Positions 1 to 64,000 of a DNA stretch of 64,000 bases are shown piece by piece. The stretch is from positions 44,064-108,063 of the IMG/VR virus record IMGVR_UViG_3300041956_000050, one strand, 5' to 3'. Both the position numbers and the translations under genes were made by a program. Position 1 is the stretch's first letter. The number at the start of each line of letters is the position of its first letter. The stretch comes from a virus. The notes under the pieces were generated by a model that made no database searches, had not been told where the DNA came from, and saw nothing but the letters and a program-made list of their open reading frames with translations.

Positions 1-7
1 CTCAAGC

Positions 8-253
8 GTGATCAGGCAGGCCGGTGCAAAGGCACCGGGGCGCGGCTCGATGGACACCACGACGCCGATGGTCAGGCTCGGACTTGAGGTGGTCGAGTTC
101 GACGTTTCTGACACAGTGCAATTCGCTGGCGAGATCACTAGCAAGAATCTTTACAGGATCAAGGTGGCTCAAGGCAACTATGCAATCGATCTCTTCACCG
201 CCGCAATCTGCTCCGGAATCACCTACGGAGCCGCCGCCGAACGACGGCGATAA
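8..253 (+). CDS. hypothetical protein, possibly truncated by the window edge
   Basis: Open frame of 81 codons. The frame is also open back to base 2, so the true start may be outside the window, at GTG 8, or at ATG 50, where the better-ordered part begins (residues MDTTTPMVRLGLEVVEF). I recognise no domain. It overlaps the next gene by 74 bases in another frame, a large overlap that lowers confidence in one of the two starts. Confidence 0.45.
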   Translation: MIRQAGAKAPGRGSMDTTTPMVRLGLEVVEFDVSDTVQFAGEITSKNLYRIKVAQGNYAIDLFTAAICSGITYGAAAERRR

Positions 254-407
254 GCGATGGGCCGTCATCGCTATTGACTGGAGCAGGCCGAACGTGATCG
301 CCTGGTTCTTGTCCGAGGAGGATGCCGACAAGGCGGCAGACGGCTACGACTCCCTGGCATTACGCGCGATAGCGGTGCCCGAGGGGCACCCGATGATCAA
401 GGAGTAA
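180..407 (+). CDS. hypothetical protein, 75 aa
   Basis: ATG start at 180. The first 20 residues are Pro/Ser-rich, followed by a plausible folded stretch (WAVIAIDWSRPNVIAWFL). It ends two bases before the next start, so it is probably the first fully contained gene of the rightward operon leading to the terminase. Function unknown. The C-terminal half looks better coded than the N-terminal half, which overlaps the preceding frame. Confidence 0.55.
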   Translation: MQSISSPPQSAPESPTEPPPNDGDKRWAVIAIDWSRPNVIAWFLSEEDADKAADGYDSLALRAIAVPEGHPMIKE

Positions 408-409
408 CC

Positions 410-565
410 ATGGATGACGAACTGAAGGAAGCTGCCGACAACTTGGCAGCCAACGTGAAGTCATTCCTGTCGTCGCTCCCGTTCGTAGCTCCAGAGCAGA
501 TCGAGTTCCAGGCTCAGGTCAAGCTACGCGAGCCGCTTGAGGAATATGAGAACGTGCGGAATTGA
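410..565 (+). CDS. hypothetical small protein, 51 aa
   Basis: ATG preceded by GGAG at 6-base spacing. The product is a short, mostly helical acidic polypeptide (MDDELKEAADNLAANVKSFL...). It overlaps the resolvase gene by 20 bases, consistent with translational coupling. No family recognised. Confidence 0.6.
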   Translation: MDDELKEAADNLAANVKSFLSSLPFVAPEQIEFQAQVKLREPLEEYENVRN

Positions 566-1028
566 CATCGGTAGTGCTAACTACAGGGCTATAGCGCTCG
601 TCGTCAATGGCGCTCCAGTTCGCGCTGCTGTTTGGAAGCCACCCGACAAACGTGACAGCAGGGCTATCATCTTGGAGCACTCGTTCAAGTGGTTTCAACG
701 GTGGCTACATATATTCAACCCTGATGTAGTCAGTGTTGAGCAACTTGTGGTGTTCCACAACAAGAAAACGATTCGCGCACTGTCGCACCATGAAGGCGTT
801 GCCCTGCTCGCGGCGAAGCGCAGTGGGGCCATAGTGCTGAATCCGTCACCGAGCCAGTCGCGTGCTGTAGTCTTCGCCAACGGACGACTCTCCAAAGACG
901 ACGCATGGGTGGCCTTCAAGAAAATGTACCCCGATCTCAAGCTGCTCGCCAAGAACAGCGGAGGGTCCGACCAGATGGATGCGTACACGCACGCACTGGC
1001 GGCTCCGACTGTTCTTGAGCGAAGGTGA
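546..1028 (+). CDS. RuvC-like Holliday junction resolvase
   Basis: 160 aa, about the size of bacterial RuvC. RuvC/RNase H-fold signatures are visible: an N-terminal CGIDIGS strand with Asp7, SVEQLVVF with Glu65, and the C-terminal acidic pair in SKDDAW (118-119) and SDQMDAYTHA (142/145). Such resolvases cut four-way or branched DNA, and in phages they clear branched concatemers before terminase packaging; this fits its place just upstream of the terminase genes. ATG 546 was chosen over TTG 537 because GAGG lies just before it. It overlaps the next gene by four bases (GTGA). Confidence 0.8.
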   Translation: MRTCGIDIGSANYRAIALVVNGAPVRAAVWKPPDKRDSRAIILEHSFKWFQRWLHIFNPDVVSVEQLVVFHNKKTIRALSHHEGVALLAAKRSGAIVLNPSPSQSRAVVFANGRLSKDDAWVAFKKMYPDLKLLAKNSGGSDQMDAYTHALAAPTVLERR

Positions 1029-1675
1029 CAAGACGCAAGGCGAAAAACCCGCAAGGGCCGTTGCCCCTTGTCTGGCGCGGATATCGCAACTGCGACCGCT
1101 GCACGGCCTGGCGTCCTGTTAGTGACTTTACTGTTTACCAGACGCGCACCGGCTACGAGCAGATCAAAGGGACGTGTGATGCGTGTAAGCGCCAGGTCGA
1201 GCGCGACCGCTACAACAAGCTGTCTCCGGCGCAGAAGAAGCTCAAGGGAGTCAAGGCCAACAAGCAGGCGCAGAAGCGCCGCGACAAGGCACTCATCTAC
1301 ATCGAGAGACAGCGCGCCATTCTTGACAAGCAGAACGACAAGATCGAGCGGCTGGAGAAGAAGGTTGAAGTCGCTCGTTCGCGGGTTCTACATGAGGAGA
1401 ATGGCAGCGAAACGTATGTTGACGCAATACCGTTCAGGATGTGGCTGCTGCGCCGACATCGCGAGAGTGGTTACAACGTCTCTGATCTGGCCGACGAGAT
1501 CGGTTTCGATCACTCTCAGGTGACCAGTTGGCTCAACGGATACAAGTGGAATGGAGCCGGTCGTGATCCTGCGCCGATGCGGTCAATCAAGCTCAGCACT
1601 GTTGACGAGGTAGCAGTGGCGTTGGGTGACCCCGGCCTCGTGGAAAGACTGTACCCACTGCTGGTAGAGGACTGA
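1025..1675 (+). CDS. zinc-finger, coiled-coil and HTH DNA-binding protein
   Basis: 216 aa, GTG start overlapping the resolvase stop. Residues ~23-55 hold two CxxC pairs (CDRC and CDAC), a likely zinc ribbon. Residues ~60-115 are Lys/Arg-rich and then heptad-like (coiled coil). Residues ~135-170 (LLRRHRESGYNVSDLADEIG, then HSQVTSWLNG) form a Cro/C1-like helix-turn-helix. Position between resolvase and terminase suggests packaging-site recognition or late-gene control; that is inference. Each domain is clear, but I do not know this combination as a named family. Confidence 0.7.
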   Translation: MTRRKAKNPQGPLPLVWRGYRNCDRCTAWRPVSDFTVYQTRTGYEQIKGTCDACKRQVERDRYNKLSPAQKKLKGVKANKQAQKRRDKALIYIERQRAILDKQNDKIERLEKKVEVARSRVLHEENGSETYVDAIPFRMWLLRRHRESGYNVSDLADEIGFDHSQVTSWLNGYKWNGAGRDPAPMRSIKLSTVDEVAVALGDPGLVERLYPLLVED

Positions 1676-1680
1676 TCCGG

Positions 1681-1686
1681 TAGAAT
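1681..1686 (+). promoter_or_regulatory. -10 box TAGAAT, leaderless start of terminase operon
   Basis: CGG precedes TAGAAT, and the ATG of the next gene lies 9 bases downstream with no Shine-Dalgarno sequence. The transcript would begin at or within a couple of bases of the start codon. No convincing -35 box is visible. The same GG-TANNNT arrangement recurs elsewhere in the window. Confidence 0.55.
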
Positions 1687-1695
1687 GCCCTGCAA

Positions 1696-2388
1696 ATGGG
1701 TGGCACAGATATCGCCAGGGCTGACGAAGTTGGCCTCACAGACCGCCAGATAGGCGCGCTGGGCCGATTGCACCGGCTCGGAGCTAAGCCTCGCATCGAG
1801 GGCGAGGTGTACGACTCAGACCCGCAGATTCGCGCTCTGCAACTGGTCTACGAGGGCAAGATGGGTGGCAAGGGCCTGGGGCAAGGTCGGCCTCGAACCG
1901 GCGTGGATCGCAAGGCTCGCGCGGCTGAGGTGATTGCGGCTGAGATCCGCGAGCGCTTTACCGGCAGGATGATCAGGGCTATTGACAGAGCCTTGAAGAA
2001 GGACGCCGGAACCCGCGCTAATCTTGATGCAGTGAAGCTGGCGCTCGACATCGAGAACCGCGAGGCAGCGCTGGCACTGAAGGAATACGAGGCCGAGTTC
2101 GACACCGCCACAAAGGAGCAGCTAATTGCCACCCTCTTCGAGCTTGTCGCGGAACCGCAGACAGCGGCAGCTATCGAAGGAACAGCCTGGGACATCACAG
2201 ACGCGGAGGTCGTTGAAGATCCATCCGCTTCTGGAGAGAGTGGGGGTAACGGAAGTGCCCCCAGTGTTGGCAGCAATGGGGATCACTCCGGAGACTCTGG
2301 ATCAGTTAGAGCCGTCCGACTTGCGCGACATCGTAAGCAGAGTGAAAACCCTTTCACGAAGGCTGCAATACGAAGGGCCGAGCAATGA
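1696..2388 (+). CDS. terminase small subunit-like protein
   Basis: 230 aa. The N-terminal half carries two basic helical stretches, including LTDRQIGALGRLHRLG and AEVIAAEIRERFTGRM. A long helical middle (about residues 95-140) is followed by a Ser/Gly-rich acidic linker. Small terminase subunits bind the packaging site and load the large subunit. The call rests on position directly upstream of the large subunit, size and architecture, not on a diagnostic motif. The 3' end overlaps the large-subunit gene by about 110 bases. Confidence 0.6.
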   Translation: MGGTDIARADEVGLTDRQIGALGRLHRLGAKPRIEGEVYDSDPQIRALQLVYEGKMGGKGLGQGRPRTGVDRKARAAEVIAAEIRERFTGRMIRAIDRALKKDAGTRANLDAVKLALDIENREAALALKEYEAEFDTATKEQLIATLFELVAEPQTAAAIEGTAWDITDAEVVEDPSASGESGGNGSAPSVGSNGDHSGDSGSVRAVRLARHRKQSENPFTKAAIRRAEQ

Positions 2389-4150
2389 CGATGAGCTTCA
2401 CGCCTGGATCAAGAAGAACATCGGTGTTGACATCCCTCGTGAGCCGGTCTGTGAAGATCACGTAGCACCCTTTCAGTTCCTGGCAGATCTCTTCTTCGAG
2501 CGCGTGCCCTCGGCGCTTGCGCTGGCGAATCGTGGTGGCTCCAAGACTTTCATCGTCGCGCTGCTCCACTACCTCAACTGCACGTACAAGGCCGGATGCG
2601 GCTGCCTGACCTTCGGGGCGACGGAGGCTCAGGGCAATCGCTGTTATGGCAATATTGAGGACTGGTGCTACGTCCACGACGAAGATACTGGCAGGCGTAC
2701 TGACACAGTTCTGCCGTTCATCAGGGAAAAGCCGAAGAAGTCACAGACGGTGTGGAAGACCGGCTCGGTGGTCGAGGTCGTGGCCGGGTCTGAGAATGCC
2801 GTCTCTGGCCCGCACCCGGCGAAGGCGCATGCCGACGAGATTGATCAGATGGAACGGCCGGTGTGGAACCAGAGCCGTGGTATGGCCGTCACTAATCGTG
2901 CCACTGGGCCGTTGCCGCTGTGGATGCAGAAGTACGAGGGAATGATCCCGCCGCAGGACATCGCTACGAGCACGCGCAACTCGACCAAGGGGCTGATGCA
3001 GGAGCTTCTGGATGAGATCGAGCAAGATGTCAAGGATGGAAACATCGCACAGTTTGCGCTCTACACGTGGTGCATTTGGGAGACGATCAAGGAAGTCCCG
3101 AACTGCCGCTGTGTTGACAAGCGCCTGCGGCGGAAGCGCCTCAAGCAACTCGACATGGATGTTGACTCCCTCTGCGAGTGCAACCGCGTTGTGAAGGGCC
3201 GTTTGCCAAGTGGCAAGCCGAGGACCCTGGAGTCCATCTGTAAGGGCAAGGCGTTCCGCTCGCGCGGCTGGAAGCCGTATGTAGATCTCGTGATGACGTT
3301 CAAGCGCAACACTCCTGGCACGTGGACGTTGCAGCATGAGTGCCGCCACGGCATTGACGAGAACAACTACATCCAAGACTGGTCGCTGAACCTGTACGGC
3401 ATCCGCCACTACGAGCCGCATCCGATGTACGGGCCGATCTACCGGGGCGTTGACTGGGGATCGACGCACCCGGCCTGTGTGCTCTACTTCCAGTACCTGA
3501 CAGCAGAGGTGCCAGCACTCGGGTTCGACTACGAGCCGATCTGGCTGGAGTCCGGGATCTATGTGCTGTTCCACGAGATCTACATCGCGGGCAGCGACAG
3601 CCAGACGCTCGCCAAGCGTGTCGTCATGGTTGACGAGCAGTACCGCAAGGAGTACGGCGGCGCTTGGAAGGTCAAGGCTACGTTCTGTGACCCGCAGGGA
3701 GCCGGTGACCGGATCATCTTCAACAATCACGGCATCCCTTCCATCTGGCCCGTCAAGACGCGCAACAAGATCCGCTTCATCGAGACAGTGCAGAACCTCG
3801 TCATTGATGACAAGTTCGCCGTCGATGTCGATGCCGCTCCGATGTTCTGCGAAGAGGTCGAGGGCTGGCAGAAGGACCCACGTACTGGCAAGGAGCTTGA
3901 CAAGTACAACCACGCGATGGCGGCATGGCGCTACGGCATCTCCAACGCCGAAGTGATCGAGAGCCACCGCAGCCAGAAGAAGAACAAGGCAGTCCAGTCC
4001 AATGGCGCACAGCCTCAGCGGCAGGCAGTAGTGAGCCGTCGCACACCGATGGCGGCTGAAGCTGGCGAGATCGTCTACGGTTCGATAGCATCGCGCGGAG
4101 GTTCGGCAGTTCCGCTCGACCCGCGCTTCACCCTCAACGTGGACAAGTGA
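2276..4150 (+). CDS. terL: terminase large subunit (packaging ATPase/nuclease)
   Basis: About 624 aa from ATG 2276; a GTG at 2240 is an alternative start, and neither has a good ribosome site. The ATPase domain shows a TerL-style Walker A, ANRGGSKT (residues 84-91), and a Walker B-like AHADEID. The C-terminal RNase H-like nuclease shows YRGVDWGSTHPACVL, a central CDPQGAGDR and a final KYNHAMAAWRYG acidic segment. It translocates DNA into the prohead and cuts the concatemer. The stop overlaps the GTG preceding the portal ATG, so coupling is likely. Confidence 0.92.
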   Translation: MGITPETLDQLEPSDLRDIVSRVKTLSRRLQYEGPSNDDELHAWIKKNIGVDIPREPVCEDHVAPFQFLADLFFERVPSALALANRGGSKTFIVALLHYLNCTYKAGCGCLTFGATEAQGNRCYGNIEDWCYVHDEDTGRRTDTVLPFIREKPKKSQTVWKTGSVVEVVAGSENAVSGPHPAKAHADEIDQMERPVWNQSRGMAVTNRATGPLPLWMQKYEGMIPPQDIATSTRNSTKGLMQELLDEIEQDVKDGNIAQFALYTWCIWETIKEVPNCRCVDKRLRRKRLKQLDMDVDSLCECNRVVKGRLPSGKPRTLESICKGKAFRSRGWKPYVDLVMTFKRNTPGTWTLQHECRHGIDENNYIQDWSLNLYGIRHYEPHPMYGPIYRGVDWGSTHPACVLYFQYLTAEVPALGFDYEPIWLESGIYVLFHEIYIAGSDSQTLAKRVVMVDEQYRKEYGGAWKVKATFCDPQGAGDRIIFNNHGIPSIWPVKTRNKIRFIETVQNLVIDDKFAVDVDAAPMFCEEVEGWQKDPRTGKELDKYNHAMAAWRYGISNAEVIESHRSQKKNKAVQSNGAQPQRQAVVSRRTPMAAEAGEIVYGSIASRGGSAVPLDPRFTLNVDK

Positions 4151-4152
4151 AC

Positions 4153-6798
4153 ATGGCTGATGTGAATGTCAAGATAGATGAGGGCGGCGTCGAAGAGGAA
4201 GACGTTGCCAAGATCGAGAAGTCCGTCAAGGGTCTTGACCAGGCCCCGACGACTGCTCAGCAGACACCGACTCAGGATCAGTGGACGGCGTTCAGTACAG
4301 CGCTCGGCCCACCGTTCGACTCTGAGCGCGTCACGCTGTATCAGATGCGGCAGATGCGCAAGGATGCGATGATCGCCTTCGGCCTGCACTACATCAAGGT
4401 GCCATTGGTAAGGGCAGAATGGCACATCGAGGCGCGCGACAAGGACGGCCCGAACGCACAAGTTGCCGCGTTTGTTGACGCCGCGCTGCGTCCGATCTAC
4501 GCCAGGTACATGTTCCAGCGGATGCTCGCGCTCGACTTCGGCTTCCAGGCGATGACGAAGCGCTTCATCATGAAGAACCCCGGAGGGATCTATAGCGATC
4601 CCACAGAGGCCGACGAGACGCGCCAGATCAAGCCGATTTGGGACGAGGGCAGCATCGATCCGGTGATCTGGAAGGCTCCTGTCCCGCTGCGCCCCGAACT
4701 TGTCAAGCCTGTTTTCGATGACAAGACTGGTGAGTTCGCCGGGATGACCTACGACGCTCCGCAAGTGCAGCGCCAGTCCACGAAGACGAGCCGTGGCAAG
4801 TCCAAGGGCCTGATGGAGATGGACGTGTACCACAGCCTGTGGGGCACGAACGCCAAGGACGACGAGCACGGCTCGATCTACGGCTTCCCGCGCACCGGCC
4901 ATGCGAGGGACTACTGGTGGGCCTACAAGTTCCTGTTCCAGCTTTCCAACCGTGGCTACGAGCGCGTGGCGATCCCGCCCGTCGTGGCCTACCACCCCGA
5001 AGGCAGCAGCGTCATTGATGACACAACCGGTGAGACGCAGCCGAACTGGCAGATTGCGCTTGAGATGGCAGACCGGCTCCGCAGCAACGCGGTCGCGGCC
5101 GTGCCGTCAACAATGGCGGAAGCCGGACTGGGGGAAGCGTCCAACTCGCAGCGTGCGTGGGACTTCAAGTTCCTAGAGACGCCGTGGCAGTCACTGTCAT
5201 CATTCGATACGCGCTTCAATTACCTGAACGTGATGAAGCTGCGCTCGGTGTGGGTGCCCGAGCAGGCTTTCATCGAGGGCGAGGGCGGCACAAGCTCGCG
5301 CAACGTCGCTTCGCAGATGGCCGAGATCTTCCAAGAGTCGCAGGCACTGTTGATGGAAGAGGCCGACGACGAGATCAATCGCTACATGATCCCGCAGCTT
5401 CTGATCGTCAACTTCCCGGAGTTCATCAACAATGGCGGCATTGCTCGCAAGGTGTCACACGGCTTCCGCAAGGAGGACATCGAGTTCTACAAGCAGGTGC
5501 TCCAGTTGATCGGCCAGAGCACGCCGGAGAAGCTGGCCGACGAGGTGGACGTGACCGAACTGCTGCGCCGGATGGGAGCGCCCCTGCGTGACGCCCGCGT
5601 GCTGGAGCGCGAGCGCCAGAAGCTCCAGGCACAGAGCGCGCTCGGATCGCCGCCTCTTGTCAACGGTGGTTCCGGCAACGTCAGCGTGATCGCCAATCCG
5701 AACGTCAACCCTGGCTTCCAGAATGGCGGCTCGGTTCCGTCACCGCGTGGCGGCGGCGCTGCGTCGGCGGCGGCTGGGTTCGCAGACCCGATGTATCAGC
5801 AGGCCACGATCTACATGCAGCCGCCGCCCCACATGGACGCCTGGCTCGGAGACGCCGACGACTTCATCACGTCGCTACCTGTCAGCAAGCACTACACTGA
5901 CAAGACGATTCGCTCGCTGTCGCTGCAACTGCGGCGTGTGTGGGAGGCCCACTTCCGGCGTCTGTATCCCGACTTCGCCAAGTACGTCAATGGGCTTGAC
6001 ACGCTCGAACTGGCCGATGGCAAGCGCGTGCGCATCACCAAGAAGACGGCTGAGGCAGCGGCGCGCAAGATCATGGACAAGTGGGGCGTGGCCAGCGAGG
6101 AGATGGACAAGCTGGCCAAGCGCTCGGCAGAGATCATCCGCAAGATGGTTGACAGGGGAGCCAAGCTCGATCAGAAGCGGACGCGGATCGATGCCGACCT
6201 TGACGAAGATGACATCGAGAGCTTCGTCGGAGAACAGGTGGGGCGATTGATCCGGCTCACAGATCGCACGTTCAAGGAGGAGATGCGTGGATTCGTCACC
6301 GACGCCATCCGAGATGGCCAAGGCCCTGGCGAGATTGCAGACGGCATTACGGCACATTTCGAGGGCTTTCCGACGACTCGCGCGGATCGTATTGCGCGTA
6401 GCGAGACTCGTGATGCGGTCAACGCTGCCACACTGTTGTCTGGTCAGGCATCCGGTATCCGCTACGTCCGGGCGACGGACGGCGAGGAGTTCGATGAGGA
6501 CTGCAAGAATCGCAATGGGCGGCTATACACCGTTCGCGAGGCTTGGCGTGAGATGCGCAAGGAACACCCCAACGGCACGCTCGGGTTCGATCTCATCCCG
6601 CGAGCGAACTTCTCGGTCGAGTACGTGGCGCAGATGCCTGACGGAGCGCCCGATGACTCCCTTGCCTTCTACGATTCGGACTCAGAGACGGCCTTCGTAG
6701 TCTTCAACAGTGATGGCACTGACCAGTACCTGTCGGAACTGGGCGAGTGGTTGATCCGCGAGGGCAGCAATGGCAACGGGGCGCATGCCAACGTATGA
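4153..6798 (+). CDS. portal protein fused to MuF-like head morphogenesis domain
   Basis: 881 aa, far longer than a typical portal (about 450-550 aa). Residues ~1-480 look like a portal (YQMRQMRKDAMIAFGLHYIK near the start). A low-complexity Gly/Ser/Pro linker (~505-545) follows. The C-terminal ~330 residues resemble the Mu gpF minor head family (ETRDAVNAATLL, then the GRLYTVREAW region). The portal forms the DNA entry ring; MuF domains are usually a separate protein injected or held in the capsid. ATG 4153 was preferred over GTG 4147 for its GGACAAG upstream. Confidence 0.88.
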   Translation: MADVNVKIDEGGVEEEDVAKIEKSVKGLDQAPTTAQQTPTQDQWTAFSTALGPPFDSERVTLYQMRQMRKDAMIAFGLHYIKVPLVRAEWHIEARDKDGPNAQVAAFVDAALRPIYARYMFQRMLALDFGFQAMTKRFIMKNPGGIYSDPTEADETRQIKPIWDEGSIDPVIWKAPVPLRPELVKPVFDDKTGEFAGMTYDAPQVQRQSTKTSRGKSKGLMEMDVYHSLWGTNAKDDEHGSIYGFPRTGHARDYWWAYKFLFQLSNRGYERVAIPPVVAYHPEGSSVIDDTTGETQPNWQIALEMADRLRSNAVAAVPSTMAEAGLGEASNSQRAWDFKFLETPWQSLSSFDTRFNYLNVMKLRSVWVPEQAFIEGEGGTSSRNVASQMAEIFQESQALLMEEADDEINRYMIPQLLIVNFPEFINNGGIARKVSHGFRKEDIEFYKQVLQLIGQSTPEKLADEVDVTELLRRMGAPLRDARVLERERQKLQAQSALGSPPLVNGGSGNVSVIANPNVNPGFQNGGSVPSPRGGGAASAAAGFADPMYQQATIYMQPPPHMDAWLGDADDFITSLPVSKHYTDKTIRSLSLQLRRVWEAHFRRLYPDFAKYVNGLDTLELADGKRVRITKKTAEAAARKIMDKWGVASEEMDKLAKRSAEIIRKMVDRGAKLDQKRTRIDADLDEDDIESFVGEQVGRLIRLTDRTFKEEMRGFVTDAIRDGQGPGEIADGITAHFEGFPTTRADRIARSETRDAVNAATLLSGQASGIRYVRATDGEEFDEDCKNRNGRLYTVREAWREMRKEHPNGTLGFDLIPRANFSVEYVAQMPDGAPDDSLAFYDSDSETAFVVFNSDGTDQYLSELGEWLIREGSNGNGAHANV

Positions 6799-6896
6799 CG
6801 GAAACCTCTTGACGCTGGACCTCGACATCACTGTATTTGGTGTTGTCATAAAAGTCGCTGGCACCATAGAGGTGCTGAACGTCCGAAGGCGTGTCA

Positions 6897-7160
6897 ATGC
6901 GCCCACGTAGGACACACAACACCACCCGCACACTGTCGCTCCGGGGAGGCACGGAGGACAACGATCTGTGGGTGTACGACCTCCCTGACGGCGACGGTCG
7001 GCATGTGATCGCCTCGGTGTGGGAGCCATCCGACGAGGAACGCAAGGCCATCGCTGAGGGCGAGAACGTGCGTCTGCTGGTGTGGGCCATCCGGGGCACC
7101 CAACAACCTGTCGCTATTGACACCACCGACGAGCTACTGGGGAAGCCGCCGAATGAATGA
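6897..7160 (+). CDS. hypothetical phage protein, 87 aa
   Basis: ATG 6897 follows GAAGG at 7-base spacing; an in-frame GTG at 6891 is an alternative. The C-terminal two thirds (WEPSDEERKAIAEGENVRLL, then TTDELLGKPP) looks like a small alpha/beta protein I have seen as an unnamed conserved phage protein. It overlaps the next gene by 8 bases. Role unknown. Confidence 0.7.
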   Translation: MRPRRTHNTTRTLSLRGGTEDNDLWVYDLPDGDGRHVIASVWEPSDEERKAIAEGENVRLLVWAIRGTQQPVAIDTTDELLGKPPNE

Positions 7161-7875
7161 GATCTGGCTGTCAGACAATGGCGAGCCGCCGATCATGCTC
7201 GCTGTCAGAAAACCTGGCCAGGTGGCGGCGCAGCCTGATGCCTCCGGCGCTGTTGTCAGGCGTGGTGCTGCCTCTGGCAACCCGAACTTCGATCCGGTCA
7301 CCGGCAAGTTTGCGGGCAAGAAGCTCAGGGCGCTCAAGGATGGCCTGGAGGTGGTCGCTCAGACTGTGCAGCAGGGCGCGCTTCCAACGCAGAGCGGCGT
7401 CCCTACCGGCGTCGATGCCGATGCGTGGGCGCGCAGGCTGGCGGCAGTGCGTGACGCTGGCCGGACACTCGATGACCTGACGGCTGAGACGCTGACCGCA
7501 TTCCTGCGGGCAAGGGTGCTGGATGTCAATCAAGTTGACATTGGTCAGTTCCTGTCAGACGTGCAGTGGCAGCGGATCGCGGATCTGGCAGACGCGCTCC
7601 AGCAGAAGCACAAGGAGAAGGGCTTCGTCCGGATCGATGCGACGAGTGGCTGGATCAAGAAGGTCTTCAACAACCTCGACGGCCCGATGGCCGGACATCT
7701 TGTCAAGATTCTTGAAGGAAGGGGATGGAGCCAGGACGAGATCAAGAACAACATCATCAAGCGTGTCAAGAACAAGGAGATTCGGGGCTACCTCGAAACC
7801 CTCTATGGCACGCCGCTAGAGCAGGGCAAGGAAGAGAAGCCCCAAAAGGAAGAAGAGGTAAAGAGTGGCGTCTAA
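7153..7875 (+). CDS. hypothetical protein, possibly a head-associated or internal protein
   Basis: 240 aa; ATG overlaps the upstream stop and follows GGGGAAG. Contains SGNPNFDPVTGKFAGKKL near residue 40, a long helical middle and a Lys/Glu-rich tail (QGKEEKPQKEEEVKSGV). Its place between portal-MuF and the lysis genes suggests a structural or internal role, but no domain is recognisable. The charged tail resembles scaffolding-type proteins only superficially. Confidence 0.7.
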   Translation: MNEIWLSDNGEPPIMLAVRKPGQVAAQPDASGAVVRRGAASGNPNFDPVTGKFAGKKLRALKDGLEVVAQTVQQGALPTQSGVPTGVDADAWARRLAAVRDAGRTLDDLTAETLTAFLRARVLDVNQVDIGQFLSDVQWQRIADLADALQQKHKEKGFVRIDATSGWIKKVFNNLDGPMAGHLVKILEGRGWSQDEIKNNIIKRVKNKEIRGYLETLYGTPLEQGKEEKPQKEEEVKSGV

Positions 7876-8542
7876 CGGTAGGCTCCCGGCTAGTTCACTA
7901 GGGGCGATCCCTGGTGGTCGGCTGGAGAAGCATGCAGCCAATTCGTGGCTACGGCTGCGCGCATACATCGGCAAGAAGGCGAACGTCTGGATCTGTCCTA
8001 CATCCAGCAGGACTGCTTACAGGACGTATGCAGAGCAGCAGTACTTCTGGAACCTCTACATCCATGGCCACGGCGCTCTCGCCGCACGGCCTGGCACGAG
8101 CAACCACGGCTGGGGCGTTGCTGTGGATGTTCCGCAAACAGTGATGGCGGCACTGATCAACCGCTACGGTGCGGACTTCGGATGGCAGAAGCGCTGGAGT
8201 GATGCGCCGAGCGAGTGGTGGCACTTCAAGTACGCGCCGCAGTACGACAAGCACAAGGGCGAGAAGCCCGGTGGTGTCAAGCCCAAGCATCCGGCTCACT
8301 ACCTGATGCGAGACGAGAAGCACTGGCGCGCGGTGCTTCGGCGCGAGCGCAGGCTGGCCAGAAAGGCTGGCGGCTGGGACAAGGTTGGTGATGATCATCG
8401 CACCATGGCCAAGCGCGCAAAGGCATGGCTGCGTCGGCGCATGACGCATATCAAGAAGGCTGCCAACTCCGAGAGTGGCGGCTGGAAGAAGCATCACCGC
8501 CGTGTCCGCTACAACTACATCAAGAAGGTTGTCGATGGCTGA
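7865..8542 (+). CDS. M15-type D-Ala-D-Ala peptidase (VanY-like endolysin component)
   Basis: 225 aa, GTG start behind GAGG. Zinc peptidase family M15 signatures are present: SNHGWGVAVD (residues 79-88, the SxHxxGxAxD motif) and EWWH (117-120). These enzymes hydrolyse peptide bonds in the peptidoglycan stem. The C-terminal ~95 residues are very basic (Arg/Lys-rich), possibly for wall or teichoic acid binding. There is no signal peptide, so release would need the holin-like protein downstream. It sits in a cassette with a muramidase-like gene. Confidence 0.85.
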   Translation: MASNGRLPASSLGAIPGGRLEKHAANSWLRLRAYIGKKANVWICPTSSRTAYRTYAEQQYFWNLYIHGHGALAARPGTSNHGWGVAVDVPQTVMAALINRYGADFGWQKRWSDAPSEWWHFKYAPQYDKHKGEKPGGVKPKHPAHYLMRDEKHWRAVLRRERRLARKAGGWDKVGDDHRTMAKRAKAWLRRRMTHIKKAANSESGGWKKHHRRVRYNYIKKVVDG

Positions 8543-8867
8543 GAACGAAGTCACTGAGTCGCCGGTCATGCAGACCGAGGACCATCTGGAAGAAGCGGTC
8601 CCCACCACAGAGGTGACAACAACGGTGTCAGACATCCCGGTGGACTACGGGAACCCTGGCGTTGCCGACATCGCTGACCCGGCGTTCGATGACGTGGAGG
8701 ACGAGGACGACATGCCTGGTCCCGGCGAGCCGAAGGACGACGACGAAGAGATCGAGGACGACGAGGACGAGATGGACGAAGAAGAGGAGCCGGTCGTTCC
8801 GCCTGGCATCGAGGAGGGCCAGACGGCCGAGCCGGATTCCGAGTACGACCACGACCCGCAAGACTGA
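8535..8867 (+). CDS. acidic low-complexity protein, 110 aa
   Basis: Starts inside the end of the M15 gene. The middle (residues ~50-90) is almost entirely Asp/Glu with a few Pro/Gly, so the protein is strongly anionic and probably disordered. Its TGA overlaps the next ATG (TGATG). It sits between the two lysis enzymes. Function unknown; charge balance with the basic M15 tail next door is a possible reason for linkage, but that is speculation. Confidence 0.7.
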   Translation: MAENEVTESPVMQTEDHLEEAVPTTEVTTTVSDIPVDYGNPGVADIADPAFDDVEDEDDMPGPGEPKDDDEEIEDDEDEMDEEEEPVVPPGIEEGQTAEPDSEYDHDPQD

Positions 8868-9607
8868 TGACTCTTCCTCTGACTCCGAACAAGACGATCC
8901 CGTCATCGCTCCGCAGGGGTGATATGGGATGGCCGGTGTATGGCCTCCAGACGGGCCTCGACAAGCTCGGCCATGACTTGACGTTCGATGGCGACTTTGG
9001 GCCTGCAACCGATCTGGCTGTGCGCAACTTCCAGATCAAGCAGAAGCTCACCGTCGATGGCATCGCCGGTATTACTACCCAAGCTCGGATCGTCACGCTG
9101 ATCGATGCCAAGACTCACGACAATCACCCTAGGCTGCCAACCGGTCTGCTGCGTGGGTTTGCGGAGTCAGAGGGAGGCAACAACCTCGGCGCTGTCAACT
9201 GGTCTGTCAAGGGTGGCGTCGATTGCGGAGTTGTGCAAATCCGCTGCTATGGCCCGCCGTACAAGTCGGAGGAGATGTACGCCGCCTATCACCCCGGCGT
9301 GGCGATGGAGCGGGTGGCAGTCACGTTCCTGGCGCGGACGCTCAGCTATAGCGAGATGAAATACGCCAAGAAGCATCCCATCGCTTTCTCACAGCGGTGT
9401 GCAGCCTTGTCATGGAACTGGCCCTTCGCAGCACAGGAGTACGCCGTGAATGGCGCGCTCCCCAACCCCAACAGGATTGCTGACTGGGCGGTCGGTATCA
9501 AGTTCCCCGATGGAACACCTGTCCGGACATGGAAAGACTGGGCACAGTTTTACGCCATGGGAGGCCCACACGGCGAGGGCAGAGTCACTCGCTACGTCCG
9601 CTGGTGA
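8867..9607 (+). CDS. endolysin: peptidoglycan-binding domain plus lysozyme/transglycosylase-like domain
   Basis: 246 aa. Residues ~15-80 match a PG_binding_1 repeat (LRRGDMGWPVYGLQTGLDKL, FDGDFGPATDLAVRNFQ). Residues ~93-246 look like a lysozyme-superfamily fold with GLLRGFAESEGG holding the likely catalytic Glu (100 or 102), then DCGVVQI, which resembles the SLT GLMQI strand. It would cleave glycan strands during lysis. It follows its neighbour with a TGATG overlap and is followed by the holin-like gene. Confidence 0.8.
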   Translation: MTLPLTPNKTIPSSLRRGDMGWPVYGLQTGLDKLGHDLTFDGDFGPATDLAVRNFQIKQKLTVDGIAGITTQARIVTLIDAKTHDNHPRLPTGLLRGFAESEGGNNLGAVNWSVKGGVDCGVVQIRCYGPPYKSEEMYAAYHPGVAMERVAVTFLARTLSYSEMKYAKKHPIAFSQRCAALSWNWPFAAQEYAVNGALPNPNRIADWAVGIKFPDGTPVRTWKDWAQFYAMGGPHGEGRVTRYVRW

Positions 9608-9618
9608 AAGGAGTATTG

Positions 9619-10017
9619 ATGGGAGGACTCACACAAGGAGAGCGCCCGGCGATCACGCCGCCACAGATCGTGGCGATGATCATCGCTGGCATTCCCCTTG
9701 CCGCGCAGTTCCTGCATGGTTTCGGGATCTACGATCTCTCGGCCGAGTCGCAGGAAGCCCTCAACAATGCTGTCACGTGGGCTGGTGTGTTTGCTGGCTC
9801 GCTGATCGGCGGCGATGCGGTGCTGAGGACAGGCCGCAATCTGCGCAAGGGCAAGGTCGAGGCTGTCCTGGCCGAAGGCGGCGAGGCTCACACGCTGGAG
9901 ATCGTGCAGGACAGCATGCTCGTTCCGGCCAGCAAGCCGGTTGTCGCTACTGGCGGCACCCTCCAGGGCGGTGATCCGTCAACCAAGACCGGGTTCGAGG
10001 AGCCTCCGAAGCTATGA
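9619..10017 (+). CDS. holin-like membrane protein
   Basis: 132 aa, strong ribosome site (AAAGGAG). Two predicted membrane segments: residues ~13-33 (IVAMIIAGIPLAAQFLHGFG) and ~48-66 (WAGVFAGSLIGGDAVL), followed by a soluble tail. Size, two membrane segments and position directly after the endolysin are typical of holins, which time lysis by opening the inner membrane. No family-specific motif is visible, so the call rests mostly on context. Confidence 0.65.
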   Translation: MGGLTQGERPAITPPQIVAMIIAGIPLAAQFLHGFGIYDLSAESQEALNNAVTWAGVFAGSLIGGDAVLRTGRNLRKGKVEAVLAEGGEAHTLEIVQDSMLVPASKPVVATGGTLQGGDPSTKTGFEEPPKL

Positions 10018-10256
10018 CTCTGCGCGGGCACGAAGATCTCAAGCCAAAGGCCATCGTCGGCTTCGACATGGGGTTCGCCCTGGTTGACTGCGGCGGTGAG
10101 GTGAAACGCTACCGGCTCGCTGTCGGGGCCATGGGCAACCTGATGGCAGCGCCGGTCGATGAGGCGGCGCTGAATGGAGTCGATCAGCTAGGATCACTGA
10201 CCGATCCCGGTCTTCGTGCCCCGCGTAGGCACACCACAGTAGACCAACGGATGTAA
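10014..10256 (+). CDS. hypothetical protein, 80 aa
   Basis: Overlaps the holin gene by four bases (ATGA). Contains an actin/RNase H-like opening (IVGFDMGFALVDCGGEVKRY) but is far too short for such a fold. The tail is basic. Downstream of the lysis genes; function unknown. Confidence 0.6.
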   Translation: MTLRGHEDLKPKAIVGFDMGFALVDCGGEVKRYRLAVGAMGNLMAAPVDEAALNGVDQLGSLTDPGLRAPRRHTTVDQRM

Positions 10257-10265
10257 GGAGTATTG

Positions 10266-10568
10266 ATGGCAGATAACCACCCACGGCTGGTGCAGAACTC
10301 GAAGGGAGTGCGTTGTCAGCGCTGCACCGGCATTCATGAATACCTGACACGCCTCAGTGACGACACCCGAGACTGCTCCACCCCAGTCGCCTTCGGTCCA
10401 GACAAGGCGCTCAAGATGGCAACCCTACTCGCCAACGGCGCTGAAGATGTGGTTCGTATTCCTGATGACACTATTGTCGTTATGGATGACAGCGCTCGTC
10501 GGCTGCCACGGTCAGGCACAGGGACCATCCGGCTCGCACAGTTCACCACCGTCACACGTTCAGCGTGA
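10266..10568 (+). CDS. hypothetical protein with a CxxC pair, 100 aa
   Basis: Good ribosome site (AAGGAG, 7-base spacing). One CQRC pair near residue 17 plus a later Cys may bind metal. The second half (EDVVRIPDDTIVVMDDSA) reads as beta strands. No family recognised. Confidence 0.65.
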   Translation: MADNHPRLVQNSKGVRCQRCTGIHEYLTRLSDDTRDCSTPVAFGPDKALKMATLLANGAEDVVRIPDDTIVVMDDSARRLPRSGTGTIRLAQFTTVTRSA

Positions 10569-10580
10569 GCACTGAAGCAG

Positions 10581-10670
10581 GTGGATGATGTCGTTATTCT
10601 TTTCGTCTGCCTGCTGTGTCTCTTCCTCATCGCCATCGTCTGGATTATCACGGCGCTGCCTGGGATCTAG
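10581..10670 (+). CDS. 29-residue single-span membrane peptide
   Basis: GTG start with GAAGCAG close upstream. Product is VDDVV then about 20 hydrophobic residues (ILFVCLLCLFLIAIVWIIT) and a short tail. It fits a one-pass membrane micro-protein next to the lysis genes, so a second holin, antiholin or lysis regulator is possible. It may also be a chance frame, but hydrophobicity and placement in an otherwise empty gap favour a gene. Confidence 0.45.
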   Translation: MDDVVILFVCLLCLFLIAIVWIITALPGI

Positions 10671-10679
10671 CTAGTCGGG

Positions 10680-10685
10680 TATGAT
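10680..10685 (+). promoter_or_regulatory. -10 box TATGAT, leaderless start of dcd-like gene
   Basis: GGG precedes TATGAT, and exactly 6 bases separate it from the ATG. No ribosome-binding sequence is present, so a leaderless mRNA is predicted. No clear -35. Confidence 0.6.
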
Positions 10686-10691
10686 CGCGTC

Positions 10692-11234
10692 ATGAGCTTC
10701 CTATCTGACCGCGATCTGATGGTGCTCGGGCCGACGCTCGTGACGCCGTTCGATCCTGAATGCGTAGGTCCGGCGAGCATCGACCTCCATCTGTCCGAGG
10801 AGTTCGCGGTGCCGGACATGAACGCACGGCTGGCCTACATCGATCTCGATGGCCCTGCCTCCTTCACCCGTCCTATCGTGCGGGCGTCGGCTGAGGACGG
10901 CTTCGTCTTGCACCCCGGCGAGTTCGTGCTCGGCGTCACCGTTGAACAGGTCAGCCTTCCCGACAACATCGTTGGCAGGATCGAGGGCAAGTCATCGCTC
11001 GGGCGGCTCGGCCTGATGGTTCACATCACGTCGGGCTTCATCGATCCCGGCTTCAAGGGCTGCCTGACGCTACAGATGACAAACGTCCTGCGCATCCCCA
11101 TCGTGCTGCGACCTGGCAAGCGCATCTGCCAGGCGGTGTTCGCCTACCTCACCAATCCTGCCATGAATCCTTATGACAAGGGTCGTGTCTACAACTCCGA
11201 AAGTGTTGTTCCCTCGAAGGGTGTGACGGCATGA
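10692..11234 (+). CDS. dcd: dCTP deaminase/dUTPase-like protein with substituted catalytic glutamate
   Basis: 180 aa, full length for the Dcd family. EGKSSLGRLGL (residues 98-108), then GFIDPGFKGCLTL (115-127 region) and LRPGKRICQAVF are the family core and resemble the actinobacterial bifunctional deaminase-dUTPase. The position normally occupied by the deaminating Glu (TLEL/VLEF in relatives) reads TLQM here, so Glu is replaced by Gln127. The Asp of FIDPGF is kept. The protein may therefore bind or hydrolyse dUTP without deaminating dCTP. Carries its own leaderless promoter. Confidence 0.85.
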   Translation: MSFLSDRDLMVLGPTLVTPFDPECVGPASIDLHLSEEFAVPDMNARLAYIDLDGPASFTRPIVRASAEDGFVLHPGEFVLGVTVEQVSLPDNIVGRIEGKSSLGRLGLMVHITSGFIDPGFKGCLTLQMTNVLRIPIVLRPGKRICQAVFAYLTNPAMNPYDKGRVYNSESVVPSKGVTA

Positions 11235-11443
11235 TCTACTGCGGGAAGTGCGCAAACTCGCGCAACTACCCCACGTCGTCAATGCGGACAAGTCGTGGCT
11301 CGTGTGAGATCTGCGGTGGCTTCGATCAGATCCAAGTCAAGAGTCGCGACGGAATCTCGACCCGCAACCTGCCGAATTTCTCCTACCCCGACAACCTGTT
11401 GCCGTCAATGGTCGAGACAGAATCGGAGGAAGAAGTTGGCTAG
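11231..11443 (+). CDS. small zinc-ribbon protein, 70 aa
   Basis: Overlaps the dcd-like gene by four bases (ATGA). Two CxxC pairs (CGKC near residue 4, CEIC near residue 25) form a likely zinc ribbon, followed by an acidic tail. Partner or target unknown. Confidence 0.65.
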   Translation: MIYCGKCANSRNYPTSSMRTSRGSCEICGGFDQIQVKSRDGISTRNLPNFSYPDNLLPSMVETESEEEVG

Positions 11444-11651
11444 GGTCCTCGTCACTTACTCCAAGCCGGTGCCAGGCTGGCGGGATCTCGACTGCTCGGA
11501 GCCGTTCCTTGAGCGCGGCACGACGTTCTCGTTCTACGGCGCGGTGCCGGAGCTAGGCATCGAGGAAGTCAAGTGTGACGACATTCCTGTCGAGCACGCC
11601 TACATCAAGGATGAGGTGCTGTACGTGGAGGGGTATGCCAACTTCGGGTGA
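11436..11651 (+). CDS. hypothetical protein, 71 aa, TTG start
   Basis: TTG chosen because GGAGGA lies 5 bases upstream. The predicted beta-rich product (LVTYSKPVPGWRDLDCS...) has no recognisable family. It overlaps both neighbours by 8 and 17 bases. Confidence 0.6.
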   Translation: MARVLVTYSKPVPGWRDLDCSEPFLERGTTFSFYGAVPELGIEEVKCDDIPVEHAYIKDEVLYVEGYANFG

Positions 11652-12039
11652 GATCGGGCGGGGCCTGGAGGAACGGATCGCGAAAGCGCTCGGTGGCACG
11701 TTCGTCAAGCAATCCGGTGGCGGCAGGTTCGAGAAACTCGATGTCAAGGATGCTGCCAAGTTCGTGTACTTCGCCAGAGCGACGACCCGGATGAGCGATG
11801 CCGGGTTTCGTGCGCTGTGGAAGATGTGGTCAGAGACGATCCGTGGCACGCGGGGACCGGCTGGCCACGGCAACGATGCGAAACCGGCGATGGTGTTCGA
11901 GATGAACGGTGAACTGCTAGTGACAATGCGCTTGGCAGATCACGTGGCGTTGGCGACTGAGGAGATTGCCCCCTACGTCCAGACAACCAAGGCCCAAGAG
12001 CGAAGGGCGCGGGCATTACAGAATCCGAGGGAACGCTGA
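11635..12039 (+). CDS. PDDEXK-nuclease-like protein, possibly inactive
   Basis: 134 aa with ribosome site GGAGGGG. The opening (GRGLEERIAKALGGTFVKQS) and FEKLDVKDAAKFVYFARATT resemble small phage Holliday-resolvase-type PDDEXK nucleases, in which an early Glu, a (G/K)D strand and an ExK strand form the active site. The Glu and Asp are present, but the ExK position reads FAR, so catalysis is doubtful. Family assignment is by pattern only. Confidence 0.5.
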   Translation: MPTSGEIGRGLEERIAKALGGTFVKQSGGGRFEKLDVKDAAKFVYFARATTRMSDAGFRALWKMWSETIRGTRGPAGHGNDAKPAMVFEMNGELLVTMRLADHVALATEEIAPYVQTTKAQERRARALQNPRER

Positions 12040-12362
12040 TGCGCGCATTCATCACGATCAACCTCAAGAAATCCACGAACGACAAGCCGGAGAGTCCAGT
12101 GCGGAGCATCGAGCTTCCGTACCTGACAAAGAATGGATTGCCTGTCTTCACCCTTGACACAGAGGAACCGTTCTTCATTGGCACCGATTTCATCCAGATC
12201 GATGCGGTTCCCGGCATGATCGGTATCGCTCAGAAGGGTGACCAGATCTACTGTGTTGACAGCCATGAGGAGGTGCAGGCTCTCCCCCTCCGCATCATCA
12301 CACAGAAGCAGTACGAACGCTTCCAGCACCTCGAAGAGTCGTTCGTGAAGGAGACGGTCTAA
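12039..12362 (+). CDS. hypothetical protein, 107 aa
   Basis: TGATG overlap with the preceding gene. Predicted mixed alpha/beta protein (FITINLKKS at the start, ITQKQYERFQHLEESF near the end). No domain recognised. Lies just before the run of tiny basic proteins. Confidence 0.65.
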   Translation: MRAFITINLKKSTNDKPESPVRSIELPYLTKNGLPVFTLDTEEPFFIGTDFIQIDAVPGMIGIAQKGDQIYCVDSHEEVQALPLRIITQKQYERFQHLEESFVKETV

Positions 12363-12363
12363 A

Positions 12364-12654
12364 ATGCCCAGGCGTAAGCGAAAGTCAACATCATCGTCAA
12401 GGAGGAGAAAGCGCGGGACGCCGAGGCCGAAGAAGCGCTCGACGGCCAAGGGCGTGAAGAAGCTCAAGGCGAGCAGCTTCGCGTATCCGAAGACCCGCAA
12501 GTACCCGATCAACACCAAGAAGCGCGCTCGTGCGGCGCTGGCTTACGCGGCACGCAGCGACACCGCTGGCAGCTACTCACATGTCGCCAAAGCTGTCAGA
12601 AAGAAGTACCCCGGCATCAAGATCGGCGGAAAGAAGAAGACAAGGAGGAAGTAA
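12364..12654 (+). CDS. highly basic small protein, 96 aa
   Basis: Opens MPRRKRKSTSSSRRRKRG, is extremely Lys/Arg-rich, and ends IKIGGKKKTRRK, with a short ordered helix between (ARAALAYAARSD). Probably binds nucleic acid. First of three consecutive tiny basic genes. It might be a DNA-condensing or capsid-internal protein; no family is recognised. Confidence 0.65.
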   Translation: MPRRKRKSTSSSRRRKRGTPRPKKRSTAKGVKKLKASSFAYPKTRKYPINTKKRARAALAYAARSDTAGSYSHVAKAVRKKYPGIKIGGKKKTRRK

Positions 12655-12657
12655 GCA

Positions 12658-12813
12658 GTGCCGACAAAGAAGCCACTCCACCCCAAGCTGCGCGAGAACT
12701 CCGAGCGCCTCAAGCGCGGAGAACCACTGCACAGCAAGCGCAACGCGCCCACATCGGCCGGTGCCCCTCCGGCGCGGCCGAAGATCCGTTCAGCCAAGGC
12801 CAGAAAGGGGTAG
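12658..12813 (+). CDS. basic micro-protein, 51 aa
   Basis: GTG start with AAGGAGG upstream. Pro/Lys/Arg-rich (VPTKKPLHPKLRENSERL..., ending KIRSAKARKG). Probably unstructured and nucleic-acid binding. Tightly placed between two other basic genes. Confidence 0.6.
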   Translation: MPTKKPLHPKLRENSERLKRGEPLHSKRNAPTSAGAPPARPKIRSAKARKG

Positions 12814-12817
12814 AGAC

Positions 12818-12979
12818 ATGCCTGGTGCCGCGAGCAAGATGCGCAGCCACCTGTCAAGGCAGGGCAAGAAGGGCAATCGCAAGATGAAGAAGAACTCCAG
12901 CCGCAAGCAGAACGCTGCCAACAGTCGTGTCGGCGGCTATGCCGGGGCGAACTTCAGCAACGACATTGGCCGTCGCTAG
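12818..12979 (+). CDS. basic micro-protein, 53 aa
   Basis: ATG 4 bases after the previous stop, ribosome site AAAGGGG. Lys/Arg/Ser/Asn-rich (MPGAASKMRSHLSRQGKKGN...), with a more ordered C-terminus (RVGGYAGANFSNDIGRR). Third of the basic cluster. Function unknown. Confidence 0.6.
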   Translation: MPGAASKMRSHLSRQGKKGNRKMKKNSSRKQNAANSRVGGYAGANFSNDIGRR

Positions 12980-13237
12980 ATGGACGACGCCGACCTTGAG
13001 CGAATTACGCGCATCGCCAAGGGCGGGCTTGAGAGCGCGAGAGAGGAGCCGGACGAAGACGAGCACGATCTGCACCTAGATACTTTCGCCATTGTTGGCG
13101 TGTGGGCCTGGAAAGACGATGAGGGCAATGACTGTGAGGGGTACAGCATCTGGTCTGAAACGCGCCGGACCCACGTACAGGCAGGAATCCTCGTCGCTGG
13201 CTTGCAGCGCTTGTCAGAGGGCGGGGGAAAGAACTAA
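12980..13237 (+). CDS. hypothetical acidic protein, 85 aa
   Basis: ATG directly abuts the previous TAG. An acidic helix (ESAREEPDEDEHDLHLD) is followed by a beta-rich stretch (TFAIVGVWAWKDDEG). No family recognised. It contrasts in charge with the three basic genes just before it. Confidence 0.6.
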   Translation: MDDADLERITRIAKGGLESAREEPDEDEHDLHLDTFAIVGVWAWKDDEGNDCEGYSIWSETRRTHVQAGILVAGLQRLSEGGGKN

Positions 13238-13259
13238 CAACAATCACGACAGGAGCATC

Positions 13260-13499
13260 ATGGGAGACGAGGAGAAGGACGAGGGCCAGGAGCAGGAGCA
13301 GGGACCGATCCGCGAAGGTTCCGATCAGGTCGCGGGCGACCCGCGTGGCAACGCCATCGAGGGTGGCGCTGCCCCGAGCATCGGCGGCGGTGTCGCGAGC
13401 AGCGGCACGCCTGCCGGAGAGGACGTTCCCGAGCCTGGTGAGGGCCAGGGACCAGGGCAGGGTGAGGGTGCCCGAGAGGGCAAGTCCTCGCAGGAGTAG
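13260..13499 (+). CDS. Gly/Glu-rich disordered protein, 79 aa
   Basis: Ribosome site AGGAG. Composition is Gly, Glu, Gln, Asp, Pro with almost no hydrophobic residues, so it is probably disordered. No function can be assigned. Confidence 0.55.
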   Translation: MGDEEKDEGQEQEQGPIREGSDQVAGDPRGNAIEGGAAPSIGGGVASSGTPAGEDVPEPGEGQGPGQGEGAREGKSSQE

Positions 13500-13511
13500 C
13501 GACACCGGCCC

Positions 13512-13868
13512 ATGGCTGAGATCGTCATACGCATACCAATCGAGATCCCCGAACTGGAGGTACTGATGGCACAGATCGATGACGTTGCCGCACAGGTCCA
13601 GCAACTGACCGAGGCGGTGCGTGGCTTCATGAACAGGCAGGCCGACATCATCGGCCAACTCAACGCCGAACTGTCAGCACTGAAGGCTGACGACGACGTG
13701 GAGAACTCCAAGCTGGAGGGCCTGTCCGGCGTCATCCAGAGCCTCACTGACGAGGTGAACAGGTTCGGCCAGAACACCGAGGTGCCGGTCGATCCCGCCG
13801 ATCCGGGAGGCGAGGTGGAGCCGATCCAGCCGGACCCGGTGCCCGAGCCGGAAGAACCGGCCGAGTAG
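13512..13868 (+). CDS. coiled-coil protein with Pro/Asp-rich tail, 118 aa
   Basis: Residues ~18-90 are a heptad-like helix (MAQIDDVAAQVQQLTEAVRG...), followed by an acidic proline-rich tail (VDPADPGGEVEPIQPDPVPE). An in-frame ATG at 13566 is an alternative start. Likely an oligomeric structural or spanin-like rod, but there is no signal peptide or lipobox. Confidence 0.6.
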   Translation: MAEIVIRIPIEIPELEVLMAQIDDVAAQVQQLTEAVRGFMNRQADIIGQLNAELSALKADDDVENSKLEGLSGVIQSLTDEVNRFGQNTEVPVDPADPGGEVEPIQPDPVPEPEEPAE

Positions 13869-13902
13869 AACTGTCAACACTCAGGACCAAGGAGGGATAG
13901 AA

Positions 13903-14709
13903 GTGCTACGGCCTCTCGCAGCCACGGCGCTGATCGCGCTATCGGTGCCGCTGGCTGCGTATGCCGGTGGAGGGACGACATCGGAACACAAGGTGGCGAT
14001 CTGTCACAAGGGCATGACGCTCTCCGTGGACAAGAGCGCGGTTCAAGCGCATCTCAACCATGGTGACACGTTGGGTCCGTGTGAGTGCCCGAAGTTCAAG
14101 CACAAGCATTCGTCGCATCACCACGGCAAGCGCGTTCATGGCCATGGGCACCGCAAGCACCACAAGCCGCATTGCCCGAAGCCACACCCGACGCCAACAC
14201 CGACTCCGACACCAACGTCAACACCGACGGCAACTCCAACGGCAACACCCACAGCAACACCGACGGCAACGCCAACAGTGACGCCAACTCCGACACCGAC
14301 GCCAGTGGTTGGGCCTCCCGGACCCCCTGGTCCGCCTGGCCCTCCGGGACCGCCTGGACCTCCCGGCCCGCCTGGTCCTCCTGGCAAGGATGCACCCGTC
14401 TCATGCCCGAAGGGAAGCATTCGAGTCGCCAAGTGGCGCGTTGTTGTCAATCGTGGTCACAGAGTGACCTCGTTCAAGGCGACGTTCAACGGTGAGAAGG
14501 CCCAAGTCAAGCGCACACGCACCAAGAGCGGTCGTCGGATGTTCGTCATCCGTATTGACATGCGCGGACTGACGAAGGGCATCTACAACGCGCGCATCCG
14601 TTACAAGTTCGCCGGAGAGACGCGCAAGTTCCCGCACAGCAAGGTCCATCTGTACCGGGCCTGCGGTGGCAAGGACTCGCTCAACGAGAAGTCCATCATC
14701 ACCATCTAG
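13903..14709 (+). CDS. secreted collagen-like protein
   Basis: 268 aa, GTG start behind GGAGGG. Signal peptide (LRPLAATALIALSVPLAAYA). Next comes a short domain, VAICHKGMTLSVDK... ending GDTLGPC, of a type seen in bacterial exoproteins. A His/Lys-rich stretch, a (PT)n linker and about eight Gly-Pro-Pro triplets follow. The C-terminal beta-rich domain with two Cys looks like those of actinobacterial surface proteins. It could be a virion appendage or a surface protein secreted by the infected host. Repeats are perfect at DNA level in places, so length may vary. Confidence 0.75.
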   Translation: MLRPLAATALIALSVPLAAYAGGGTTSEHKVAICHKGMTLSVDKSAVQAHLNHGDTLGPCECPKFKHKHSSHHHGKRVHGHGHRKHHKPHCPKPHPTPTPTPTPTSTPTATPTATPTATPTATPTVTPTPTPTPVVGPPGPPGPPGPPGPPGPPGPPGPPGKDAPVSCPKGSIRVAKWRVVVNRGHRVTSFKATFNGEKAQVKRTRTKSGRRMFVIRIDMRGLTKGIYNARIRYKFAGETRKFPHSKVHLYRACGGKDSLNEKSIITI

Positions 14710-14723
14710 GAAGGAGTAGTGAC

Positions 14724-14987
14724 ATGGCCGGACTCACTGTCAAGCAGACGCCGCTCAAGAAGGCAGGCGGTTACACAACCACGACGCCGACGCTCTCGCC
14801 GGGAGCGGGGCACCTCAAGCCGTTCGGCGGCGGTGTGCCCGACAGGCGTCCGGCCAGCCACGCGGTGGCCTCCCCCTACCACCGTGGGCGCAAGGGCCGC
14901 AACAAGGACACGGAGGCGCTGCTCAAGAACGTCCCGCGCACCGTCGTGACCGACGCCGCCCCGCCGCCCCCGGAGGAAGAGGAGTAG
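14724..14987 (+). CDS. hypothetical Thr/Gly/Pro-rich protein, 87 aa
   Basis: Ribosome site AAGGAG. Low-complexity Gly/Thr/Pro composition with a basic middle and an acidic PPPPEEEE tail. Last gene of the first rightward block, directly before the terminator hairpins. Function unknown. Confidence 0.6.
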   Translation: MAGLTVKQTPLKKAGGYTTTTPTLSPGAGHLKPFGGGVPDRRPASHAVASPYHRGRKGRNKDTEALLKNVPRTVVTDAAPPPPEEEE

Positions 14988-15005
14988 CAGTTGTCATGTA
15001 GCTGA

Positions 15006-15074
15006 CCAGGCGGATCGAGTTAGCGCAAGATCCGCCTGGCGGCTGCGTTCTGGCTCTCCAGCGTTATGGAGAGC
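15006..15074. terminator. tandem hairpins between convergent operons
   Basis: A perfect 11-bp inverted repeat (CCAGGCGGATC at 15006-15016 with its complement at 15029-15039) is followed by an 8-bp one (GCTCTCCA at 15053-15060 with 15067-15074). They lie where the rightward and leftward blocks meet, so a bidirectional terminator is likely. A weaker 9-bp pairing of GCCCGGAGC continues just downstream. Confidence 0.7.
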
Positions 15075-15125
15075 GCTCGCGCCCGGAGCGGAGCATGGAC
15101 GGTGACCCGTCTGCTCCGGGCATTC

Positions 15126-15362
15126 TCAGTCGCAACACGACTGCACTGTTGTCATGCAGCGTGGACACGTCCAGTGTCCGTGGATGCGGATCAGCGTCAC
15201 GTGGTGTAAACATGCAGGACACTTCGTCACGTCTTCCCCCTGCCATTCCCTCTCGCATGGACATTCCGGGTCGATCTCTCCCAAGATGCAGGCCCTGGTG
15301 TGCGTGTAAACAGTAGCGCCCGAAGCAGAAGGAGAGGGGAAGGGATTCTGCTCCGGGCGCAC
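15126..15362 (-). CDS. small zinc-ribbon protein, 78 aa
   Basis: Two pairs, CPAC and CPRC, spaced as a zinc ribbon (KCPACLHHVTLIRIHGHW then CPRC), with extra Cys before and after. The only long-range start is GTG at 15362, without a ribosome site, so the N-terminus is uncertain. Last gene of the leftward operon, 12 bases after the histone-like gene. Confidence 0.5.
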   Translation of the reverse strand: MRPEQNPFPSPSASGATVYTHTRACILGEIDPECPCEREWQGEDVTKCPACLHHVTLIRIHGHWTCPRCMTTVQSCCD

Positions 15363-15374
15363 CGTTAGAGGGTA

Positions 15375-15995
15375 CTACTTGCTGCGCATCTTGACGCGCC
15401 CGGTGCTGCGGCGCGTCGAAGCGGCGGGCTTGCTGGCCGCGCCACGGCGGGTGCCGGTCGAGCGCGTGCCCCGCGTCGAGGGGCGGGTCGTCGCCTTCGC
15501 GCCGGACGCGCGCTTGGCGGGAGCCTTCTTGGTAGCAGTCTTGCCGTTGCCGCTGGTCACGCCCTCGCGCTCCGCGAACTCGCCCATCTTGTAGAGCCAC
15601 TGGCGGGAGATGCCGGACTCGTCGGCCACCTTCGCCATCGAGACGCCTTCTGCGATGGCCTCACGCGCGGCGTCGTGGAGAGCGTTGATCGACTCCTTGT
15701 GCTCGATCTCGGCCTTCGTGCGGCGCTCACCCGCCTTGGCGACGGCCTTGAGCAGACGCGCCTCGGTGCGAGGATCGACGCCCTTGCTCGCACGCCGGAC
15801 GGGACCGTCGCCGTTGCCATTGGTCTTGGCAGCAGCAGCGGGCTTGCTGCGGGCAGGAGCACGCTTGGTAGGAGCGGTGCCCTTGCGGGTCGTGGCCTTG
15901 CGTCCAGCGGGCTTGGTGCTGCGGGTGCTACCGCGCTTGGCGGGAGCGGGCTTGTCCTCGGTCTTGGTGCCTCGGACCTTGATCTTGACTGGCAT
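15375..15995 (-). CDS. histone-like protein with central helix-turn-helix
   Basis: 206 aa. Residues 1-70 and ~150-206 are Lys/Arg/Ala/Thr/Pro-rich tails of the histone H1/HupB type. The middle (~72-140) is ordered, with an HTH-like segment, GVSMAKVADESGISRQWLYK (117-136). AGGAGG lies 9 bases before the ATG. It probably combines sequence recognition with non-specific DNA coating: a nucleoid-type protein or global regulator. I know basic-tailed HU proteins in actinobacteria, but not this HTH core with tails on both sides as a standard family. Confidence 0.7.
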   Translation of the reverse strand: MPVKIKVRGTKTEDKPAPAKRGSTRSTKPAGRKATTRKGTAPTKRAPARSKPAAAAKTNGNGDGPVRRASKGVDPRTEARLLKAVAKAGERRTKAEIEHKESINALHDAAREAIAEGVSMAKVADESGISRQWLYKMGEFAEREGVTSGNGKTATKKAPAKRASGAKATTRPSTRGTRSTGTRRGAASKPAASTRRSTGRVKMRSK

Positions 15996-16038
15996 GTTGT
16001 TTGACCTCCTGGGTCGGGTTGTTGTGCTTGTTGCCGTC

Positions 16039-16044
16039 ATGATA
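16039..16044 (-). promoter_or_regulatory. extended -10 box TATCAT for histone-like gene
   Basis: On the leftward strand TGC precedes TATCAT, about 45 bases before the ATG at 15995. It lies in the only gap of this part of the operon and matches the TGn-TANNNT pattern of other promoters here. Confidence 0.5.
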
Positions 16045-16089
16045 GCAGACGGCAAGAGGGTTGTCGGCAGGAATGCTGCCGGACTTGAG

Positions 16090-16218
16090 CTAGAAGGCGA
16101 TGATGATCGCGAGTACGATCAGAATCAGCGGGAACACCTGGATTTTGCTCAAGGCGTGATCCCTTTGCTCCTTGCGCTTCTTTCCTGCCAGGTACTCCTT
16201 GTATTCCTCGGTCGTCAT
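16090..16218 (-). CDS. 42-residue single-span membrane protein
   Basis: ATG overlaps the upstream stop by four bases (ATGA). A charged N-terminal half (MTTEEYKEYLAGKKRKEQRD) is followed by one C-terminal membrane segment (VFPLILIVLAIIIAF). Tail-anchored topology. Function unknown. Confidence 0.6.
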   Translation of the reverse strand: MTTEEYKEYLAGKKRKEQRDHALSKIQVFPLILIVLAIIIAF

Positions 16219-16757
16219 TCGTCGCCTTCCTTGTCGTCGATGTTGTCGTTCTTCTTCTCGCGCTTCTTACGGCGCGCTTCCTTCTCGGCCTCCTCCTGCA
16301 TGCGAAGCTTCTCGTCATGCGTGGGGATGCCGCGTGCCTTCATCTCGATCTCGACTCGGGCGATCAGGTTGCTAGCCATCTCGACCTGGCCGATATGCGT
16401 ACCGAGCGCGAGAGCCACCCACGCCGGTTCCTTCATGTACCCGCTGCGCCCTTCCACGTCGTGCATCCACGAGCCGTAGCGGTTGTGCATCGTGTACGTG
16501 ATGTCGTTGTTGCTGACATCGATCATCCAGTAGCCGTTCTCCTGCACCACGTTGCCGTAGCGCAGACCCCCGACCGTGAAGTCGCGGGTGGCACTCTGCT
16601 TAGCGAGCTTGCGAGCCTTGATCCCGGCAAGGCTGTTGTCGGGAGGCTCAGGCGCGAGCACGATCACCTGCGCTTGCTTGCGTGCGCGAAGTTCGGCAAG
16701 CGTCTTGGGCTTGCTGCGTTCCCGCCGACGCTTGTCGCGCACATCCCGCAATCCCAT
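16215..16757 (-). CDS. hypothetical protein, 180 aa
   Basis: Basic N-terminus (MGLRDVRDKRRRERSKPKTL), an ordered beta-rich centre (GNVVQENGYWMIDVSNNDIT) and a highly charged Glu/Lys C-terminal helix. No domain recognised. Ends four bases into the next gene. Confidence 0.65.
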   Translation of the reverse strand: MGLRDVRDKRRRERSKPKTLAELRARKQAQVIVLAPEPPDNSLAGIKARKLAKQSATRDFTVGGLRYGNVVQENGYWMIDVSNNDITYTMHNRYGSWMHDVEGRSGYMKEPAWVALALGTHIGQVEMASNLIARVEIEMKARGIPTHDEKLRMQEEAEKEARRKKREKKNDNIDDKEGDE

Positions 16758-16760
16758 CTG

Positions 16761-17189
16761 TCATCCCTTCTGGTAGTAGCCGTAAACACACCTGCTACCG
16801 TCACGGCTTGGGTTGTGCATGTCATGTATGACGCCATCGATCACGGCTGTCACGTGCTTGCTTACGGCGACGACCAACCGGCCACCCGGTAGCTCGTCCT
16901 CGCGCAGATGCACGGTGCAGCCCTGGCCGATCTGCATCGTCGGCGTCCACACCCAGCCGAGATCGATCAGGTACGGCTCGTAGACGTTGCGGAACACACC
17001 GCTGCGGGCGCTCCTGACACCGCGTGTGCGATGCTTGCCACGGCTGAGCTTCATGCCGAGCGCGAGCGCTTCGTAGACATCCCCATATGGGACGCCAGTG
17101 GCAATGGCAATGCTGCGCGTCACGCAGTCGCCAGCAGTGCCGACATAGCCAGCGTCGGCGCGGCCACCGTCGTCCTGCACGAACTTCAT
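16761..17189 (-). CDS. papain/C39-like cysteine peptidase fold protein
   Basis: 142 aa. The N-terminal GTAGDCVTRSIAIATG places a Cys at the head of a helix. The C-terminal SKHVTAVIDGVIHDMHNPS gives a His strand followed by Asp/Asn. This Cys-His-Asn/Asp order is that of papain-like and C39 peptidases. Similar short proteins occur in phages and plasmids with no proven substrate. It could be a protease, transglutaminase or inactive adaptor. Overlaps the upstream gene by four bases. Confidence 0.55.
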   Translation of the reverse strand: MKFVQDDGGRADAGYVGTAGDCVTRSIAIATGVPYGDVYEALALGMKLSRGKHRTRGVRSARSGVFRNVYEPYLIDLGWVWTPTMQIGQGCTVHLREDELPGGRLVVAVSKHVTAVIDGVIHDMHNPSRDGSRCVYGYYQKG

Positions 17190-17416
17190 CCCTTGTCCTT
17201 CCGTGGTTGCTTGACGTTGGGCTTGGCCTTGCGCTGGAAGCGGCCGAAGCGGTTGAGGATGTAACCGCTCTCCTGCATCTCCTTGTGGATCGTCTTGTCG
17301 GAGTGGAGTCCGGCAGTGACGACGGCTGCGTCCAGCGCTTCCTTGCGCTTGGCGTTCTGCGCCTCGACGTGCTGTTGGCGGCGGCGCTTGCGTTGGCGCT
17401 GTTGACGGCTGTTCAT
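17186..17416 (-). CDS. basic hypothetical protein, 76 aa, leaderless
   Basis: Strongly basic at both ends (MNSRQQRQRKRRRQQHVEAQ... KPNVKQPRKDKG). No ribosome site, but a perfect TATAAT lies 6 bases before the ATG. Probably nucleic-acid binding. First gene of its own transcript. Confidence 0.65.
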   Translation of the reverse strand: MNSRQQRQRKRRRQQHVEAQNAKRKEALDAAVVTAGLHSDKTIHKEMQESGYILNRFGRFQRKAKPNVKQPRKDKG

Positions 17417-17422
17417 CCTGGG

Positions 17423-17428
17423 ATTATA
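17423..17428 (-). promoter_or_regulatory. -10 box TATAAT, leaderless start
   Basis: On the leftward strand CCTG is followed by TATAAT, then 6 bases, then ATG at 17416. This is the best consensus -10 in the window and has the spacing expected of a leaderless mRNA. It divides the leftward block into at least two transcription units. Confidence 0.65.
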
Positions 17429-17439
17429 CAGGATCTCCG

Positions 17440-17751
17440 TCAGGAGTCCTGGCGACCCGCGTGCAGCCCGATGGTCATGCCGTCGATGGACAAAGCCGTC
17501 AGCGCAGGCATCAGGTTGTCGATCTCCGGTGACAGGCGGATCGCCGTCTTCTCGGTGCGCGAGAGTGCTCGCGGGTCTTGCCCGTCAAGAATCATGGCGG
17601 CTCGTAGCGCACGCTGCTGAGCGACGTACACCAGGCCCTCGGGGTCGGTGTTGAGCAGGTTGGCTACCCAGCCCTGGTCGTCGCCTGCATACTCGTCGCT
17701 GAGCGCATCCATGTACCTCGCGGACAGGCTCAGGTCGTCTTGTCCGATCAT
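17440..17751 (-). CDS. hypothetical protein, 103 aa
   Basis: Predicted all-helical (LSARYMDALSDEYAGDDQGW, VAQQRALRAAMILDGQDP). Overlaps the upstream gene by four bases. No family recognised. Confidence 0.65.
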   Translation of the reverse strand: MIGQDDLSLSARYMDALSDEYAGDDQGWVANLLNTDPEGLVYVAQQRALRAAMILDGQDPRALSRTEKTAIRLSPEIDNLMPALTALSIDGMTIGLHAGRQDS

Positions 17752-18266
17752 CCGTTCTCCTCGGTTGTGTTGTCGCTTGTATCGACACGAAGGCCAACTT
17801 CCTTTAGCGGCGGCGTCGTGCCATCCTCCTCGGCCATCTCGCGGATCTCGCGGATGACCTCCTCGTGGTTGTGGAACCGCTCGGGCAGATCCTCCCGGTT
17901 CATCTCCTCCAGCCGTCCGGCGTTTTCCTCCATGAACTTGCGGATCTCCGGATCATCCTGATCGAAGATCTCCTCGGTCGCAAAGAATGGCGACACGAAG
18001 TCCATGGCCACGTCGATGTAGCGCTCGACCGCCTTGTGCTGGCCGAGCAGCTTGATGTGCGCGAACATCCGCACGTGCTCCTCGCACGGCTCCTCGTCCT
18101 TGTGGCGGTGCATCAGACGCACACCGAGAATGTGCGTGCCCTTGGGGTCCAGCAGCTTGAACTGCGCGGGGGTCAGGTTGCGGTTGTAGCCACGACGGTG
18201 CGTATCGCGACAGATCTCGCGAAGCTCCCTCGTGTTCATGACAAGCGTTCTGTCACTTCGTTGCAT
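17748..18266 (-). CDS. hypothetical charged helical protein, 172 aa
   Basis: ATG 18266 overlaps the upstream stop as TAATG; a second ATG nine codons in is an alternative. The C-terminal half is Glu-rich and helical (IRKFMEENAGRLEEMNREDL). Contains CEEHVRMFAHI with a possible metal-binding Cys/His pair. Function unknown. Confidence 0.65.
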   Translation of the reverse strand: MQRSDRTLVMNTRELREICRDTHRRGYNRNLTPAQFKLLDPKGTHILGVRLMHRHKDEEPCEEHVRMFAHIKLLGQHKAVERYIDVAMDFVSPFFATEEIFDQDDPEIRKFMEENAGRLEEMNREDLPERFHNHEEVIREIREMAEEDGTTPPLKEVGLRVDTSDNTTEENG

Positions 18267-18436
18267 TAGTTCCCCATGTGGTTGAGTTCATCACGCAGAA
18301 GCGCCCCGTCAAGCTCACGCTCTGCTTCGTACAGCGGGCCGTCAATGATCTCGCTCGCGCTCACTGATGCGCCAACGACTTTCGTGACGGCTTCCAGTTG
18401 TTCGCGGGTCAGATCGACCCTGATCTTGTCACTCAT
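18266..18436 (-). CDS. hypothetical protein, 56 aa
   Basis: ATG 18436 chosen for AAGGAG upstream. Helical (LTREQLEAVTKVVGASVSAS). Coupled to both neighbours by overlapping stop and start codons. Unknown function. Confidence 0.6.
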   Translation of the reverse strand: MSDKIRVDLTREQLEAVTKVVGASVSASEIIDGPLYEAERELDGALLRDELNHMGN

Positions 18437-18647
18437 TGTGCTCCTTGTCTTTGTCAATCATCTTGCGCCAGCGATCCTCCGCTTCAGCGCGGCGATGGTC
18501 TGGCCAGGTATCGCCTACACCGGGCTTGCGCTCGGGAGGCTCAGGGTGTCGCCGCTTGTTCCACCAGATCTTGAAGTCGAAGATCTCGACAACGAGATAG
18601 ACAATAGCAGCGACAAGCGGAATGCCTACTACTGCCGCCTCGATCAC
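18429..18647 (-). CDS. single-span membrane protein, 72 aa
   Basis: N-terminal membrane segment (VVGIPLVAAIVYLVVEIFDF) followed by a basic, Trp-containing cytoplasmic tail. Overlaps the next gene by 8 bases. Unknown function. Confidence 0.6.
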   Translation of the reverse strand: MIEAAVVGIPLVAAIVYLVVEIFDFKIWWNKRRHPEPPERKPGVGDTWPDHRRAEAEDRWRKMIDKDKEHNE

Positions 18648-18838
18648 TGGTAGGGCGGTTCAGGCTGCGGGTTCATGCCGGTGACTTTCATGAAGCAGTC
18701 CCAGCAGTAACCGTTGTCAGCGGCCTTCTCCTCGGGCGGGAACCCGGAGGGGTGGAAGTAGTCCTCGTTCGGTGTGCATTGGTACTCCTTGCAACAGTCT
18801 GCACACTTGACATCTGCCCAGCGTAGATCAATCGCCAT
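18644..18838 (-). CDS. zinc-binding small protein, 64 aa
   Basis: ATG 18838 lies inside the end of the methyltransferase gene. CADC, a further Cys, and CWDC make a probable zinc ribbon, separated by an FHPSGFPPEEK loop. Unknown role. Confidence 0.6.
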   Translation of the reverse strand: MAIDLRWADVKCADCCKEYQCTPNEDYFHPSGFPPEEKAADNGYCWDCFMKVTGMNPQPEPPYQ

Positions 18839-19289
18839 TTGCTTTCGCCATTCTGTCGTAGAGCACGACGTTGACTGCTGCACCCAGGTTCAGGCAACGC
18901 ACCACTGGGATACGCACGAAGCGATGACACACCGTTCGCACGCCCTTTGGCACCTCGCCATCCTCCGGGCCGAACACGTACAGCGCTCGCTCGGGATGCT
19001 CGAACTCGATCAGGTTCTCGGCTGAGTCAAGAACCTCGACACATACAGGAACGAATCCCTGCGCCGTGAACAGTTCAACAGGGCGGTCAGGATCATTGGC
19101 TGCGCCGAAGTCAACACGCCTGCGATATTCGCGCAGACGCTCCTCGCGTGGCAACCGAGCTTCGGCATCGCGCGCACCGCGCCAGCCGGTCCACCGAACC
19201 TGCGGCACGCCGAACTCAGCAGCAGCACGCACGACTGCGCCCAGGTTGTGGCCGTACTTGGGGTCGATCAGCAGGACAGCAGCACTCAT
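18828..19289 (-). CDS. SPOUT (TrmH/SpoU-type) RNA methyltransferase
   Basis: 153 aa, the size of a minimal single-domain SPOUT enzyme. All three SpoU motifs are visible: NLGAVVRAAAEFG (15-27), YVFGPEDGEVP (104-114) and IPVVRCLNLGAAVNVVLYD (127-145). These trefoil-knot dimers transfer methyl from S-adenosylmethionine, usually to ribose 2'-O of tRNA or rRNA. The third motif has Cys-Leu-Asn where many relatives have Ser-Leu-Asn. No RNA-binding extension is present, so the substrate is unclear. Modification of tRNA against host nucleases is a plausible phage use. Confidence 0.85.
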   Translation of the reverse strand: MSAAVLLIDPKYGHNLGAVVRAAAEFGVPQVRWTGWRGARDAEARLPREERLREYRRRVDFGAANDPDRPVELFTAQGFVPVCVEVLDSAENLIEFEHPERALYVFGPEDGEVPKGVRTVCHRFVRIPVVRCLNLGAAVNVVLYDRMAKANGD

Positions 19290-19292
19290 GAC

Positions 19293-20255
19293 TCACCTCG
19301 TGAACTCGAAGGCACGCTTGACCGGCTTGATCGGTGCGTCCTCCGGCCCCTTCATATACGGACTGATCCAGATCTGCCGGTAGGCATTCGGATCACCGAC
19401 CTCACCGAGCGTGCCGTAGTATTGATTGCGCCAGTGCCCGCGCACCACCCACTGCCACTTGTACTCGATGTCGCTTTCGCCATGGTCGAGTTCGTGCGGC
19501 TGGCGTTGTCTGCGAAGAGTGATGACAGTCACGTCTTCGGTGCGGTAGTGGCGCTTTCGGTCACGCCGTAGCTGCCGGGGAAGCGTCTCCTTGACCGGCA
19601 CGATTTGTCGTGATAGACGCCAGAACGACTGGAGTAGGAGCCACGTCCTGGCCCGAAGGTCGATCTCGTTCTCGTGGTCGGGATCATTCTTGGCCATCGC
19701 CTGCCAGTCCTCCAGCATGCCGAACGGGATGTAGCCGGAGAACAGGATGACCCACGTTCCCAGCGCTTCCCAGGAGGCGCGCTCTCGGGCATCCATGTCA
19801 GGGCGGTTGAAGTCGTCCATGTCATCGATGTGCGACCACAGTGTGTACCACACGCCGTCTGGAGCCTTGTCCTCGCTCCACTCGACCTCTCCGGTGCCAG
19901 CCGGAATCCACGAGATCCCTCGGAACGAGATCTTGTTGCCATCGATGTCATTCATGATGACTTGATGCGGCAGCAGCGCGAAGCTGATTGGGCAGGGGAG
20001 ATCCCAGGCGTGCAGGACTTCCGCCTTGAATGACTCGCGGGCATAGTCCCACATGTCCACCACTTCTGATGACACGTACATCGGATCTGCCTCTTGCAGC
20101 AGATGCTCGTGAAGTGTCAACATCATTCCCTCGGGGAACTCCTCGTCGTATGCCTGCTCTTGGAAGTCCCGCAGGTAGTCGCGGAAGATCGGATTGTGTT
20201 TGATATTGCCTAGCAGCCTCTCTTGCTCGAAGGCTGCGTCACTCCATCTCTGCAT
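19293..20255 (-). CDS. large protein paired with an Xre regulator, 320 aa
   Basis: AAGGAGG lies before the ATG, and the first 17 bases overlap the HTH gene. The N-terminal ~215 residues are helical and acidic. The C-terminal ~70 residues (YKWQWVVRGHWRNQYYG, then RQIWISPYMKGPEDAPI) resemble a domain I have seen in actinobacterial proteins encoded beside an Xre gene. Function is unproven; toxin, defence or regulatory partner are all possible. The resemblance is from memory, not from a search. Confidence 0.6.
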   Translation of the reverse strand: MQRWSDAAFEQERLLGNIKHNPIFRDYLRDFQEQAYDEEFPEGMMLTLHEHLLQEADPMYVSSEVVDMWDYARESFKAEVLHAWDLPCPISFALLPHQVIMNDIDGNKISFRGISWIPAGTGEVEWSEDKAPDGVWYTLWSHIDDMDDFNRPDMDARERASWEALGTWVILFSGYIPFGMLEDWQAMAKNDPDHENEIDLRARTWLLLQSFWRLSRQIVPVKETLPRQLRRDRKRHYRTEDVTVITLRRQRQPHELDHGESDIEYKWQWVVRGHWRNQYYGTLGEVGDPNAYRQIWISPYMKGPEDAPIKPVKRAFEFTR

Positions 20256-20502
20256 TGATTACCTCCTTGGTCAGACGTTCAGGGCGCACGCCAAGTATCT
20301 TGGCAATGGCCATCCCTTCCTTGAACTTCAGCGACCGCTTCCCACTTTCGATCCTCGAAAGCTGTGACTGATTGATGTCAGCGAGCTTAGCCAGGGTCCG
20401 CTGTTCGATCTCCGCGACGGTACGCAGGTATCTAATGTTGACACCCACGTTCCAATCGAACTTGTCGTGAGATGTTTTACGGTCGCTATCCAACGTTGGC
20501 AT
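20239..20502 (-). CDS. Xre/Cro-C1 family HTH regulator
   Basis: 87 aa from ATG 20502 (GAGGCGG upstream). Classic Xre helix-turn-helix: GVNIRYLRTVAEIEQRTLAK, then LADINQSQLSRIESGKRSLK, then helix 5. It probably binds its own promoter region. Translationally coupled to the 320-aa partner gene downstream. Confidence 0.85.
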   Translation of the reverse strand: MPTLDSDRKTSHDKFDWNVGVNIRYLRTVAEIEQRTLAKLADINQSQLSRIESGKRSLKFKEGMAIAKILGVRPERLTKEVINAEME

Positions 20503-20857
20503 CCACCGCCTCAATCGGGTTGTAAACGCCGAACTCTGCTAGCGCCTCGCGGACGGCAGTGATGATGCCACCGGCCATCTGGTCGGCCTTGTCGTACTGC
20601 CGGGGCGTAACGTCGCCAATGACCTGGCGCATTGTGCCGCGACTCTTTGCAACTACTGTCCGAGCGATGGCGTCAACATCGTCGCCGTCGAACAGCCTGT
20701 CGCTATCGGCTTGCAACGCCAGGTAGGCGTTCTTGATGTCGCCCTGAATCTCGGCACCGATGGGCAGAGCGCCCAGCGCCTCGGCGGTCTTGTAGTCAGA
20801 CCGCAGGGCGGTGATGATCGTCTCGTGCTGCTCATCGGTCAGCTTGACGTATTTCAC
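20486..20857 (-). CDS. hypothetical helical protein, 123 aa
   Basis: Predicted helical throughout (MKYVKLTDEQHETIITALRS..., KADQMAGGIITAVREALAEF). Overlaps neighbours at both ends. Unknown function. Confidence 0.65.
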   Translation of the reverse strand: MKYVKLTDEQHETIITALRSDYKTAEALGALPIGAEIQGDIKNAYLALQADSDRLFDGDDVDAIARTVVAKSRGTMRQVIGDVTPRQYDKADQMAGGIITAVREALAEFGVYNPIEAVDANVG

Positions 20858-21063
20858 TTCGTCCTCACAATCGATTGGGAGTCGAGCTTGTCACCAATGA
20901 AGACGGTGACTCGCACTGTCGTTGACGATCCGATCCCTGGTATGTCGTTCGTGTCCTCGGTGATGAGCACGTACACGCCTTCGGTCAGGAACACCCTGTC
21001 AATCACCTTGACAGAGCGACCGAGATTTTCTCGGACCATCTGTACTGCTGTGCGTTGATTCAA
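20854..21063 (-). CDS. hypothetical beta-rich protein, 69 aa
   Basis: Helix followed by alternating strands (VYVLITEDTNDIPGIGSSTT, VRVTVFIGDKLD). Overlaps both neighbours by four bases. Unknown. Confidence 0.6.
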   Translation of the reverse strand: MNQRTAVQMVRENLGRSVKVIDRVFLTEGVYVLITEDTNDIPGIGSSTTVRVTVFIGDKLDSQSIVRTK

Positions 21064-21302
21064 ATGATCCTCCTCGTCTTCGGCGGATTGTCCTTGGCTT
21101 GGATGCGCGCGGCGATCCGCTCCACCTGCTGGCGACGGCTACCACTGACGACATCTTCGATGGTCGCCCACAGGCCGTCATCCTGCTTGTAGATGACGTT
21201 GCCGGGAGCCTTGTCCTCGTGGGCGATCTGTATCTGAGCGCGGATGTATGACTGCTCCGATCCCATCAGTTCGCCCCATGCGCGGATAAGCACGTAGTCC
21301 AT
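21060..21302 (-). CDS. hypothetical protein, 80 aa
   Basis: Mixed strand/helix product ending in a basic tail (AKDNPPKTRRII). Four-base overlap downstream. Unknown function. Confidence 0.6.
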   Translation of the reverse strand: MDYVLIRAWGELMGSEQSYIRAQIQIAHEDKAPGNVIYKQDDGLWATIEDVVSGSRRQQVERIAARIQAKDNPPKTRRII

Positions 21303-21303
21303 G

Positions 21304-21480
21304 TCACTCCCTCATGTCTCGTGTAATGACACTGATGTCCTGCGACAGCACCCACGGTAGTTCGTTGGCTCTGTTCTCCAGCACAGCGCTCGCGAGCATT
21401 GCCGTCAGATCTTCGACGGTTGCATCGCGTGTGATGCCATCGTTCTTGATCTCGACGGCGACGAGGAACTCGAACGTCAT
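21304..21480 (-). CDS. hypothetical protein, 58 aa
   Basis: Fills the gap between two well-placed genes; ATG overlaps the upstream stop (ATGA). Ferredoxin-like strand-helix pattern: MTFEFLVAVEIKNDGIT, then VEDLTAMLASAVLE. Confidence 0.55.
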   Translation of the reverse strand: MTFEFLVAVEIKNDGITRDATVEDLTAMLASAVLENRANELPWVLSQDISVITRDMRE

Positions 21481-21686
21481 AGCGCCACCGTGTCGGTCAG
21501 GATCAGGGCAACCACGCCCCCGATCAGCAGTATCACCAACACTAGCGATGCTACAGCGAACCAGAAGCGGCGTCTGCCAGCGGCCTGACGTGCGCCATCA
21601 GCCCATTCCTGAGAGATGGCGCACGCCTCCTGCCACGTATCAATCGACGGAGTGTCGCCGCCGTTGACGTAATCCGGCCGCTGCAT
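21477..21686 (-). CDS. C-terminal membrane-anchored protein, 69 aa
   Basis: Soluble N-terminal part, then RRR and a membrane segment (FWFAVASLVLVILLIGGVVA) near the C-terminus. Unknown function. Confidence 0.6.
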   Translation of the reverse strand: MQRPDYVNGGDTPSIDTWQEACAISQEWADGARQAAGRRRFWFAVASLVLVILLIGGVVALILTDTVAL

Positions 21687-21688
21687 GG

Positions 21689-21898
21689 CTACTTCTTCAC
21701 GACCGCGCGGGCGCGGGCGAAGACAGCGGGCCGCATCTTCCTGGCGATCTTGCGGATCTCCCGCGTCGTCTCCGGGCTGAGGTTCGTAGCCGTGTGACTG
21801 CGGGCCTTGCGGCCGTCGCCGGTTGCCAGGTATCCGAGCGCGTAGCGCACGATGTCTCGCTCGCGCACATTCATCGTGCGTCCTCCGAGCTTTGCCAT
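21689..21898 (-). CDS. basic helical protein, 69 aa
   Basis: ATG 21898 follows GAGGAGC. Helical, Arg/Lys-rich (RERDIVRYALGYLATGDGRK, REIRKIARKMRPAVFARARA). Likely nucleic-acid binding. No named family recognised. Confidence 0.6.
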   Translation of the reverse strand: MAKLGGRTMNVRERDIVRYALGYLATGDGRKARSHTATNLSPETTREIRKIARKMRPAVFARARAVVKK

Positions 21899-21939
21899 CA
21901 GTCCTTGCTCCTCTCGTCGTCGGTGAACTTCGCCATTGC

Positions 21940-22362
21940 TTACGCCGCCGCCACGCTTCGGGGGTAGGCGATCCGGCCGGTCAGCACGAAGTCGAGCACC
22001 TTGCGGAACTCGGTCTGCGAGCACTCCGCACCGAAGCGGTAGTTGAAGCCGCTGATCATGTTGGCCACAGCGTCAACGGAGTTGACATCGTGCATGTAGA
22101 TGAGCGGCTGCCACTGGACGGGGATGCGGTGGTGATAGGAGCCAGCGTCATCCTCGCGTTCCCACTCGCCAGTCACGATGCCGACCAGATACAGCCCACG
22201 GCCACCGTGGCTGCCCATGGCGATCATCAGCGTCCCGATGTCGATCTGCGGGCGATTCGACTTCTTCCAGTAGTAGCCCTCTCCGATGATCACAGCCATG
22301 TCCTTCATGGCGTCAGTTCTCGCGGGCATGGCTGGAGTGTTGACACGAACAACTCGGTACAT
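21940..22362 (-). CDS. EVE/PUA-like domain protein, 140 aa
   Basis: ATG 22362 overlaps the upstream stop (TGATG). The segment RGLYLVGIVTGEWEREDD followed by YHHRIPVQWQP resembles the EVE/PUA-like fold found in McrB-type and YTH-like readers of modified bases, where a strand-turn-HxRxVxW pattern lines the base pocket. If correct, it may recognise modified DNA or RNA. Assignment is by motif shape only. Confidence 0.45.
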   Translation of the reverse strand: MYRVVRVNTPAMPARTDAMKDMAVIIGEGYYWKKSNRPQIDIGTLMIAMGSHGGRGLYLVGIVTGEWEREDDAGSYHHRIPVQWQPLIYMHDVNSVDAVANMISGFNYRFGAECSQTEFRKVLDFVLTGRIAYPRSVAAA

Positions 22363-22682
22363 CACCTCTCCTCCAGCTTGCGTAGCGCCCGCTCGGTGGC
22401 CCGAGCCGCCTGCGTCCGGACCACGTTGCGGATAAAGCCCTGGTAGTCGCCCGCGTCCCACAGCCAGATGTCGGTGTGCGTCTTGCTGGTCGGCATCCAC
22501 GTGGCCCACACGATGCTGCCGTCGCTCAGGTGGTACTCGCCAATGCGGTCGCCTGCCATCCTGAGGTTGGCGGGGCGCATGCCGACCGGCTCGTGCCACT
22601 TGCTGTAGCCGGGAGCGAACACCACTCCGGCCTCGACCACGATGCCATCCACGACACCGGGCTGGTTGATAACTGTCGTCAT
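22362..22682 (-). CDS. hypothetical protein, 106 aa
   Basis: Beta-rich start (VVDGIVVEAGVVFAPGYSKW), helical basic end (RTQAARATERALRKLEER). Coupled to the EVE-like gene. Unknown. Confidence 0.6.
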   Translation of the reverse strand: MTTVINQPGVVDGIVVEAGVVFAPGYSKWHEPVGMRPANLRMAGDRIGEYHLSDGSIVWATWMPTSKTHTDIWLWDAGDYQGFIRNVVRTQAARATERALRKLEER

Positions 22683-22685
22683 TAC

Positions 22686-23258
22686 TTACTCCTTCTCGTT
22701 GTCGGTGAACTTCTCTTCGCCGTCAGGATCGGTGAGGATACTGACAAGGAAGCCGCCTGGCCAGCGATGTGCGCTGACCATGCGTGACTCGTCCTTCTCG
22801 CTCTCGGCCACGATCATTCCGCGACCGGCGTCACGCGCCATTGTGAACACGCCCTGGCCCTTGACCTTGCCAGCACTGTTGAACTGACGCACGTCGATAC
22901 AGAAGTGACGATTCTCCTTCTCGCCTTCGTAGTCGCCAGTGGCGAAGTCGAACAGGTTGAGCCAGATGACACCTCCTTCCCACTCGATGGCGACATGACG
23001 CTGGTATTCACGTTGCCCCGGACCATGCGGCGGCGTCTTGGGATCACCCAGCAGGTTGATCAGCGTGTCGGGCACGAAGCCCATCGCCTCGATGGCCGTA
23101 GCCATGTTCTCCGAGACGGCCGGAGTGGCGTCAAGGTTGACAACCTGCTCCAGAATGGCGGCAGCTTCATCGGCCGCGCCGGACGGATCGTCGGCCACCT
23201 GGCACCGCTCCAGCGCGCGAGCGGCGGCGTCACGCAGACGCTCCTCAGATGTCGTCAT
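22686..23258 (-). CDS. hypothetical protein, 190 aa
   Basis: ATG 23258 with GAGGAGG upstream. Helical N-terminus (MTTSEERLRDAAARALERCQ) then a beta-rich region (HVAIEWEGGVIWLNLFDFAT). Unknown function. Confidence 0.65.
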   Translation of the reverse strand: MTTSEERLRDAAARALERCQVADDPSGAADEAAAILEQVVNLDATPAVSENMATAIEAMGFVPDTLINLLGDPKTPPHGPGQREYQRHVAIEWEGGVIWLNLFDFATGDYEGEKENRHFCIDVRQFNSAGKVKGQGVFTMARDAGRGMIVAESEKDESRMVSAHRWPGGFLVSILTDPDGEEKFTDNEKE

Positions 23259-23448
23259 GCTTGTTGACCTCCTCCTCGACCGCCGACCGCTCGATGCCGA
23301 ACGCATCGGCAGCGGCGATGATCGCGTTCTCTCGGGTGTAGCCAGCCTTGAACTGGCTCGGATCGCCCGCCGTCAGTTGGCGGACGAATTCCCACACGGC
23401 GTCCTTGCCGTACAGGTTCTGGTACTGCTGTGCGATGGGGTATGTCAT
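23245..23448 (-). CDS. hypothetical helical protein, 67 aa
   Basis: Compact three-helix pattern (YGKDAVWEFVRQLTAGDPSQ, AIIAAADAFGIERSAVEEEV). Could be a small HTH-like or UBA-like domain. Overlaps both neighbours. Confidence 0.6.
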   Translation of the reverse strand: MTYPIAQQYQNLYGKDAVWEFVRQLTAGDPSQFKAGYTRENAIIAAADAFGIERSAVEEEVNKHDDI

Positions 23449-23660
23449 TGCGTGATGTTTCCTTCCTCGATGACGTAGAAGAGTCCTTCCTCGTCCACGT
23501 CGATGGTCATCATGGTGATCTCGTCGTCAAGAACGACGACATATCGACCGGCCTGCTTCGGAGTATCGAGCAGCCACTGGATGAGCCTGATCTCCTCCTC
23601 GCGCTCCTCGCGCCCCAGCAGAATGGCGTCGTCCGGCGTGTAGCCGATGATCGTTGCCAT
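23445..23660 (-). CDS. hypothetical protein, 71 aa
   Basis: ATG 23660 overlaps the upstream stop (TAATG). Acidic helix then strands (AGRYVVVLDDEITMMTIDVD). Unknown. Confidence 0.6.
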   Translation of the reverse strand: MATIIGYTPDDAILLGREEREEEIRLIQWLLDTPKQAGRYVVVLDDEITMMTIDVDEEGLFYVIEEGNITQ

Positions 23661-24139
23661 TACGCCTGCGCCTCCACGGCCTCGCGGATTGCATCCTCGA
23701 CAGCGTTGCCGAGATTGAGTTGCCACTCCTTCAAGAGCGCACGCTCCTCGCTGTCGAGCTTCTTCTTCTCCTCACCGAGATCCTTGAGGTGCTGGATCAC
23801 GTCGTTGGGCGTGTCGGCCTTGAGCACCTTGGTGTAGGGGTCAAGCTGCGGCTTCTCGCTGCCAATAGTGGTGAGGATCTTGCTGCCTCGCGCGTGCTTG
23901 CCGTTGGCAACACCCTTGCGTCCGTCAGGCATCCGGAAAGGCACAGTGACCTTCACCTGCTGGCGCTTGATCGTCTGTCGCGCCTTGTTGACGGCGTTGT
24001 CGAGCGACTTCTCGTCGTTGCCCAGGAAGCGCTCGTTGGTCGGTGCATCCCCGGTGCGGTAGATCGTCCACGAACCGTTCACAGCGGCGTGGACCTCGCA
24101 CTCGATGTTGTTGATCTCTCGTGTACCCAGTAGTGCCAT
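23660..24139 (-). CDS. hypothetical protein, 159 aa
   Basis: Beta-rich N-terminal domain (EINNIECEVHAAVNGSWTIY), a charged middle (RMPDGRKGVANGKHARGSKI) and a C-terminal helical coiled coil. Ribosome site AAAGGAG. No family recognised. Confidence 0.65.
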   Translation of the reverse strand: MALLGTREINNIECEVHAAVNGSWTIYRTGDAPTNERFLGNDEKSLDNAVNKARQTIKRQQVKVTVPFRMPDGRKGVANGKHARGSKILTTIGSEKPQLDPYTKVLKADTPNDVIQHLKDLGEEKKKLDSEERALLKEWQLNLGNAVEDAIREAVEAQA

Positions 24140-24149
24140 GTTGGCTCCT

Positions 24150-24425
24150 TTAGTTGTTGTGGGCCTGTGCCTCGACCCATTTCTTCGTGCCCTCGCGGGC
24201 CTGCCGGATCAGTGACTGCATCTCCATATCAGGGTTGTCAGCCTTGACGCTGTAGATGTGCTCCCCAGCCTTACCGTCCTTGACCATGATCTCATGAATC
24301 ATGACAAGATTCTCGCGCTCCATCAGCATCTTGCCGACTTCGCTGTGCTCGCCGGACCAGATGTCACCGATGTTGGTGCCATACGGGCCACGACGACCGA
24401 GCGACATGTGATCGAAGGCGCTCAT
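24150..24425 (-). CDS. hypothetical protein, 91 aa
   Basis: Starts MSAFDHMSLGRRGPYGTNIG, then helix and strand segments. Overlaps the upstream gene by four bases. Unknown function. Confidence 0.6.
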   Translation of the reverse strand: MSAFDHMSLGRRGPYGTNIGDIWSGEHSEVGKMLMERENLVMIHEIMVKDGKAGEHIYSVKADNPDMEMQSLIRQAREGTKKWVEAQAHNN

Positions 24426-24838
24426 GCCACCTTCCTGACATGAGGCTTGACGGGGATCTCGCGGCCGTCAGGGAGTCGGCGGACGTGGCCCTTGATCTGC
24501 CACTCACCGCGCGCCCGCTGGAGCGCCTTGGGAGCCTCCTCGTCCAGCTTGTCGAACAGTTCGTAGATGCGCCCCCACAGATCCCTGACGCGCTCGTCGC
24601 CAGTGTCAAGGGCGGCGGCGACGAGATCGGGGTTGAACTGGAGCCGGTGAGTGTTGTAGTACGTCGTCCACCCGCCGCCGATTGCCACGGTGGCGCAGGT
24701 CTTGCCATTCCGGTCGTCGTAGTCAACAGTGATGCGGCTGTCGTAGCTCTGCGCGTACACACGCAGGCCGGATGCCTTGCTGCCCTGTCGGGTGGCAGGA
24801 CCGCGAGCACCTTCAACGCCGCCGTAGAACGTAGCCAT
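24422..24838 (-). CDS. hypothetical protein, 138 aa
   Basis: Beta strands early (ITVDYDDRNGKTCATVAIGG), a helical middle, basic end. Good ribosome site (AAGGAG). Possible TATGAC -10 box in the short gap upstream. Unknown. Confidence 0.65.
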   Translation of the reverse strand: MATFYGGVEGARGPATRQGSKASGLRVYAQSYDSRITVDYDDRNGKTCATVAIGGGWTTYYNTHRLQFNPDLVAAALDTGDERVRDLWGRIYELFDKLDEEAPKALQRARGEWQIKGHVRRLPDGREIPVKPHVRKVA

Positions 24839-24862
24839 TGTTACTCCTTGTCGTCTATGTTG

Positions 24863-25096
24863 TCATACCGTCAGGCAGAAGTGGCACGTGGGTGGGCCGG
24901 GATGCGGCTCCCACGGCAGATCTGCCCAACGGGTTGTAACGATGAAACAGTCTTGACGATGAACCTTGCCGTGGCCTAGCTCATCGAGCGCGACTACGCA
25001 CGGCCCATGCGAGCGGTGCGGGCGCGGCGGCAGCGTGTAGCTGTCCATCTCCAGCAATACGCCGCCAGCGCCGTAGATGCGGATCTCCATCTTCAT
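24863..25096 (-). CDS. hypothetical protein with C-terminal CxxC, 77 aa
   Basis: Starts KMEIRIYGAGGVLLEMDSYT and ends PTCHFCLTV. No ribosome site; a TAGGAT box lies 10 bases before the ATG, so initiation may be nearly leaderless. Confidence 0.6.
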   Translation of the reverse strand: MKMEIRIYGAGGVLLEMDSYTLPPRPHRSHGPCVVALDELGHGKVHRQDCFIVTTRWADLPWEPHPGPPTCHFCLTV

Positions 25097-25106
25097 GTCG
25101 CGCTTG

Positions 25107-25112
25107 ATCCTA
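25107..25112 (-). promoter_or_regulatory. -10 box TAGGAT, near-leaderless start
   Basis: On the leftward strand CGC precedes TAGGATCA, 10 bases before ATG 25096, in the only gap of this stretch. One of six TAGGAT boxes on this strand. Confidence 0.5.
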
Positions 25113-25117
25113 GCGAA

Positions 25118-25360
25118 CTATATGCCAGATGGCAACTGCGCCTGGCAGAAACAGCAGATGTACGCCATCGCTCCCGAAGCGCACTCGTGCTCGCGCACGG
25201 TGATCCTCGTCCGGCCCTGGAAGCGAATGCTGCGAAGCTCCTCGTTGCGGTCGCCAAGCTGCCGGTTGGCGTCAGCGCGACAGTCGGCCTCAACCGTGTC
25301 GCGCAACTCGTCGTCCACGAACAGGTCGAAGACGGCGGTCGGGGTGGTGTAGCTAGTCAC
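25118..25360 (-). CDS. hypothetical protein with two CxxC-like pairs, 80 aa
   Basis: Beta/helix N-terminal part and a C-terminal CCFCQAQLPSGI cluster with an upstream His/Cys (REHECASG), a possible metal site. Overlaps the upstream gene by 8 bases. Confidence 0.6.
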   Translation of the reverse strand: MTSYTTPTAVFDLFVDDELRDTVEADCRADANRQLGDRNEELRSIRFQGRTRITVREHECASGAMAYICCFCQAQLPSGI

Positions 25361-25751
25361 GATTCCTCAATTCTGCCAACGCGGCGTCGATGCGCGCACG
25401 CTCGTCCTCGATCATCTGCTGGCGCGCGATGATCTTCTCGTGCTCGATGCGCAAGTCCTCAGCCTCCTCGCCAAGCTCCCTGATCAGCGTGTCCTCGAAG
25501 TCAGAGGTGAGCGCGTCCGGGTTGACCGGCGGCTGCTCCGTCGTCTCCTCGGCGGCGGCATACAAGCGCTTGCTACCGTGATAGTTGACGATCAGGTCGC
25601 CGCTGCGCACCAGAGCGGCGAGCACCGGGCCGATGCCCTGCGGCTTGACGCCGAGCAATGCGGCAGCCTCGCCTCCGGTGAACTCGCCGTGCTCACGCGC
25701 ATACTGCTGAAGCTGCGTGGCACGATCTGCGTTGTAAATAGTAACGTCCAT
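25353..25751 (-). CDS. winged-helix plus coiled-coil regulator-like protein
   Basis: 132 aa. Residues ~8-62 form a winged helix (FTGGEAAALLGVKPQGIGPV, then LAALVRSGDLIVNYHGSKRL). Residues ~80-132 are a long Glu/Arg coiled coil. Likely a dimeric DNA-binding regulator. Ends 8 bases into the next gene. Confidence 0.65.
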   Translation of the reverse strand: MDVTIYNADRATQLQQYAREHGEFTGGEAAALLGVKPQGIGPVLAALVRSGDLIVNYHGSKRLYAAAEETTEQPPVNPDALTSDFEDTLIRELGEEAEDLRIEHEKIIARQQMIEDERARIDAALAELRNRD

Positions 25752-25755
25752 TGAT

Positions 25756-25932
25756 CTACCTCTTCTTCCCGGTGTCGTTGTCTTCTTTGATCCGCTGGGC
25801 GCGGAGTAGCGCCTCGACCGCCCACTCCTTGATCGAGTCGCGATGAATCGGTGAGTCGAGATCCCACGTCTTGTCAACGTCAAGAGTCTCGACAAGTTCG
25901 CCGTCGTCGGTGACGATATGAATCCTGGGCAT
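25756..25932 (-). CDS. hypothetical acidic protein, 58 aa
   Basis: ATG 25932 follows AAGG. Strands then a helix (RDSIKEWAVEALLRAQRIKE). First gene behind a 90-base structured leader and a TATAGT box. Unknown. Confidence 0.6.
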   Translation of the reverse strand: MPRIHIVTDDGELVETLDVDKTWDLDSPIHRDSIKEWAVEALLRAQRIKEDNDTGKKR

Positions 25933-25957
25933 GTGTCCTTCTGTCGTCGGTGTTGTT

Positions 25958-25991
25958 GGGACCGGGGCGCTCCTCCCAACACCCCGGTCCC
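25958..25991 (-). promoter_or_regulatory. 10-bp hairpin in leader (attenuator or terminator)
   Basis: Perfect inverted repeat GGGACCGGGG (25958-25967) with CCCCGGTCCC (25982-25991) and a 14-base loop. It sits between a TATAGT promoter and the next ribosome site, so it could attenuate that transcript or stop read-through from the secreted-protein gene upstream. No T-run follows. Confidence 0.6.
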
Positions 25992-26026
25992 GCTGACCCC
26001 CTCGGCCCGAAGAGGCCAGGCGGGCG

Positions 26027-26032
26027 ACTATA
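26027..26032 (-). promoter_or_regulatory. extended -10 box TATAGT
   Basis: On the leftward strand TGG precedes TATAGT in the gap after the secreted-protein gene. Expected start near 26020, giving a leader of about 90 bases containing the strong hairpin. Confidence 0.55.
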
Positions 26033-26047
26033 CCAGCTTGATCCCAC

Positions 26048-26356
26048 CTAGTAGCAGTACGGCTGCCGGATGCTCCGGTCGAACAGAACCCCGGCGTAGC
26101 GGCTCCTGTACCACTGATAGGTCGCCTCGCAGGTGGCATCGTCTGTGTAGAAGACGACCGCGCAGCGGACCTTGTTGCGCGACCGACGCCAGCAGGACAT
26201 GTCGTAGTCGCCGTAGTCGGAGATCTGGTTCAGATCGATGCGGGCCTTGTGCTTCGCGGCCTTCATCGACAGGAACGGAGCAGCGCTGGCCTGCGCGGGG
26301 GCAGTGGCACCAGCGAACAGCAGAGCCGCGAGAGCGGCGAGGATGAACTTCTTCAT
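26048..26356 (-). CDS. small secreted protein, 102 aa
   Basis: Signal peptide (MKKFILAALAALLFAGATAP, cleavage near AQASA) with a good ribosome site. The mature part has a helix (SMKAAKHKARIDLNQ) and a Cys-containing beta region (CWRRSRNKVRCAVVFY, more Cys near the end), suggesting disulfides. This layout resembles short exoproteins of high-GC actinobacteria. Probably exported by the infected cell; role unknown. Confidence 0.7.
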   Translation of the reverse strand: MKKFILAALAALLFAGATAPAQASAAPFLSMKAAKHKARIDLNQISDYGDYDMSCWRRSRNKVRCAVVFYTDDATCEATYQWYRSRYAGVLFDRSIRQPYCY

Positions 26357-26358
26357 GG

Positions 26359-26568
26359 TTACTCCTTGGTTATGTTGTTGGTGTTGACAGGCAGCGTCAT
26401 GACGACGATGCCGATGCAGATGCCGAAGGCGAGCGAAGCTTCGTCCATCGCGGGGTAGTTGTCGAAGACGCTCTCCCCGATGAACTTCTCGATCTCGGCA
26501 CCTTCGGGGTAGGTGTCCATCATGGCGACCAGATCGGCCGCGTCATGCAGGCGTTCGGCGCTAATCAT
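26359..26568 (-). CDS. hypothetical protein, 69 aa
   Basis: Acidic helix then a hydrophobic stretch near the C-terminus (ASLAFGICIGIVVMTLPV) that could be one membrane segment. ATG lies inside the end of the upstream gene. Confidence 0.55.
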   Translation of the reverse strand: MISAERLHDAADLVAMMDTYPEGAEIEKFIGESVFDNYPAMDEASLAFGICIGIVVMTLPVNTNNITKE

Positions 26569-26821
26569 CGTCGCGGATGACCTCGATCTTCCAGCCGTCC
26601 GAGAGCACGATGGTTCCGCCCTCATCCGGCATGTCCAGCGCCTCGGCCTCAGCACGGTAGAAGCCGTACTGCGTCAGCGCCTCACGGTCCTCACCGAACG
26701 CTTCCATGCGGTCGTGAACAACCTGCACAGCCACGTCGCGCGCCTCCTGCAAGCCTTCGCAGGCGGTGGTGAAGCATACTCCTGCGGCGCTGGCCGGGTA
26801 CGCCTTGACAAGATACCTCAC
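26561..26821 (-). CDS. hypothetical protein, 86 aa
   Basis: Strand, long helix, then strands (VLSDGWKIEVIRDDD at the end). Overlaps neighbours. Unknown. Confidence 0.6.
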   Translation of the reverse strand: MRYLVKAYPASAAGVCFTTACEGLQEARDVAVQVVHDRMEAFGEDREALTQYGFYRAEAEALDMPDEGGTIVLSDGWKIEVIRDDD

Positions 26822-27003
26822 GACTGCGGCTCCCAGTCCACCGTCCGCGAGAAGTTGCCCTCGACGTAGAACACGCCGATCTCGAAGTCGCCCAGCTTGG
26901 CGTCAAGCTCGTCGGCATGGGCGTCCCATATCTCCTGAGCGACACCAGTGATGTCGCCTTCGGTCACGTCTTTGACATCAATGATGATGCGGTAGTTGCT
27001 CAT
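26818..27003 (-). CDS. hypothetical protein, 61 aa
   Basis: ATG 27003 overlaps the upstream stop. Starts YRIIIDVKDVTEGDITGVAQ; small alpha/beta fold likely. Unknown. Confidence 0.6.
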   Translation of the reverse strand: MSNYRIIIDVKDVTEGDITGVAQEIWDAHADELDAKLGDFEIGVFYVEGNFSRTVDWEPQS

Positions 27004-27890
27004 CGCGTCTCCGTTCCGCGTGCGTTCCACTCTGCACGCTCGTTGTTTTCTGCCAGCCGTGCCTCGATGGCGTGCTCCAGTGATGCGTAGCACTCATCGA
27101 CGGTGTGCTTGTGGTCACCGACGAAGCCGAAGCAGGAGTCGTGGTAGCCCGTCTCCTCGTCCTGCACGCTGTAGTAGGTCACGTCGCCCTCCAGATAGGA
27201 GGCGTAGACCTTCACCTCGTCGCGCAGCGCAGCCTCGATCTGCTCATCAGTGGCGTCATCACCGATGCACGCCTTGACCATCTCAGGCGTGTCGAAGACG
27301 AAGCCGACGAATGAGGTGTCCCATCCGGCGCTGTCACCCATGAAGCGATCCGTCGAGCGCACGTCGGACTTCTGGAGCACGTCGCCCACCCTCGGTCCTG
27401 CCGACATCGTGATGCCGGAATGCTCGTACACGAACAGACCGATGACAACACGCGCGCCATGCTCAGCCTTGAAGTAGCGTGCCGGGTCCACCGTGAAGCG
27501 ACCGTCGCCGTTGCAGACGTGACAGTCATCGGCGGTGCCGAGAGGATCGCCCTCGACAGGATGCTCGATCACGCCGCTGCCCTTGCACTCGTCGCACTCG
27601 ATCTCGAAGTCGATCTCCGAGATGTCCTCGTCACCGAGATTGTAGCCACGATAGCTGACGGCCATCGTGCCGACGTTGCTCCAGTCGCGCGGATTGGCAT
27701 GACTGATGTCAGATTCCTCGTAGGCGACGGTGCCCTCCAGACCATCGAACGGGAACACCCAGTCGTTGGTCGTCAGGTCGAACTCCTTGATCGTGTACGT
27801 CGTCTCGGGGTGGCCACGATCCTCCACCGCATGGACGTTGTAGACAACATCATTGACGGTGATCGTGCCCTCATCCATGTTGTAGCTCAT
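27000..27890 (-). CDS. protein with DnaJ-type zinc centre, 296 aa
   Basis: CDECKGSG and CHVCNGDG (about residues 98-131) form a DnaJ-like CxxCxGxG zinc hairpin embedded in a beta-rich protein. Other segments such as HGARVVIGLFVYEHSGITMS are hydrophobic strands. Not a chaperone: there is no J domain. It might act with the other CxxCxGxG protein at 40.5-41.0 kb. Function unknown. Confidence 0.65.
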   Translation of the reverse strand: MSYNMDEGTITVNDVVYNVHAVEDRGHPETTYTIKEFDLTTNDWVFPFDGLEGTVAYEESDISHANPRDWSNVGTMAVSYRGYNLGDEDISEIDFEIECDECKGSGVIEHPVEGDPLGTADDCHVCNGDGRFTVDPARYFKAEHGARVVIGLFVYEHSGITMSAGPRVGDVLQKSDVRSTDRFMGDSAGWDTSFVGFVFDTPEMVKACIGDDATDEQIEAALRDEVKVYASYLEGDVTYYSVQDEETGYHDSCFGFVGDHKHTVDECYASLEHAIEARLAENNERAEWNARGTETR

Positions 27891-28144
27891 TGATCCTCCA
27901 TTGGGTAGCGGTCTGCGATTTCCTGATCAGCATGGCTGTCAGTGTCTTCTGTGAACAGATGAACAAGACGGCCGTCGCCGGAGGCCGCATGATCGGCGGC
28001 GCAGACGGGGCACATCAGGTTGGCACTGGTGATCTCGGCCTTGTCGCCATACATGTCAGGCAAGACGTACAGAGCCGGGGCACCGCAGTCATAGCAGTTG
28101 CCCTTGCTGTCGTCCCACGTGAACTCAACCTTGACAAGACTCAT
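27887..28144 (-). CDS. zinc-ribbon protein, 85 aa
   Basis: CYDC and CPVC pairs about 27 residues apart (NCYDCGAPALYVLPDMYG, LMCPVCAADHA). Four-base overlap with both neighbours. Unknown target. Confidence 0.65.
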   Translation of the reverse strand: MSLVKVEFTWDDSKGNCYDCGAPALYVLPDMYGDKAEITSANLMCPVCAADHAASGDGRLVHLFTEDTDSHADQEIADRYPMEDQ

Positions 28145-28446
28145 GCTGTCTCTTTCTCGTGTTGTTCTTTGGCCTCTATCACGGCGGTCTGCATCCAGCC
28201 GTCACCGATGTAGTCCTCAACGATCTCGTAGATCAGCGAAGCCACGTCGTTGTGACCGGCGTCGGCGTAGCGCAGCGCCAGCACCAGATAGTCGCGACCC
28301 CACTTGAGTGGCTTGACCTTGCCATTGCGCAGCGAAGTCACGTCGATGTCCAGTACGTTGACGATCCCGAAGGTGTTGATCTCGTTGTCGTGATCGGGAT
28401 CGCGCACGACCACGACAATCGGCTTGCGGATCTTGCGCGCCGTCAT
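28141..28446 (-). CDS. hypothetical protein, 101 aa
   Basis: Strand-rich basic N-terminus (RKIRKPIVVVVRDPDHDN) followed by helices (YADAGHNDVASLIYEIVEDY). Unknown. Confidence 0.6.
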   Translation of the reverse strand: MTARKIRKPIVVVVRDPDHDNEINTFGIVNVLDIDVTSLRNGKVKPLKWGRDYLVLALRYADAGHNDVASLIYEIVEDYIGDGWMQTAVIEAKEQHEKETA

Positions 28447-28643
28447 GACAGAAACTCTCCGTTCCAGTGCTTGACGATGTTCTCGACGCTGACCCAGGCG
28501 AAGTCCGCCCGCTTGCCATCCGGTATCTGTGCCACCGTGGCAAAGTCGTTCTTGATCCCGCAGATGACAGCACGCTTGCCGTCGAGTGTGACCTCGTTAT
28601 CCGCAAGCTCGCGTCGTCGCTCGATGGGCATGATGTCAGTCAC
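28443..28643 (-). CDS. hypothetical protein, 66 aa
   Basis: Small beta-barrel-like pattern (TLDGKRAVICGIKNDFATVA, then FAWVSVENIV). Overlaps both neighbours. Confidence 0.6.
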   Translation of the reverse strand: MTDIMPIERRRELADNEVTLDGKRAVICGIKNDFATVAQIPDGKRADFAWVSVENIVKHWNGEFLS

Positions 28644-28870
28644 TTCTTCTGTTCCTCCACGGACAGGACTTCCTCGATATCGGCATTGCCTTCGGTGAAC
28701 TTGGCGATGTTGCCGGAGGTGACCATCTCCTCGGCGTAGACCTTGCGATCCTCGTCGTCCACCTGATTGACGGGGGTGTCGTTGTAGGTGGCCACATCCT
28801 TGTCAGTGAACTCGACAAGGTAGCGGCGCTCTGTCCTCTCGACAGTGTTGACTTCGTACACGTACCTCAT
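28640..28870 (-). CDS. hypothetical acidic protein, 76 aa
   Basis: Strands (YVYEVNTVERTERRYLVEFT) then acidic helices. Directly downstream of the helicase with a four-base overlap, so co-translated with it. Unknown. Confidence 0.6.
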   Translation of the reverse strand: MRYVYEVNTVERTERRYLVEFTDKDVATYNDTPVNQVDDEDRKVYAEEMVTSGNIAKFTEGNADIEEVLSVEEQKK

Positions 28871-30378
28871 GACTGCTCCTTCTCAAGCTCTCTGCGCATC
28901 CGGCGCTCGCGAGCGATCCTGATGCCTCGGGGGATGCTTTTCTCGGCCGGAGCCGCGACGTAGTTATCGATCCACGACAGCGACCCACGGTCGAGTCGCT
29001 CGATGGCGCGGGTGACGCTGACGTAGCTCAGCATGCACTCGCTCTTGACAGGTCCGGACGGCGTACCGTCCTCGTTCATCGGCTCGCGGAAGTCCGGGCC
29101 GATCTTGACCGACTGCCACTCACGGCCCTTGGACTTGTGAGCGGTGCTGACGATCACGCTGGCGTAGCGCTCATCGACAGCTTTGTTGGCCACGTCCATC
29201 ACCGTCTCGACACCGTAAGTGTCAATCAAGTTGACGAACACCTTCAGGTCGGAGCCACCCTCGCCATGCACGTACTGACTGACCTCGGTCCAGTTCTTGA
29301 AGCCGATCAGTTCGGGGTGGTAGGTCTGCTCGCCGCGCATCAGATCGCGCGCTGCCTCAGCGAATGCGCGGATCTCGCCAGTGCCACCGACGATGGCCAC
29401 CTGCTGATTGGCCTGCTGCTGATGCAGTGCCTCGGCCACCACGCCTGCGTTCGTGCGGCACAGGATCGCCTTCGCCGTGTCAAGCATGGCGATCTCAGAC
29501 GGGATCTCCTTGAAGCCCTTCAGCCGCAGCGGTGCGTCGATCTGGTCGAGCCACTTGTTGGCCTCGTCCGCAATGGCAGGGCCGAAGCGGAAGCTCTGTG
29601 ACAGCGTGAGCTTGTGCGGGGCATCGAAGCGGTCCATCGCGTCCTCAGCACCACGCCAGGCGTAGATCTGCTGCGCAGAGTCACCGACCATGATGATCTG
29701 TGCGTCCTGATTCTTGACAACTCCCTCGATGCAGGGATTGGCGTCCTGCGCCTCGTCAAGAAGCACGACATCGAACGGCAGCTTCGGGTTGGACAGCGCC
29801 CACAGCTTGAGGTAGATGTCGTGCTGGAAGCGCAGCTTGCCGTTGGTGTCGATCAGGTCGTGCCACGCCTTGACGGCGTAGGGGGCGACCATCTCGGCAA
29901 GCTCGCGGAAGTAATCCTCCGCACCGGGAATCCACGGTACGTGCCGGGAGGTGATCTGTGCGTCGGCTGAGTAGCAGAACTTCTTCACCGTCTCCAGCGC
30001 CAGCAGCGCCAGCTTGACGGGTCCGTACTGCGCCTCACCCCACGCCACGCCCTCCTTGATGCCAAGGATACTGGCACTTGCTTTGGCTGACACACGCGGT
30101 GCGTCGAGCCGGGACTTGAACTGCACGCCAACTGCGCGGAAGGCGAAGCTGTGCGCCGTAGCGGCAGTAGTGTTGCCGCCGAACTTCTTCTTGGCGTCAC
30201 CAGCGATGGCGCGGTTGTAGGCGATGTAGCCAAGCTGCTCGTACTTCGGCTTGGCCCTGGCGATCTGCGTGAGGTTGGTCGTCTTACCGCAACCTGCTCC
30301 GGCCTGCACGACGATGTTCTCGCCGGTCAGACTGGCCTCGATGATCGCTTCCTGCTCGGGTGTTGGCTTGTTTGCCAC
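28867..30378 (-). CDS. UvrD/Rep-like superfamily 1 DNA helicase
   Basis: 503 aa, GTG start behind AAGGAG. Motif I AGAGCGKTT (26-34), motif II LLDEAQDAN (206-214), motif III GDSAQQIYAWRGA (232-244), motif V STAHKSKGREW and motif VI YVSVTRAIERL are all present, so the ATPase core is intact. Shorter than UvrD/PcrA (about 700 aa) and closer in length to phage and FBH1-like versions; the 1B/2B subdomains must be small. A 3'-5' helicase for replication or recombination. It is the largest and best identified leftward gene. Confidence 0.9.
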   Translation of the reverse strand: MANKPTPEQEAIIEASLTGENIVVQAGAGCGKTTNLTQIARAKPKYEQLGYIAYNRAIAGDAKKKFGGNTTAATAHSFAFRAVGVQFKSRLDAPRVSAKASASILGIKEGVAWGEAQYGPVKLALLALETVKKFCYSADAQITSRHVPWIPGAEDYFRELAEMVAPYAVKAWHDLIDTNGKLRFQHDIYLKLWALSNPKLPFDVVLLDEAQDANPCIEGVVKNQDAQIIMVGDSAQQIYAWRGAEDAMDRFDAPHKLTLSQSFRFGPAIADEANKWLDQIDAPLRLKGFKEIPSEIAMLDTAKAILCRTNAGVVAEALHQQQANQQVAIVGGTGEIRAFAEAARDLMRGEQTYHPELIGFKNWTEVSQYVHGEGGSDLKVFVNLIDTYGVETVMDVANKAVDERYASVIVSTAHKSKGREWQSVKIGPDFREPMNEDGTPSGPVKSECMLSYVSVTRAIERLDRGSLSWIDNYVAAPAEKSIPRGIRIARERRMRRELEKEQS

Positions 30379-30424
30379 TGCTTCGCTCCTTAGTTTCGGT
30401 CTATACGGGGCGTACTTCGGGGTG

Positions 30425-30430
30425 ATCCTA
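30425..30430 (-). promoter_or_regulatory. extended -10 box TAGGAT with overlapping hairpin
   Basis: TGC precedes TAGGATCA on the leftward strand. The TAGG is the end of a 7-bp hairpin (CCTAGCA/TGCTAGG) that begins at the stop codon of the upstream gene. A TATAGA box a little further on (about 30392-30397) could serve instead. Both would drive the helicase gene. Confidence 0.45.
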
Positions 30431-30439
30431 GCAGGTTTG

Positions 30440-30718
30440 CTAGGCTCGGGGATCGCTGCCGTAGCCGTACCGCTCAGCGATGTGGGGCGGGATCATGCGG
30501 GCGAGATCCCAGTCGCCGTGGGCATCATCGAACGTGTCGTGATTGCCGTCATCCAGATCGACGCTGTACCACGTCGTATCCGGCAGCGGCTCACCGGTCA
30601 CGCCATGCTTCTGGTCGCGATAGGTGTTCGTGGCGTGCAGCACTGTGCCCCACTGCATCGCGTAGTGGGAGAAGAACCTGTCGCCAGGCTTGAACTGCGG
30701 TTGCGTCTGTGTTGTCAT
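30440..30718 (-). CDS. hypothetical protein, 92 aa
   Basis: ATG 30718 chosen for GTGGTGAC upstream; ATG 30766, overlapping the previous stop, is an alternative adding 16 basic residues. Beta-rich (FKPGDRFFSHYAMQWGTVLH), possibly a small SH3-like barrel. Stop codon is inside a 7-bp hairpin. Confidence 0.6.
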   Translation of the reverse strand: MTTQTQPQFKPGDRFFSHYAMQWGTVLHATNTYRDQKHGVTGEPLPDTTWYSVDLDDGNHDTFDDAHGDWDLARMIPPHIAERYGYGSDPRA

Positions 30719-30765
30719 GTCACCACTTGTTGAGGGGTCGGGGTTGCGCTCGAACCGGCGGTACA

Positions 30766-30945
30766 TCAGGGAACGATGGAGGAGACGCTTGTCTCGAAGT
30801 TGTCGAGCGCGACGTGAGCCTCGTCCAGATGGCCCTCATTCGCTTCGTCACTGTTGTCATCTTGCGCCGCTTGGACGGCATCAAGGGCAACGCGGACATC
30901 GTTGATCTTCTCCTCCAGCGCGTTGAGCAGATCCTCGTTACTCAT
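30766..30945 (-). CDS. hypothetical acidic helical protein, 59 aa
   Basis: Helical (SNEDLLNALEEKINDVRVAL). Starts inside the end of the upstream gene. Unknown. Confidence 0.55.
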   Translation of the reverse strand: MSNEDLLNALEEKINDVRVALDAVQAAQDDNSDEANEGHLDEAHVALDNFETSVSSIVP

Positions 30946-31237
30946 CGTCTTCGCCCTCCTCGTTCTCCTCCGGAGCACCGTCAAGCAGCACACCGGGGAA
31001 GTACACAATCGTGTTCTGGCCCATCCCGTCCATGTTCAGACGGTCGGCCAGTTCGTGCGCGTTGATGCCCGCCTCGTTGAGATACAGCAGGATGTCGAAC
31101 GCATCACCGATCATGTCAACACAGAAGCCGAAGCCCTCGCGGGCGAAGCGGCCGGTGTACTCGGTGCGGATCACCTCGTCCGGATCAAGGTCGGCCTGCT
31201 CAACGGCGTTGGCCACGTCTTCGTATGACAGCTTCAT
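30938..31237 (-). CDS. hypothetical acidic protein, 99 aa
   Basis: Helical N-terminus, central FDILLYLNEAGINAHELADR, acidic tail (ENEEGEDDE). Good ribosome site. Unknown. Confidence 0.6.
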   Translation of the reverse strand: MKLSYEDVANAVEQADLDPDEVIRTEYTGRFAREGFGFCVDMIGDAFDILLYLNEAGINAHELADRLNMDGMGQNTIVYFPGVLLDGAPEENEEGEDDE

Positions 31238-31413
31238 GTTTGCTCCTTGATTGCTTTCTGAATTGCGTCCCAGGTCAGTGGCGACGGCGAGAACGTGACG
31301 CCTTCGAGGTAGTCGCCATCAGGGTTGACCATTGCTTGTAGCGTGCCCATGTCATCGATCACGGTGACGAAGTTCCAGCCATCGTCGCCCGCTTCTTGTA
31401 GCTCGATCTTCAC
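31234..31413 (-). CDS. hypothetical protein, 59 aa, GTG start
   Basis: GTG overlaps the upstream TGA and its own TGA overlaps the next ATG, so the frame is exactly tiled into the operon. Starts VKIELQEAGDDGWNFVTVID. Unknown function. Confidence 0.55.
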   Translation of the reverse strand: MKIELQEAGDDGWNFVTVIDDMGTLQAMVNPDGDYLEGVTFSPSPLTWDAIQKAIKEQT

Positions 31414-31667
31414 AGGCCCAGGATGTCGCCGTGCCGGACATCCGACTCGACCTCACTGCACACCTCAGAGATCTCGCGCGCATCGAGGTAAGAGTAAGCA
31501 CCGTTGTCAATCTCGTGGAGCACGTTGCCGAAGTGGCGGTCGTGCCACTTGTCCCACGCGCTGTCGTCATGACGGTCGGGCTTGCCATCGTCCTTGTTGA
31601 CGAGCGCTGTCGCCTCCTCCACGGCAAGGCGCTGCACGTAGTCGTACTCTTGCTCGTTGAGGCTCAT
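31410..31667 (-). CDS. hypothetical acidic protein, 85 aa
   Basis: Helical (YDYVQRLAVEEATALVNKDD) with several His and Asp residues. One-base overlap with the next gene. Unknown. Confidence 0.6.
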   Translation of the reverse strand: MSLNEQEYDYVQRLAVEEATALVNKDDGKPDRHDDSAWDKWHDRHFGNVLHEIDNGAYSYLDAREISEVCSEVESDVRHGDILGL

Positions 31668-31879
31668 CAGATCTCCTCGAAGAACTCACCGTCGTTGCCG
31701 ATGGCGATCAACTCGTCAACTAGCTTGTCAGGAGCGACATCATCAATGCGCTCGTTGATGACCTGGCCGACCATCGAGCCGTCGAACGCCTCGCGCATCG
31801 CGTGGCTCATGTCCTGCGGCGGATCGTCGGCGGTGTGATAGACGACGTAGGTGTAGGTCGTCTTCTGTACGTGGGTCAT
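31667..31879 (-). CDS. hypothetical protein, 70 aa
   Basis: Strand then acidic helices (VGQVINERIDDVAPDKLVDE). Tiled between overlapping neighbours. Confidence 0.6.
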   Translation of the reverse strand: MTHVQKTTYTYVVYHTADDPPQDMSHAMREAFDGSMVGQVINERIDDVAPDKLVDELIAIGNDGEFFEEI

Positions 31880-32175
31880 CGCGCCAGCCTCACGTCAGCA
31901 CGCTTGAGCATGTCCTCGTAGGCGCGCTCCTTGGTCATGTCGTAGTGCCCGATGGAGCACATCGACTCGCCACGGTTGTTGATGTTGACACGATGCGTGC
32001 CACACTGATCATCGCGCTCCCAGGCGACGATGTAGATGCGCTCCCAGTAGCGCGGGCCGGTCACCCGCACGTCCTCGTCAGTCATGACAAGGGCGTACAC
32101 CTGAGCACCGCGCAGATTGTCACGGACGGCCTGCTCGACGCGGGCCAGGTAGTCGTTCATCTCGAAACGTGTCAT
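31876..32175 (-). CDS. hypothetical protein, 99 aa
   Basis: Helix-strand pattern (ARVEQAVRDNLRGAQVYALV, YWERIYIVAWERDDQC). Ribosome site GGAGG. Unknown. Confidence 0.6.
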   Translation of the reverse strand: MTRFEMNDYLARVEQAVRDNLRGAQVYALVMTDEDVRVTGPRYWERIYIVAWERDDQCGTHRVNINNRGESMCSIGHYDMTKERAYEDMLKRADVRLAR

Positions 32176-32184
32176 TATTCCTCC

Positions 32185-32682
32185 TTAGTAGTAGATGATC
32201 TGACCGTCGCTGGTGACGGTCGAGAAAACTGCGCTCATCGACGTGGCGATGTCGTGCGCCGCTTGCTCAGTGCAGGGAAACTCGTTCTGACCACCACGGC
32301 CAGTAACGATGACAGTACCCTTGACTTGCTGATACTGCACCTGTGGCGGCTCAGGCAGCGCACCACTGGTGACGATCACCCGCCCATAGACCTTGCCGAT
32401 ATGGGGCCGGATCTCAGGCATCTTGTCAAGCAGGCCGTCCTCCGGCTCGATCCGCCAGGCTATGTCGCCACACTCGACACCATCCTCGTTCATGTAGTCG
32501 GATCGACGGGCGAGCGTCATGTTGTAGTCCGGCTCGGGATCGGTATACGGATAGATCGTCAGTGACGAGTAGTCCAGATCGAAGCCGAGTGCGTCGATGC
32601 TGAAACCGTTGTCAAACGCGCCTCTCCCTTGCGGATTGCGCTGCTCGTTGAAGTCAGCGCCCTGAAATATGACGGTAATCAT
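32185..32682 (-). CDS. hypothetical protein, 165 aa
   Basis: ATG 32682. Beta-rich; includes YSSLTIYPYTDPEPDYNMTL and a later VKGTVIVTGRGGQNEFPCTE. No domain recognised. Confidence 0.65.
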   Translation of the reverse strand: MITVIFQGADFNEQRNPQGRGAFDNGFSIDALGFDLDYSSLTIYPYTDPEPDYNMTLARRSDYMNEDGVECGDIAWRIEPEDGLLDKMPEIRPHIGKVYGRVIVTSGALPEPPQVQYQQVKGTVIVTGRGGQNEFPCTEQAAHDIATSMSAVFSTVTSDGQIIYY

Positions 32683-32690
32683 GTTGTCTT

Positions 32691-32999
32691 CTATCGGGAC
32701 CGCTGGATGTGGGCGTCGAACGTGTTGTAGACGTGGCGCATGGCCTGCGCGCACTCGTCCCAGGTTCGGATGCCCCTCGGGAACACCTCAGAGGCGAACC
32801 AGTCAAGCTCGTACTTCTCGACAAGCTTCTTGACGGTCGGGCGCAGCTTGCCCACATTGGGCAGGAACATGCCGTGGTTCGCCTTGAACTCAGCGTTCTG
32901 CGTCTCCACGAGCATGATGATCATGTTGACGGTGCGCGTCTCCCCACTGGGAAACGTCACGTCAAGGTCTGCCATGGGCAGGTTGCCGATGGTCGGCAT
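32691..32999 (-). CDS. hypothetical protein, 102 aa
   Basis: Strands (DLDVTFPSGETRTVNMIIML) then helices (GKLRPTVKKLVEKYELDWFA). Unknown. Confidence 0.65.
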   Translation of the reverse strand: MPTIGNLPMADLDVTFPSGETRTVNMIIMLVETQNAEFKANHGMFLPNVGKLRPTVKKLVEKYELDWFASEVFPRGIRTWDECAQAMRHVYNTFDAHIQRSR

Positions 33000-33002
33000 T
33001 TG

Positions 33003-33461
33003 TCACTCTCCTCGCTCGCGAGCGCTCTGCTCGCGGACTTCGTTGATGGTTTCCTCGTCCAGCCACTCGCTCGGATCGAACTTGTCACCGAACGTGATCT
33101 CGCCGTACTCCACGATCATGTAGGCCACGTCGTCGTGACTGTTGACGACGATGCCCATGTCGGAGTCGAGCGCGTAGTAGGTGATCGAGTCACCTGAGTT
33201 GTAGGACATGATGTGTGCCAGCATGATTGCCAGGCGAGCGCACGTCCGGGTGTCACTGCCGTAGCGGCCACCCGGTACACCCAGGTTGCCGTCCTGCATC
33301 AGAAACGCCATGGCGTGATCCATGAACACCTCCTCCCCGCCTTCCTCCTGGCCGGGGATCTCGGTCAGCATCGCGTTCAGGTTGTTGTCAGGACCAACGA
33401 CAGGCACCGTGAAGCTCTTGTTGTTCCACGTCACCTGCGTCCACCACTTGGGGTTGTCCAT
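33003..33461 (-). CDS. hypothetical protein, 152 aa
   Basis: ATG 33461 with GGAGAGG upstream overlaps the previous stop. Starts MDNPKWWTQVTWNNKSFTVP; later GDSITYYALDSDMGIVVNSH. No family recognised. Confidence 0.65.
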   Translation of the reverse strand: MDNPKWWTQVTWNNKSFTVPVVGPDNNLNAMLTEIPGQEEGGEEVFMDHAMAFLMQDGNLGVPGGRYGSDTRTCARLAIMLAHIMSYNSGDSITYYALDSDMGIVVNSHDDVAYMIVEYGEITFGDKFDPSEWLDEETINEVREQSARERGE

Positions 33462-33790
33462 CAGCCTCTCCAATTGCTGTTCTCGGTGTCGCGCCAGTCC
33501 CACATCATGGGCGGGCGCTCATCCTCGTCTTCGTCCTCATCCTCGTCGTCGTCATCACCGTTGAAGTGAGCCTCGACGCACTGCTTGAGCGCATCCAGGG
33601 TGAAGGGAATGCGCGAGCGATTCTCGGCATGATCCCACACGTTGATTACGTCAACAGCATGGAAGTCATCCTCGTACATGCCGGACTGACCCTGCGGCTG
33701 TATGTAGCCGATGTCGATGTACTCGCCACCGTGCCAGCGGGCAACGATGCCCTCGTCCTCGTTGACGTACTGCATGTAGGCGTCACTCAT
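33461..33790 (-). CDS. hypothetical protein with Asp/Glu tract, 109 aa
   Basis: Ordered first 75 residues (ARWHGGEYIDIGYIQPQG), then a run of 15 acidic residues, then MMWDWRDTENSNWRG. Likely has a flexible acidic linker. Unknown. Confidence 0.6.
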   Translation of the reverse strand: MSDAYMQYVNEDEGIVARWHGGEYIDIGYIQPQGQSGMYEDDFHAVDVINVWDHAENRSRIPFTLDALKQCVEAHFNGDDDDEDEDEDEDERPPMMWDWRDTENSNWRG

Positions 33791-34002
33791 GCTGACTCCT
33801 TCTGTGCGTAGTTGATTGGATACCAGCGGGAGCCGAGCGCGGTGAACTCCTCGGGCGGGTTGACAACCTCGTCGGTCCAACCCATGATCTCCTGCGTGGC
33901 CTGCCACTTGCCAGCGGCAAAGCCCTTCCAGAAGCCGTCCTCGGCTCCCTCGTGGTAGGCGTCGTTCTCACTGTCGATGGCGATGTCACTAATCCTGCGC
34001 AT
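33787..34002 (-). CDS. hypothetical protein, 71 aa
   Basis: Helical; contains DAYHEGAEDGFWKGFAAGKW, a pattern common in small unnamed phage proteins. Overlaps both neighbours. Confidence 0.6.
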   Translation of the reverse strand: MRRISDIAIDSENDAYHEGAEDGFWKGFAAGKWQATQEIMGWTDEVVNPPEEFTALGSRWYPINYAQKESA

Positions 34003-34244
34003 CAGTCATCACTGCTTCCATCGCGCTCGGTGATCTCCACGTCAAGCGGGACGAGGTGCGGCTTGGCGTTGCGGTGATGCGGCCACATCTCGAAGAACCG
34101 CTCCTTGTGCGCTGCCAGAAGCTCGCGCACCTTGTCCGGCGTCGGCGGCATGGCGATGGAGAACCGGTGGTCCTCCGTGTAGGTCAGCAGGTTGCAGGAC
34201 GGGTCGCGGTCAGCGACCGCCGTGATACGGACGTTGATATACAT
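34002..34244 (-). CDS. hypothetical protein, 80 aa
   Basis: ATG 34244 with AAGGA upstream. Strands, then a helix (PDKVRELLAAHKERFFEMWP), then strands. Unknown. Confidence 0.6.
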   Translation of the reverse strand: MYINVRITAVADRDPSCNLLTYTEDHRFSIAMPPTPDKVRELLAAHKERFFEMWPHHRNAKPHLVPLDVEITERDGSSDD

Positions 34245-34270
34245 GATGATCCTTGTGTCGTCGTTGTTGT

Positions 34271-35380
34271 CTAGTAGAACCAGGGCTGAAGCTCGCCGGT
34301 TCCGCACACCGGGCAGTAGACCTTCGTGCCCTCGCTCGTCGGGTACTGACCCGGCTGCTCGATGACGATCCAGGGCTTCTCGCCCGGTGCCAGCACGCCG
34401 GTCGAGGCGTTCAGGAAGGCGGCATCGATCTTGTCACCCTCGCGAGCGTTGTACTCGCTCAGCGCCAGCACCTCGTGGTCGGCGTAGTCGGAGCCGTTCC
34501 ACTCGGCGCTCTCCTCGTAGCCACCGTTGCCGGACCACATCGCCTGGCAGTCATGGTTGTCACAGCAGATGCCGTAGCGGCTCCAGTCGAACCATGACGG
34601 CGAGTCGCCCTCGATCCAGGCGGTGAAGGCGCGCGGCCGGGTGAACCCACCGCGAGCGTCAGCGCCACCGTGGATCATGATGAGCGCGATGCCCTCACCG
34701 TGGTCGATGGACTCATGCTCGAAGTAGATCCAGTGAATGTCCTGCGACAGACAGTTCTCCTCGTTGTAGGTGTAGCCCTCGGCGTAGTCGCCGTCGCCAT
34801 AGATGCCAGTTGCCGGATCGTAGCCGTGCATCTCGACCCAATCCTCGGCCGTCATCTCGGACTCACCCTCCTCGCGGGTGGCGTTCCACTCGATCCGCTC
34901 CTCGTTCTCCTCGGCAGCCTTGATCGCCATCTGGCGAGCGTAGTAGTCGGGGAACTCGCGGTAGATCTCGAACCATGACGGACGGTCATAGCGGTCCTTG
35001 CCCTCGTCCATCTGCTCGGCCAGCTTGTCAAGCATGGCGTCAGCCTCGGCGTTGTACTCAACGGCTTCCTTGAGCCAGTGGTACACACTGTGGTTGACCC
35101 ACAGTTCGGCCTGCGTGCCACCGTTCACCTTGTAGTCAGGGTCGCGGTGGCTCTCGTGCGGGCCAACGCACGGCCAGCCGAACGTGCTGACCGGCTGCGC
35201 CTCGAAATACTCGACGGCGGTCATGCGCGACGCACCGACGGCGGCTCGGTTGCGCTGCCACATACGGCCGTTGGCCCCACCGCTGTCAAGCATGTGGGTG
35301 CCAGTGTTCTCCATCAGCATGTCTGCGATCACGCGAGCGTTGATGAAGTCGCGGACCTTGGTCTTCTTGATACGGGGCAT
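34271..35380 (-). CDS. conserved phage-type protein, 369 aa
   Basis: Opens with a helix and then NTGTHMLDSGGANGRMWQRN. I recall this LDSGGA-GR-WQRN pattern from unnamed proteins in diverse phages. It is followed by VYHWLKEAVEYNAEAD. The C-terminus has a CPVCGTGELQPWFY zinc-ribbon-like end, with further Cys in GICCDNHDCQ. Several Trp/Tyr-rich strands. Function not known; the recurrence among unrelated phages suggests a useful accessory role. Confidence 0.7.
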   Translation of the reverse strand: MPRIKKTKVRDFINARVIADMLMENTGTHMLDSGGANGRMWQRNRAAVGASRMTAVEYFEAQPVSTFGWPCVGPHESHRDPDYKVNGGTQAELWVNHSVYHWLKEAVEYNAEADAMLDKLAEQMDEGKDRYDRPSWFEIYREFPDYYARQMAIKAAEENEERIEWNATREEGESEMTAEDWVEMHGYDPATGIYGDGDYAEGYTYNEENCLSQDIHWIYFEHESIDHGEGIALIMIHGGADARGGFTRPRAFTAWIEGDSPSWFDWSRYGICCDNHDCQAMWSGNGGYEESAEWNGSDYADHEVLALSEYNAREGDKIDAAFLNASTGVLAPGEKPWIVIEQPGQYPTSEGTKVYCPVCGTGELQPWFY

Positions 35381-35412
35381 CCCTTGTTCCTCGTCGTCGG
35401 TGTTGTCAGTTA

Positions 35413-35778
35413 CTAGGCGGCGTCGTCAGACTCGATCTCGTACAGACCGAAGTCGCCGTCGAACCACTGCCACGCATATCCCTCCGGGATGACCGGCGGG
35501 TTGTTCTGGCCCTTGATCGGACGGTCGATGCCGTCGTTGTCGCCACAGTTGAGCCAGTTCAGAGCCTCCTCGGAAAGCTCGATCACCGACTCGTGCGGGT
35601 ACTCCTCCTCGTGGTTCCACTCGTCATACATGCCGAGCGTGAACTTCTCGAACGGGCCGATGATGAAGCCGAACTCAACAGCTACATCAATCATGTCGCG
35701 CACGATGTAGTGGCCACGGTGGTTGTCGAGCCAGCAGCCAGCCTGGTCGATAGTGATGATCGGTCGAATCTGTGCCAT
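35413..35778 (-). CDS. hypothetical protein, 121 aa
   Basis: ATG 35778 chosen. Helical start (IRDM-type segment HYIVRDMIDVAVEFGFIIGP), acidic C-terminus (WFDGDFGLYEIESDDAA). Unknown. Confidence 0.6.
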   Translation of the reverse strand: MAQIRPIITIDQAGCWLDNHRGHYIVRDMIDVAVEFGFIIGPFEKFTLGMYDEWNHEEEYPHESVIELSEEALNWLNCGDNDGIDRPIKGQNNPPVIPEGYAWQWFDGDFGLYEIESDDAA

Positions 35779-35780
35779 GG

Positions 35781-36203
35781 TTAGGCGACCTCCTCCTTGG
35801 GATTGCTGCGGCGGAAGCTGCGGGCGAACTCCTCCGTCGCACTGGTCTGAGCGTTGACGAAGATGCGCCGCGCCCACGCGGTGCGGCTCTCGTTGGACAC
35901 GTTGCACACCAGGCCGATGTGCGCGATGAAGTCCTCGTCGCTGACGAACCAGTCAACAGTGCCGGGACCATCGGGGTTCGGCTTGTAGAGCATCGCGCCG
36001 TGGATCTTCTCGATCACGCGGAAGCGGGCGACGAACTCGTCAATGTTGCTCTCGGTGATCGCGCCCAAACCGACGCTGATCGTGCCCCAAATGAGCGCGT
36101 TGGTCACCGGGTTCATGCGGCGACCGTGCGGCTCGCTGTCGTCCTTGATCCAGCAGACGCTCTCGTAGTCCTTGATCTTGTCGAAGCTGAAGTTGAGTGA
36201 CAT
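35781..36203 (-). CDS. hypothetical protein, 140 aa
   Basis: ATG 36203 after GGAGAC. Contains VTNALIWGTISVGLGAITES and a basic C-terminal helix (EEFARSFRRSNPKEEV). Unknown. Confidence 0.65.
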   Translation of the reverse strand: MSLNFSFDKIKDYESVCWIKDDSEPHGRRMNPVTNALIWGTISVGLGAITESNIDEFVARFRVIEKIHGAMLYKPNPDGPGTVDWFVSDEDFIAHIGLVCNVSNESRTAWARRIFVNAQTSATEEFARSFRRSNPKEEVA

Positions 36204-36216
36204 GATTGTTGTCTCC

Positions 36217-36516
36217 TTACCAACCGGGGCGACCCCAAATGGGGTTGCCGTTGTGATAGATGCATTGCAGTTGCTCGCGAGTGAACTCCCACTCGCCACG
36301 TCCGGCGTTCGGCTCACCGCGCCGGTACGCCTCGATGCTCCGGCACGTGACGATGCGGACCTTGCCGTCTTCCTCGTCAATTGCGATGACGTTCTGCATC
36401 GTGTCGAAGTGCTCACCCTCCATCCAAGCGAGATCGTGCTCGCGGATGACCTCCCACGTGGCCTCCAGGGTGATCGTCGCCGGTCCTGTACCCGGCACCA
36501 TGATTTGTGTCAGCAT
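36217..36516 (-). CDS. hypothetical protein, 99 aa
   Basis: ATG 36516 with GGAGCG upstream, overlapping the preceding stop by one base. Beta-rich with a helix-turn near EATWEVIREHDLAWMEGEHF. Unknown. Confidence 0.6.
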   Translation of the reverse strand: MLTQIMVPGTGPATITLEATWEVIREHDLAWMEGEHFDTMQNVIAIDEEDGKVRIVTCRSIEAYRRGEPNAGRGEWEFTREQLQCIYHNGNPIWGRPGW

Positions 36517-36806
36517 TAGCGCTCCCTTCCGTCGTGCGTGCATCCAACCTGTCCGCACTGATGGCAGTAGTCGTCGTCTCCGATCACGGTCAGTTCGTCC
36601 ACGTCCACGAAGTGAACAATGTCGTCACCAACCATGATCGCCTGAACCATGTTGTCATTAGTGACAGTCTCCCACACGTACTCGAACTCGCCGTCGATCT
36701 CGTGCTCGACCTCACGTTCCTCCTCGACGTACCCGGCCAGCCAGAAGGCGATGCCGGGACCGAAGCGCTCGACCGTGTAGCGAGCGTCGAAGTCAATGTC
36801 AGTCAT
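36516..36806 (-). CDS. hypothetical acidic protein with C-terminal zinc site, 96 aa
   Basis: Beta-rich acidic body (FWLAGYVEEEREVEHEID) and a C-terminal CHQCGQVGCTHDGRER that can bind zinc through Cys/His. Unknown. Confidence 0.6.
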   Translation of the reverse strand: MTDIDFDARYTVERFGPGIAFWLAGYVEEEREVEHEIDGEFEYVWETVTNDNMVQAIMVGDDIVHFVDVDELTVIGDDDYCHQCGQVGCTHDGRER

Positions 36807-37056
36807 GATGATGCTCTCTCCATTCCTGTTCGATATCTCGAAGTGTTTGTAGTGCTGTCTCGTCCTCGGCCATCACTAGACCGACGGCCAGCCCGAGCAA
36901 CATGCTGCCGCTACGCTCGGCGGACATGCCCCACACATCGCACTGGTCGATGATGAGGCCGTGGTTGGGTAGCAGTCGCTTGACTGCCTCAGCCGGACCC
37001 CCACCCAATTCGCGGCCTGCCACCCCCACCAGATCCCATGCCTGACGGAAGGTCAT
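36799..37056 (-). CDS. hypothetical protein, 85 aa
   Basis: Helical with a hydrophobic centre (SGSMLLGLAVGLVMAEDETA) and a C-terminal His cluster (REHHHD). Unknown. Confidence 0.6.
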   Translation of the reverse strand: MTFRQAWDLVGVAGRELGGGPAEAVKRLLPNHGLIIDQCDVWGMSAERSGSMLLGLAVGLVMAEDETALQTLRDIEQEWREHHHD

Positions 37057-37283
37057 CGCTCAGGGTGATTGTCGCGAGCAGCAGCGTCGAGTGCGGCGAT
37101 GCTCTCGTCACTGAGCCGGAAGCACGACGGCAGGCTGATGCGACCGACGCCACGCTTGATACCGAACAGCGGCTCCCATGCCTCACCGTCATGCTGACAG
37201 TGAACGGCAACCTGTAGGTCGGCAGTGTTGACGACGAAGCCCTGTAACGGGCGCGTCTGTGTGATGTGTGCTATGTGAAGCAT
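37053..37283 (-). CDS. hypothetical protein, 76 aa
   Basis: ATG 37283 behind AAAGGAA. Strand-rich (RPLQGFVVNTADLQVAVHCQ). Overlaps the next gene by four bases. Unknown. Confidence 0.6.
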   Translation of the reverse strand: MLHIAHITQTRPLQGFVVNTADLQVAVHCQHDGEAWEPLFGIKRGVGRISLPSCFRLSDESIAALDAAARDNHPER

Positions 37284-37290
37284 GTTTCCT

Positions 37291-37653
37291 TTATGGGTGG
37301 CGGGTGTAGCCGTAGGCGGCAGCCATGTCGCGCTGCTCCGGCGATGCTTCCAGCATGTTGACACACAGGAAGCAGAAGCTCAGCCCGTTGGGATACTCCC
37401 CATCCGGGCCGGTGCGGTGCGGTTGGCCAGGAAGCCAGCGGTCGCAGCCGTCACAGCACCAGTCGGCAGCGCGCAGATCCTTGCTGCCGCACATCCAGTC
37501 GCCACCGTTGGGCCAGTGCTGATGGGCGACAAGATCAATGACATACTGTGCCTTGCGCTTGCCGCCGACAGTGACGTAGTTCGCCTCAGTGACGGTGCCG
37601 AGCGAGTCCAGCGACTTGCACCAGACGCGCTGGCCGATTGCGTACAGGCTCAT
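37291..37653 (-). CDS. zinc-binding hypothetical protein, 120 aa
   Basis: ATG 37653 with GAGGAAT upstream. A KOW/SH3-like start (YAIGQRVWCKSLDSLGTVTE), then CCDGC and CFLC pairs forming a likely zinc ribbon. Unknown. Confidence 0.6.
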   Translation of the reverse strand: MSLYAIGQRVWCKSLDSLGTVTEANYVTVGGKRKAQYVIDLVAHQHWPNGGDWMCGSKDLRAADWCCDGCDRWLPGQPHRTGPDGEYPNGLSFCFLCVNMLEASPEQRDMAAAYGYTRHP

Positions 37654-37883
37654 GATTCCTCCTCGGGTGCGTAGCACTGGTCGCTGCCGCACGGTGCGTA
37701 GGGTTCCACCGGCACCCCGCAGCGAGGGCACGGTTCCATCTTGACAAGCTCGTCGTTGTCCATGAAGACAACTTCGTCGTGGCCATCTGGCAACGCCATT
37801 GACATTCGCGCTCCGGCCAGGATGATCGTGTAACAGCGCCCGCCGAGATCGGCAGCGCGGTCGCCATACTTGAGTGACGCCAT
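37650..37883 (-). CDS. zinc-ribbon protein, 77 aa
   Basis: Body of strands (GRCYTIILAGARMSMALPDG), then CPRC and a second Cys pair (CGSDQC). Overlaps the next gene by four bases. Unknown. Confidence 0.6.
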   Translation of the reverse strand: MASLKYGDRAADLGGRCYTIILAGARMSMALPDGHDEVVFMDNDELVKMEPCPRCGVPVEPYAPCGSDQCYAPEEES

Positions 37884-37885
37884 CG

Positions 37886-38134
37886 CTAGAAGGGGATGTC
37901 GTCGCTGCTGACAGGAAGTGGTGCAGGCACCGGACGGCTCGCGCGGTCGGCATCGATGATGCGCTGAGCCTCACGGTACATCGGGTCGTCGGCGCAGCGG
38001 TAGCCGTCATACGCGGCGCTCCAGTCGCCAGGGTCGTAACCCATGGAGACAGCACCCATGCCATACTCGGCGCGCTGCTCACCTTCACTCTCGTGAGCCA
38101 TGCTCACGTATTCGTATGCTTCGTCAAGAGTCAT
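37886..38134 (-). CDS. small protein ending in an SSB-type DDIPF tail, 82 aa
   Basis: Helical Tyr-rich body (LDEAYEYVSMAHESEGEQRA), then a Pro-rich linker and the terminal residues SSDDIPF. The last six residues match the conserved C-terminal tip of bacterial SSB (DDDIPF), which docks onto RecO, PriA, exonuclease I, RecQ, DNA polymerase chi and others. No OB fold is present, so it is not SSB. It may recruit or block SSB-binding proteins. First gene behind a TAGTAT promoter. Confidence 0.65.
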   Translation of the reverse strand: MTLDEAYEYVSMAHESEGEQRAEYGMGAVSMGYDPGDWSAAYDGYRCADDPMYREAQRIIDADRASRPVPAPLPVSSDDIPF

Positions 38135-38166
38135 GCTGTCTCCGTCGTCGTCGGTTGTCGGGGTTG

Positions 38167-38172
38167 ATACTA
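38167..38172 (-). promoter_or_regulatory. extended -10 box TAGTAT
   Basis: TGG precedes TAGTATCA on the leftward strand in a 45-base gap. Leader of about 27 bases to ATG 38134 with GGAGAC as ribosome site. Confidence 0.55.
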
Positions 38173-38179
38173 CCAGATT

Positions 38180-38413
38180 TCAGGACAGGTCGTCCGGCTC
38201 GCTGTGGTACTCGTCGTTGAGCGCGATGCACTCCCACAGCGTGCCCTCCCAGGCGATGAACCAATCGCCCTCGCGCTCGTCCTTGACCATCCACATGAAG
38301 CTGCTCGACAAGGTGCTGTCATAGGCGACCTTGCTCGCGGTGTCGGCGGGATACATCGTCCGCACCGTGTTCAGTGCGACCAGCATCTCGTGGGTTAGCG
38401 TTACTATTGTCAT
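38180..38413 (-). CDS. hypothetical protein, 77 aa
   Basis: Helical start (THEMLVALNTVRTMYPADTA), Trp-rich strands (FMWMVKDEREGDWFIAWEGT). Followed by the gap holding the TAGTAT box. Unknown. Confidence 0.6.
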   Translation of the reverse strand: MTIVTLTHEMLVALNTVRTMYPADTASKVAYDSTLSSSFMWMVKDEREGDWFIAWEGTLWECIALNDEYHSEPDDLS

Positions 38414-38871
38414 GCGTATGTGTCCACCTTCCTGACGGCGGCGTACATCTGGAATGAGCCGCCGACGCTCGCGTTGAAGTAGCCAAGATCGATGATCCGG
38501 CCATCGGCCAGCATCGTCTCAAAGACGGCGGACGGATCGGTGCAGCCGTGCTTGGACAGCACGCCCTCGATGAGTCCGCGCCCGTAGCCGGTGCCGTTGG
38601 GGTAGCGGTTCTTGCCGCGTGCCTCAAGGTGTGCCCAATCGGTGAACTGCTTGACCGGGCACTCATCGAGCAGCACTTCGTGAAGGAACGTCATCTGTCC
38701 ATGATCGTCACCGATGTCCTCCAACTTGAACTTGCGGATCGTGATGGTTCCGTCGTCATAGCTGACAAGTGTGACCATCTCGTCGGCGTAGCACACCCCC
38801 TTGGGGGAGGCAGCCGCCTCTTCGATGGCCTCGATCAGCAGCTTGCGACCCATCGGATGCAGGCTAGCCAT
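38410..38871 (-). CDS. hypothetical protein, 153 aa
   Basis: ATG 38871. Helix (GRKLLIEAIEEAAASPKGVC) then strands and a Gly/Tyr-rich loop (NRYPNGTGYGRGLIEGVLSK). Unknown. Confidence 0.65.
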   Translation of the reverse strand: MASLHPMGRKLLIEAIEEAAASPKGVCYADEMVTLVSYDDGTITIRKFKLEDIGDDHGQMTFLHEVLLDECPVKQFTDWAHLEARGKNRYPNGTGYGRGLIEGVLSKHGCTDPSAVFETMLADGRIIDLGYFNASVGGSFQMYAAVRKVDTYA

Positions 38872-39274
38872 GGTAACTCCTGTTGTCGTTGATGTAGGCG
38901 ATGATCTCGTCATCGTCACGGCCAAAGACCGGATTCTCGGTCAGGTCGGCGTGGCCGTCGTGGTGACCCCACACCTCACCCTTGACGGGCAGCACGGTGA
39001 AGTGCCGACCAGTGTCAAGATAGACGATGATGCAGTCACCGTCGTGGTCGAACGGGCCACGGTTCTGCTCGATCTGTAGCAGGGTGACTCCGGCGACCTC
39101 GGCCTTGATCCGCGCAGCGAACGCCTCGACGTGCTCGCGGCGGGCGATCCGCAGCTTCACACTGTCGAGCATGGAGAGGGCACGCTCGCGCGCATTGTTC
39201 AGTAGCTCACGTTCCTCGGGGATGGCGCGAGCCTCAAGCTCCTTGACGAAGCTGTCAAAGCTGTTGTCAGTCAT
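38864..39274 (-). CDS. hypothetical protein, 136 aa
   Basis: ATG 39274 lies inside the end of the upstream gene. Long N-terminal helix (RELLNNARERALSMLDSVKL) then strands with a His cluster (VWGHHDGHADL). Unknown. Confidence 0.65.
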   Translation of the reverse strand: MTDNSFDSFVKELEARAIPEERELLNNARERALSMLDSVKLRIARREHVEAFAARIKAEVAGVTLLQIEQNRGPFDHDGDCIIVYLDTGRHFTVLPVKGEVWGHHDGHADLTENPVFGRDDDEIIAYINDNRSYHG

Positions 39275-39605
39275 TGGCACTGCCTCCGATCTTGTTGAGG
39301 ATGTGCGTCGGCTCGTCGCGCAGGATCTCGCGGTAGTGCAGCAGCGTGCCGACCGGATAGGTGGCGTAGTCGCTGGTCGTCTCGCGGTGCGAGCTACCCT
39401 CCACGAACCACTCCCCGAGCACCGTCTGGAAGTTGCGCTTGCTGTCGCCACTGACGATGACCACAATCTCGTGGCTCAAGCGAGCGTGCGTGTGGTACAG
39501 CACGTCCGGCCCGAACCGGCGCGTCAACTCACGGTTGACAAGCGCGTCCTGAGCGAAGCTGTCGCCATCGTCACTGGTCTTGACGATCAGGTTGTACGAG
39601 TACAT
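39267..39605 (-). CDS. hypothetical protein, 112 aa
   Basis: Alternating strands and helices (YSYNLIVKTSDDGDSF, SHEIVVIVSGDSKRNFQTVL). Overlaps the next gene by 8 bases. Unknown. Confidence 0.65.
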   Translation of the reverse strand: MYSYNLIVKTSDDGDSFAQDALVNRELTRRFGPDVLYHTHARLSHEIVVIVSGDSKRNFQTVLGEWFVEGSSHRETTSDYATYPVGTLLHYREILRDEPTHILNKIGGSAND

Positions 39606-39606
39606 G

Positions 39607-39879
39607 TCACACTCCGTAGTTGAAGATGTTGCCCGGAACGGTGCAGTACGTACCGTCCTGCGAGCCGGTCTTGCGCAGCCATTCGCGCACGGTGGGGTGA
39701 AGCTCGACCGGGACAGTGAACCACTCCGTCGGGTCGGACACGCCGTAGCGCATCTGACCGTGCTCCAGCGCGAAGATCATCGCCTCGTCATCGCGCATGT
39801 AGCTCGGCACGTCCACGCGGTAGATCCGCGAGTACGGCCCGTCACAGTCCGGCTCCCAGCTTGCGAGGAATTGCAGCAT
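39607..39879 (-). CDS. hypothetical protein, 90 aa
   Basis: Strand/helix mix (SRIYRVDVPSYMRDDEAMIF). ATG follows GGAGACTGACAACA. Unknown. Confidence 0.6.
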   Translation of the reverse strand: MLQFLASWEPDCDGPYSRIYRVDVPSYMRDDEAMIFALEHGQMRYGVSDPTEWFTVPVELHPTVREWLRKTGSQDGTYCTVPGNIFNYGV

Positions 39880-39884
39880 TGTTG

Positions 39885-40118
39885 TCAGTCTCCTTGTGCG
39901 ATGTGGGCATCGAGCTTGTCAATGAGCAAGCAGACTGCCTCGGTGTTGAGATTGATCGCGTCGATCATCGTCTGATCGCGCGCCTTCTGTGATGAGCCGA
40001 CCTTACCGGCCCACTGCATGAAACCGTGAGCCTTCTTGCGGATAGCGTCAGTGTTGGCGAAACGCTCACGCCGACGGTCGGCCTTCTCAGCCTGCTTTTC
40101 ATCGTAGCTTTTGAACAT
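39885..40118 (-). CDS. basic helical protein, 77 aa
   Basis: ATG 40118 chosen because GGAG lies 10 bases upstream; GTG 40127 is an alternative. Basic N-terminal helix (DEKQAEKADRRRERFANTDA), hydrophobic C-terminal helix (AINLNTEAVCLLIDKLDAHI). Unknown. Confidence 0.55.
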   Translation of the reverse strand: MFKSYDEKQAEKADRRRERFANTDAIRKKAHGFMQWAGKVGSSQKARDQTMIDAINLNTEAVCLLIDKLDAHIAQGD

Positions 40119-40123
40119 TGTTG

Positions 40124-40297
40124 TCACACTCCGGAGGAATTGGGGTGGGAGAGGGATGCGCCCATCTGCCAGAAGGCATCGGCGAGCGCGTCATCGCCAC
40201 TGTCAGCGGCAATGTCAGCGGTGTTGAAGCTGACCTCAGCGGCCAGCATTCGTGCGAGGTTCGCGCCAGTACCGACGCGCGGATCGAACAGGAACAT
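40124..40297 (-). CDS. DPxxG[T/S]G-motif micro-protein, 57 aa (member 1)
   Basis: ATG 40297 with AAAGGAG upstream. The N-terminus is MFLFDPRVGTGANLARMLAA, followed by an acidic helical tail. DPRVGTGANL (residues 5-14) is shared, with substitutions, by three other small genes between here and 43.9 kb. The motif resembles motif I of N6-adenine methyltransferases, but 57 residues cannot form that fold. Function unknown. Confidence 0.65.
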   Translation of the reverse strand: MFLFDPRVGTGANLARMLAAEVSFNTADIAADSGDDALADAFWQMGASLSHPNSSGV

Positions 40298-40310
40298 GTG
40301 TCTCCTTTGT

Positions 40311-40472
40311 TTACCAGTCACCGCGCCGGAGAGACTGGCGCGCTGAGCGGCGGTCGTGGCGATTGGCGCGCTTGCCGGACTTGCCGTGCGAGCCACCCTT
40401 GCGGTCGAACGATGCGCGAGCGACGGCAGAGCCGCCAGCCTTGGCATCAGTGACAAGCTTGTTACGCTTCAT
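40311..40472 (-). CDS. basic micro-protein, 53 aa
   Basis: ATG 40472 behind GGAGGAAT. Lys/Arg/Gly/Ser-rich with several His (KGGSHGKSGKRANRHDRRSA). Possibly binds nucleic acid. Unknown. Confidence 0.6.
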   Translation of the reverse strand: MKRNKLVTDAKAGGSAVARASFDRKGGSHGKSGKRANRHDRRSARQSLRRGDW

Positions 40473-40481
40473 GATTCCTCC

Positions 40482-41027
40482 TTACCAGGGACAGGCAACG
40501 TCGTCGCGGTGGAGGGCACCGCAGCCCTTACAGTCGATCAGGCGACTGTCATCCGTCTTGCACTCGCCGTTGGCACGGCGCTCCCGAGCGCGAGCGATCC
40601 CATCGTGGATCGTGTGCTTGTGCTTGGGCTTTTCTGACACAGTGGGGAGCGGCTGCTGCGGGTTCGGCTCCAGCGGAGACTCGACCTCCTCGCCCTCCTC
40701 GACCTGGCTATGCCAGTAGTGATGGCAGCGCCGACGGTCATCGTCGGTCTGCTGGCCGGTGCCACGGCAGGCATAGCACGGCCCGGTCTTGCCGGTGTAC
40801 TTACCGTTGACAACCGCGCCGCCCATATAGAACAGCCCGGAGCCAAGGCACTTGAAGCACTTCTCCTCACCGGCCACTTCGACGGTGAACCAGTCCACCG
40901 GATACCACTCGGCGCGATCCTTGCCGTAGCGGTAGATGTTGGCCCGCGTTCCGTCCTTACGGACGGCCAGCACGATGCCGCTGTCGCCATCGCGGACGTT
41001 CTTGACGATGTTTCCCTTGACCATCAT
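40482..41027 (-). CDS. protein with DnaJ-type zinc hairpin, 181 aa
   Basis: AAAGGAGAC precedes ATG ATG. SH3/KOW-like N-terminus (MVKGNIVKNVRDGDSGIVLA), then CFKCLGSG and CYACRGTG (about residues 57-91), a DnaJ-type CxxCxGxG pair. A basic middle and a C-terminal CKGCGALH follow. Zinc-stabilised nucleic-acid- or protein-binding module; role unknown. Preceded by a 20-bp RNA hairpin. Confidence 0.65.
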   Translation of the reverse strand: MMVKGNIVKNVRDGDSGIVLAVRKDGTRANIYRYGKDRAEWYPVDWFTVEVAGEEKCFKCLGSGLFYMGGAVVNGKYTGKTGPCYACRGTGQQTDDDRRRCHHYWHSQVEEGEEVESPLEPNPQQPLPTVSEKPKHKHTIHDGIARARERRANGECKTDDSRLIDCKGCGALHRDDVACPW

Positions 41028-41053
41028 GTCTCCTTTGTTGACACAGTGAGGAT

Positions 41054-41106
41054 GGCTGCTGGACGCCGGAAGTACACACACCAGAGACTCCCGACGCCCA
41101 GCAGCC
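41054..41106 (-). promoter_or_regulatory. 20-bp leader hairpin with UGUGUGU loop
   Basis: In leftward RNA, the 20 bases from 41106 to 41087 pair fully with those from 41073 to 41054, including three G-U pairs, around a 13-base loop. The G-U pairs would be A-C mismatches in rightward RNA, so the structure belongs to the leftward transcript. It lies between the secreted collagen-like gene and the zinc-hairpin gene. Terminator or translational control element; no T-run follows. Confidence 0.65.
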
Positions 41107-41139
41107 ACCCACTCTGTGAGTGAGTGACTGTTGACTGTT

Positions 41140-41775
41140 TTAGTAGCTGACCGAGTTGACGGTGATGCCAGCCTTCGGCACGCAGAACGCCCACACGTTG
41201 ACGGCCATCGGATCGACCGTCGAGTGACCGCCAGCGTTGCCGCCGAACTGGACGATCCAACCGTCAAGACGGTTGTCCTTCGGCGTGTTCGTGTTCCAGT
41301 CCATGCGACCGGGGAAGGACGACGACACCGGAGTGTTACGGTTCCAGTCGCCAGTCTGGACAACCTGCACGCCGCCACTGATGGCAACGTAATCCTGCGA
41401 GCGGCCCTGATCGGCGGGATCGCACGCGACGGTGGCGATGGCACCCTGATTGGCGTTGCTGTACTTGGCAACGCTGTAGAAGCCACCCATGACACCGGGG
41501 TGACCGTTCTTGCCAGCGGGACCGGTGTCACCCTTGACACCCTGCGGACCCTGCGGGCCACGCGCACCGGTCGCGCCAGTGGCACCCTGCGCACCGGGCA
41601 CACCCGGCTTGCTGAGCAGCTTCTGGACGCCGGGGGAGAGGTCACGCTTGTGGACAGCGCCGTTCTGGATGTTCTTGCCGGTGATCATCTCCGGCACGCC
41701 AGCGGCGTTGGCAGCCGGGACAGCGAGAGCGATGGCAGCGGTCGTTGCGATGGCGATGGTACGAATGCGCTTCAT
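41140..41775 (-). CDS. secreted collagen-like protein, 211 aa
   Basis: Signal peptide (MKRIRTIAIATTAAIALAVP, AANA cleavage). Next comes ITGKNIQNGAVHKRDLSPGV, a segment of a type repeated in actinobacterial surface proteins. Collagen-like Gly-X-Y triplets follow (GAQGATGATGARGPQGPQG), then a ~120-residue beta-rich C-terminal domain with two Cys (VACDPAD, WAFCVPKAG). Possible trimeric fibre. It may decorate the virion or the host surface; export from an infected cell would need the Sec system. Confidence 0.75.
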   Translation of the reverse strand: MKRIRTIAIATTAAIALAVPAANAAGVPEMITGKNIQNGAVHKRDLSPGVQKLLSKPGVPGAQGATGATGARGPQGPQGVKGDTGPAGKNGHPGVMGGFYSVAKYSNANQGAIATVACDPADQGRSQDYVAISGGVQVVQTGDWNRNTPVSSSFPGRMDWNTNTPKDNRLDGWIVQFGGNAGGHSTVDPMAVNVWAFCVPKAGITVNSVSY

Positions 41776-41861
41776 GTGATGTGTTCCTTGTGTTGATAGT
41801 TTCGGGACGGGTACTGCGTGGGCCTTTTAGTGTCATGCCCAGGACATGTCACTGTTAGTGA

Positions 41862-42167
41862 CTAGAGCGCCTTGACGGTGACGCGGATCTTCTGCGGCTT
41901 GCCGAGCGCCGCATCCTGCTCCTGCGAGAGATAGACCGGCGAGGAGCCGTTGTCGCTGATCTCCTCGAAGCGGACACCGCCGCCCGACTGCGGCTCGTGC
42001 GGCTTGATCTCGCGGGTCGTGCGGTCGCGCTTGCCGCGCTGCATCGTGATCGTCACGCTGTCCTGCTCGCGCTTGGGGGTGCGCGTGCGGGTGGCAGCGG
42101 GCTTCACCGTCGTCGTGTTCTTCTTGACGGTGGACTTGCGGGTACGACGGGTGGCGGTGGTCGCCAT
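41862..42167 (-). CDS. basic-tailed hypothetical protein, 101 aa
   Basis: ATG 42167 with AGGAGGATC upstream. N-terminal 35 residues are Lys/Arg/Thr-rich; the rest is beta-rich (SVTITMQRGKRDRTTREI, then QKIRVTVKAL at the end). Probably nucleic-acid binding. Its leader contains the structured RNA described separately. Confidence 0.6.
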   Translation of the reverse strand: MATTATRRTRKSTVKKNTTTVKPAATRTRTPKREQDSVTITMQRGKRDRTTREIKPHEPQSGGGVRFEEISDNGSSPVYLSQEQDAALGKPQKIRVTVKAL

Positions 42168-42192
42168 GATTGATCCTCCTGTGGATCGGTGA

Positions 42193-42306
42193 GTGGCAGT
42201 CACTATGACTGGCACATACTGTGTACCGACAACCCTTGCGGTCGTCAGCGCGAGCACACACTCGCGAAGCCGCCAGTGTTGGCGGACTTTCGGCTGTTTT
42301 CAGCCG
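42193..42306 (-). ncRNA. structured leader RNA, copy A
   Basis: In leftward orientation the hairpins are: CGGCTG-AAAA-CAGCCG (42306-42291), CCGCCA-ACAC-TGGCGG (42285-42270), CGCGAG-TGTGTG-CTCGCG (42266-42249), then CTGACGACC, and a 10-position palindrome with one mismatch (42215-42193). The first and third hairpins and the CTGAYGACC tail recur in copy B with different stem bases but the same loops. The first hairpin includes the stop codon of the upstream gene. Probable cis-regulatory RNA for the basic-tailed gene. Confidence 0.6.
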
Positions 42307-42488
42307 TTGTCGGTATTGACAACGATCACCCAGTTGGCATCGGGGTGCATTCCCCAGCGCGCCATGAACAGCGCGGCCGACAGCGTGCCGTCGTCATACT
42401 TGTTCATGTCAAGCCCGACCTCCAGTGCCTCGTCAACGGAGTTGACAGTAAGCTCGGGCCAGTCGGACGAATATATGACACTTGTCAT
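42300..42488 (-). CDS. hypothetical protein, 62 aa
   Basis: Strand-helix-strand (MTSVIYSSDWPELTVNSVDE, ANWVIVVNTDNG). Ribosome site AAAGGAG. Its stop lies in hairpin 1 of leader copy A. Confidence 0.6.
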   Translation of the reverse strand: MTSVIYSSDWPELTVNSVDEALEVGLDMNKYDDGTLSAALFMARWGMHPDANWVIVVNTDNG

Positions 42489-42510
42489 ATGTGCTCCTTT
42501 GCAGGGGTTT

Positions 42511-42783
42511 TCAGTTGCAGCAGACGGGACCGTGATCAGTCTCGATCACGTCCGGCCACCAGCTAGGCCGCACGCGGATACCGCAGCGCTCGCGCCCGCC
42601 GATCTTGCCCGAGGGCATTACCGCGCAGCCGATGATGTCAATTTCGACATCATTCATGTCCGCGAAATGCTCCGCATCGCGCTCGATGACATCGTACATG
42701 TCATCATGCACCCTGTAATAGCGGCGAGCGATGAAGCGGCCAGTGGCGAAGTCGGTGAACTCGAACGGGAATGTGTTACGCAT
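42511..42783 (-). CDS. hypothetical protein, 90 aa
   Basis: Starts MRNTFPFEFTDFATGRFIAR; later VEIDIIGCAVMPSGKIGG; ends in CCN. Good ribosome site AAAGGAG and a TAGTAT box upstream. Unknown. Confidence 0.6.
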   Translation of the reverse strand: MRNTFPFEFTDFATGRFIARRYYRVHDDMYDVIERDAEHFADMNDVEIDIIGCAVMPSGKIGGRERCGIRVRPSWWPDVIETDHGPVCCN

Positions 42784-42808
42784 AATGACATGCTCCTTTC
42801 AGGGTTTG

Positions 42809-42814
42809 ATACTA
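42809..42814 (-). promoter_or_regulatory. -10 box TAGTAT
   Basis: CGC precedes TAGTATCAAAC on the leftward strand, coinciding with the stop codon of the upstream gene and about 25 bases before ATG 42783. Confidence 0.5.
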
Positions 42815-43057
42815 GCGCCAGCTACTGCGGCGACGCTGATTGTCAGCGAACCACGCCTCGTAATGGCGCTCGGACAGTGACAGCGGCACGACATTCGCGC
42901 CCGAGCCGATGGCCGGATCGACCATCAGCGTCTCTGCCGCCATTACTGACAGCGGCGGCTGCTTGGGTGTGCGCTTGCGAGCCGGACGCTTACGCGGCGG
43001 CTCAACGGTGACGACAGCGGTCTGGACAGCCGCAATCGCGGCATCGAAGTCGAACAT
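42812..43057 (-). CDS. DPxxG[T/S]G-motif protein, 81 aa (member 3)
   Basis: N-terminal helix (MFDFDAAIAAVQTAVVTVEP), a basic Pro-rich linker (RKRPARKRTPKQP), then VDPAIGSGANVVPLS with the shared motif at residues 47-56, and a Trp/Arg-rich tail. It differs from the other members in having the motif in the middle. Function unknown. Confidence 0.6.
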   Translation of the reverse strand: MFDFDAAIAAVQTAVVTVEPPRKRPARKRTPKQPPLSVMAAETLMVDPAIGSGANVVPLSLSERHYEAWFADNQRRRSSWR

Positions 43058-43058
43058 G

Positions 43059-43277
43059 TCAGCATCCCTCCGGACGCGAGTAGGTGACAAAGCCATCGGC
43101 CTGGACGTGAGCGTCAAGCCAACGGCACCCAACGGGGCGCGTGAGAATGGCGTCACCGTTGACGGTATCGTCAGCGATGTGCTGCCAGTCGTCGCCCATA
43201 AGGGCGATACGCGCCTTCTGCGCATCGGTGAGCGGATTCATGTCACGGAACGCTTCCCGTAGGGCCATGTCACGCAT
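43059..43277 (-). CDS. hypothetical protein, 72 aa
   Basis: ATG 43277 behind AAAGG. Helical start (RDMALREAFRDMNPLTDAQK), then strands and a C-terminal GC. Just downstream of a TAGGAT box. Unknown. Confidence 0.6.
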   Translation of the reverse strand: MRDMALREAFRDMNPLTDAQKARIALMGDDWQHIADDTVNGDAILTRPVGCRWLDAHVQADGFVTYSRPEGC

Positions 43278-43300
43278 ATTGTTCACCCTTTCCTTGTTTG

Positions 43301-43306
43301 ATCCTA
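43301..43306 (-). promoter_or_regulatory. extended -10 box TAGGAT
   Basis: GGG precedes TAGGATCAAAC on the leftward strand, about 23 bases before ATG 43277 and just past the preceding stop codon. Confidence 0.55.
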
Positions 43307-43308
43307 CC

Positions 43309-43605
43309 CTACGCCACGTAGGGGTCGTAGTTGTAGAACGTTCCGACCTCACTGTCAGTGATCGGAGCGCACGCCTCAGCGTCCGCCTCCAGTCGCCGGA
43401 GCGTGCGCTCCAGCGCAGCCAGCGCACGGCCGGAGCCAACGCGAGGGTCGGCGGTGCCGGAGAAGACCTCGATCTTCGCACGCTTGGCACCCTGAGCCTG
43501 CGACTCTCCGAGCCAGACCTGACGCCCATTGGGCAGGATCGCGGCGATCACCGTGGTGCCGACATTCGTCGGAATGGCAACCGTATCGAGCGTAGTGGTG
43601 AGCAT
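43309..43605 (-). CDS. DPxxG[T/S]G-motif protein, 98 aa (member 4)
   Basis: A ~50-residue beta-rich domain (VGTTVIAAILPNGRQVWLGE, AKRAKIEVFSG) then ADPRVGSGRALAALERTLRR with the shared motif at residues 53-62 leading into a helix. Here the motif is C-terminal to an independent domain, suggesting a portable module. Preceded by structured leader copy B. Confidence 0.6.
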   Translation of the reverse strand: MLTTTLDTVAIPTNVGTTVIAAILPNGRQVWLGESQAQGAKRAKIEVFSGTADPRVGSGRALAALERTLRRLEADAEACAPITDSEVGTFYNYDPYVA

Positions 43606-43638
43606 TACTGTTTACTCCTTACTGGAAGTGTCTGATCC

Positions 43639-43737
43639 CCCGTAGGGTCATCAGCGAGGGCACACACCCTCGAACGCCCGTAGGCGTTTCGGCCGTTTTC
43701 GGCCGATCAGTCACTACTGTTTCACCCCTATGGGGTG
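43639..43737 (-). ncRNA. structured leader RNA, copy B
   Basis: In leftward orientation the hairpins are: CACCCC-ATA-GGGGTG (43737-43723), TCGGCCG-AAAA-CGGCCGA (43706-43689), ACGCC-TACG-GGCGT (43687-43674), CGAGGG-TGTGTG-CCCTCG (43672-43655), then CTGATGACC running into CCC-TAC-GGG (43647-43639). The AAAA-loop and TGTGTG-loop hairpins and CTGAYGACC correspond to copy A with compensatory stem changes. Lies between two DPxxG[T/S]G genes. Confidence 0.6.
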
Positions 43738-43749
43738 GCCGGAATTGGC

Positions 43750-43929
43750 TCAGCCGCAGACCGAGCTACGCTGCCCGAAACCGAGCGCACGCATATCGCG
43801 AAGCCGGATGGAATCCTCACGCTCACGCTCATCGGCGAGATACTGCTCACGGACCCAGGTGAAGTCCTGCGAAGCGGACGCGACGAGGTTGGAACCGGTG
43901 CCCTCGGAGGGATCGAAAATACGCTGCAT
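43750..43929 (-). CDS. DPxxG[T/S]G-motif micro-protein, 59 aa (member 2)
   Basis: ATG 43929 with GAAAGG upstream. N-terminus MQRIFDPSEGTGSNLVASAS, motif at residues 6-15 exactly as in the 57-aa member at 40.1 kb, followed by a charged helix (REQYLADEREREDSIRLR). Function unknown. Its long leader carries a palindrome and a large inverted repeat. Confidence 0.65.
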   Translation of the reverse strand: MQRIFDPSEGTGSNLVASASQDFTWVREQYLADEREREDSIRLRDMRALGFGQRSSVCG

Positions 43930-43951
43930 TTGACTACCTTTCGTGTGGAGA

Positions 43952-43969
43952 GACAGTGTAAACACTGTC
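43952..43969. promoter_or_regulatory. 18-bp palindrome, candidate operator
   Basis: GACAGTGT-AA-ACACTGTC, 8-bp arms with a 2-base centre, 23 bases upstream of ATG 43929. Typical size for a dimeric repressor site. Related half-sites (CAGTGT, ACACTG) occur in the inverted repeat at 44085-44153. Confidence 0.5.
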
Positions 43970-44084
43970 ATTGATATGAAATATGACAAGTGGAATATGA
44001 CGTTTCGCTACCCTTGACATTCCACTCCCTTCCCGGCCTCTCCCGCTTCTTCCTTCTTGCGCGAGAGGTCCGTGTCAGCATTAG

Positions 44085-44153
44085 TGACACAGTGAAGCGG
44101 GGAATCTGCCCCGCAGCGGCGAAAATGTGCGCCCAGGAGCGTTCACTGTGTCA
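44085..44153 (-). promoter_or_regulatory. 12-bp inverted repeat enclosing a second hairpin
   Basis: TGACACAGTGAA (44085-44096) and TTCACTGTGTCA (44142-44153) are perfectly complementary; the 45-base interior holds GCGGGG/CCCCGC. It lies a few bases after a TAGGAT -10 box, so it would form at the 5' end of the leftward transcript. Could be a stable RNA cap structure or a paired operator. Confidence 0.55.
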
Positions 44154-44156
44154 ATA

Positions 44157-44162
44157 ATCCTA
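44157..44162 (-). promoter_or_regulatory. extended -10 box TAGGAT over a stop codon
   Basis: TGG precedes TAGGAT on the leftward strand; TGG TAG are the last codon and stop of the upstream gene. The leader to ATG 43929 would be about 220 bases and highly structured. Confidence 0.55.
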
Positions 44163-44441
44163 CCACTTCGTGCGCTGCGTACCGCGCGCCTGACGCCTGC
44201 GGGCGTGACGGCCGTTGATCGGCTTCTGGTGGAAGACCATCGGCTGCACATCGGCCTCGGCCACGCGGCCTCCAGTGACGCCGACACGAGTCTTGACATT
44301 CACTGTGTGACCGTTCTGCTTCGGTGAGGTGCGCAGACCCTTGACAGAAGTCAAGCCGGTGTAGCGCATATCGCCAGCGCCGTAGCCGGAGACGCCAGTG
44401 CAAGCGGTGCTGATCGGTGCTTGGGTGATTTCTGACAGCAT
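44160..44441 (-). CDS. hypothetical protein, 93 aa
   Basis: Gly-rich start (ACTGVSGYGAGDMRYTGLTS), basic tail (INGRHARRRQARGTQRTKW). Ribosome site AAAGGAG. Second gene of the leftward block. Unknown. Confidence 0.6.
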   Translation of the reverse strand: MLSEITQAPISTACTGVSGYGAGDMRYTGLTSVKGLRTSPKQNGHTVNVKTRVGVTGGRVAEADVQPMVFHQKPINGRHARRRQARGTQRTKW

Positions 44442-44488
44442 TTTGACTCCTTTGGAGGGATGGTGGGGTGACAGTCATCTGTGCTGCC

Positions 44489-44501
44489 ACCCCGTAGGGG
44501 T
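44489..44501 (-). repeat. ACCCC-TAC-GGGGT palindrome (hairpin family)
   Basis: 5-bp arms around a 3-base centre in the gap between the two first leftward genes. Member of a dispersed family at about 43640, 43723, 44489, 44808, 44925, 45019, 45064 and 46102. Read with TAC in the loop it belongs to the leftward strand. Confidence 0.6.
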
Positions 44502-44509
44502 TGTTCGGC

Positions 44510-44794
44510 CTACAGCGAGGCGTAGTAGAGCGAGGCGTCGAGCATGGTGGGGAAGATGCGGCAGAAGTCGCGCATCGTGCGGTAGGGGCGAAGCCCGCTG
44601 TCACGGTGAGCGGAGTTGATCCGCTGGAACTGCCCGCTGCTCGGCTTGAGCGTGGCCATCTGCGCATCGCGCTTGGGGTCGCGCATGGTGGGGGCGCTCG
44701 TCTGCGCCTTACGCGGGAGCGCGATGGGCGCAATGGTGGTGCCCTCAAGGAGAGCGTTGACTTCTTCGATGGTGGCGATCATGGTGGCGGTCAT
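44510..44794 (-). CDS. first gene of the leftward block, 94 aa
   Basis: ATG 44794 with GGAAAGGG upstream. Helical start (ATMIATIEEVNALLEGTTIA), a basic middle and a C-terminal RTMRDFCRIFPTMLDASLYY. The frame stays open upstream, but the structured leader argues against a longer product. Likely an immediate-early protein by position. Confidence 0.6.
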   Translation of the reverse strand: MTATMIATIEEVNALLEGTTIAPIALPRKAQTSAPTMRDPKRDAQMATLKPSSGQFQRINSAHRDSGLRPYRTMRDFCRIFPTMLDASLYYASL

Positions 44795-45085
44795 TTTGAC
44801 CCTTTCCGACAGCGTAGCTGTCAATGGTGGTGTGTGTTTCGGCCTTCCCGAAGGGCCATCCTCAGGCACTTTGTCAGCAAAGCTGACAGGGGACTGTGCG
44901 ACACTGCGCAGATCGAGTTTCCAGACCCCGTAGGGGTCAACGAGTTGCTGCGCTTTGTCCGTGAGGCTTCGCTCCCGGTTTCTGCCGGGTTGGCTGCCCT
45001 GAATCCGTAGGATCACGACTCCCTACGGGAGGATGCGAATAAGCGCTCCGTCGTGTCGCTTGTCTCCCCTACGGGGAGGGTTGCC
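44795..45085. other. gene-poor divergent control region with hairpins
   Basis: No convincing gene. Palindromes with TAC/GTA centres at 44808-44822 (GACAGC arms), 44925-44939 (GACCCC arms), 45019-45031 (CTCCC arms) and 45064-45078 (CTCCCC arms), plus a TTCG-loop hairpin near 44850. The strand carrying TAC in the loop changes from leftward to rightward between 44939 and 45019, next to a rightward TAGGAT box. Confidence 0.55.
45008..45013 (+). promoter_or_regulatory. -10 box TAGGAT, rightward
   Basis: CCG precedes TAGGATCA, the same octamer used on the leftward strand. Predicted start near 45020, exactly where rightward-oriented hairpins begin. No clear -35. Confidence 0.45.
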
Positions 45086-45358
45086 ATGTGGGCCAGCGTG
45101 ATCTACCGCCTCGGCGCTATCTGGACGCATCCTCGCATGATTGTTCCGTGCCCTCACGATTATTGGGCACATCCCTACTTCCCGGCGCTGCGATGCCTGC
45201 TAGGCGACAACGCACACGACGGTTTTCGACCGCACTGTTCACGCAACCGTAAGCCCCAAAGGGACGGCCCTCACGCACGCCTAGCCGTGAGGAGGGAGAT
45301 TGCGCACCGATCCGGCTCATGCGAGCGTGTTCTCGGACGGATTTGCACTGGGCACTAG
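45086..45358 (+). CDS. possible small protein, 90 aa
   Basis: ATG preceded by GGGGAGGG at good spacing, although that purine run is also the 3' arm of a hairpin. The first ~45 codons look coding (MWASVIYRLGAIWTHPRMIV, HDYWAHPYFPALRCLL), while the rest is Arg-rich and poorly ordered. No family recognised. It could be a leader peptide or a chance frame. Confidence 0.3.
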   Translation: MWASVIYRLGAIWTHPRMIVPCPHDYWAHPYFPALRCLLGDNAHDGFRPHCSRNRKPQRDGPHARLAVRREIAHRSGSCERVLGRICTGH

Positions 45359-45383
45359 CCCACACATGCCTATGTGGGTGCCC
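45350..45383 (+). repeat. compound inverted repeat
   Basis: GGGCA (45350-45354) pairs with TGCCC (45379-45383) and, inside it, CCCACA (45359-45364) with TGTGGG (45373-45378). It overlaps the end of the doubtful 45086-45358 frame. It could act as a rightward terminator or a processed RNA element. Confidence 0.45.
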
Positions 45384-45636
45384 GCTGTGTGTCGGCGTCG
45401 TGCGCTGCCCGCTGTGGGCCTTAGGCGCTGCGCTCCGGTTATGTGGGAGCGGCCTGTGTCGGGAGCGGACGGCTCGACCGACGCCCCAAAGATCGGCCGG
45501 GTTCCTAAAGAGAATCTAAAGAACCCCTCTCGGAGCGGATCAAAAAGTGCCGTTTTGCAGGGAAGATAAAGTTAGATAAAGATGTCTCAAGACCCCCAAA
45601 TTGGCCAATAGTCAGGATTGTTGGCATTGGGAAAAA
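45384..45636. other. gene-free, increasingly AT-rich stretch
   Basis: I see no credible gene on either strand. Composition drops toward AT from about 45490 (runs such as AAAGAGAATCTAAAGAA and GATAAAGTTAGATAAAGATG), unlike the GC-rich remainder. Short TAAAGA/GATAAAG repeats are present. It could be a replication origin or promoter region; no DnaA-box cluster is evident. Confidence 0.4.
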
Positions 45637-45713
45637 CCCGCTATTTGCGGGATTCTCAAAAGGTCGCTATTTGCGGACTTTCTCGCGAGGGCAAAATGTC
45701 GCTATTTGCGACA
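45637..45713 (-). terminator. three tandem leftward terminators with shared core
   Basis: The core CGCTATTTGCG occurs at 45639, 45665 and 45700. Read leftward, each forms a 5-6 bp stem around the loop AAATA and is followed by a T-run (GGGTTTTT, ACCTTTT, ACATTTT). Rightward no T-run follows. They would stop leftward transcription entering the early region from the right. Confidence 0.7.
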
Positions 45714-45727
45714 TCTCGACAAGGGTG

Positions 45728-45755
45728 TTTTCACCGTGTTTTTCAACGGTGAAAA
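45728..45755. repeat. 10-bp inverted repeat TTTTCACCGT / ACGGTGAAAA
   Basis: Perfect arms at 45728-45737 and 45746-45755 around an 8-base loop. Symmetrical A/T-rich ends would give a T-run on either strand, so a bidirectional terminator or a protein-binding site is possible. Confidence 0.6.
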
Positions 45756-45783
45756 GCTGTCGTGAATGCTTACTGTGAAAGCT

Positions 45784-45816
45784 GAGGTGACATGTGAGGT
45801 GACATGTCACTATGAC
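45784..45816 (+). promoter_or_regulatory. operator-like direct repeat and palindrome over a possible promoter
   Basis: GAGGTGACATGT is repeated in tandem (45784-45795 and 45796-45807). The second copy extends into the 12-bp palindrome GTGACATGTCAC (45799-45810). A possible promoter, GTGACA at 45787-45792 and TATGAC at 45811-45816 with an 18-base spacer, overlaps both. Looks like a repressor-controlled rightward promoter. Confidence 0.5.
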
Positions 45817-52936: not shown

Positions 52937-53374
52937 ATGATTGTCGTCGTTGACAGAAAGCAGTTCACGCTGGAGGTCTGGAATCCCGGTCCTGGCGCTG
53001 AGCGCGCCAAGCGTGTTCACCACTGCCGGGTCGCGGTCGGCATGGAGGGGTTCGCCACGCCAAAGGGCGTCTATGAGACAGGGCCGCGCTCACGCACGCC
53101 TGACTGGCGTGCTCCGGCGTGGGTCGATCCGCCGATGGTGCCGGGGCAGATCTACCACTTCGGCTCACCGGCCAATCCGTACCAGGCGGGCCTCATCTCC
53201 CTGCACGGCCAGAGCCGTTCTGGCGTGCCACGTGAGGGCTACGCGATCCATGGCACCAAGAACGAGGCGTCGATCCCTGGTCGTGCCTCGCACGGCTGCA
53301 TTCGAGTCAAGAGCAATGACTTGCTGTGGCTGTACGAACATCTGGAAGACAACACAATTGTTGTAATCGTCTGA
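52937..53374 (+). CDS. L,D-transpeptidase (YkuD domain)
   Basis: 145 aa, essentially the bare catalytic domain. YkuD motif: IHGT (104-107) and SHGCIRVKS (118-126) with catalytic Cys121 and its His. These enzymes make 3-3 peptidoglycan cross-links or attach ligands to diaminopimelate, and are common in actinobacteria. No signal peptide or membrane segment, so it could act only after lysis, be virion-borne, or be exported by another route. Confidence 0.85.
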   Translation: MIVVVDRKQFTLEVWNPGPGAERAKRVHHCRVAVGMEGFATPKGVYETGPRSRTPDWRAPAWVDPPMVPGQIYHFGSPANPYQAGLISLHGQSRSGVPREGYAIHGTKNEASIPGRASHGCIRVKSNDLLWLYEHLEDNTIVVIV

Positions 53375-53390
53375 GAGGCGTGTAAACACT

Positions 53391-53750
53391 GTGGCCGACA
53401 ACAAGTACGGGGAGATCTACACCGAGGACGAGGTGGTCGAAGTCGTCCAACTGGCTGTCGATGGTGTCCTTGAACTTCTTGACAAGGGCATTGACAAGAA
53501 CACCATCAAGCTGAGCTTCAGCGATGGCGATATCCGCGAGGCGGCGCGCACAGAGGTTGACCGGCACTGGCTCCCCGGAGAACCGCTGTTCATCCTTCGT
53601 GGCCAGGACCGCAGGGCGCTCGGAGCCGTCCGCTGGTATCGCGATCACCAGTGGCCCAACGCTGAGCGCGAGCACCTTGAGCGCATCGATGACGCGGTGG
53701 CGGCGTTCGAGGCGTATCGCAAGCTTGGCGCGATGAAGGAGCCGGATTAG
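53391..53750 (+). CDS. hypothetical protein, 119 aa
   Basis: GTG start, GAGG 12 bases upstream. Helical (VVEVVQLAVDGVLELLDKGI; RIDDAVAAFEAYRKLGAM). Unknown. Confidence 0.6.
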   Translation: MADNKYGEIYTEDEVVEVVQLAVDGVLELLDKGIDKNTIKLSFSDGDIREAARTEVDRHWLPGEPLFILRGQDRRALGAVRWYRDHQWPNAEREHLERIDDAVAAFEAYRKLGAMKEPD

Positions 53751-53753
53751 TCA

Positions 53754-53837
53754 GTGTTGATCCGCTATGTTGTCATAGCGTTGATCGTCATTGCCTGGTT
53801 CAATCTGTGGTTCTGGCTAGCACACTGGACGAGCTAA
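53754..53837 (+). CDS. 27-residue single-span membrane peptide
   Basis: GTG start 3 bases after the previous stop. Nearly the whole peptide is hydrophobic (LIRYVVIALIVIAWFNLWFW). It fills the gap exactly up to the next ribosome site. Short length keeps confidence low. Confidence 0.4.
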   Translation: MLIRYVVIALIVIAWFNLWFWLAHWTS

Positions 53838-53846
53838 GGAGTCAAT

Positions 53847-54164
53847 ATGGATGAGGAAATCCCCGAGGGGTTCGATCCGCGTCAGTTCTTCGAGACGTTG
53901 CGCAAGAGCGCTTCCGTCAAGATGGGCGCTGTCGTGTTCGGAGAGGCGCAGATGGCGTACTACGAAGTCCTCAAGCAGCACATGGAGGAGGAGCACGCCT
54001 GGAACATGCTCGCGCACACCACGGAGTCCATCATCAAGGGCATCGCTGGCGCGGCTGGGCCAGTTGTGTCAGCACTCATGCAGGCGTCGTTCCTGTGGGA
54101 GATGCTGGGCGCGGAGGTCCAGAGCGAGAAGGGCGAGAAAGAAGTGCCTGGTAGCCAGTCATGA
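53847..54164 (+). CDS. hypothetical protein with hydrophobic C-terminal segment, 105 aa
   Basis: Helical; residues ~60-90 (IIKGIAGAAGPVVSALMQAS) could be a membrane or amphipathic segment. Ribosome site AAGGAG. Unknown. Confidence 0.6.
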   Translation: MDEEIPEGFDPRQFFETLRKSASVKMGAVVFGEAQMAYYEVLKQHMEEEHAWNMLAHTTESIIKGIAGAAGPVVSALMQASFLWEMLGAEVQSEKGEKEVPGSQS

Positions 54165-54385
54165 CGATCATTGGCGATCCGGTGCTGGACGAAATGGCAA
54201 AGGAGCTTCACGACGTGCTCGTGCAGCGCGGCCTCGACCCGCGCAATCCGCCGCAAGGCAACGATATGCCGGTGGACACGTTCTACGCTGAGTACAAGCG
54301 CCGTGGCGGCAATGTTTACACCGACGCTCGTGGAGCGGCAGTCTCACTGATCGAGAGGGTGAAGGAACGTGCCGGAGCAGCTTGA
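54161..54385 (+). CDS. hypothetical protein, 74 aa
   Basis: Helical (LDEMAKELHDVLVQRGLDPR). Overlaps both neighbours. Unknown. Confidence 0.6.
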   Translation: MTIIGDPVLDEMAKELHDVLVQRGLDPRNPPQGNDMPVDTFYAEYKRRGGNVYTDARGAAVSLIERVKERAGAA

Positions 54386-54827
54386 CCGCGAGAACTTCTA
54401 CCCTGTCTTCAAGATGCTTGTCGCCAGGACGCGGGTTCTGGCCACCGTCTGTGACAACGCCGCCGAGGTGCTGTCCGAGGAGTTCCAAGACATGGTGACC
54501 GGCCCGCTGGCGGCGGTGCAGGATGTGCTCAAGCAGTGCCCTCAAGCCGCGATGTGGGACGGCAGCTTCGAGGAAGACGACATCATTGTTGAAATCTTCC
54601 GCCACGAGGCGCAGCGCCCCGGCCCTCCGGTGTCAGTGAAGATCACTCACGTGCCGACCGACATGTCTGTTGAGTCCTACTCCAAGCAGACGGCGGTCGA
54701 GAACGAACTGGCGGTGCGGAGGGCGCTGGCTGAACGTGTCAGGAATGAGTGGGAACGCCGTCAGTCGGCTCAGGAAGGGGGCGGCAAGGGGTCTAGACGC
54801 CGCCGTAGCCTGCCGACGCGCAATTGA
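54369..54827 (+). CDS. hypothetical protein, 152 aa
   Basis: GTG start overlapping upstream gene. Long helices (YPVFKMLVARTRVLATVCDN) and a basic C-terminus (GGKGSRRRRSLPTRN). Followed by a terminator. Unknown. Confidence 0.6.
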   Translation: MPEQLDRENFYPVFKMLVARTRVLATVCDNAAEVLSEEFQDMVTGPLAAVQDVLKQCPQAAMWDGSFEEDDIIVEIFRHEAQRPGPPVSVKITHVPTDMSVESYSKQTAVENELAVRRALAERVRNEWERRQSAQEGGGKGSRRRRSLPTRN

Positions 54828-54926
54828 CAGTTCTCCTTCGCTACACTTCCTCCAGTCCTCTCGCGTCTCCATCCCTTGGCGCGGTCGAGGAGCGCCTCCT
54901 GTCGTCGGAGGTGTTGTCAACACTAG

Positions 54927-54951
54927 AGCCTCCGGCTAGCCACCGGGGGCT
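54927..54951 (+). terminator. 9-bp terminator hairpin
   Basis: AGCCTCCGG (54927-54935) pairs with CCGGGGGCT (54943-54951), one G-U pair, then TTGGTGTTT. Directly before a new promoter. Confidence 0.65.
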
Positions 54952-54970
54952 TTGGTGTTTCTGAGGCTGT

Positions 54971-54976
54971 TATGAT
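54971..54976 (+). promoter_or_regulatory. extended -10 box TATGAT, leaderless GTG start
   Basis: TGT precedes TATGAT; 7 bases later lies GTG 54984. The in-frame ATG at 54972 is inside the -10 box and cannot be transcribed from this promoter, which argues for the GTG start. Confidence 0.55.
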
Positions 54977-54983
54977 CCCCTTT

Positions 54984-55280
54984 GTGCAGACGCCGCCGAC
55001 GAACTGTCCGATGTGCGAGGCAGTAGGGCCGTTTCGCCCCAGGCACCGGCCGATATCTGATGACAAGATTGAGGTCTACATCCGTTGCACGACATGCAAC
55101 TGGACGCTGATTTTGCGCGTGAGCACACTGGAGATCGAGCGCCTGATTCGCAAGCGAGCGCACTGGGAGGCATACGGGAGGGCCACTCGCGTCAGACATG
55201 GCGTTGCAAGCTCACTCGCGGTGGCGCAGTTGAATAAGCTCAACAATCGCCTACAGGAGTTGCAGAATGAGATCGCGTGA
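54984..55280 (+). CDS. zinc-ribbon and coiled-coil protein, 98 aa
   Basis: Leaderless GTG chosen over ATG 54972. CPMC and CTTC pairs (about residues 8-41) form a zinc ribbon; the C-terminal half is helical and basic, ending LNKLNNRLQELQNEI (leucine-zipper-like). Overlaps the LuxR-type gene by 14 bases, so the two may act together in regulation. Confidence 0.6.
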   Translation: MQTPPTNCPMCEAVGPFRPRHRPISDDKIEVYIRCTTCNWTLILRVSTLEIERLIRKRAHWEAYGRATRVRHGVASSLAVAQLNKLNNRLQELQNEIA

Positions 55281-55521
55281 TCTCACCCCGATGCAGCTAG
55301 AGATAGTCATGCATCTTGCCAACGGAATGCGAATGCGCGAGATCGCTACTGCTGTCCATCGCTCACGCAGCCTTGTCTACCAGCAGTGCGACAGCGCCAG
55401 GGTCAAGGTCGGAGCCAAGACGCTGCCACAGCTTGTGTCAATCGTAATTGCCTCGGGTCAGCTTGAGTGGTCGGACGAGAAGCGCCGTGTCAATGGTGCT
55501 AGGCCCGCTGACAACGGATAG
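55267..55521 (+). CDS. LuxR/GerE-type HTH regulator, 84 aa
   Basis: Only a GerE-type DNA-binding domain: LTPMQLEIVMHLANGMRMRE, IATAVHRSRSLVYQQCDSAR, then KVGAKTLPQLVSIVIASGQL. No sensor or receiver domain. Its 3' end overlaps the convergent fibre gene by 23 bases. Confidence 0.75.
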   Translation: MRSRDLTPMQLEIVMHLANGMRMREIATAVHRSRSLVYQQCDSARVKVGAKTLPQLVSIVIASGQLEWSDEKRRVNGARPADNG

Positions 55522-56470
55522 GCTTGATGGAAAGCCATCTGTCACTCATGCTTCCGTTTCCACTGCTGGTGACTCCGCGTAGGTCCCAGTTGACACCAGC
55601 AGTGGTGCCGAGGATTCCTGGCAATTTGACGTGGGTAGTGGTGAGCGTTTGAGTGGCGACTCTGCCCTTGTAAAAGCTGTAGCTGCCGTTTTGGTAGAGC
55701 CGCAAGTCTGCTGTCTGGCCGGACGTAGCAACTGACATCAGTGCTCCGAACTCAACGTCGAAGTACCCTCGCAGCGGGTTGAACGTCACCGCTTGCGCGC
55801 CACTGACTGAAGCTGTCAACGAAGTTGTTGTTTGGTCTACGACGCCGATGGGCGGGCCACCGAGGAACTGCCACCCGTAGCCATCGAGATCGTGCAAGGT
55901 GCGGTCGAATCGGAAGTGCCAGAGCGTTTCCGAGTCCGCTTGGAAGTAGCACTCGTATCCGGTGGGCAGATTGCTAGTGGAAGGAAGAATAGTGACAACT
56001 GGCAGGTTGCCGATCCCGAGAGCCATCAAGTCCCACTGGTCGTACTGGTCAGGGACGGGCTTTTGGTTGGGGTCAGCAGTGTTGGGAGCGCCCTTGGCGA
56101 TGTAGCTGGAGCCATTCTGCTCCACGGCGTCGAGCGTCACATACTGAGTGTTGTCTTGAACCGGGCCGCGCCAGTTGAGGCTCCGGCCGCTCACTCCCTG
56201 TGGGCCTTCTTCGCCCTCTGGCCCCTGCTGTCCCTGAGCGCCGGTATCACCTTTGTCACCCTTTGGGCCATCAGCGCCTTGCGGTCCCTGCGGTCCTGGC
56301 GCTCCATCTGCGCCTGGCGGACCTTCCGGCCCGACTCCCATCGTCCACTCAGAGCCGGTCCAGACGTGCATGTGCTCGTCAAGTGTATTGAAGTACGTCT
56401 CACCCGGCTGTGGGTTGGCCGGGGCTTCTTCTAGGCGGGTGACTCTCAGGCGTCCAGTGAACTCAGGCAT
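55499..56470 (-). CDS. collagen-like tail fibre protein, 323 aa
   Basis: N-terminal ~40 residues ([20 protein letters not shown]) are of the fibre-base kind that continues as THVWTG-like carbohydrate-type strands. About 15 Gly-X-Y triplets follow ([19 protein letters not shown]), then a beta-rich C-terminal receptor-binding-type domain. Probably a trimeric host-recognition fibre. Opposite strand to the surrounding structural genes. Confidence 0.75.
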
Positions 56471-57488
56471 AGCCAGCTATGTTGATTCGTTTGGAGTTGG
56501 CGGGGGCGGATGCGGCGAGCATGATGCTGACATCACCATTGGCGGCGATAACGATGCCGGGAATCTCGTAGACGCCGGTCGCGTCGTCCAAGACCATGAC
56601 GTTCAACGCGCGACCGGACTTGAGGCGGTGCTGGGTCTGCGGAATTGAGATCACCGTTCCGGCTGCGTGAGTGGCGGTCGAGTAGAACCCCGCCTTTGGG
56701 ACACTACTGTTTACTTGAACCCAGTTGACGTTCGTGGAACCGAGCGAGCCGCCTTTGTTGCCGGTGTGCAGCCAGCACGTGTCAGACCAGACCGCGCCCT
56801 CCTCGACCCACACCTGAGCACCTTGCAGCCAGACCCACACCGTGGCGTCGGGGGCGCGCACCCACGCACTGCTCCTGACCTCGTAGATGCCGTTCTCCTT
56901 GGGATCGGTCTGCGCGATCACGAGCACGCGGTCGCCGCTCGTCAGCGAAACACCGTCAATAGTCGCGAAGCCTGAGAGCGAGACGTTGCCAGTTGTTGCC
57001 ACTCGGCATGGCTTCTTGTAGCAGAGGCCGTGAGCCGTGAGATCGACGTAAGCCTTGTTGGCACCGTCACTGTCGGATATGGGATCTCCGACGTTGATGA
57101 GGTTGTTGCTCTTGGCGTTGAGTCCGTTTACCTGAAAGTAGCTTCCTGACGACTTGACAACAGTCGGGTTCGGGTAGTTACCGCCGAGATCGCCGCCTGC
57201 CGGTCCTGTCAGGAGGCCGGGATCTCCCTGCGGACCTTGAGGGCCAGCCGGTCCTTGCGCTCCTGCATCACCATTGTCACCTTTTGGCCCTATTGGCCCT
57301 GCCGGTCCTGCTGGTCCCGGTACTCCAGGCTGTCCTTCTGGTCCTGCTGGGCCGAGATTCCCTGCGGCGATGATTGGAATGACAGGACTAGCTACTTCTG
57401 CGCTGACATCCGGGCTGGGGAGGACATCAACGTTGATGCTCGGTGGAACGTCAACACTAACGGTAACGATGTTAGAGCCTGGTGACAT
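56463..57488 (-). CDS. collagen-like tail fibre/appendage protein, 341 aa
   Basis: Pro/Val-rich N-terminus ([20 protein letters not shown]), collagen triplets ([19 protein letters not shown]), then [18 protein letters not shown], a common phage-fibre repeat. Next comes [15 protein letters not shown] and a beta-rich end. Likely second fibre of the same set, translated just upstream with 8 bases overlap. Confidence 0.75.
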
Positions 57489-57855
57489 CGAGACTCGATT
57501 CCACGGCTCCTTGCACCAGTGTTACCGGCGAGCGGCCGGAATCCGGCGTCCATTGCACGTCCCACACCCCTGTGTACTTCTCGATGGGGTTGGGAGTGCC
57601 GTGGAGAGCGGCGGTCTGCTCTCCAGTCAGTGAGATAATGACGCGCCCGTTGTCAGCGTCGGACATATCGACGGCGAAATCCGCAGTTGCAGCAGGGTTG
57701 ACACGTGAGGTGCGGATCTGAGCCGCCACTTCGCCCGTCAGCGGGAAGGGAGCGACGGAACCATTACTGACATTGATCTCTAGCTCGACACCATCACCGC
57801 CGTACAGCTTGAGATCAACTGATTCCGGGATCAGCGAAATGGTCTTGGAAGCCAT
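57472..57855 (-). CDS. baseplate/fibre-attachment (BppU-like) protein, 127 aa
   Basis: Beta-sandwich pattern: [67 protein letters not shown]. Resembles the N-terminal domain of siphophage BppU-type proteins that anchor fibres to the baseplate. First gene of the three-gene leftward fibre operon. Confidence 0.6.
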
Positions 57856-57866
57856 ATCGCCTGCGA

Positions 57867-57872
57867 ATCCTA
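57867..57872 (-). promoter_or_regulatory. extended -10 box TAGGAT, near-leaderless
   Basis: TGG precedes TAGGAT on the leftward strand, 11 bases before ATG 57855. Only a few leader bases are expected. Drives the fibre operon. Confidence 0.6.
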
Positions 57873-57883
57873 CCAGGGAAAGC

Positions 57884-57927
57884 GCGCCCCGGCCGCATTA
57901 TGGGCAGTGAACCAGCAGCCGGGGCGC
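57884..57927 (-). terminator. 10-bp terminator hairpin after Rpf-like gene
   Basis: GCGCCCCGGC (57884-57893) and GCCGGGGCGC (57918-57927) are perfect complements. Lies between the Rpf-like gene and the fibre operon promoter. Confidence 0.65.
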
Positions 57928-57953
57928 AGAGGCCATTCTAGAGCAGACTCAGA

Positions 57954-58514
57954 TCAGCAGTTAGGCCAAGCGTCATACTTGACATTTGCTGCGATCTGAT
58001 CCTGCACCCACTCCGGCGCGTTGCCATAGGCACCGGGTGATCCTCCATGGGCGACCCACGTCCCGTAGTCGAACTGGTATTTCCCCCAGTACGTTCCAGA
58101 CGGGTCTACGACCTGGGGGTTTCCGCCGCTCTCGCACGCCGGATTGACCATCGGATTCGATGACCCTCCGTTGGCAACAGTACGATCACTTCTCACACCC
58201 GCTGGCGGCTGGCGCGGTGGCACAGCCTGCGAGTGCGAATAGGGCGGCGACTTCAGCAACTTGACAAGCTGCTTGTTACTGCGGCGTATCTCACTGCACA
58301 CTGCATGGAACGTCACGCCTTTGAAGCGCACCCCGTACTTGCGGATGTTGCGCCCCGGCGCGCGAGTGCCAAGCCTCTTGGCGACCTGGCGGTAGTGCTT
58401 GCTGTAGGACCGCTCCAGCTTGCGCTTGCAGTCGGACATGTCGGCGCTGGCCATCTCCGGCACCAGCAGCCCTGCTGCCAAGCTGGCAACAGTCACAACA
58501 AGTAGACGACGCAT
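57954..58514 (-). CDS. secreted Rpf-like transglycosylase, 186 aa
   Basis: Signal peptide (MRRLLVVTVASLAAGLLVPE...ASA). A basic helical region precedes the C-terminal Rpf/transglycosylase-like domain: ACESGGNPQVVDPSGTYWGK (127-146) with catalytic Glu128, then YQFDYGTWVAHGG and final WPNC with a Cys likely paired to Cys127. These actinobacterial muralytic domains cut glycan strands. Own promoter, long structured leader and terminator make it an independent unit. Confidence 0.8.
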   Translation of the reverse strand: MRRLLVVTVASLAAGLLVPEMASADMSDCKRKLERSYSKHYRQVAKRLGTRAPGRNIRKYGVRFKGVTFHAVCSEIRRSNKQLVKLLKSPPYSHSQAVPPRQPPAGVRSDRTVANGGSSNPMVNPACESGGNPQVVDPSGTYWGKYQFDYGTWVAHGGSPGAYGNAPEWVQDQIAANVKYDAWPNC

Positions 58515-58729
58515 AACGGCTCCCTTAGCCGCCTCTCCCGCGCTTCTCTTGCTTCCTCAGCGCGCGGGCCGTGGCTAGGGGATCACCTCCCTTCGACGGG
58601 CCGAAGCCCCTTCAGTCCCTGCCGACCAGGCCGGTCAGCGGTCTGCCCGCGAGGGGCAGCCAGGTAACGACCGCTGGAATGGCCCGATTAGCAGGGACTT
58701 TCAGGACGACAGCGGTGGTTGAAGGGATG
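58515..58729 (-). promoter_or_regulatory. 215-base structured leader of the Rpf-like gene
   Basis: In leftward RNA AGTCCCTGC pairs with GCAGGGACT to close a domain containing AGCGGT/ACCGCT and CTGCCC/GGGCAG hairpins. Downstream lies GGAGGTGATCC, an 11-base perfect complement of the 16S rRNA 3' end, but without a start codon nearby. The real ribosome site AAGGGAG sits in a hairpin CGGCT-AAGGG-AGCCG just before ATG 58514. Suggests riboswitch-like or standby-site control. Confidence 0.5.
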
Positions 58730-58735
58730 ATCCTA
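58730..58735 (-). promoter_or_regulatory. extended -10 box TAGGAT
   Basis: TGA precedes TAGGATCA on the leftward strand, immediately at the stop codon of the upstream gene. Gives the long leader of the Rpf-like gene. Confidence 0.55.
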
Positions 58736-58978
58736 TCAACCGGTGCTGCGGTCGGCCACGATCCGGCGCAGATCGGCCGGAGTCAGGCCCGACGCATCCG
58801 ACACTTCGTCAACGGTGCAGCCAAGAAGCGTGATCGCCTCGTAGCAGGCCCGCTCAAGGTTCTGGCGGGCCTCCAGCCCCCGAAGCTCCGCGCGGATGAG
58901 CGCGTTGCTCTGCGAGCGAACGACGATGAGAGTGTCATCAGTAAGCATGGCGAGATTCAGTGTACGTGATCGCAGCAT
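58736..58978 (-). CDS. small HTH protein, 80 aa
   Basis: N-terminal helical region (RAELRGLEARQNLERACYEA) and a C-terminal HTH-like VDEVSDASGLTPADLRRIVA. ATG 58978 lies 5 bases after TATAGA, so leaderless; ATG 58948 is an alternative. Divergent from the capsid operon, so it may regulate it. Confidence 0.6.
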   Translation of the reverse strand: MLRSRTLNLAMLTDDTLIVVRSQSNALIRAELRGLEARQNLERACYEAITLLGCTVDEVSDASGLTPADLRRIVADRSTG

Positions 58979-59084
58979 CGTTGTCTATAGGCGCGTATCC
59001 ATTCGTTCTCAGCTTCTAAACCTAAAGCTGCCAAGTGTGTGAAAAGAATCACTGAATCGGCCGCTCATCTGACCGTAGCGCTGG

Positions 59085-59090
59085 TAGGTT
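59085..59090 (+). promoter_or_regulatory. extended -10 box TAGGTT, leaderless GTG start of capsid operon
   Basis: TGG precedes TAGGTT; exactly 6 bases later GTG 59097 begins. No ribosome site. Divergent with a TATAGA box for the leftward HTH gene. Confidence 0.6.
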
Positions 59091-59096
59091 CGCGCG

Positions 59097-59399
59097 GTGG
59101 TCGTGATCGCTCCTGGCTCGGAAGCAGCGCCGCTCCCTTCACTGGTCGAGGGGAACAAGCTTCGCTGTCCACAGTGTGAACAGCTTGGGGATCTGTTCCG
59201 CGACTTCCGGGTGCTGGAGCGCAACGACAAGTACGCCCATGAACTCAACATGGTTTACAAGCACAAGGCTTGCGGCCATGTCTTCTCCCCCGGCGACCCG
59301 CAGATCATCGCTGCCTACCTGGCTGGCGATCTGGTTCCGCGAGCGCTGCTCGATGAAGCCAAGCGACAACTGAGGGAAGGAGGTGCAAGAGCAGCATGA
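59097..59399 (+). CDS. zinc-ribbon protein, 100 aa
   Basis: CPQC (about residue 24) and a later ACGHVFSPGD with Cys/His form a probable zinc site; helical C-terminus. Leaderless GTG start. First gene of the capsid operon; ends four bases into the protease gene. Role unknown. Confidence 0.65.
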   Translation: MVVIAPGSEAAPLPSLVEGNKLRCPQCEQLGDLFRDFRVLERNDKYAHELNMVYKHKACGHVFSPGDPQIIAAYLAGDLVPRALLDEAKRQLREGGARAA

Positions 59400-60667
59400 A
59401 GGAGACGCAGGTTCTGGAACTCTTCTTCGACAGCAATGGAGAGGTTGTTGAAGACAAGAGCAGTGGCAAGTCGGTGATCTGGAAGGACATCCTGCGCGAA
59501 GGCGAGTTCCCGGTGACGCCGGGTCGCAAGCGCAAGGTGCCGTTCCGTGTCGTTCCTACCGGCCCGTCAGCAGTGACGAAGGATCTGATCACGATCTCGA
59601 TGTCCGAACTCATGTCGTCCTACGACGGGAAGGCATTCGAGTCGGTCACGATCCCGCTGCGCCATCCCAAGCCGGGTGACGAGGACGACGTTCTCAACAA
59701 CACCGGCTTCGTGGACGGCCTGCGAGTCGTCAAGAAGAACGACAAGCACTACCTGCAAGCAGGACTCGGCTTCACCGAGCCGGATGTCGGCGGCAAGGTG
59801 CGTCGTGGCACGATCCCCAACGTCTCATCGGGGATCTTCTTCAACTACCACAACAAGGCCCAGGACAAGACGTTCCCGACCGCGCTCAACCACGTCTGCC
59901 TGACCAAGCACCCGATCATGGACGATCTGGAGCCGTTCCAGAAGGTGTACGCATCGGACGACGCCATTGATGACGGAGAGTTCGAGATCACGGTCATCGA
60001 GCTAGCCGACGACGAGGGTGACGACAACAATGATGCGAAGATCGTCTGGAACGAGCAGATGTCAACCAAGTGGGTCGTCACCGAGATCCGGAACCAGCTT
60101 CAGCCGGAGCAGCCGGAGGCCGAGGGCGTACCCGCAATGCCGCGACCCTACTACGAGGTGCTGGATATCAGCCGGGAGGACACGGCGCTCGTAGAGGAGT
60201 GGTTCAAGGGCGAGCGCAAGCGCTGGGTCATTCCCTTCGACATCGGTGACAACAAGGTCACCATCTCCCCGGCCACGCGCTGGGTCGAGGTCCGTGAGGC
60301 GATGATCGCCGCGTCGGACGACTTCGAGGACAAGACGTACTCGGTTCTGCTCGGCAGGCTGACCGGCGAGCTTTCGGACATGCTCGGTGATGTCGGCAAG
60401 GAGTACGCCGTGGAGAACGTCAGTACTGACGGCAGGTTCTCCGTCAAGAACATCACGACCGGGGCGACCTTCATGGCGTCCTACGTCGAGGTGCCGGACG
60501 GGATCATGCTGTCTGGAACGTCGGATTGGGAGAGCCTAACGGCCCCCGAGCCGCCGAAGCCGCAACCGAAGTCCGAGGAGAAGGTCGTGCCGCTGTATGA
60601 CACGAGCACTCCTGAGGGCCGTGTTGCTGCTGCCCGTCAACAGCGGCGACAGATGTTGTCGCGTTAG
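59396..60667 (+). CDS. capsid maturation protease (Mu I-like), 423 aa
   Basis: The N-terminal ~200 residues match the phage head-protease fold: TIPLRHPKPGDEDDVLNNTG (with a candidate catalytic His), RGTIPNVSSGIFFNYHNKAQ (Ser), and PTALNHVCLTKHPIMDDLEP. The C-terminal ~200 residues are a separate acidic region, possibly scaffold-like and removed on maturation. Position directly before scaffold and capsid genes supports the call. Confidence 0.7.
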   Translation: MKETQVLELFFDSNGEVVEDKSSGKSVIWKDILREGEFPVTPGRKRKVPFRVVPTGPSAVTKDLITISMSELMSSYDGKAFESVTIPLRHPKPGDEDDVLNNTGFVDGLRVVKKNDKHYLQAGLGFTEPDVGGKVRRGTIPNVSSGIFFNYHNKAQDKTFPTALNHVCLTKHPIMDDLEPFQKVYASDDAIDDGEFEITVIELADDEGDDNNDAKIVWNEQMSTKWVVTEIRNQLQPEQPEAEGVPAMPRPYYEVLDISREDTALVEEWFKGERKRWVIPFDIGDNKVTISPATRWVEVREAMIAASDDFEDKTYSVLLGRLTGELSDMLGDVGKEYAVENVSTDGRFSVKNITTGATFMASYVEVPDGIMLSGTSDWESLTAPEPPKPQPKSEEKVVPLYDTSTPEGRVAAARQQRRQMLSR

Positions 60668-60690
60668 CCACAGAGAAGGAGGTGTAAACC

Positions 60691-61254
60691 GTGGGGTTTG
60701 TTGAGGAGATCGAGAAGCTGGAACTCAGCGATGACCAGAAGGCCATCCTTCTGCGCGAGCACACCACCGAACTCGATCCGCTCAAGTCCGAGAGGGACAC
60801 TCTCAAGGCGACGAGCCGCATGTCAGAGGTTGACGGTGAAGTCGAGACTCTCAAGGGTCTTGGCTTCTCGGAGGCTCCTGGCCTGCTGAAGTTCTATCGC
60901 CGTGCGCTGCTGTCGCCGGACGCCGAGGAGCCGGGAGCGGTGTTGCTGTCTGACACCGAACTGGGCCTCTCCGGTGAGAAGGCAACAGGCGCGACAGGTC
61001 GAGAGGAGATGTCCGTCGCCGGAGCGCTGCGCAAGTTCGTGGAACTGCTGCCGCGCAACAACGAGGGCAAGCTCGAACTCTCGGACATGCGAATCACCGA
61101 CGATCATGGCCGTCCCGAGGACGGTGGGTCGGAGGAGGGCGAGACGAGCGATGACCATCGCGCGAATCTCGCCAAGATCACCGGGCGCGAGGTCAAGCGC
61201 ACTCGTTCCCGCTACAACCGGCACGGCGTTGTCTCCGGGGGAGGTGAGGAGTAG
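60691..61254 (+). CDS. scaffold-like protein, 187 aa
   Basis: GTG with GAAGGAGGTG upstream. Charged, mostly helical (EIEKLELSDDQKAILLREHT; SERDTLKATSRMSEVDGEVE) with an acidic-then-basic tail. Typical composition and location for a scaffold between protease and capsid; no diagnostic motif. Confidence 0.55.
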   Translation: MGFVEEIEKLELSDDQKAILLREHTTELDPLKSERDTLKATSRMSEVDGEVETLKGLGFSEAPGLLKFYRRALLSPDAEEPGAVLLSDTELGLSGEKATGATGREEMSVAGALRKFVELLPRNNEGKLELSDMRITDDHGRPEDGGSEEGETSDDHRANLAKITGREVKRTRSRYNRHGVVSGGGEE

Positions 61255-61643
61255 TGGCGTGGAACATCCGCACGTCCAAGCAGATCGGCGCAGATCTGGA
61301 GATCCTCGTCAACCAAGTCAACGTTGATGTCGCCGCGTCGGTCGTTCTCGACGCCACTGCTGTCGCCCCTGATGGGACGACCGGCGAGCGCACGCTCGTC
61401 GCGGGCACGCCGCTCAAGAAGGATGCGGCGTCCAAGCAGTACAAGCGCTGGGTCACTGGAGACACTGACCCGATCCGTGGCATCCTGGCGCACACCGTCC
61501 GCTTCCCGGACGGGACGGCGCAGTCGGATGCTCCGGCAGCGATGTGGCACCACGGCCAGTGGTTCCGCGCCGACCGCATCGTCGGCTGGGCCACCGACCA
61601 GGCAGCCATCCGCGCCGCTCTGCCCACCTGCAAGTTCACGTAG
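61254..61643 (+). CDS. head decoration-like protein, 129 aa
   Basis: GTG start overlapping upstream stop. Gly/Ala/Thr-rich beta pattern (DGTTGERTLVAGTPLKKDAA, PIRGILAHTVRFPDGT) like lambda gpD-type capsid stabilising proteins, and placed directly before the capsid gene as gpD is. Confidence 0.65.
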   Translation: MAWNIRTSKQIGADLEILVNQVNVDVAASVVLDATAVAPDGTTGERTLVAGTPLKKDAASKQYKRWVTGDTDPIRGILAHTVRFPDGTAQSDAPAAMWHHGQWFRADRIVGWATDQAAIRAALPTCKFT

Positions 61644-61660
61644 GGAGGAGGTGAAGACAG

Positions 61661-62722
61661 TTGGCAGTCATTGACGACATCATGGATCAGGCCGCGCTAA
61701 CCGACAGCATTGTTGGCCCGGTCGAGACTGAGATGGAGACGGAGCCGTTCCGAGGCGAGCAGATCGCGCCGATGCAGGACACGGATTCGCAGTACGTCTC
61801 AATGCGAGTCGAAGATCTCCATGCGTTCGGCATTGGCCAGTTCCGTGCCCCTGAGGCGAGCATCCCGCTCATGGACATCACTGGTCGTGAGGAGCGCGAG
61901 GAGGTCATCGAGCTTGCCTATCTGGACGAGGCGCACCGCATCTCGCCGCGTCGGTGGGAGATCCTCACCCAAGGTGGTGACACTCTTGCCGCTCGCGAGG
62001 CACGGCGTCTGGTCGAGATCGGTCAGATCCTCGAACGCCGCAACGAACGCCTGACCGAGTGGATGCGCTGGGGTGCATTCTCAGGACAGGTGACCATCGA
62101 GTACCAGCAGCGGGACACCGCCCTGGTGATCGACTACCCGCTGCCGTCCGGCCACAAGCCTGCGGCGGCGATCCCCTGGACGGACACGACCAACAGCGAT
62201 CCCGTCAACGACCTGAAGACCTGGCTGAAGACTGTCAGCAATGATGCTGGCAGCCCCGGCAAGTTCGTTCATCTCAGCGACGACGACGCCGAACTGATCG
62301 TGACCAACCAGAAGCTCCGCAACTACTTCAACGTGGATGTGGGGCAGCCGTTCATGCCCACGCTGGCCGACGTGCTCAAGCTCCTCCCCGCTGGGGTCGA
62401 GTTCGTGCCGGTCAACGAGGCGTACCGCGAGGAGTCGGTCGGCGGCAGCAAGCGCCCGGAGGACCACACGCGCTACCTGCCAATCGGCAACCTCCTCATC
62501 ACCACCAGCTACAGCATCGCTGGGTTCGGTGGCATCGCGGAGACGCTGAACGGCCCGGTCGAGATCAAGACCGGCCCGGACTCGACATCATTCCTGCCGG
62601 GTCCGCAGTCCGAGATCATCCTCAAGGGCGAGGGTGTCTACACACGCCTGCTGCGCCAGGGAAGCCGTCGCATCGTGCGGCTGAAGCGGCCGGAGGCGTT
62701 CCTCTACGGCGACGTGCGCTAG
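61661..62722 (+). CDS. major capsid protein (lambda gpE family)
   Basis: 353 aa, TTG start behind the very strong GGAGGAGGTG. Hallmarks: MDQAALTDSIVGPVETEMET near the start, ERRNERLTEWMRWGAFSG, and GNLLITTSYSIAGFGGIAET. HK97-fold coat protein of the Phage_cap_E type. Highest-demand structural gene, consistent with the ribosome site despite the TTG codon. Confidence 0.85.
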   Translation: MAVIDDIMDQAALTDSIVGPVETEMETEPFRGEQIAPMQDTDSQYVSMRVEDLHAFGIGQFRAPEASIPLMDITGREEREEVIELAYLDEAHRISPRRWEILTQGGDTLAAREARRLVEIGQILERRNERLTEWMRWGAFSGQVTIEYQQRDTALVIDYPLPSGHKPAAAIPWTDTTNSDPVNDLKTWLKTVSNDAGSPGKFVHLSDDDAELIVTNQKLRNYFNVDVGQPFMPTLADVLKLLPAGVEFVPVNEAYREESVGGSKRPEDHTRYLPIGNLLITTSYSIAGFGGIAETLNGPVEIKTGPDSTSFLPGPQSEIILKGEGVYTRLLRQGSRRIVRLKRPEAFLYGDVR

Positions 62723-62737
62723 AAGGGAGGTGACAAC

Positions 62738-63439
62738 ATGGGTTACAAGGTTCTCGTTGACGAGGTGACCGTTCACGTCACGATCAACAAGCTGCCCCAG
62801 CCGGACGGCTCGGTGATCTACCAGAACGGCCTCGGCCAGACGTACTACCGCGATGAGGTCGTCCCTGACGACAAGATCGCGGAGGACTGGAAGGAAGCGC
62901 TGGATTCGGGCGAAGGCCCGTTGGCCGAAGCGCTCAGCAAGAAGCTGGAGAAGTCCGATGACACCGGTGGTGACACCGGCAAGCGTCTCGGCGCTCCGTT
63001 CGCGGGCTACGAAGACATGGAAGAGGATGACATCCTCGCTGCCATGAAGGCGTTGCCCTCGGCCGCGATCCAGCGGATCAAGGAGTTCGAGGAGCAGCAG
63101 GACGAACCGCGCGAGCGGATCACCAGCTACAACGTCGGCTACGGGGAGTCCGCAGTGGATCGTCAGGCAGGACTGGTGTCATCTGACGTTCAGGACTCCG
63201 ATCCGGACAAGGCGTCGGCCCGAATCAGCACCCGCGAGGTGCCGGAGGAAGGGCCGGTCGTGCCCGGTGAGGGGATCACTGGGACGGGTGACCCGCAGGT
63301 TCCCTACGGCTCGCGTGCCGACGAGGAGAAGGGCGACATCAAGGGCAGCGGCAGCCCGCGCCGCCGTGGCCGTCGCGACCGGCAGCCCAAGCCCCAGGAG
63401 GGCGGGGCCGCTCCGTCTCTGGACAAGGCCAACGAGTAA
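62738..63439 (+). CDS. capsid-associated protein, 233 aa
   Basis: ATG with GGGAGGTGAC upstream. Ordered N-terminus (KVLVDEVTVHVTINKLPQPD), helical middle (DDILAAMKALPSAAIQRIKE), long acidic and Arg-rich disordered tail. Sits between capsid and connector genes; probably a minor head protein. Confidence 0.6.
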   Translation: MGYKVLVDEVTVHVTINKLPQPDGSVIYQNGLGQTYYRDEVVPDDKIAEDWKEALDSGEGPLAEALSKKLEKSDDTGGDTGKRLGAPFAGYEDMEEDDILAAMKALPSAAIQRIKEFEEQQDEPRERITSYNVGYGESAVDRQAGLVSSDVQDSDPDKASARISTREVPEEGPVVPGEGITGTGDPQVPYGSRADEEKGDIKGSGSPRRRGRRDRQPKPQEGGAAPSLDKANE

Positions 63440-63466
63440 GCAGTACTGACGAAAGGAGGGATTCTC

Positions 63467-63973
63467 ATGGCGTTGACAGATCCGATTGCTCTCGCGGCGA
63501 GGGACGAGCTTCCCGAGACGTGGGACAAGCTGTTGGAGACGCCGACGTTCGGTGAGGAAGCCCTCCAACGTCGCCTCGATGTCCTGCTGTACCGAGCGTT
63601 CGGCACTGTCGAGATTGAGCAGGATGATCTTGATCCTGTTCTTGTCAGTTATCTTGGCAAGCGCCTGGCGCTCGACCTGATCATCCCCGGCATCGACTAC
63701 TGGTCGAAGCAGGTGCTCTCGCTCACAGCAGGCGAGCGGGAGACGAAGGCATACAAGGATCGCGCGGAGGACTTGAAGGAACTCCGCAAGATGCTGCTGA
63801 ACGACACAGCGCAGATGGCGGTGGAAGTTGGAGCAGTGCTACCTCAGATCCCACGCCCGCAAGGCAACTTCAGCCGCGTGCTGGAATCGGGATTCTCGAC
63901 AGCACACGTGACATCTGACCCGCTGACGTTCCCGCCGCTGTATGGCCCGCCCGAGGAGACGACGACAGGATGA
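63467..63973 (+). CDS. head-tail connector-like protein, 168 aa
   Basis: AAAGGAGGG precedes the ATG. Helical, with LALDLIIPGIDYWSKQVLSL and ERETKAYKDRAEDLKELRKM, the pattern of gp6/neck-adaptor proteins that follow the capsid gene in siphophages. Assignment mainly from position. Confidence 0.6.
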   Translation: MALTDPIALAARDELPETWDKLLETPTFGEEALQRRLDVLLYRAFGTVEIEQDDLDPVLVSYLGKRLALDLIIPGIDYWSKQVLSLTAGERETKAYKDRAEDLKELRKMLLNDTAQMAVEVGAVLPQIPRPQGNFSRVLESGFSTAHVTSDPLTFPPLYGPPEETTTG

Positions 63974-64000
63974 GTCCGTACCTGTCTGAAGAACTCGTCG
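63970..64000 (+). CDS. start of next structural gene (cut by window)
   Basis: ATG overlaps the previous stop (ATGA); only MSPYLSEELV is visible. Probably another neck or tail-completion protein by position. Confidence 0.5.
   Translation, partial: MSPYLSEELV

Follow-up and report, generated by a model that had tools for sequence, protein, structure and literature searches.

Two paralogous RNAs on the minus strand of an uncultured phage genome share a core that is very probably derived from the hammerhead ribozyme, and in both of them three additional helices form a four-way junction that probably stands in for stem II. On the evidence of their sequences, we consider it likely that both are cis-acting, self-cleaving variants of the type II hammerhead, situated between genes of a polycistronic phage mRNA. 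The hammerhead is among the best studied ribozymes, and stem II is regarded as one of its essential arms. If our reading is correct, a natural hammerhead without stem II offers a measure of the extent to which the fold tolerates rebuilding around its core, and a form of this kind would explain why current models overlook such RNAs. It may also help to show which functions hammerheads serve in the genomes of phages and bacteria.

The window, a stretch of 64,000 nucleotides, belongs to the 108-kb record of an uncultured phage (IMGVR_UViG_3300041956_000050; G000). An earlier note had described two leader RNAs here, and reading out the sequence placed both (copies A and B) on the minus strand where that note had located them. 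They share the order CGGCYG-AAAA-CRGCCG (P2), a second hairpin, CGMGRG-TGTGTG-CYCKCG and CTGAYGACC. The described hairpins were recovered, but the elements are larger than first drawn, as an outer stem (P1) and a short hairpin (P5) also belong to them. What had been taken for a trailing CTGAYGACC is indeed kept in both copies; on re-reading, it is the catalytic strand together with the start of P5. The parts of the two elements in the window are as follows.

42225–42314, minus strand: copy A, whole element, P1-P2-GAAA-stem III-UU-stem I-CUGACGA-P5-P1' (matches to covariance models R1 and R2, and sequence)
42306–42314, minus strand: A, P1 5' strand ACCGACAAC, pairing flush with 42225–42233; the last codons of the upstream open reading frame (ORF)
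42292–42305, minus strand: A, P2 hairpin GGCTG-AAAA-CAGCC, containing the stop codon of the upstream ORF (42300–42302)
42288–42291, minus strand: A, GAAA, comprising G12, A13, A14 and A15.1 (sequence and descriptor)
42268–42288, minus strand: A, hairpin of stem III, with A15.1 (42288) and U16.1 (42268) as its closing pair
42267/42266, minus strand: A, cleavage predicted from hammerhead numbering, directly after H17 (U, 42267) and before the first stem I nucleotide (42266)
42249–42266, minus strand: A, stem I hairpin CGCGAG-TGTGTG-CTCGCG (A/B alignment and descriptor)
42242–42248, minus strand: A, catalytic strand CTGACGA (sequence and descriptor)
42234–42241, minus strand: A, P5 hairpin CC-GCAA-GG (junction scan)
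42225–42233, minus strand: A, P1 3' strand GTTGTCGGT, of which GTCGG could alternatively pair with CTGAC of the core
43632–43710, minus strand: copy B, whole element (covariance model matches and sequence)
43705–43710, minus strand: B, P1 5' strand CTGATC (constrained fold and junction scan)
43691–43704, minus strand: B, P2 hairpin GGCCG-AAAA-CGGCC (junction scan)
43687–43690, minus strand: B, GAAA (descriptor and junction scan)
43674–43687, minus strand: B, stem III hairpin A-CGCC-TACG-GGCG-U (descriptor and constrained fold)
43673/43672, minus strand: B, cleavage predicted directly after H17 (U, 43673) and before 43672
43655–43672, minus strand: B, stem I hairpin CGAGGG-TGTGTG-CCCTCG (A/B alignment and descriptor)
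43648–43654, minus strand: B, catalytic strand CTGATGA (sequence and descriptor)
43638–43647, minus strand: B, P5 hairpin CCC-TACG-GGG (junction scan)
43632–43637, minus strand: B, P1 3' strand GATCAG, of which ATCAG could alternatively pair with CTGAT of the core

Both copies fold far better than their dinucleotide shuffles (z scores of −6.6 for A and −5.9 for B), and none of 200 shuffles was as good in either case. All 22 pairs of the A/B alignment form in both copies and 5 of them are changed on both sides, whereas sliding the partner by 1–3 columns left 29–41% of cells paired. The original structural proposal, that the RNA fold is conserved and that changes in its stems compensate each other, is upheld, and A and B are paralogous structured RNAs. 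Pattern and covariance model searches of the whole 108-kb record detected no third copy; TGTGTG-N6-CTGAYGACC occurs only in A and B even when two mismatches are allowed.

With the major head protein of the record as a query, we obtained 27 related phage contigs. A covariance model (R1) for which A and B were the sole input was run on 626 kb of sequence from these relatives and gave a single strong match, at 28.7 bits (E = 2.4e-4):

99132–99224 of IMGVR_UViG_3300036759_000025 (G005), minus strand: G005 element, R1 match

A search of related phages with such a model had been suggested as a check on the two leaders, and a lack of further homologues had been named as one ground for refuting their shared structure; as homologues exist, this ground falls away. 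In an alignment of A, B and G005 made by hand, helix by helix on the basis of structure, all 72 cells of 24 pairs are standard, and all 16 varying pairs are changed on both sides, which was equalled in none of 5,000 shuffles. Helix I, directly 5' of CUGANGA, has 6 bp, of which 5 show two-sided change in this alignment, and helix III is present with covariation (descriptor and hand-made alignment). MAFFT alignments of the four elements (these three and one described below) were set aside, as they misplaced the stems.

A fourth, looser element was found by a pattern scan of viral contigs followed by a stem descriptor filter. It lies in a 60-kb contig (L098; IMGVR_UViG_3300015360_000004) of a phage that looks unrelated to that of the window, and it scored 24.1 bits (E = 6.6e-4) with a model (R2) trained on A, B and G005 only, and hence without it. 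Its P5 hairpin is inserted directly after CUGAUGA, and the element directly precedes the Shine–Dalgarno sequence and ATG of a 117-amino-acid gene. Strict members with both core and four-way junction number three only (A, B and G005). A scan of viral contigs with the A/B loop pattern gave no match, and protein searches of viral contigs gave no relatives of the genes downstream of A and B. No nucleotide relative was found in cultured phages, in which one later search gave chance-level matches only; R2 had no match in 396 genomes from the phylum of a Mycolicibacterium; and none of the 34 genome-contig pattern matches, all of which were inspected, combines the core with both stem I and stem III. 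Three loci that fit a loose junction (L121, L134 and L141) were rejected, as they apparently represent one coding sequence that is common to Pantoea and Enterobacter.

Other features of these contigs came to light. On the minus strand of G005 (locus L051, approximately 3900–6200), an array of about 2 kb consists of alternating 8-nucleotide repeats GGCTCGCT and GGTGCTCT with variable spacers of about 10 nucleotides and periods of 18 and 36 nucleotides. It adjoins a 316-amino-acid protein with a match to the IS110 Transposase_20 domain (E = 1e-4); another relative (G008, locus L064) has similar motif counts, and the window contains no 8-nucleotide repeat array of this kind. TIGR-Tas systems have dual repeats of 8–12 nucleotides, 9-nucleotide spacers, 36-nucleotide units and an IS110-related Nop domain (PMC12045711). 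The array would fit such a system, although TIGR-Tas arrays usually have 5–15 units and this one has far more. The genes at 62738–63973 of the window recur at the start of the record (G000:C1:111-1325, locus L071) with about 82–86% amino-acid identity, and across these genes contig G001 matches the copy in the window with 100% identity; the repeat reflects either duplication or the assembly of two strains.

The full hammerhead core (GAAA, stem III with A15.1–U16.1, UH, stem I and CUGAYGA) is present in A, B and G005. The strand CUGANGA (C3–A9) reads CUGACGA in A and G005 and CUGAUGA in B and L098; GAAA (G12–A15.1) and the A15.1–U16.1 pair that closes stem III occur in all copies; and H17, directly before stem I, is never G (U in A and B, C in G005 and L098). 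A descriptor of this order (GAAA-stem III-UH-stem I-CUGANGA), run on about 1 Mb of fetched sequence that includes overlapping loci, returned A, B, G005 and two weak matches, and nothing in reversed sequence. In Rfam, G005 weakly matches Hammerhead_II (RF02276), scoring 23.8 bits (E = 0.011) against a cut-off of 37 bits, and A and B yield no hammerhead match even at E ≤ 10. No other Rfam family reaches its gathering score in the elements searched; a match of A to DUF3577 RNA (18.3 bits, E = 2.1) is at chance level. The view that no named RNA family has this order therefore holds as far as Rfam gathering scores go, but the order itself is that of the type II hammerhead. As all core features are present while helix II and a score above the Rfam cut-off are missing, we refer to the elements as hammerhead-like rather than as plain members of RF02276. 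A kink-turn or box C/D reading of CUGAYGA was rejected, given that A has UU in place of the second GA strand and that the bulge falls on the wrong side. In Hammerhead_II, loop I often, though not always, pairs with the tail 3' of stem II. Complementarity between loop I and the 3' tail, matched by eye, spans 6 bp in A, 4 bp in B and 5 bp in L098, and is absent from G005; these matches are short and chance-prone. A loop I–tail pseudoknot may form in A (UGUGUG/UACACA) and L098 (AUAGC/GCUAU) and partially in B, and is not possible in G005.

The elements depart from the hammerhead at stem II. Few pairs in hammerheads are as strongly conserved as 10.1–11.1 (PMC3088659), and insertions between CUGAnGA and its stems never exceed 1–2 nucleotides in published alignments (PMC10085705). 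In A, B and G005, positions 10.1 and 11.1 are unpaired with each other (C/C, C/C and A/C, respectively) and instead pair within P5 and P2. P2 is a 5-bp hairpin with a 4-nucleotide loop, the 3' side of which consists of the nucleotides before GAAA; the 5' side of P5, which has GCAA or UACG loops, consists of those after CUGAYGA; and the outer flanks form P1 (9 bp in A, 6 bp in B and 9 bp in G005). No nucleotide is left unpaired between the helices, so that P1, P2 and P5 meet the tandem G–A pairs of the core in a perfect four-way junction. When 2.1 Mb of fetched sequence was scanned for the core together with a flush junction, these were the only three loci returned; the same scan of 42 Mb of shuffles returned nothing. 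When CUGANGA and GAA are held unpaired, the remainder of each element folds spontaneously into P1, P2, III, I and P5, at 7.2 (A), 1.2 (B) and 2.2 kcal/mol (G005) above the minimum.

Replacement of helix II is plausible because natural hammerheads in which a pseudoknot takes its place exist and are fast (PMC11300833), and because stem II is often only one or two pairs long (PMC3088659). L098, which keeps a short GCC/GGC stem II together with the P5 insertion, appears to be an intermediate between the ordinary and the four-way form. We found no report of a hammerhead with a four-way junction in place of helix II in the literature covered, which mostly excludes subscription journals.

Both copies lie shortly upstream of a small leftward gene, as the ORF positions confirm; the genes around them are as follows.

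41862–42167, minus strand: gene downstream of A, 101 amino acids, basic N terminus, preceded by AGGAGG; no Pfam family
43309–43605, minus strand: gene downstream of B, 98 amino acids, DPRVGSG, preceded by AAGGAG; no Pfam family above cut-off
42300–42488, minus strand: gene upstream of A, 62 amino acids; its 3' end runs into P1 and P2

The 62-amino-acid gene has a relative in G005 (46% identical) that has no ribozyme beside it. Within 42300–42314 (minus strand), termination on this gene and folding of the RNA must interfere: with its stop codon inside P2 and its last codons in the P1 5' strand, a terminating ribosome would melt both helices. We also noted a DPxxG[TS]G motif in four small early proteins that otherwise differ in sequence (DPRVGTGANL, DPAIGSGANV, DPRVGSGRAL and DPSEGTGSNL are its variants); Pfam gave no family above cut-off for the two that were searched.

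40124–40456, 42812–43225, 43309–43605 and 43750–43929, minus strand: DPxxG[TS]G proteins

In the model that we favour, A and B lie between genes of a leftward polycistronic message, and P1 (outer), P2 (before GAAA) and P5 (after CUGAYGA) take the part of a continuous stem II. Active self-cleavage seems likely from the intact core. Points against the model are the missing 10.1–11.1 pair, the large insertions beside the core, the lack of Rfam hammerhead matches for A and B, the better energy of the core-hiding fold in A, the small number of strict members and, in G005, the missing loop I–tail pseudoknot and the lack of a clear gene within about 1 kb downstream. Cleavage would occur 3' of H17. 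The upstream fragment would then finish with the P2 and stem III hairpins, and the downstream mRNA would start directly with a blunt stem I hairpin bearing a 5'-OH, with leaders of 99 (A) and 67 nucleotides (B) to the next start codon. A 5' end capped by a hairpin should resist 5'-end-dependent decay. From these predicted ends, separation of mRNAs and protection of their 5' ends may follow, and segmentation with end protection of a polycistronic early mRNA is the most likely role. As the two copies sit between defined genes, with cut site, neighbouring stop codon and ribosome site all within about 150 nucleotides, a role in mRNA processing or as a switch is directly testable with short transcripts.

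A further pairing could hide the core. In each of the four elements, the five nucleotides directly 3' of P5 (GUCGG in A, AUCAG in B, GUCAG in G005 and AUUAG in L098) offer CUGAY an alternative partner, whereas none of ten ordinary hammerheads has such a pairing beside P5, the same scans giving one off-site, G–U-rich match. In A, B and G005 this partner doubles as the 3' strand of P1, so that only one of the two helices, P1 or the one that hides the core, can form at a time. Nearest-neighbour energies, which leave out core and tertiary contacts, favour the hidden state by 7.2 (A), 1.2 (B), 2.2 (G005) and 0.4 kcal/mol (L098), and the minimum-free-energy folds of A and B hide the core. Fold prediction also extends P5 in the 3' cleavage product of A, B and G005. 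CUGAY might thus pair with the P1 3' strand after cleavage, as a lock, or before it, as an off state. That the elements are regulated switches is a tentative suggestion from these pairings. Equally speculative is a distinct hammerhead class in which a four-way junction replaces helix II and strand exchange switches cleavage or locks the product; coupling to translation is raised by the stop codon of the upstream gene inside P2 of copy A.

The same observations could mean that the elements are hammerhead descendants that no longer cleave, in which the extended P5 with paired CUGAY is the working state and the leader serves as an mRNA stabilizer or RNase barrier. The pairing 3' of P5 in all four variants but not in ordinary hammerheads, the hidden cores of A and B and the loss of a continuous stem II would all suit this explanation. 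We nevertheless regard it as unlikely: the stems of A, B, G005 and L098 have almost wholly diverged but the core is perfect in all four, which points to selection on the core, and the P1/P2/P5 junction is likewise kept. The position of each copy directly upstream of a small gene, and the identical TGTGTG and AAAA loops of A and B, recall the original proposal, here a translational operator with conserved loops as the binding site of a phage protein or a second RNA. This is very improbable, as the hammerhead core is kept in the homologues but the loops are not, G005 has no gene directly downstream and no partner is known. The stem I loop is UGAAGCC in G005 and UCAGAUAGCGACU in L098, so TGTGTG is no general protein-binding signature, and a common loop-binding protein need not be invoked.

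Very stable hairpin arrays between genes might also be intrinsic terminators, attenuators or generic GC-rich hairpins. We give this little credence, because no hairpin is followed by a U-tract, no terminator was called at the A and B sites, and pairwise compensation and core conservation exceed what generic hairpins provide. The long hairpin at about 41.07 kb, in which the earlier note saw the TGTGTG loop recur, shares only GTGTGTG and lacks GAAA and CTGANGA; GTGTGTG occurs eight times in the record, about as expected by chance, so the link is coincidental. That hairpin (window 41040–41110, minus strand; GGCTGCTGGGCGTCGG...CCGGCGTCCAGCAGCC) precedes the gene at 40482–41023 and is no hammerhead. 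Likeness to the hammerhead core could arise by chance, as its motifs are short and 34 loose core matches occur in 17 Mb of shuffles. Yet only 2 of these score as high in their stems as the weakest copy, the junction is absent from all 34, all three homologous copies from two phages carry the core although they were found without using it, and the Rfam match of G005 is independent; chance is hardly credible.

Among known systems, the elements most resemble the type II hammerhead (RF02276; PMC3088659), with which they share the circular order of blocks and the core nucleotides, closed stems I and III with an opening at stem II, and occurrence in phages, often between genes. They differ at stem II. 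In ordinary type II hammerheads, the sequence that follows CUGANGA pairs with the sequence that precedes GAAA; in A, B and G005 it does not, and P1, P2 and P5 form a flush junction instead of a continuous stem II. Our pattern searches also retrieved ordinary type II hammerheads from other phage contigs (L157, L161, L181, L186 (two), L198 (two), L202 and L203), several of them occurring in twos, a few hundred nucleotides apart, and several just before start codons. Their stem II is mostly GCC/GGC; several pass the Rfam cut-off and some fall below it. The L098 element shares with the window copies the core, P5 directly after CUGAUGA, the alternative CUGAU/AUUAG pairing and a place just before a start codon, but it lacks the P2 hairpin and has its short stem II after the P5 insertion, as a three-way junction. 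In the pseudoknot hammerhead (PMC11300833; PDB 8YDC), helix II is likewise replaced while core and mechanism are kept; what takes its place there is a pseudoknot that has a helix IV loop, whereas the form described here, known from sequence, is a nested four-way junction with no obligatory pseudoknot. The non-circularly permuted SGC and CSG hammerheads (PMC10085705) are similarly natural rearrangements around the same core. Unlike them, the present elements retain the classical G-S-C block order of type II, and their novelty lies inside stem II.
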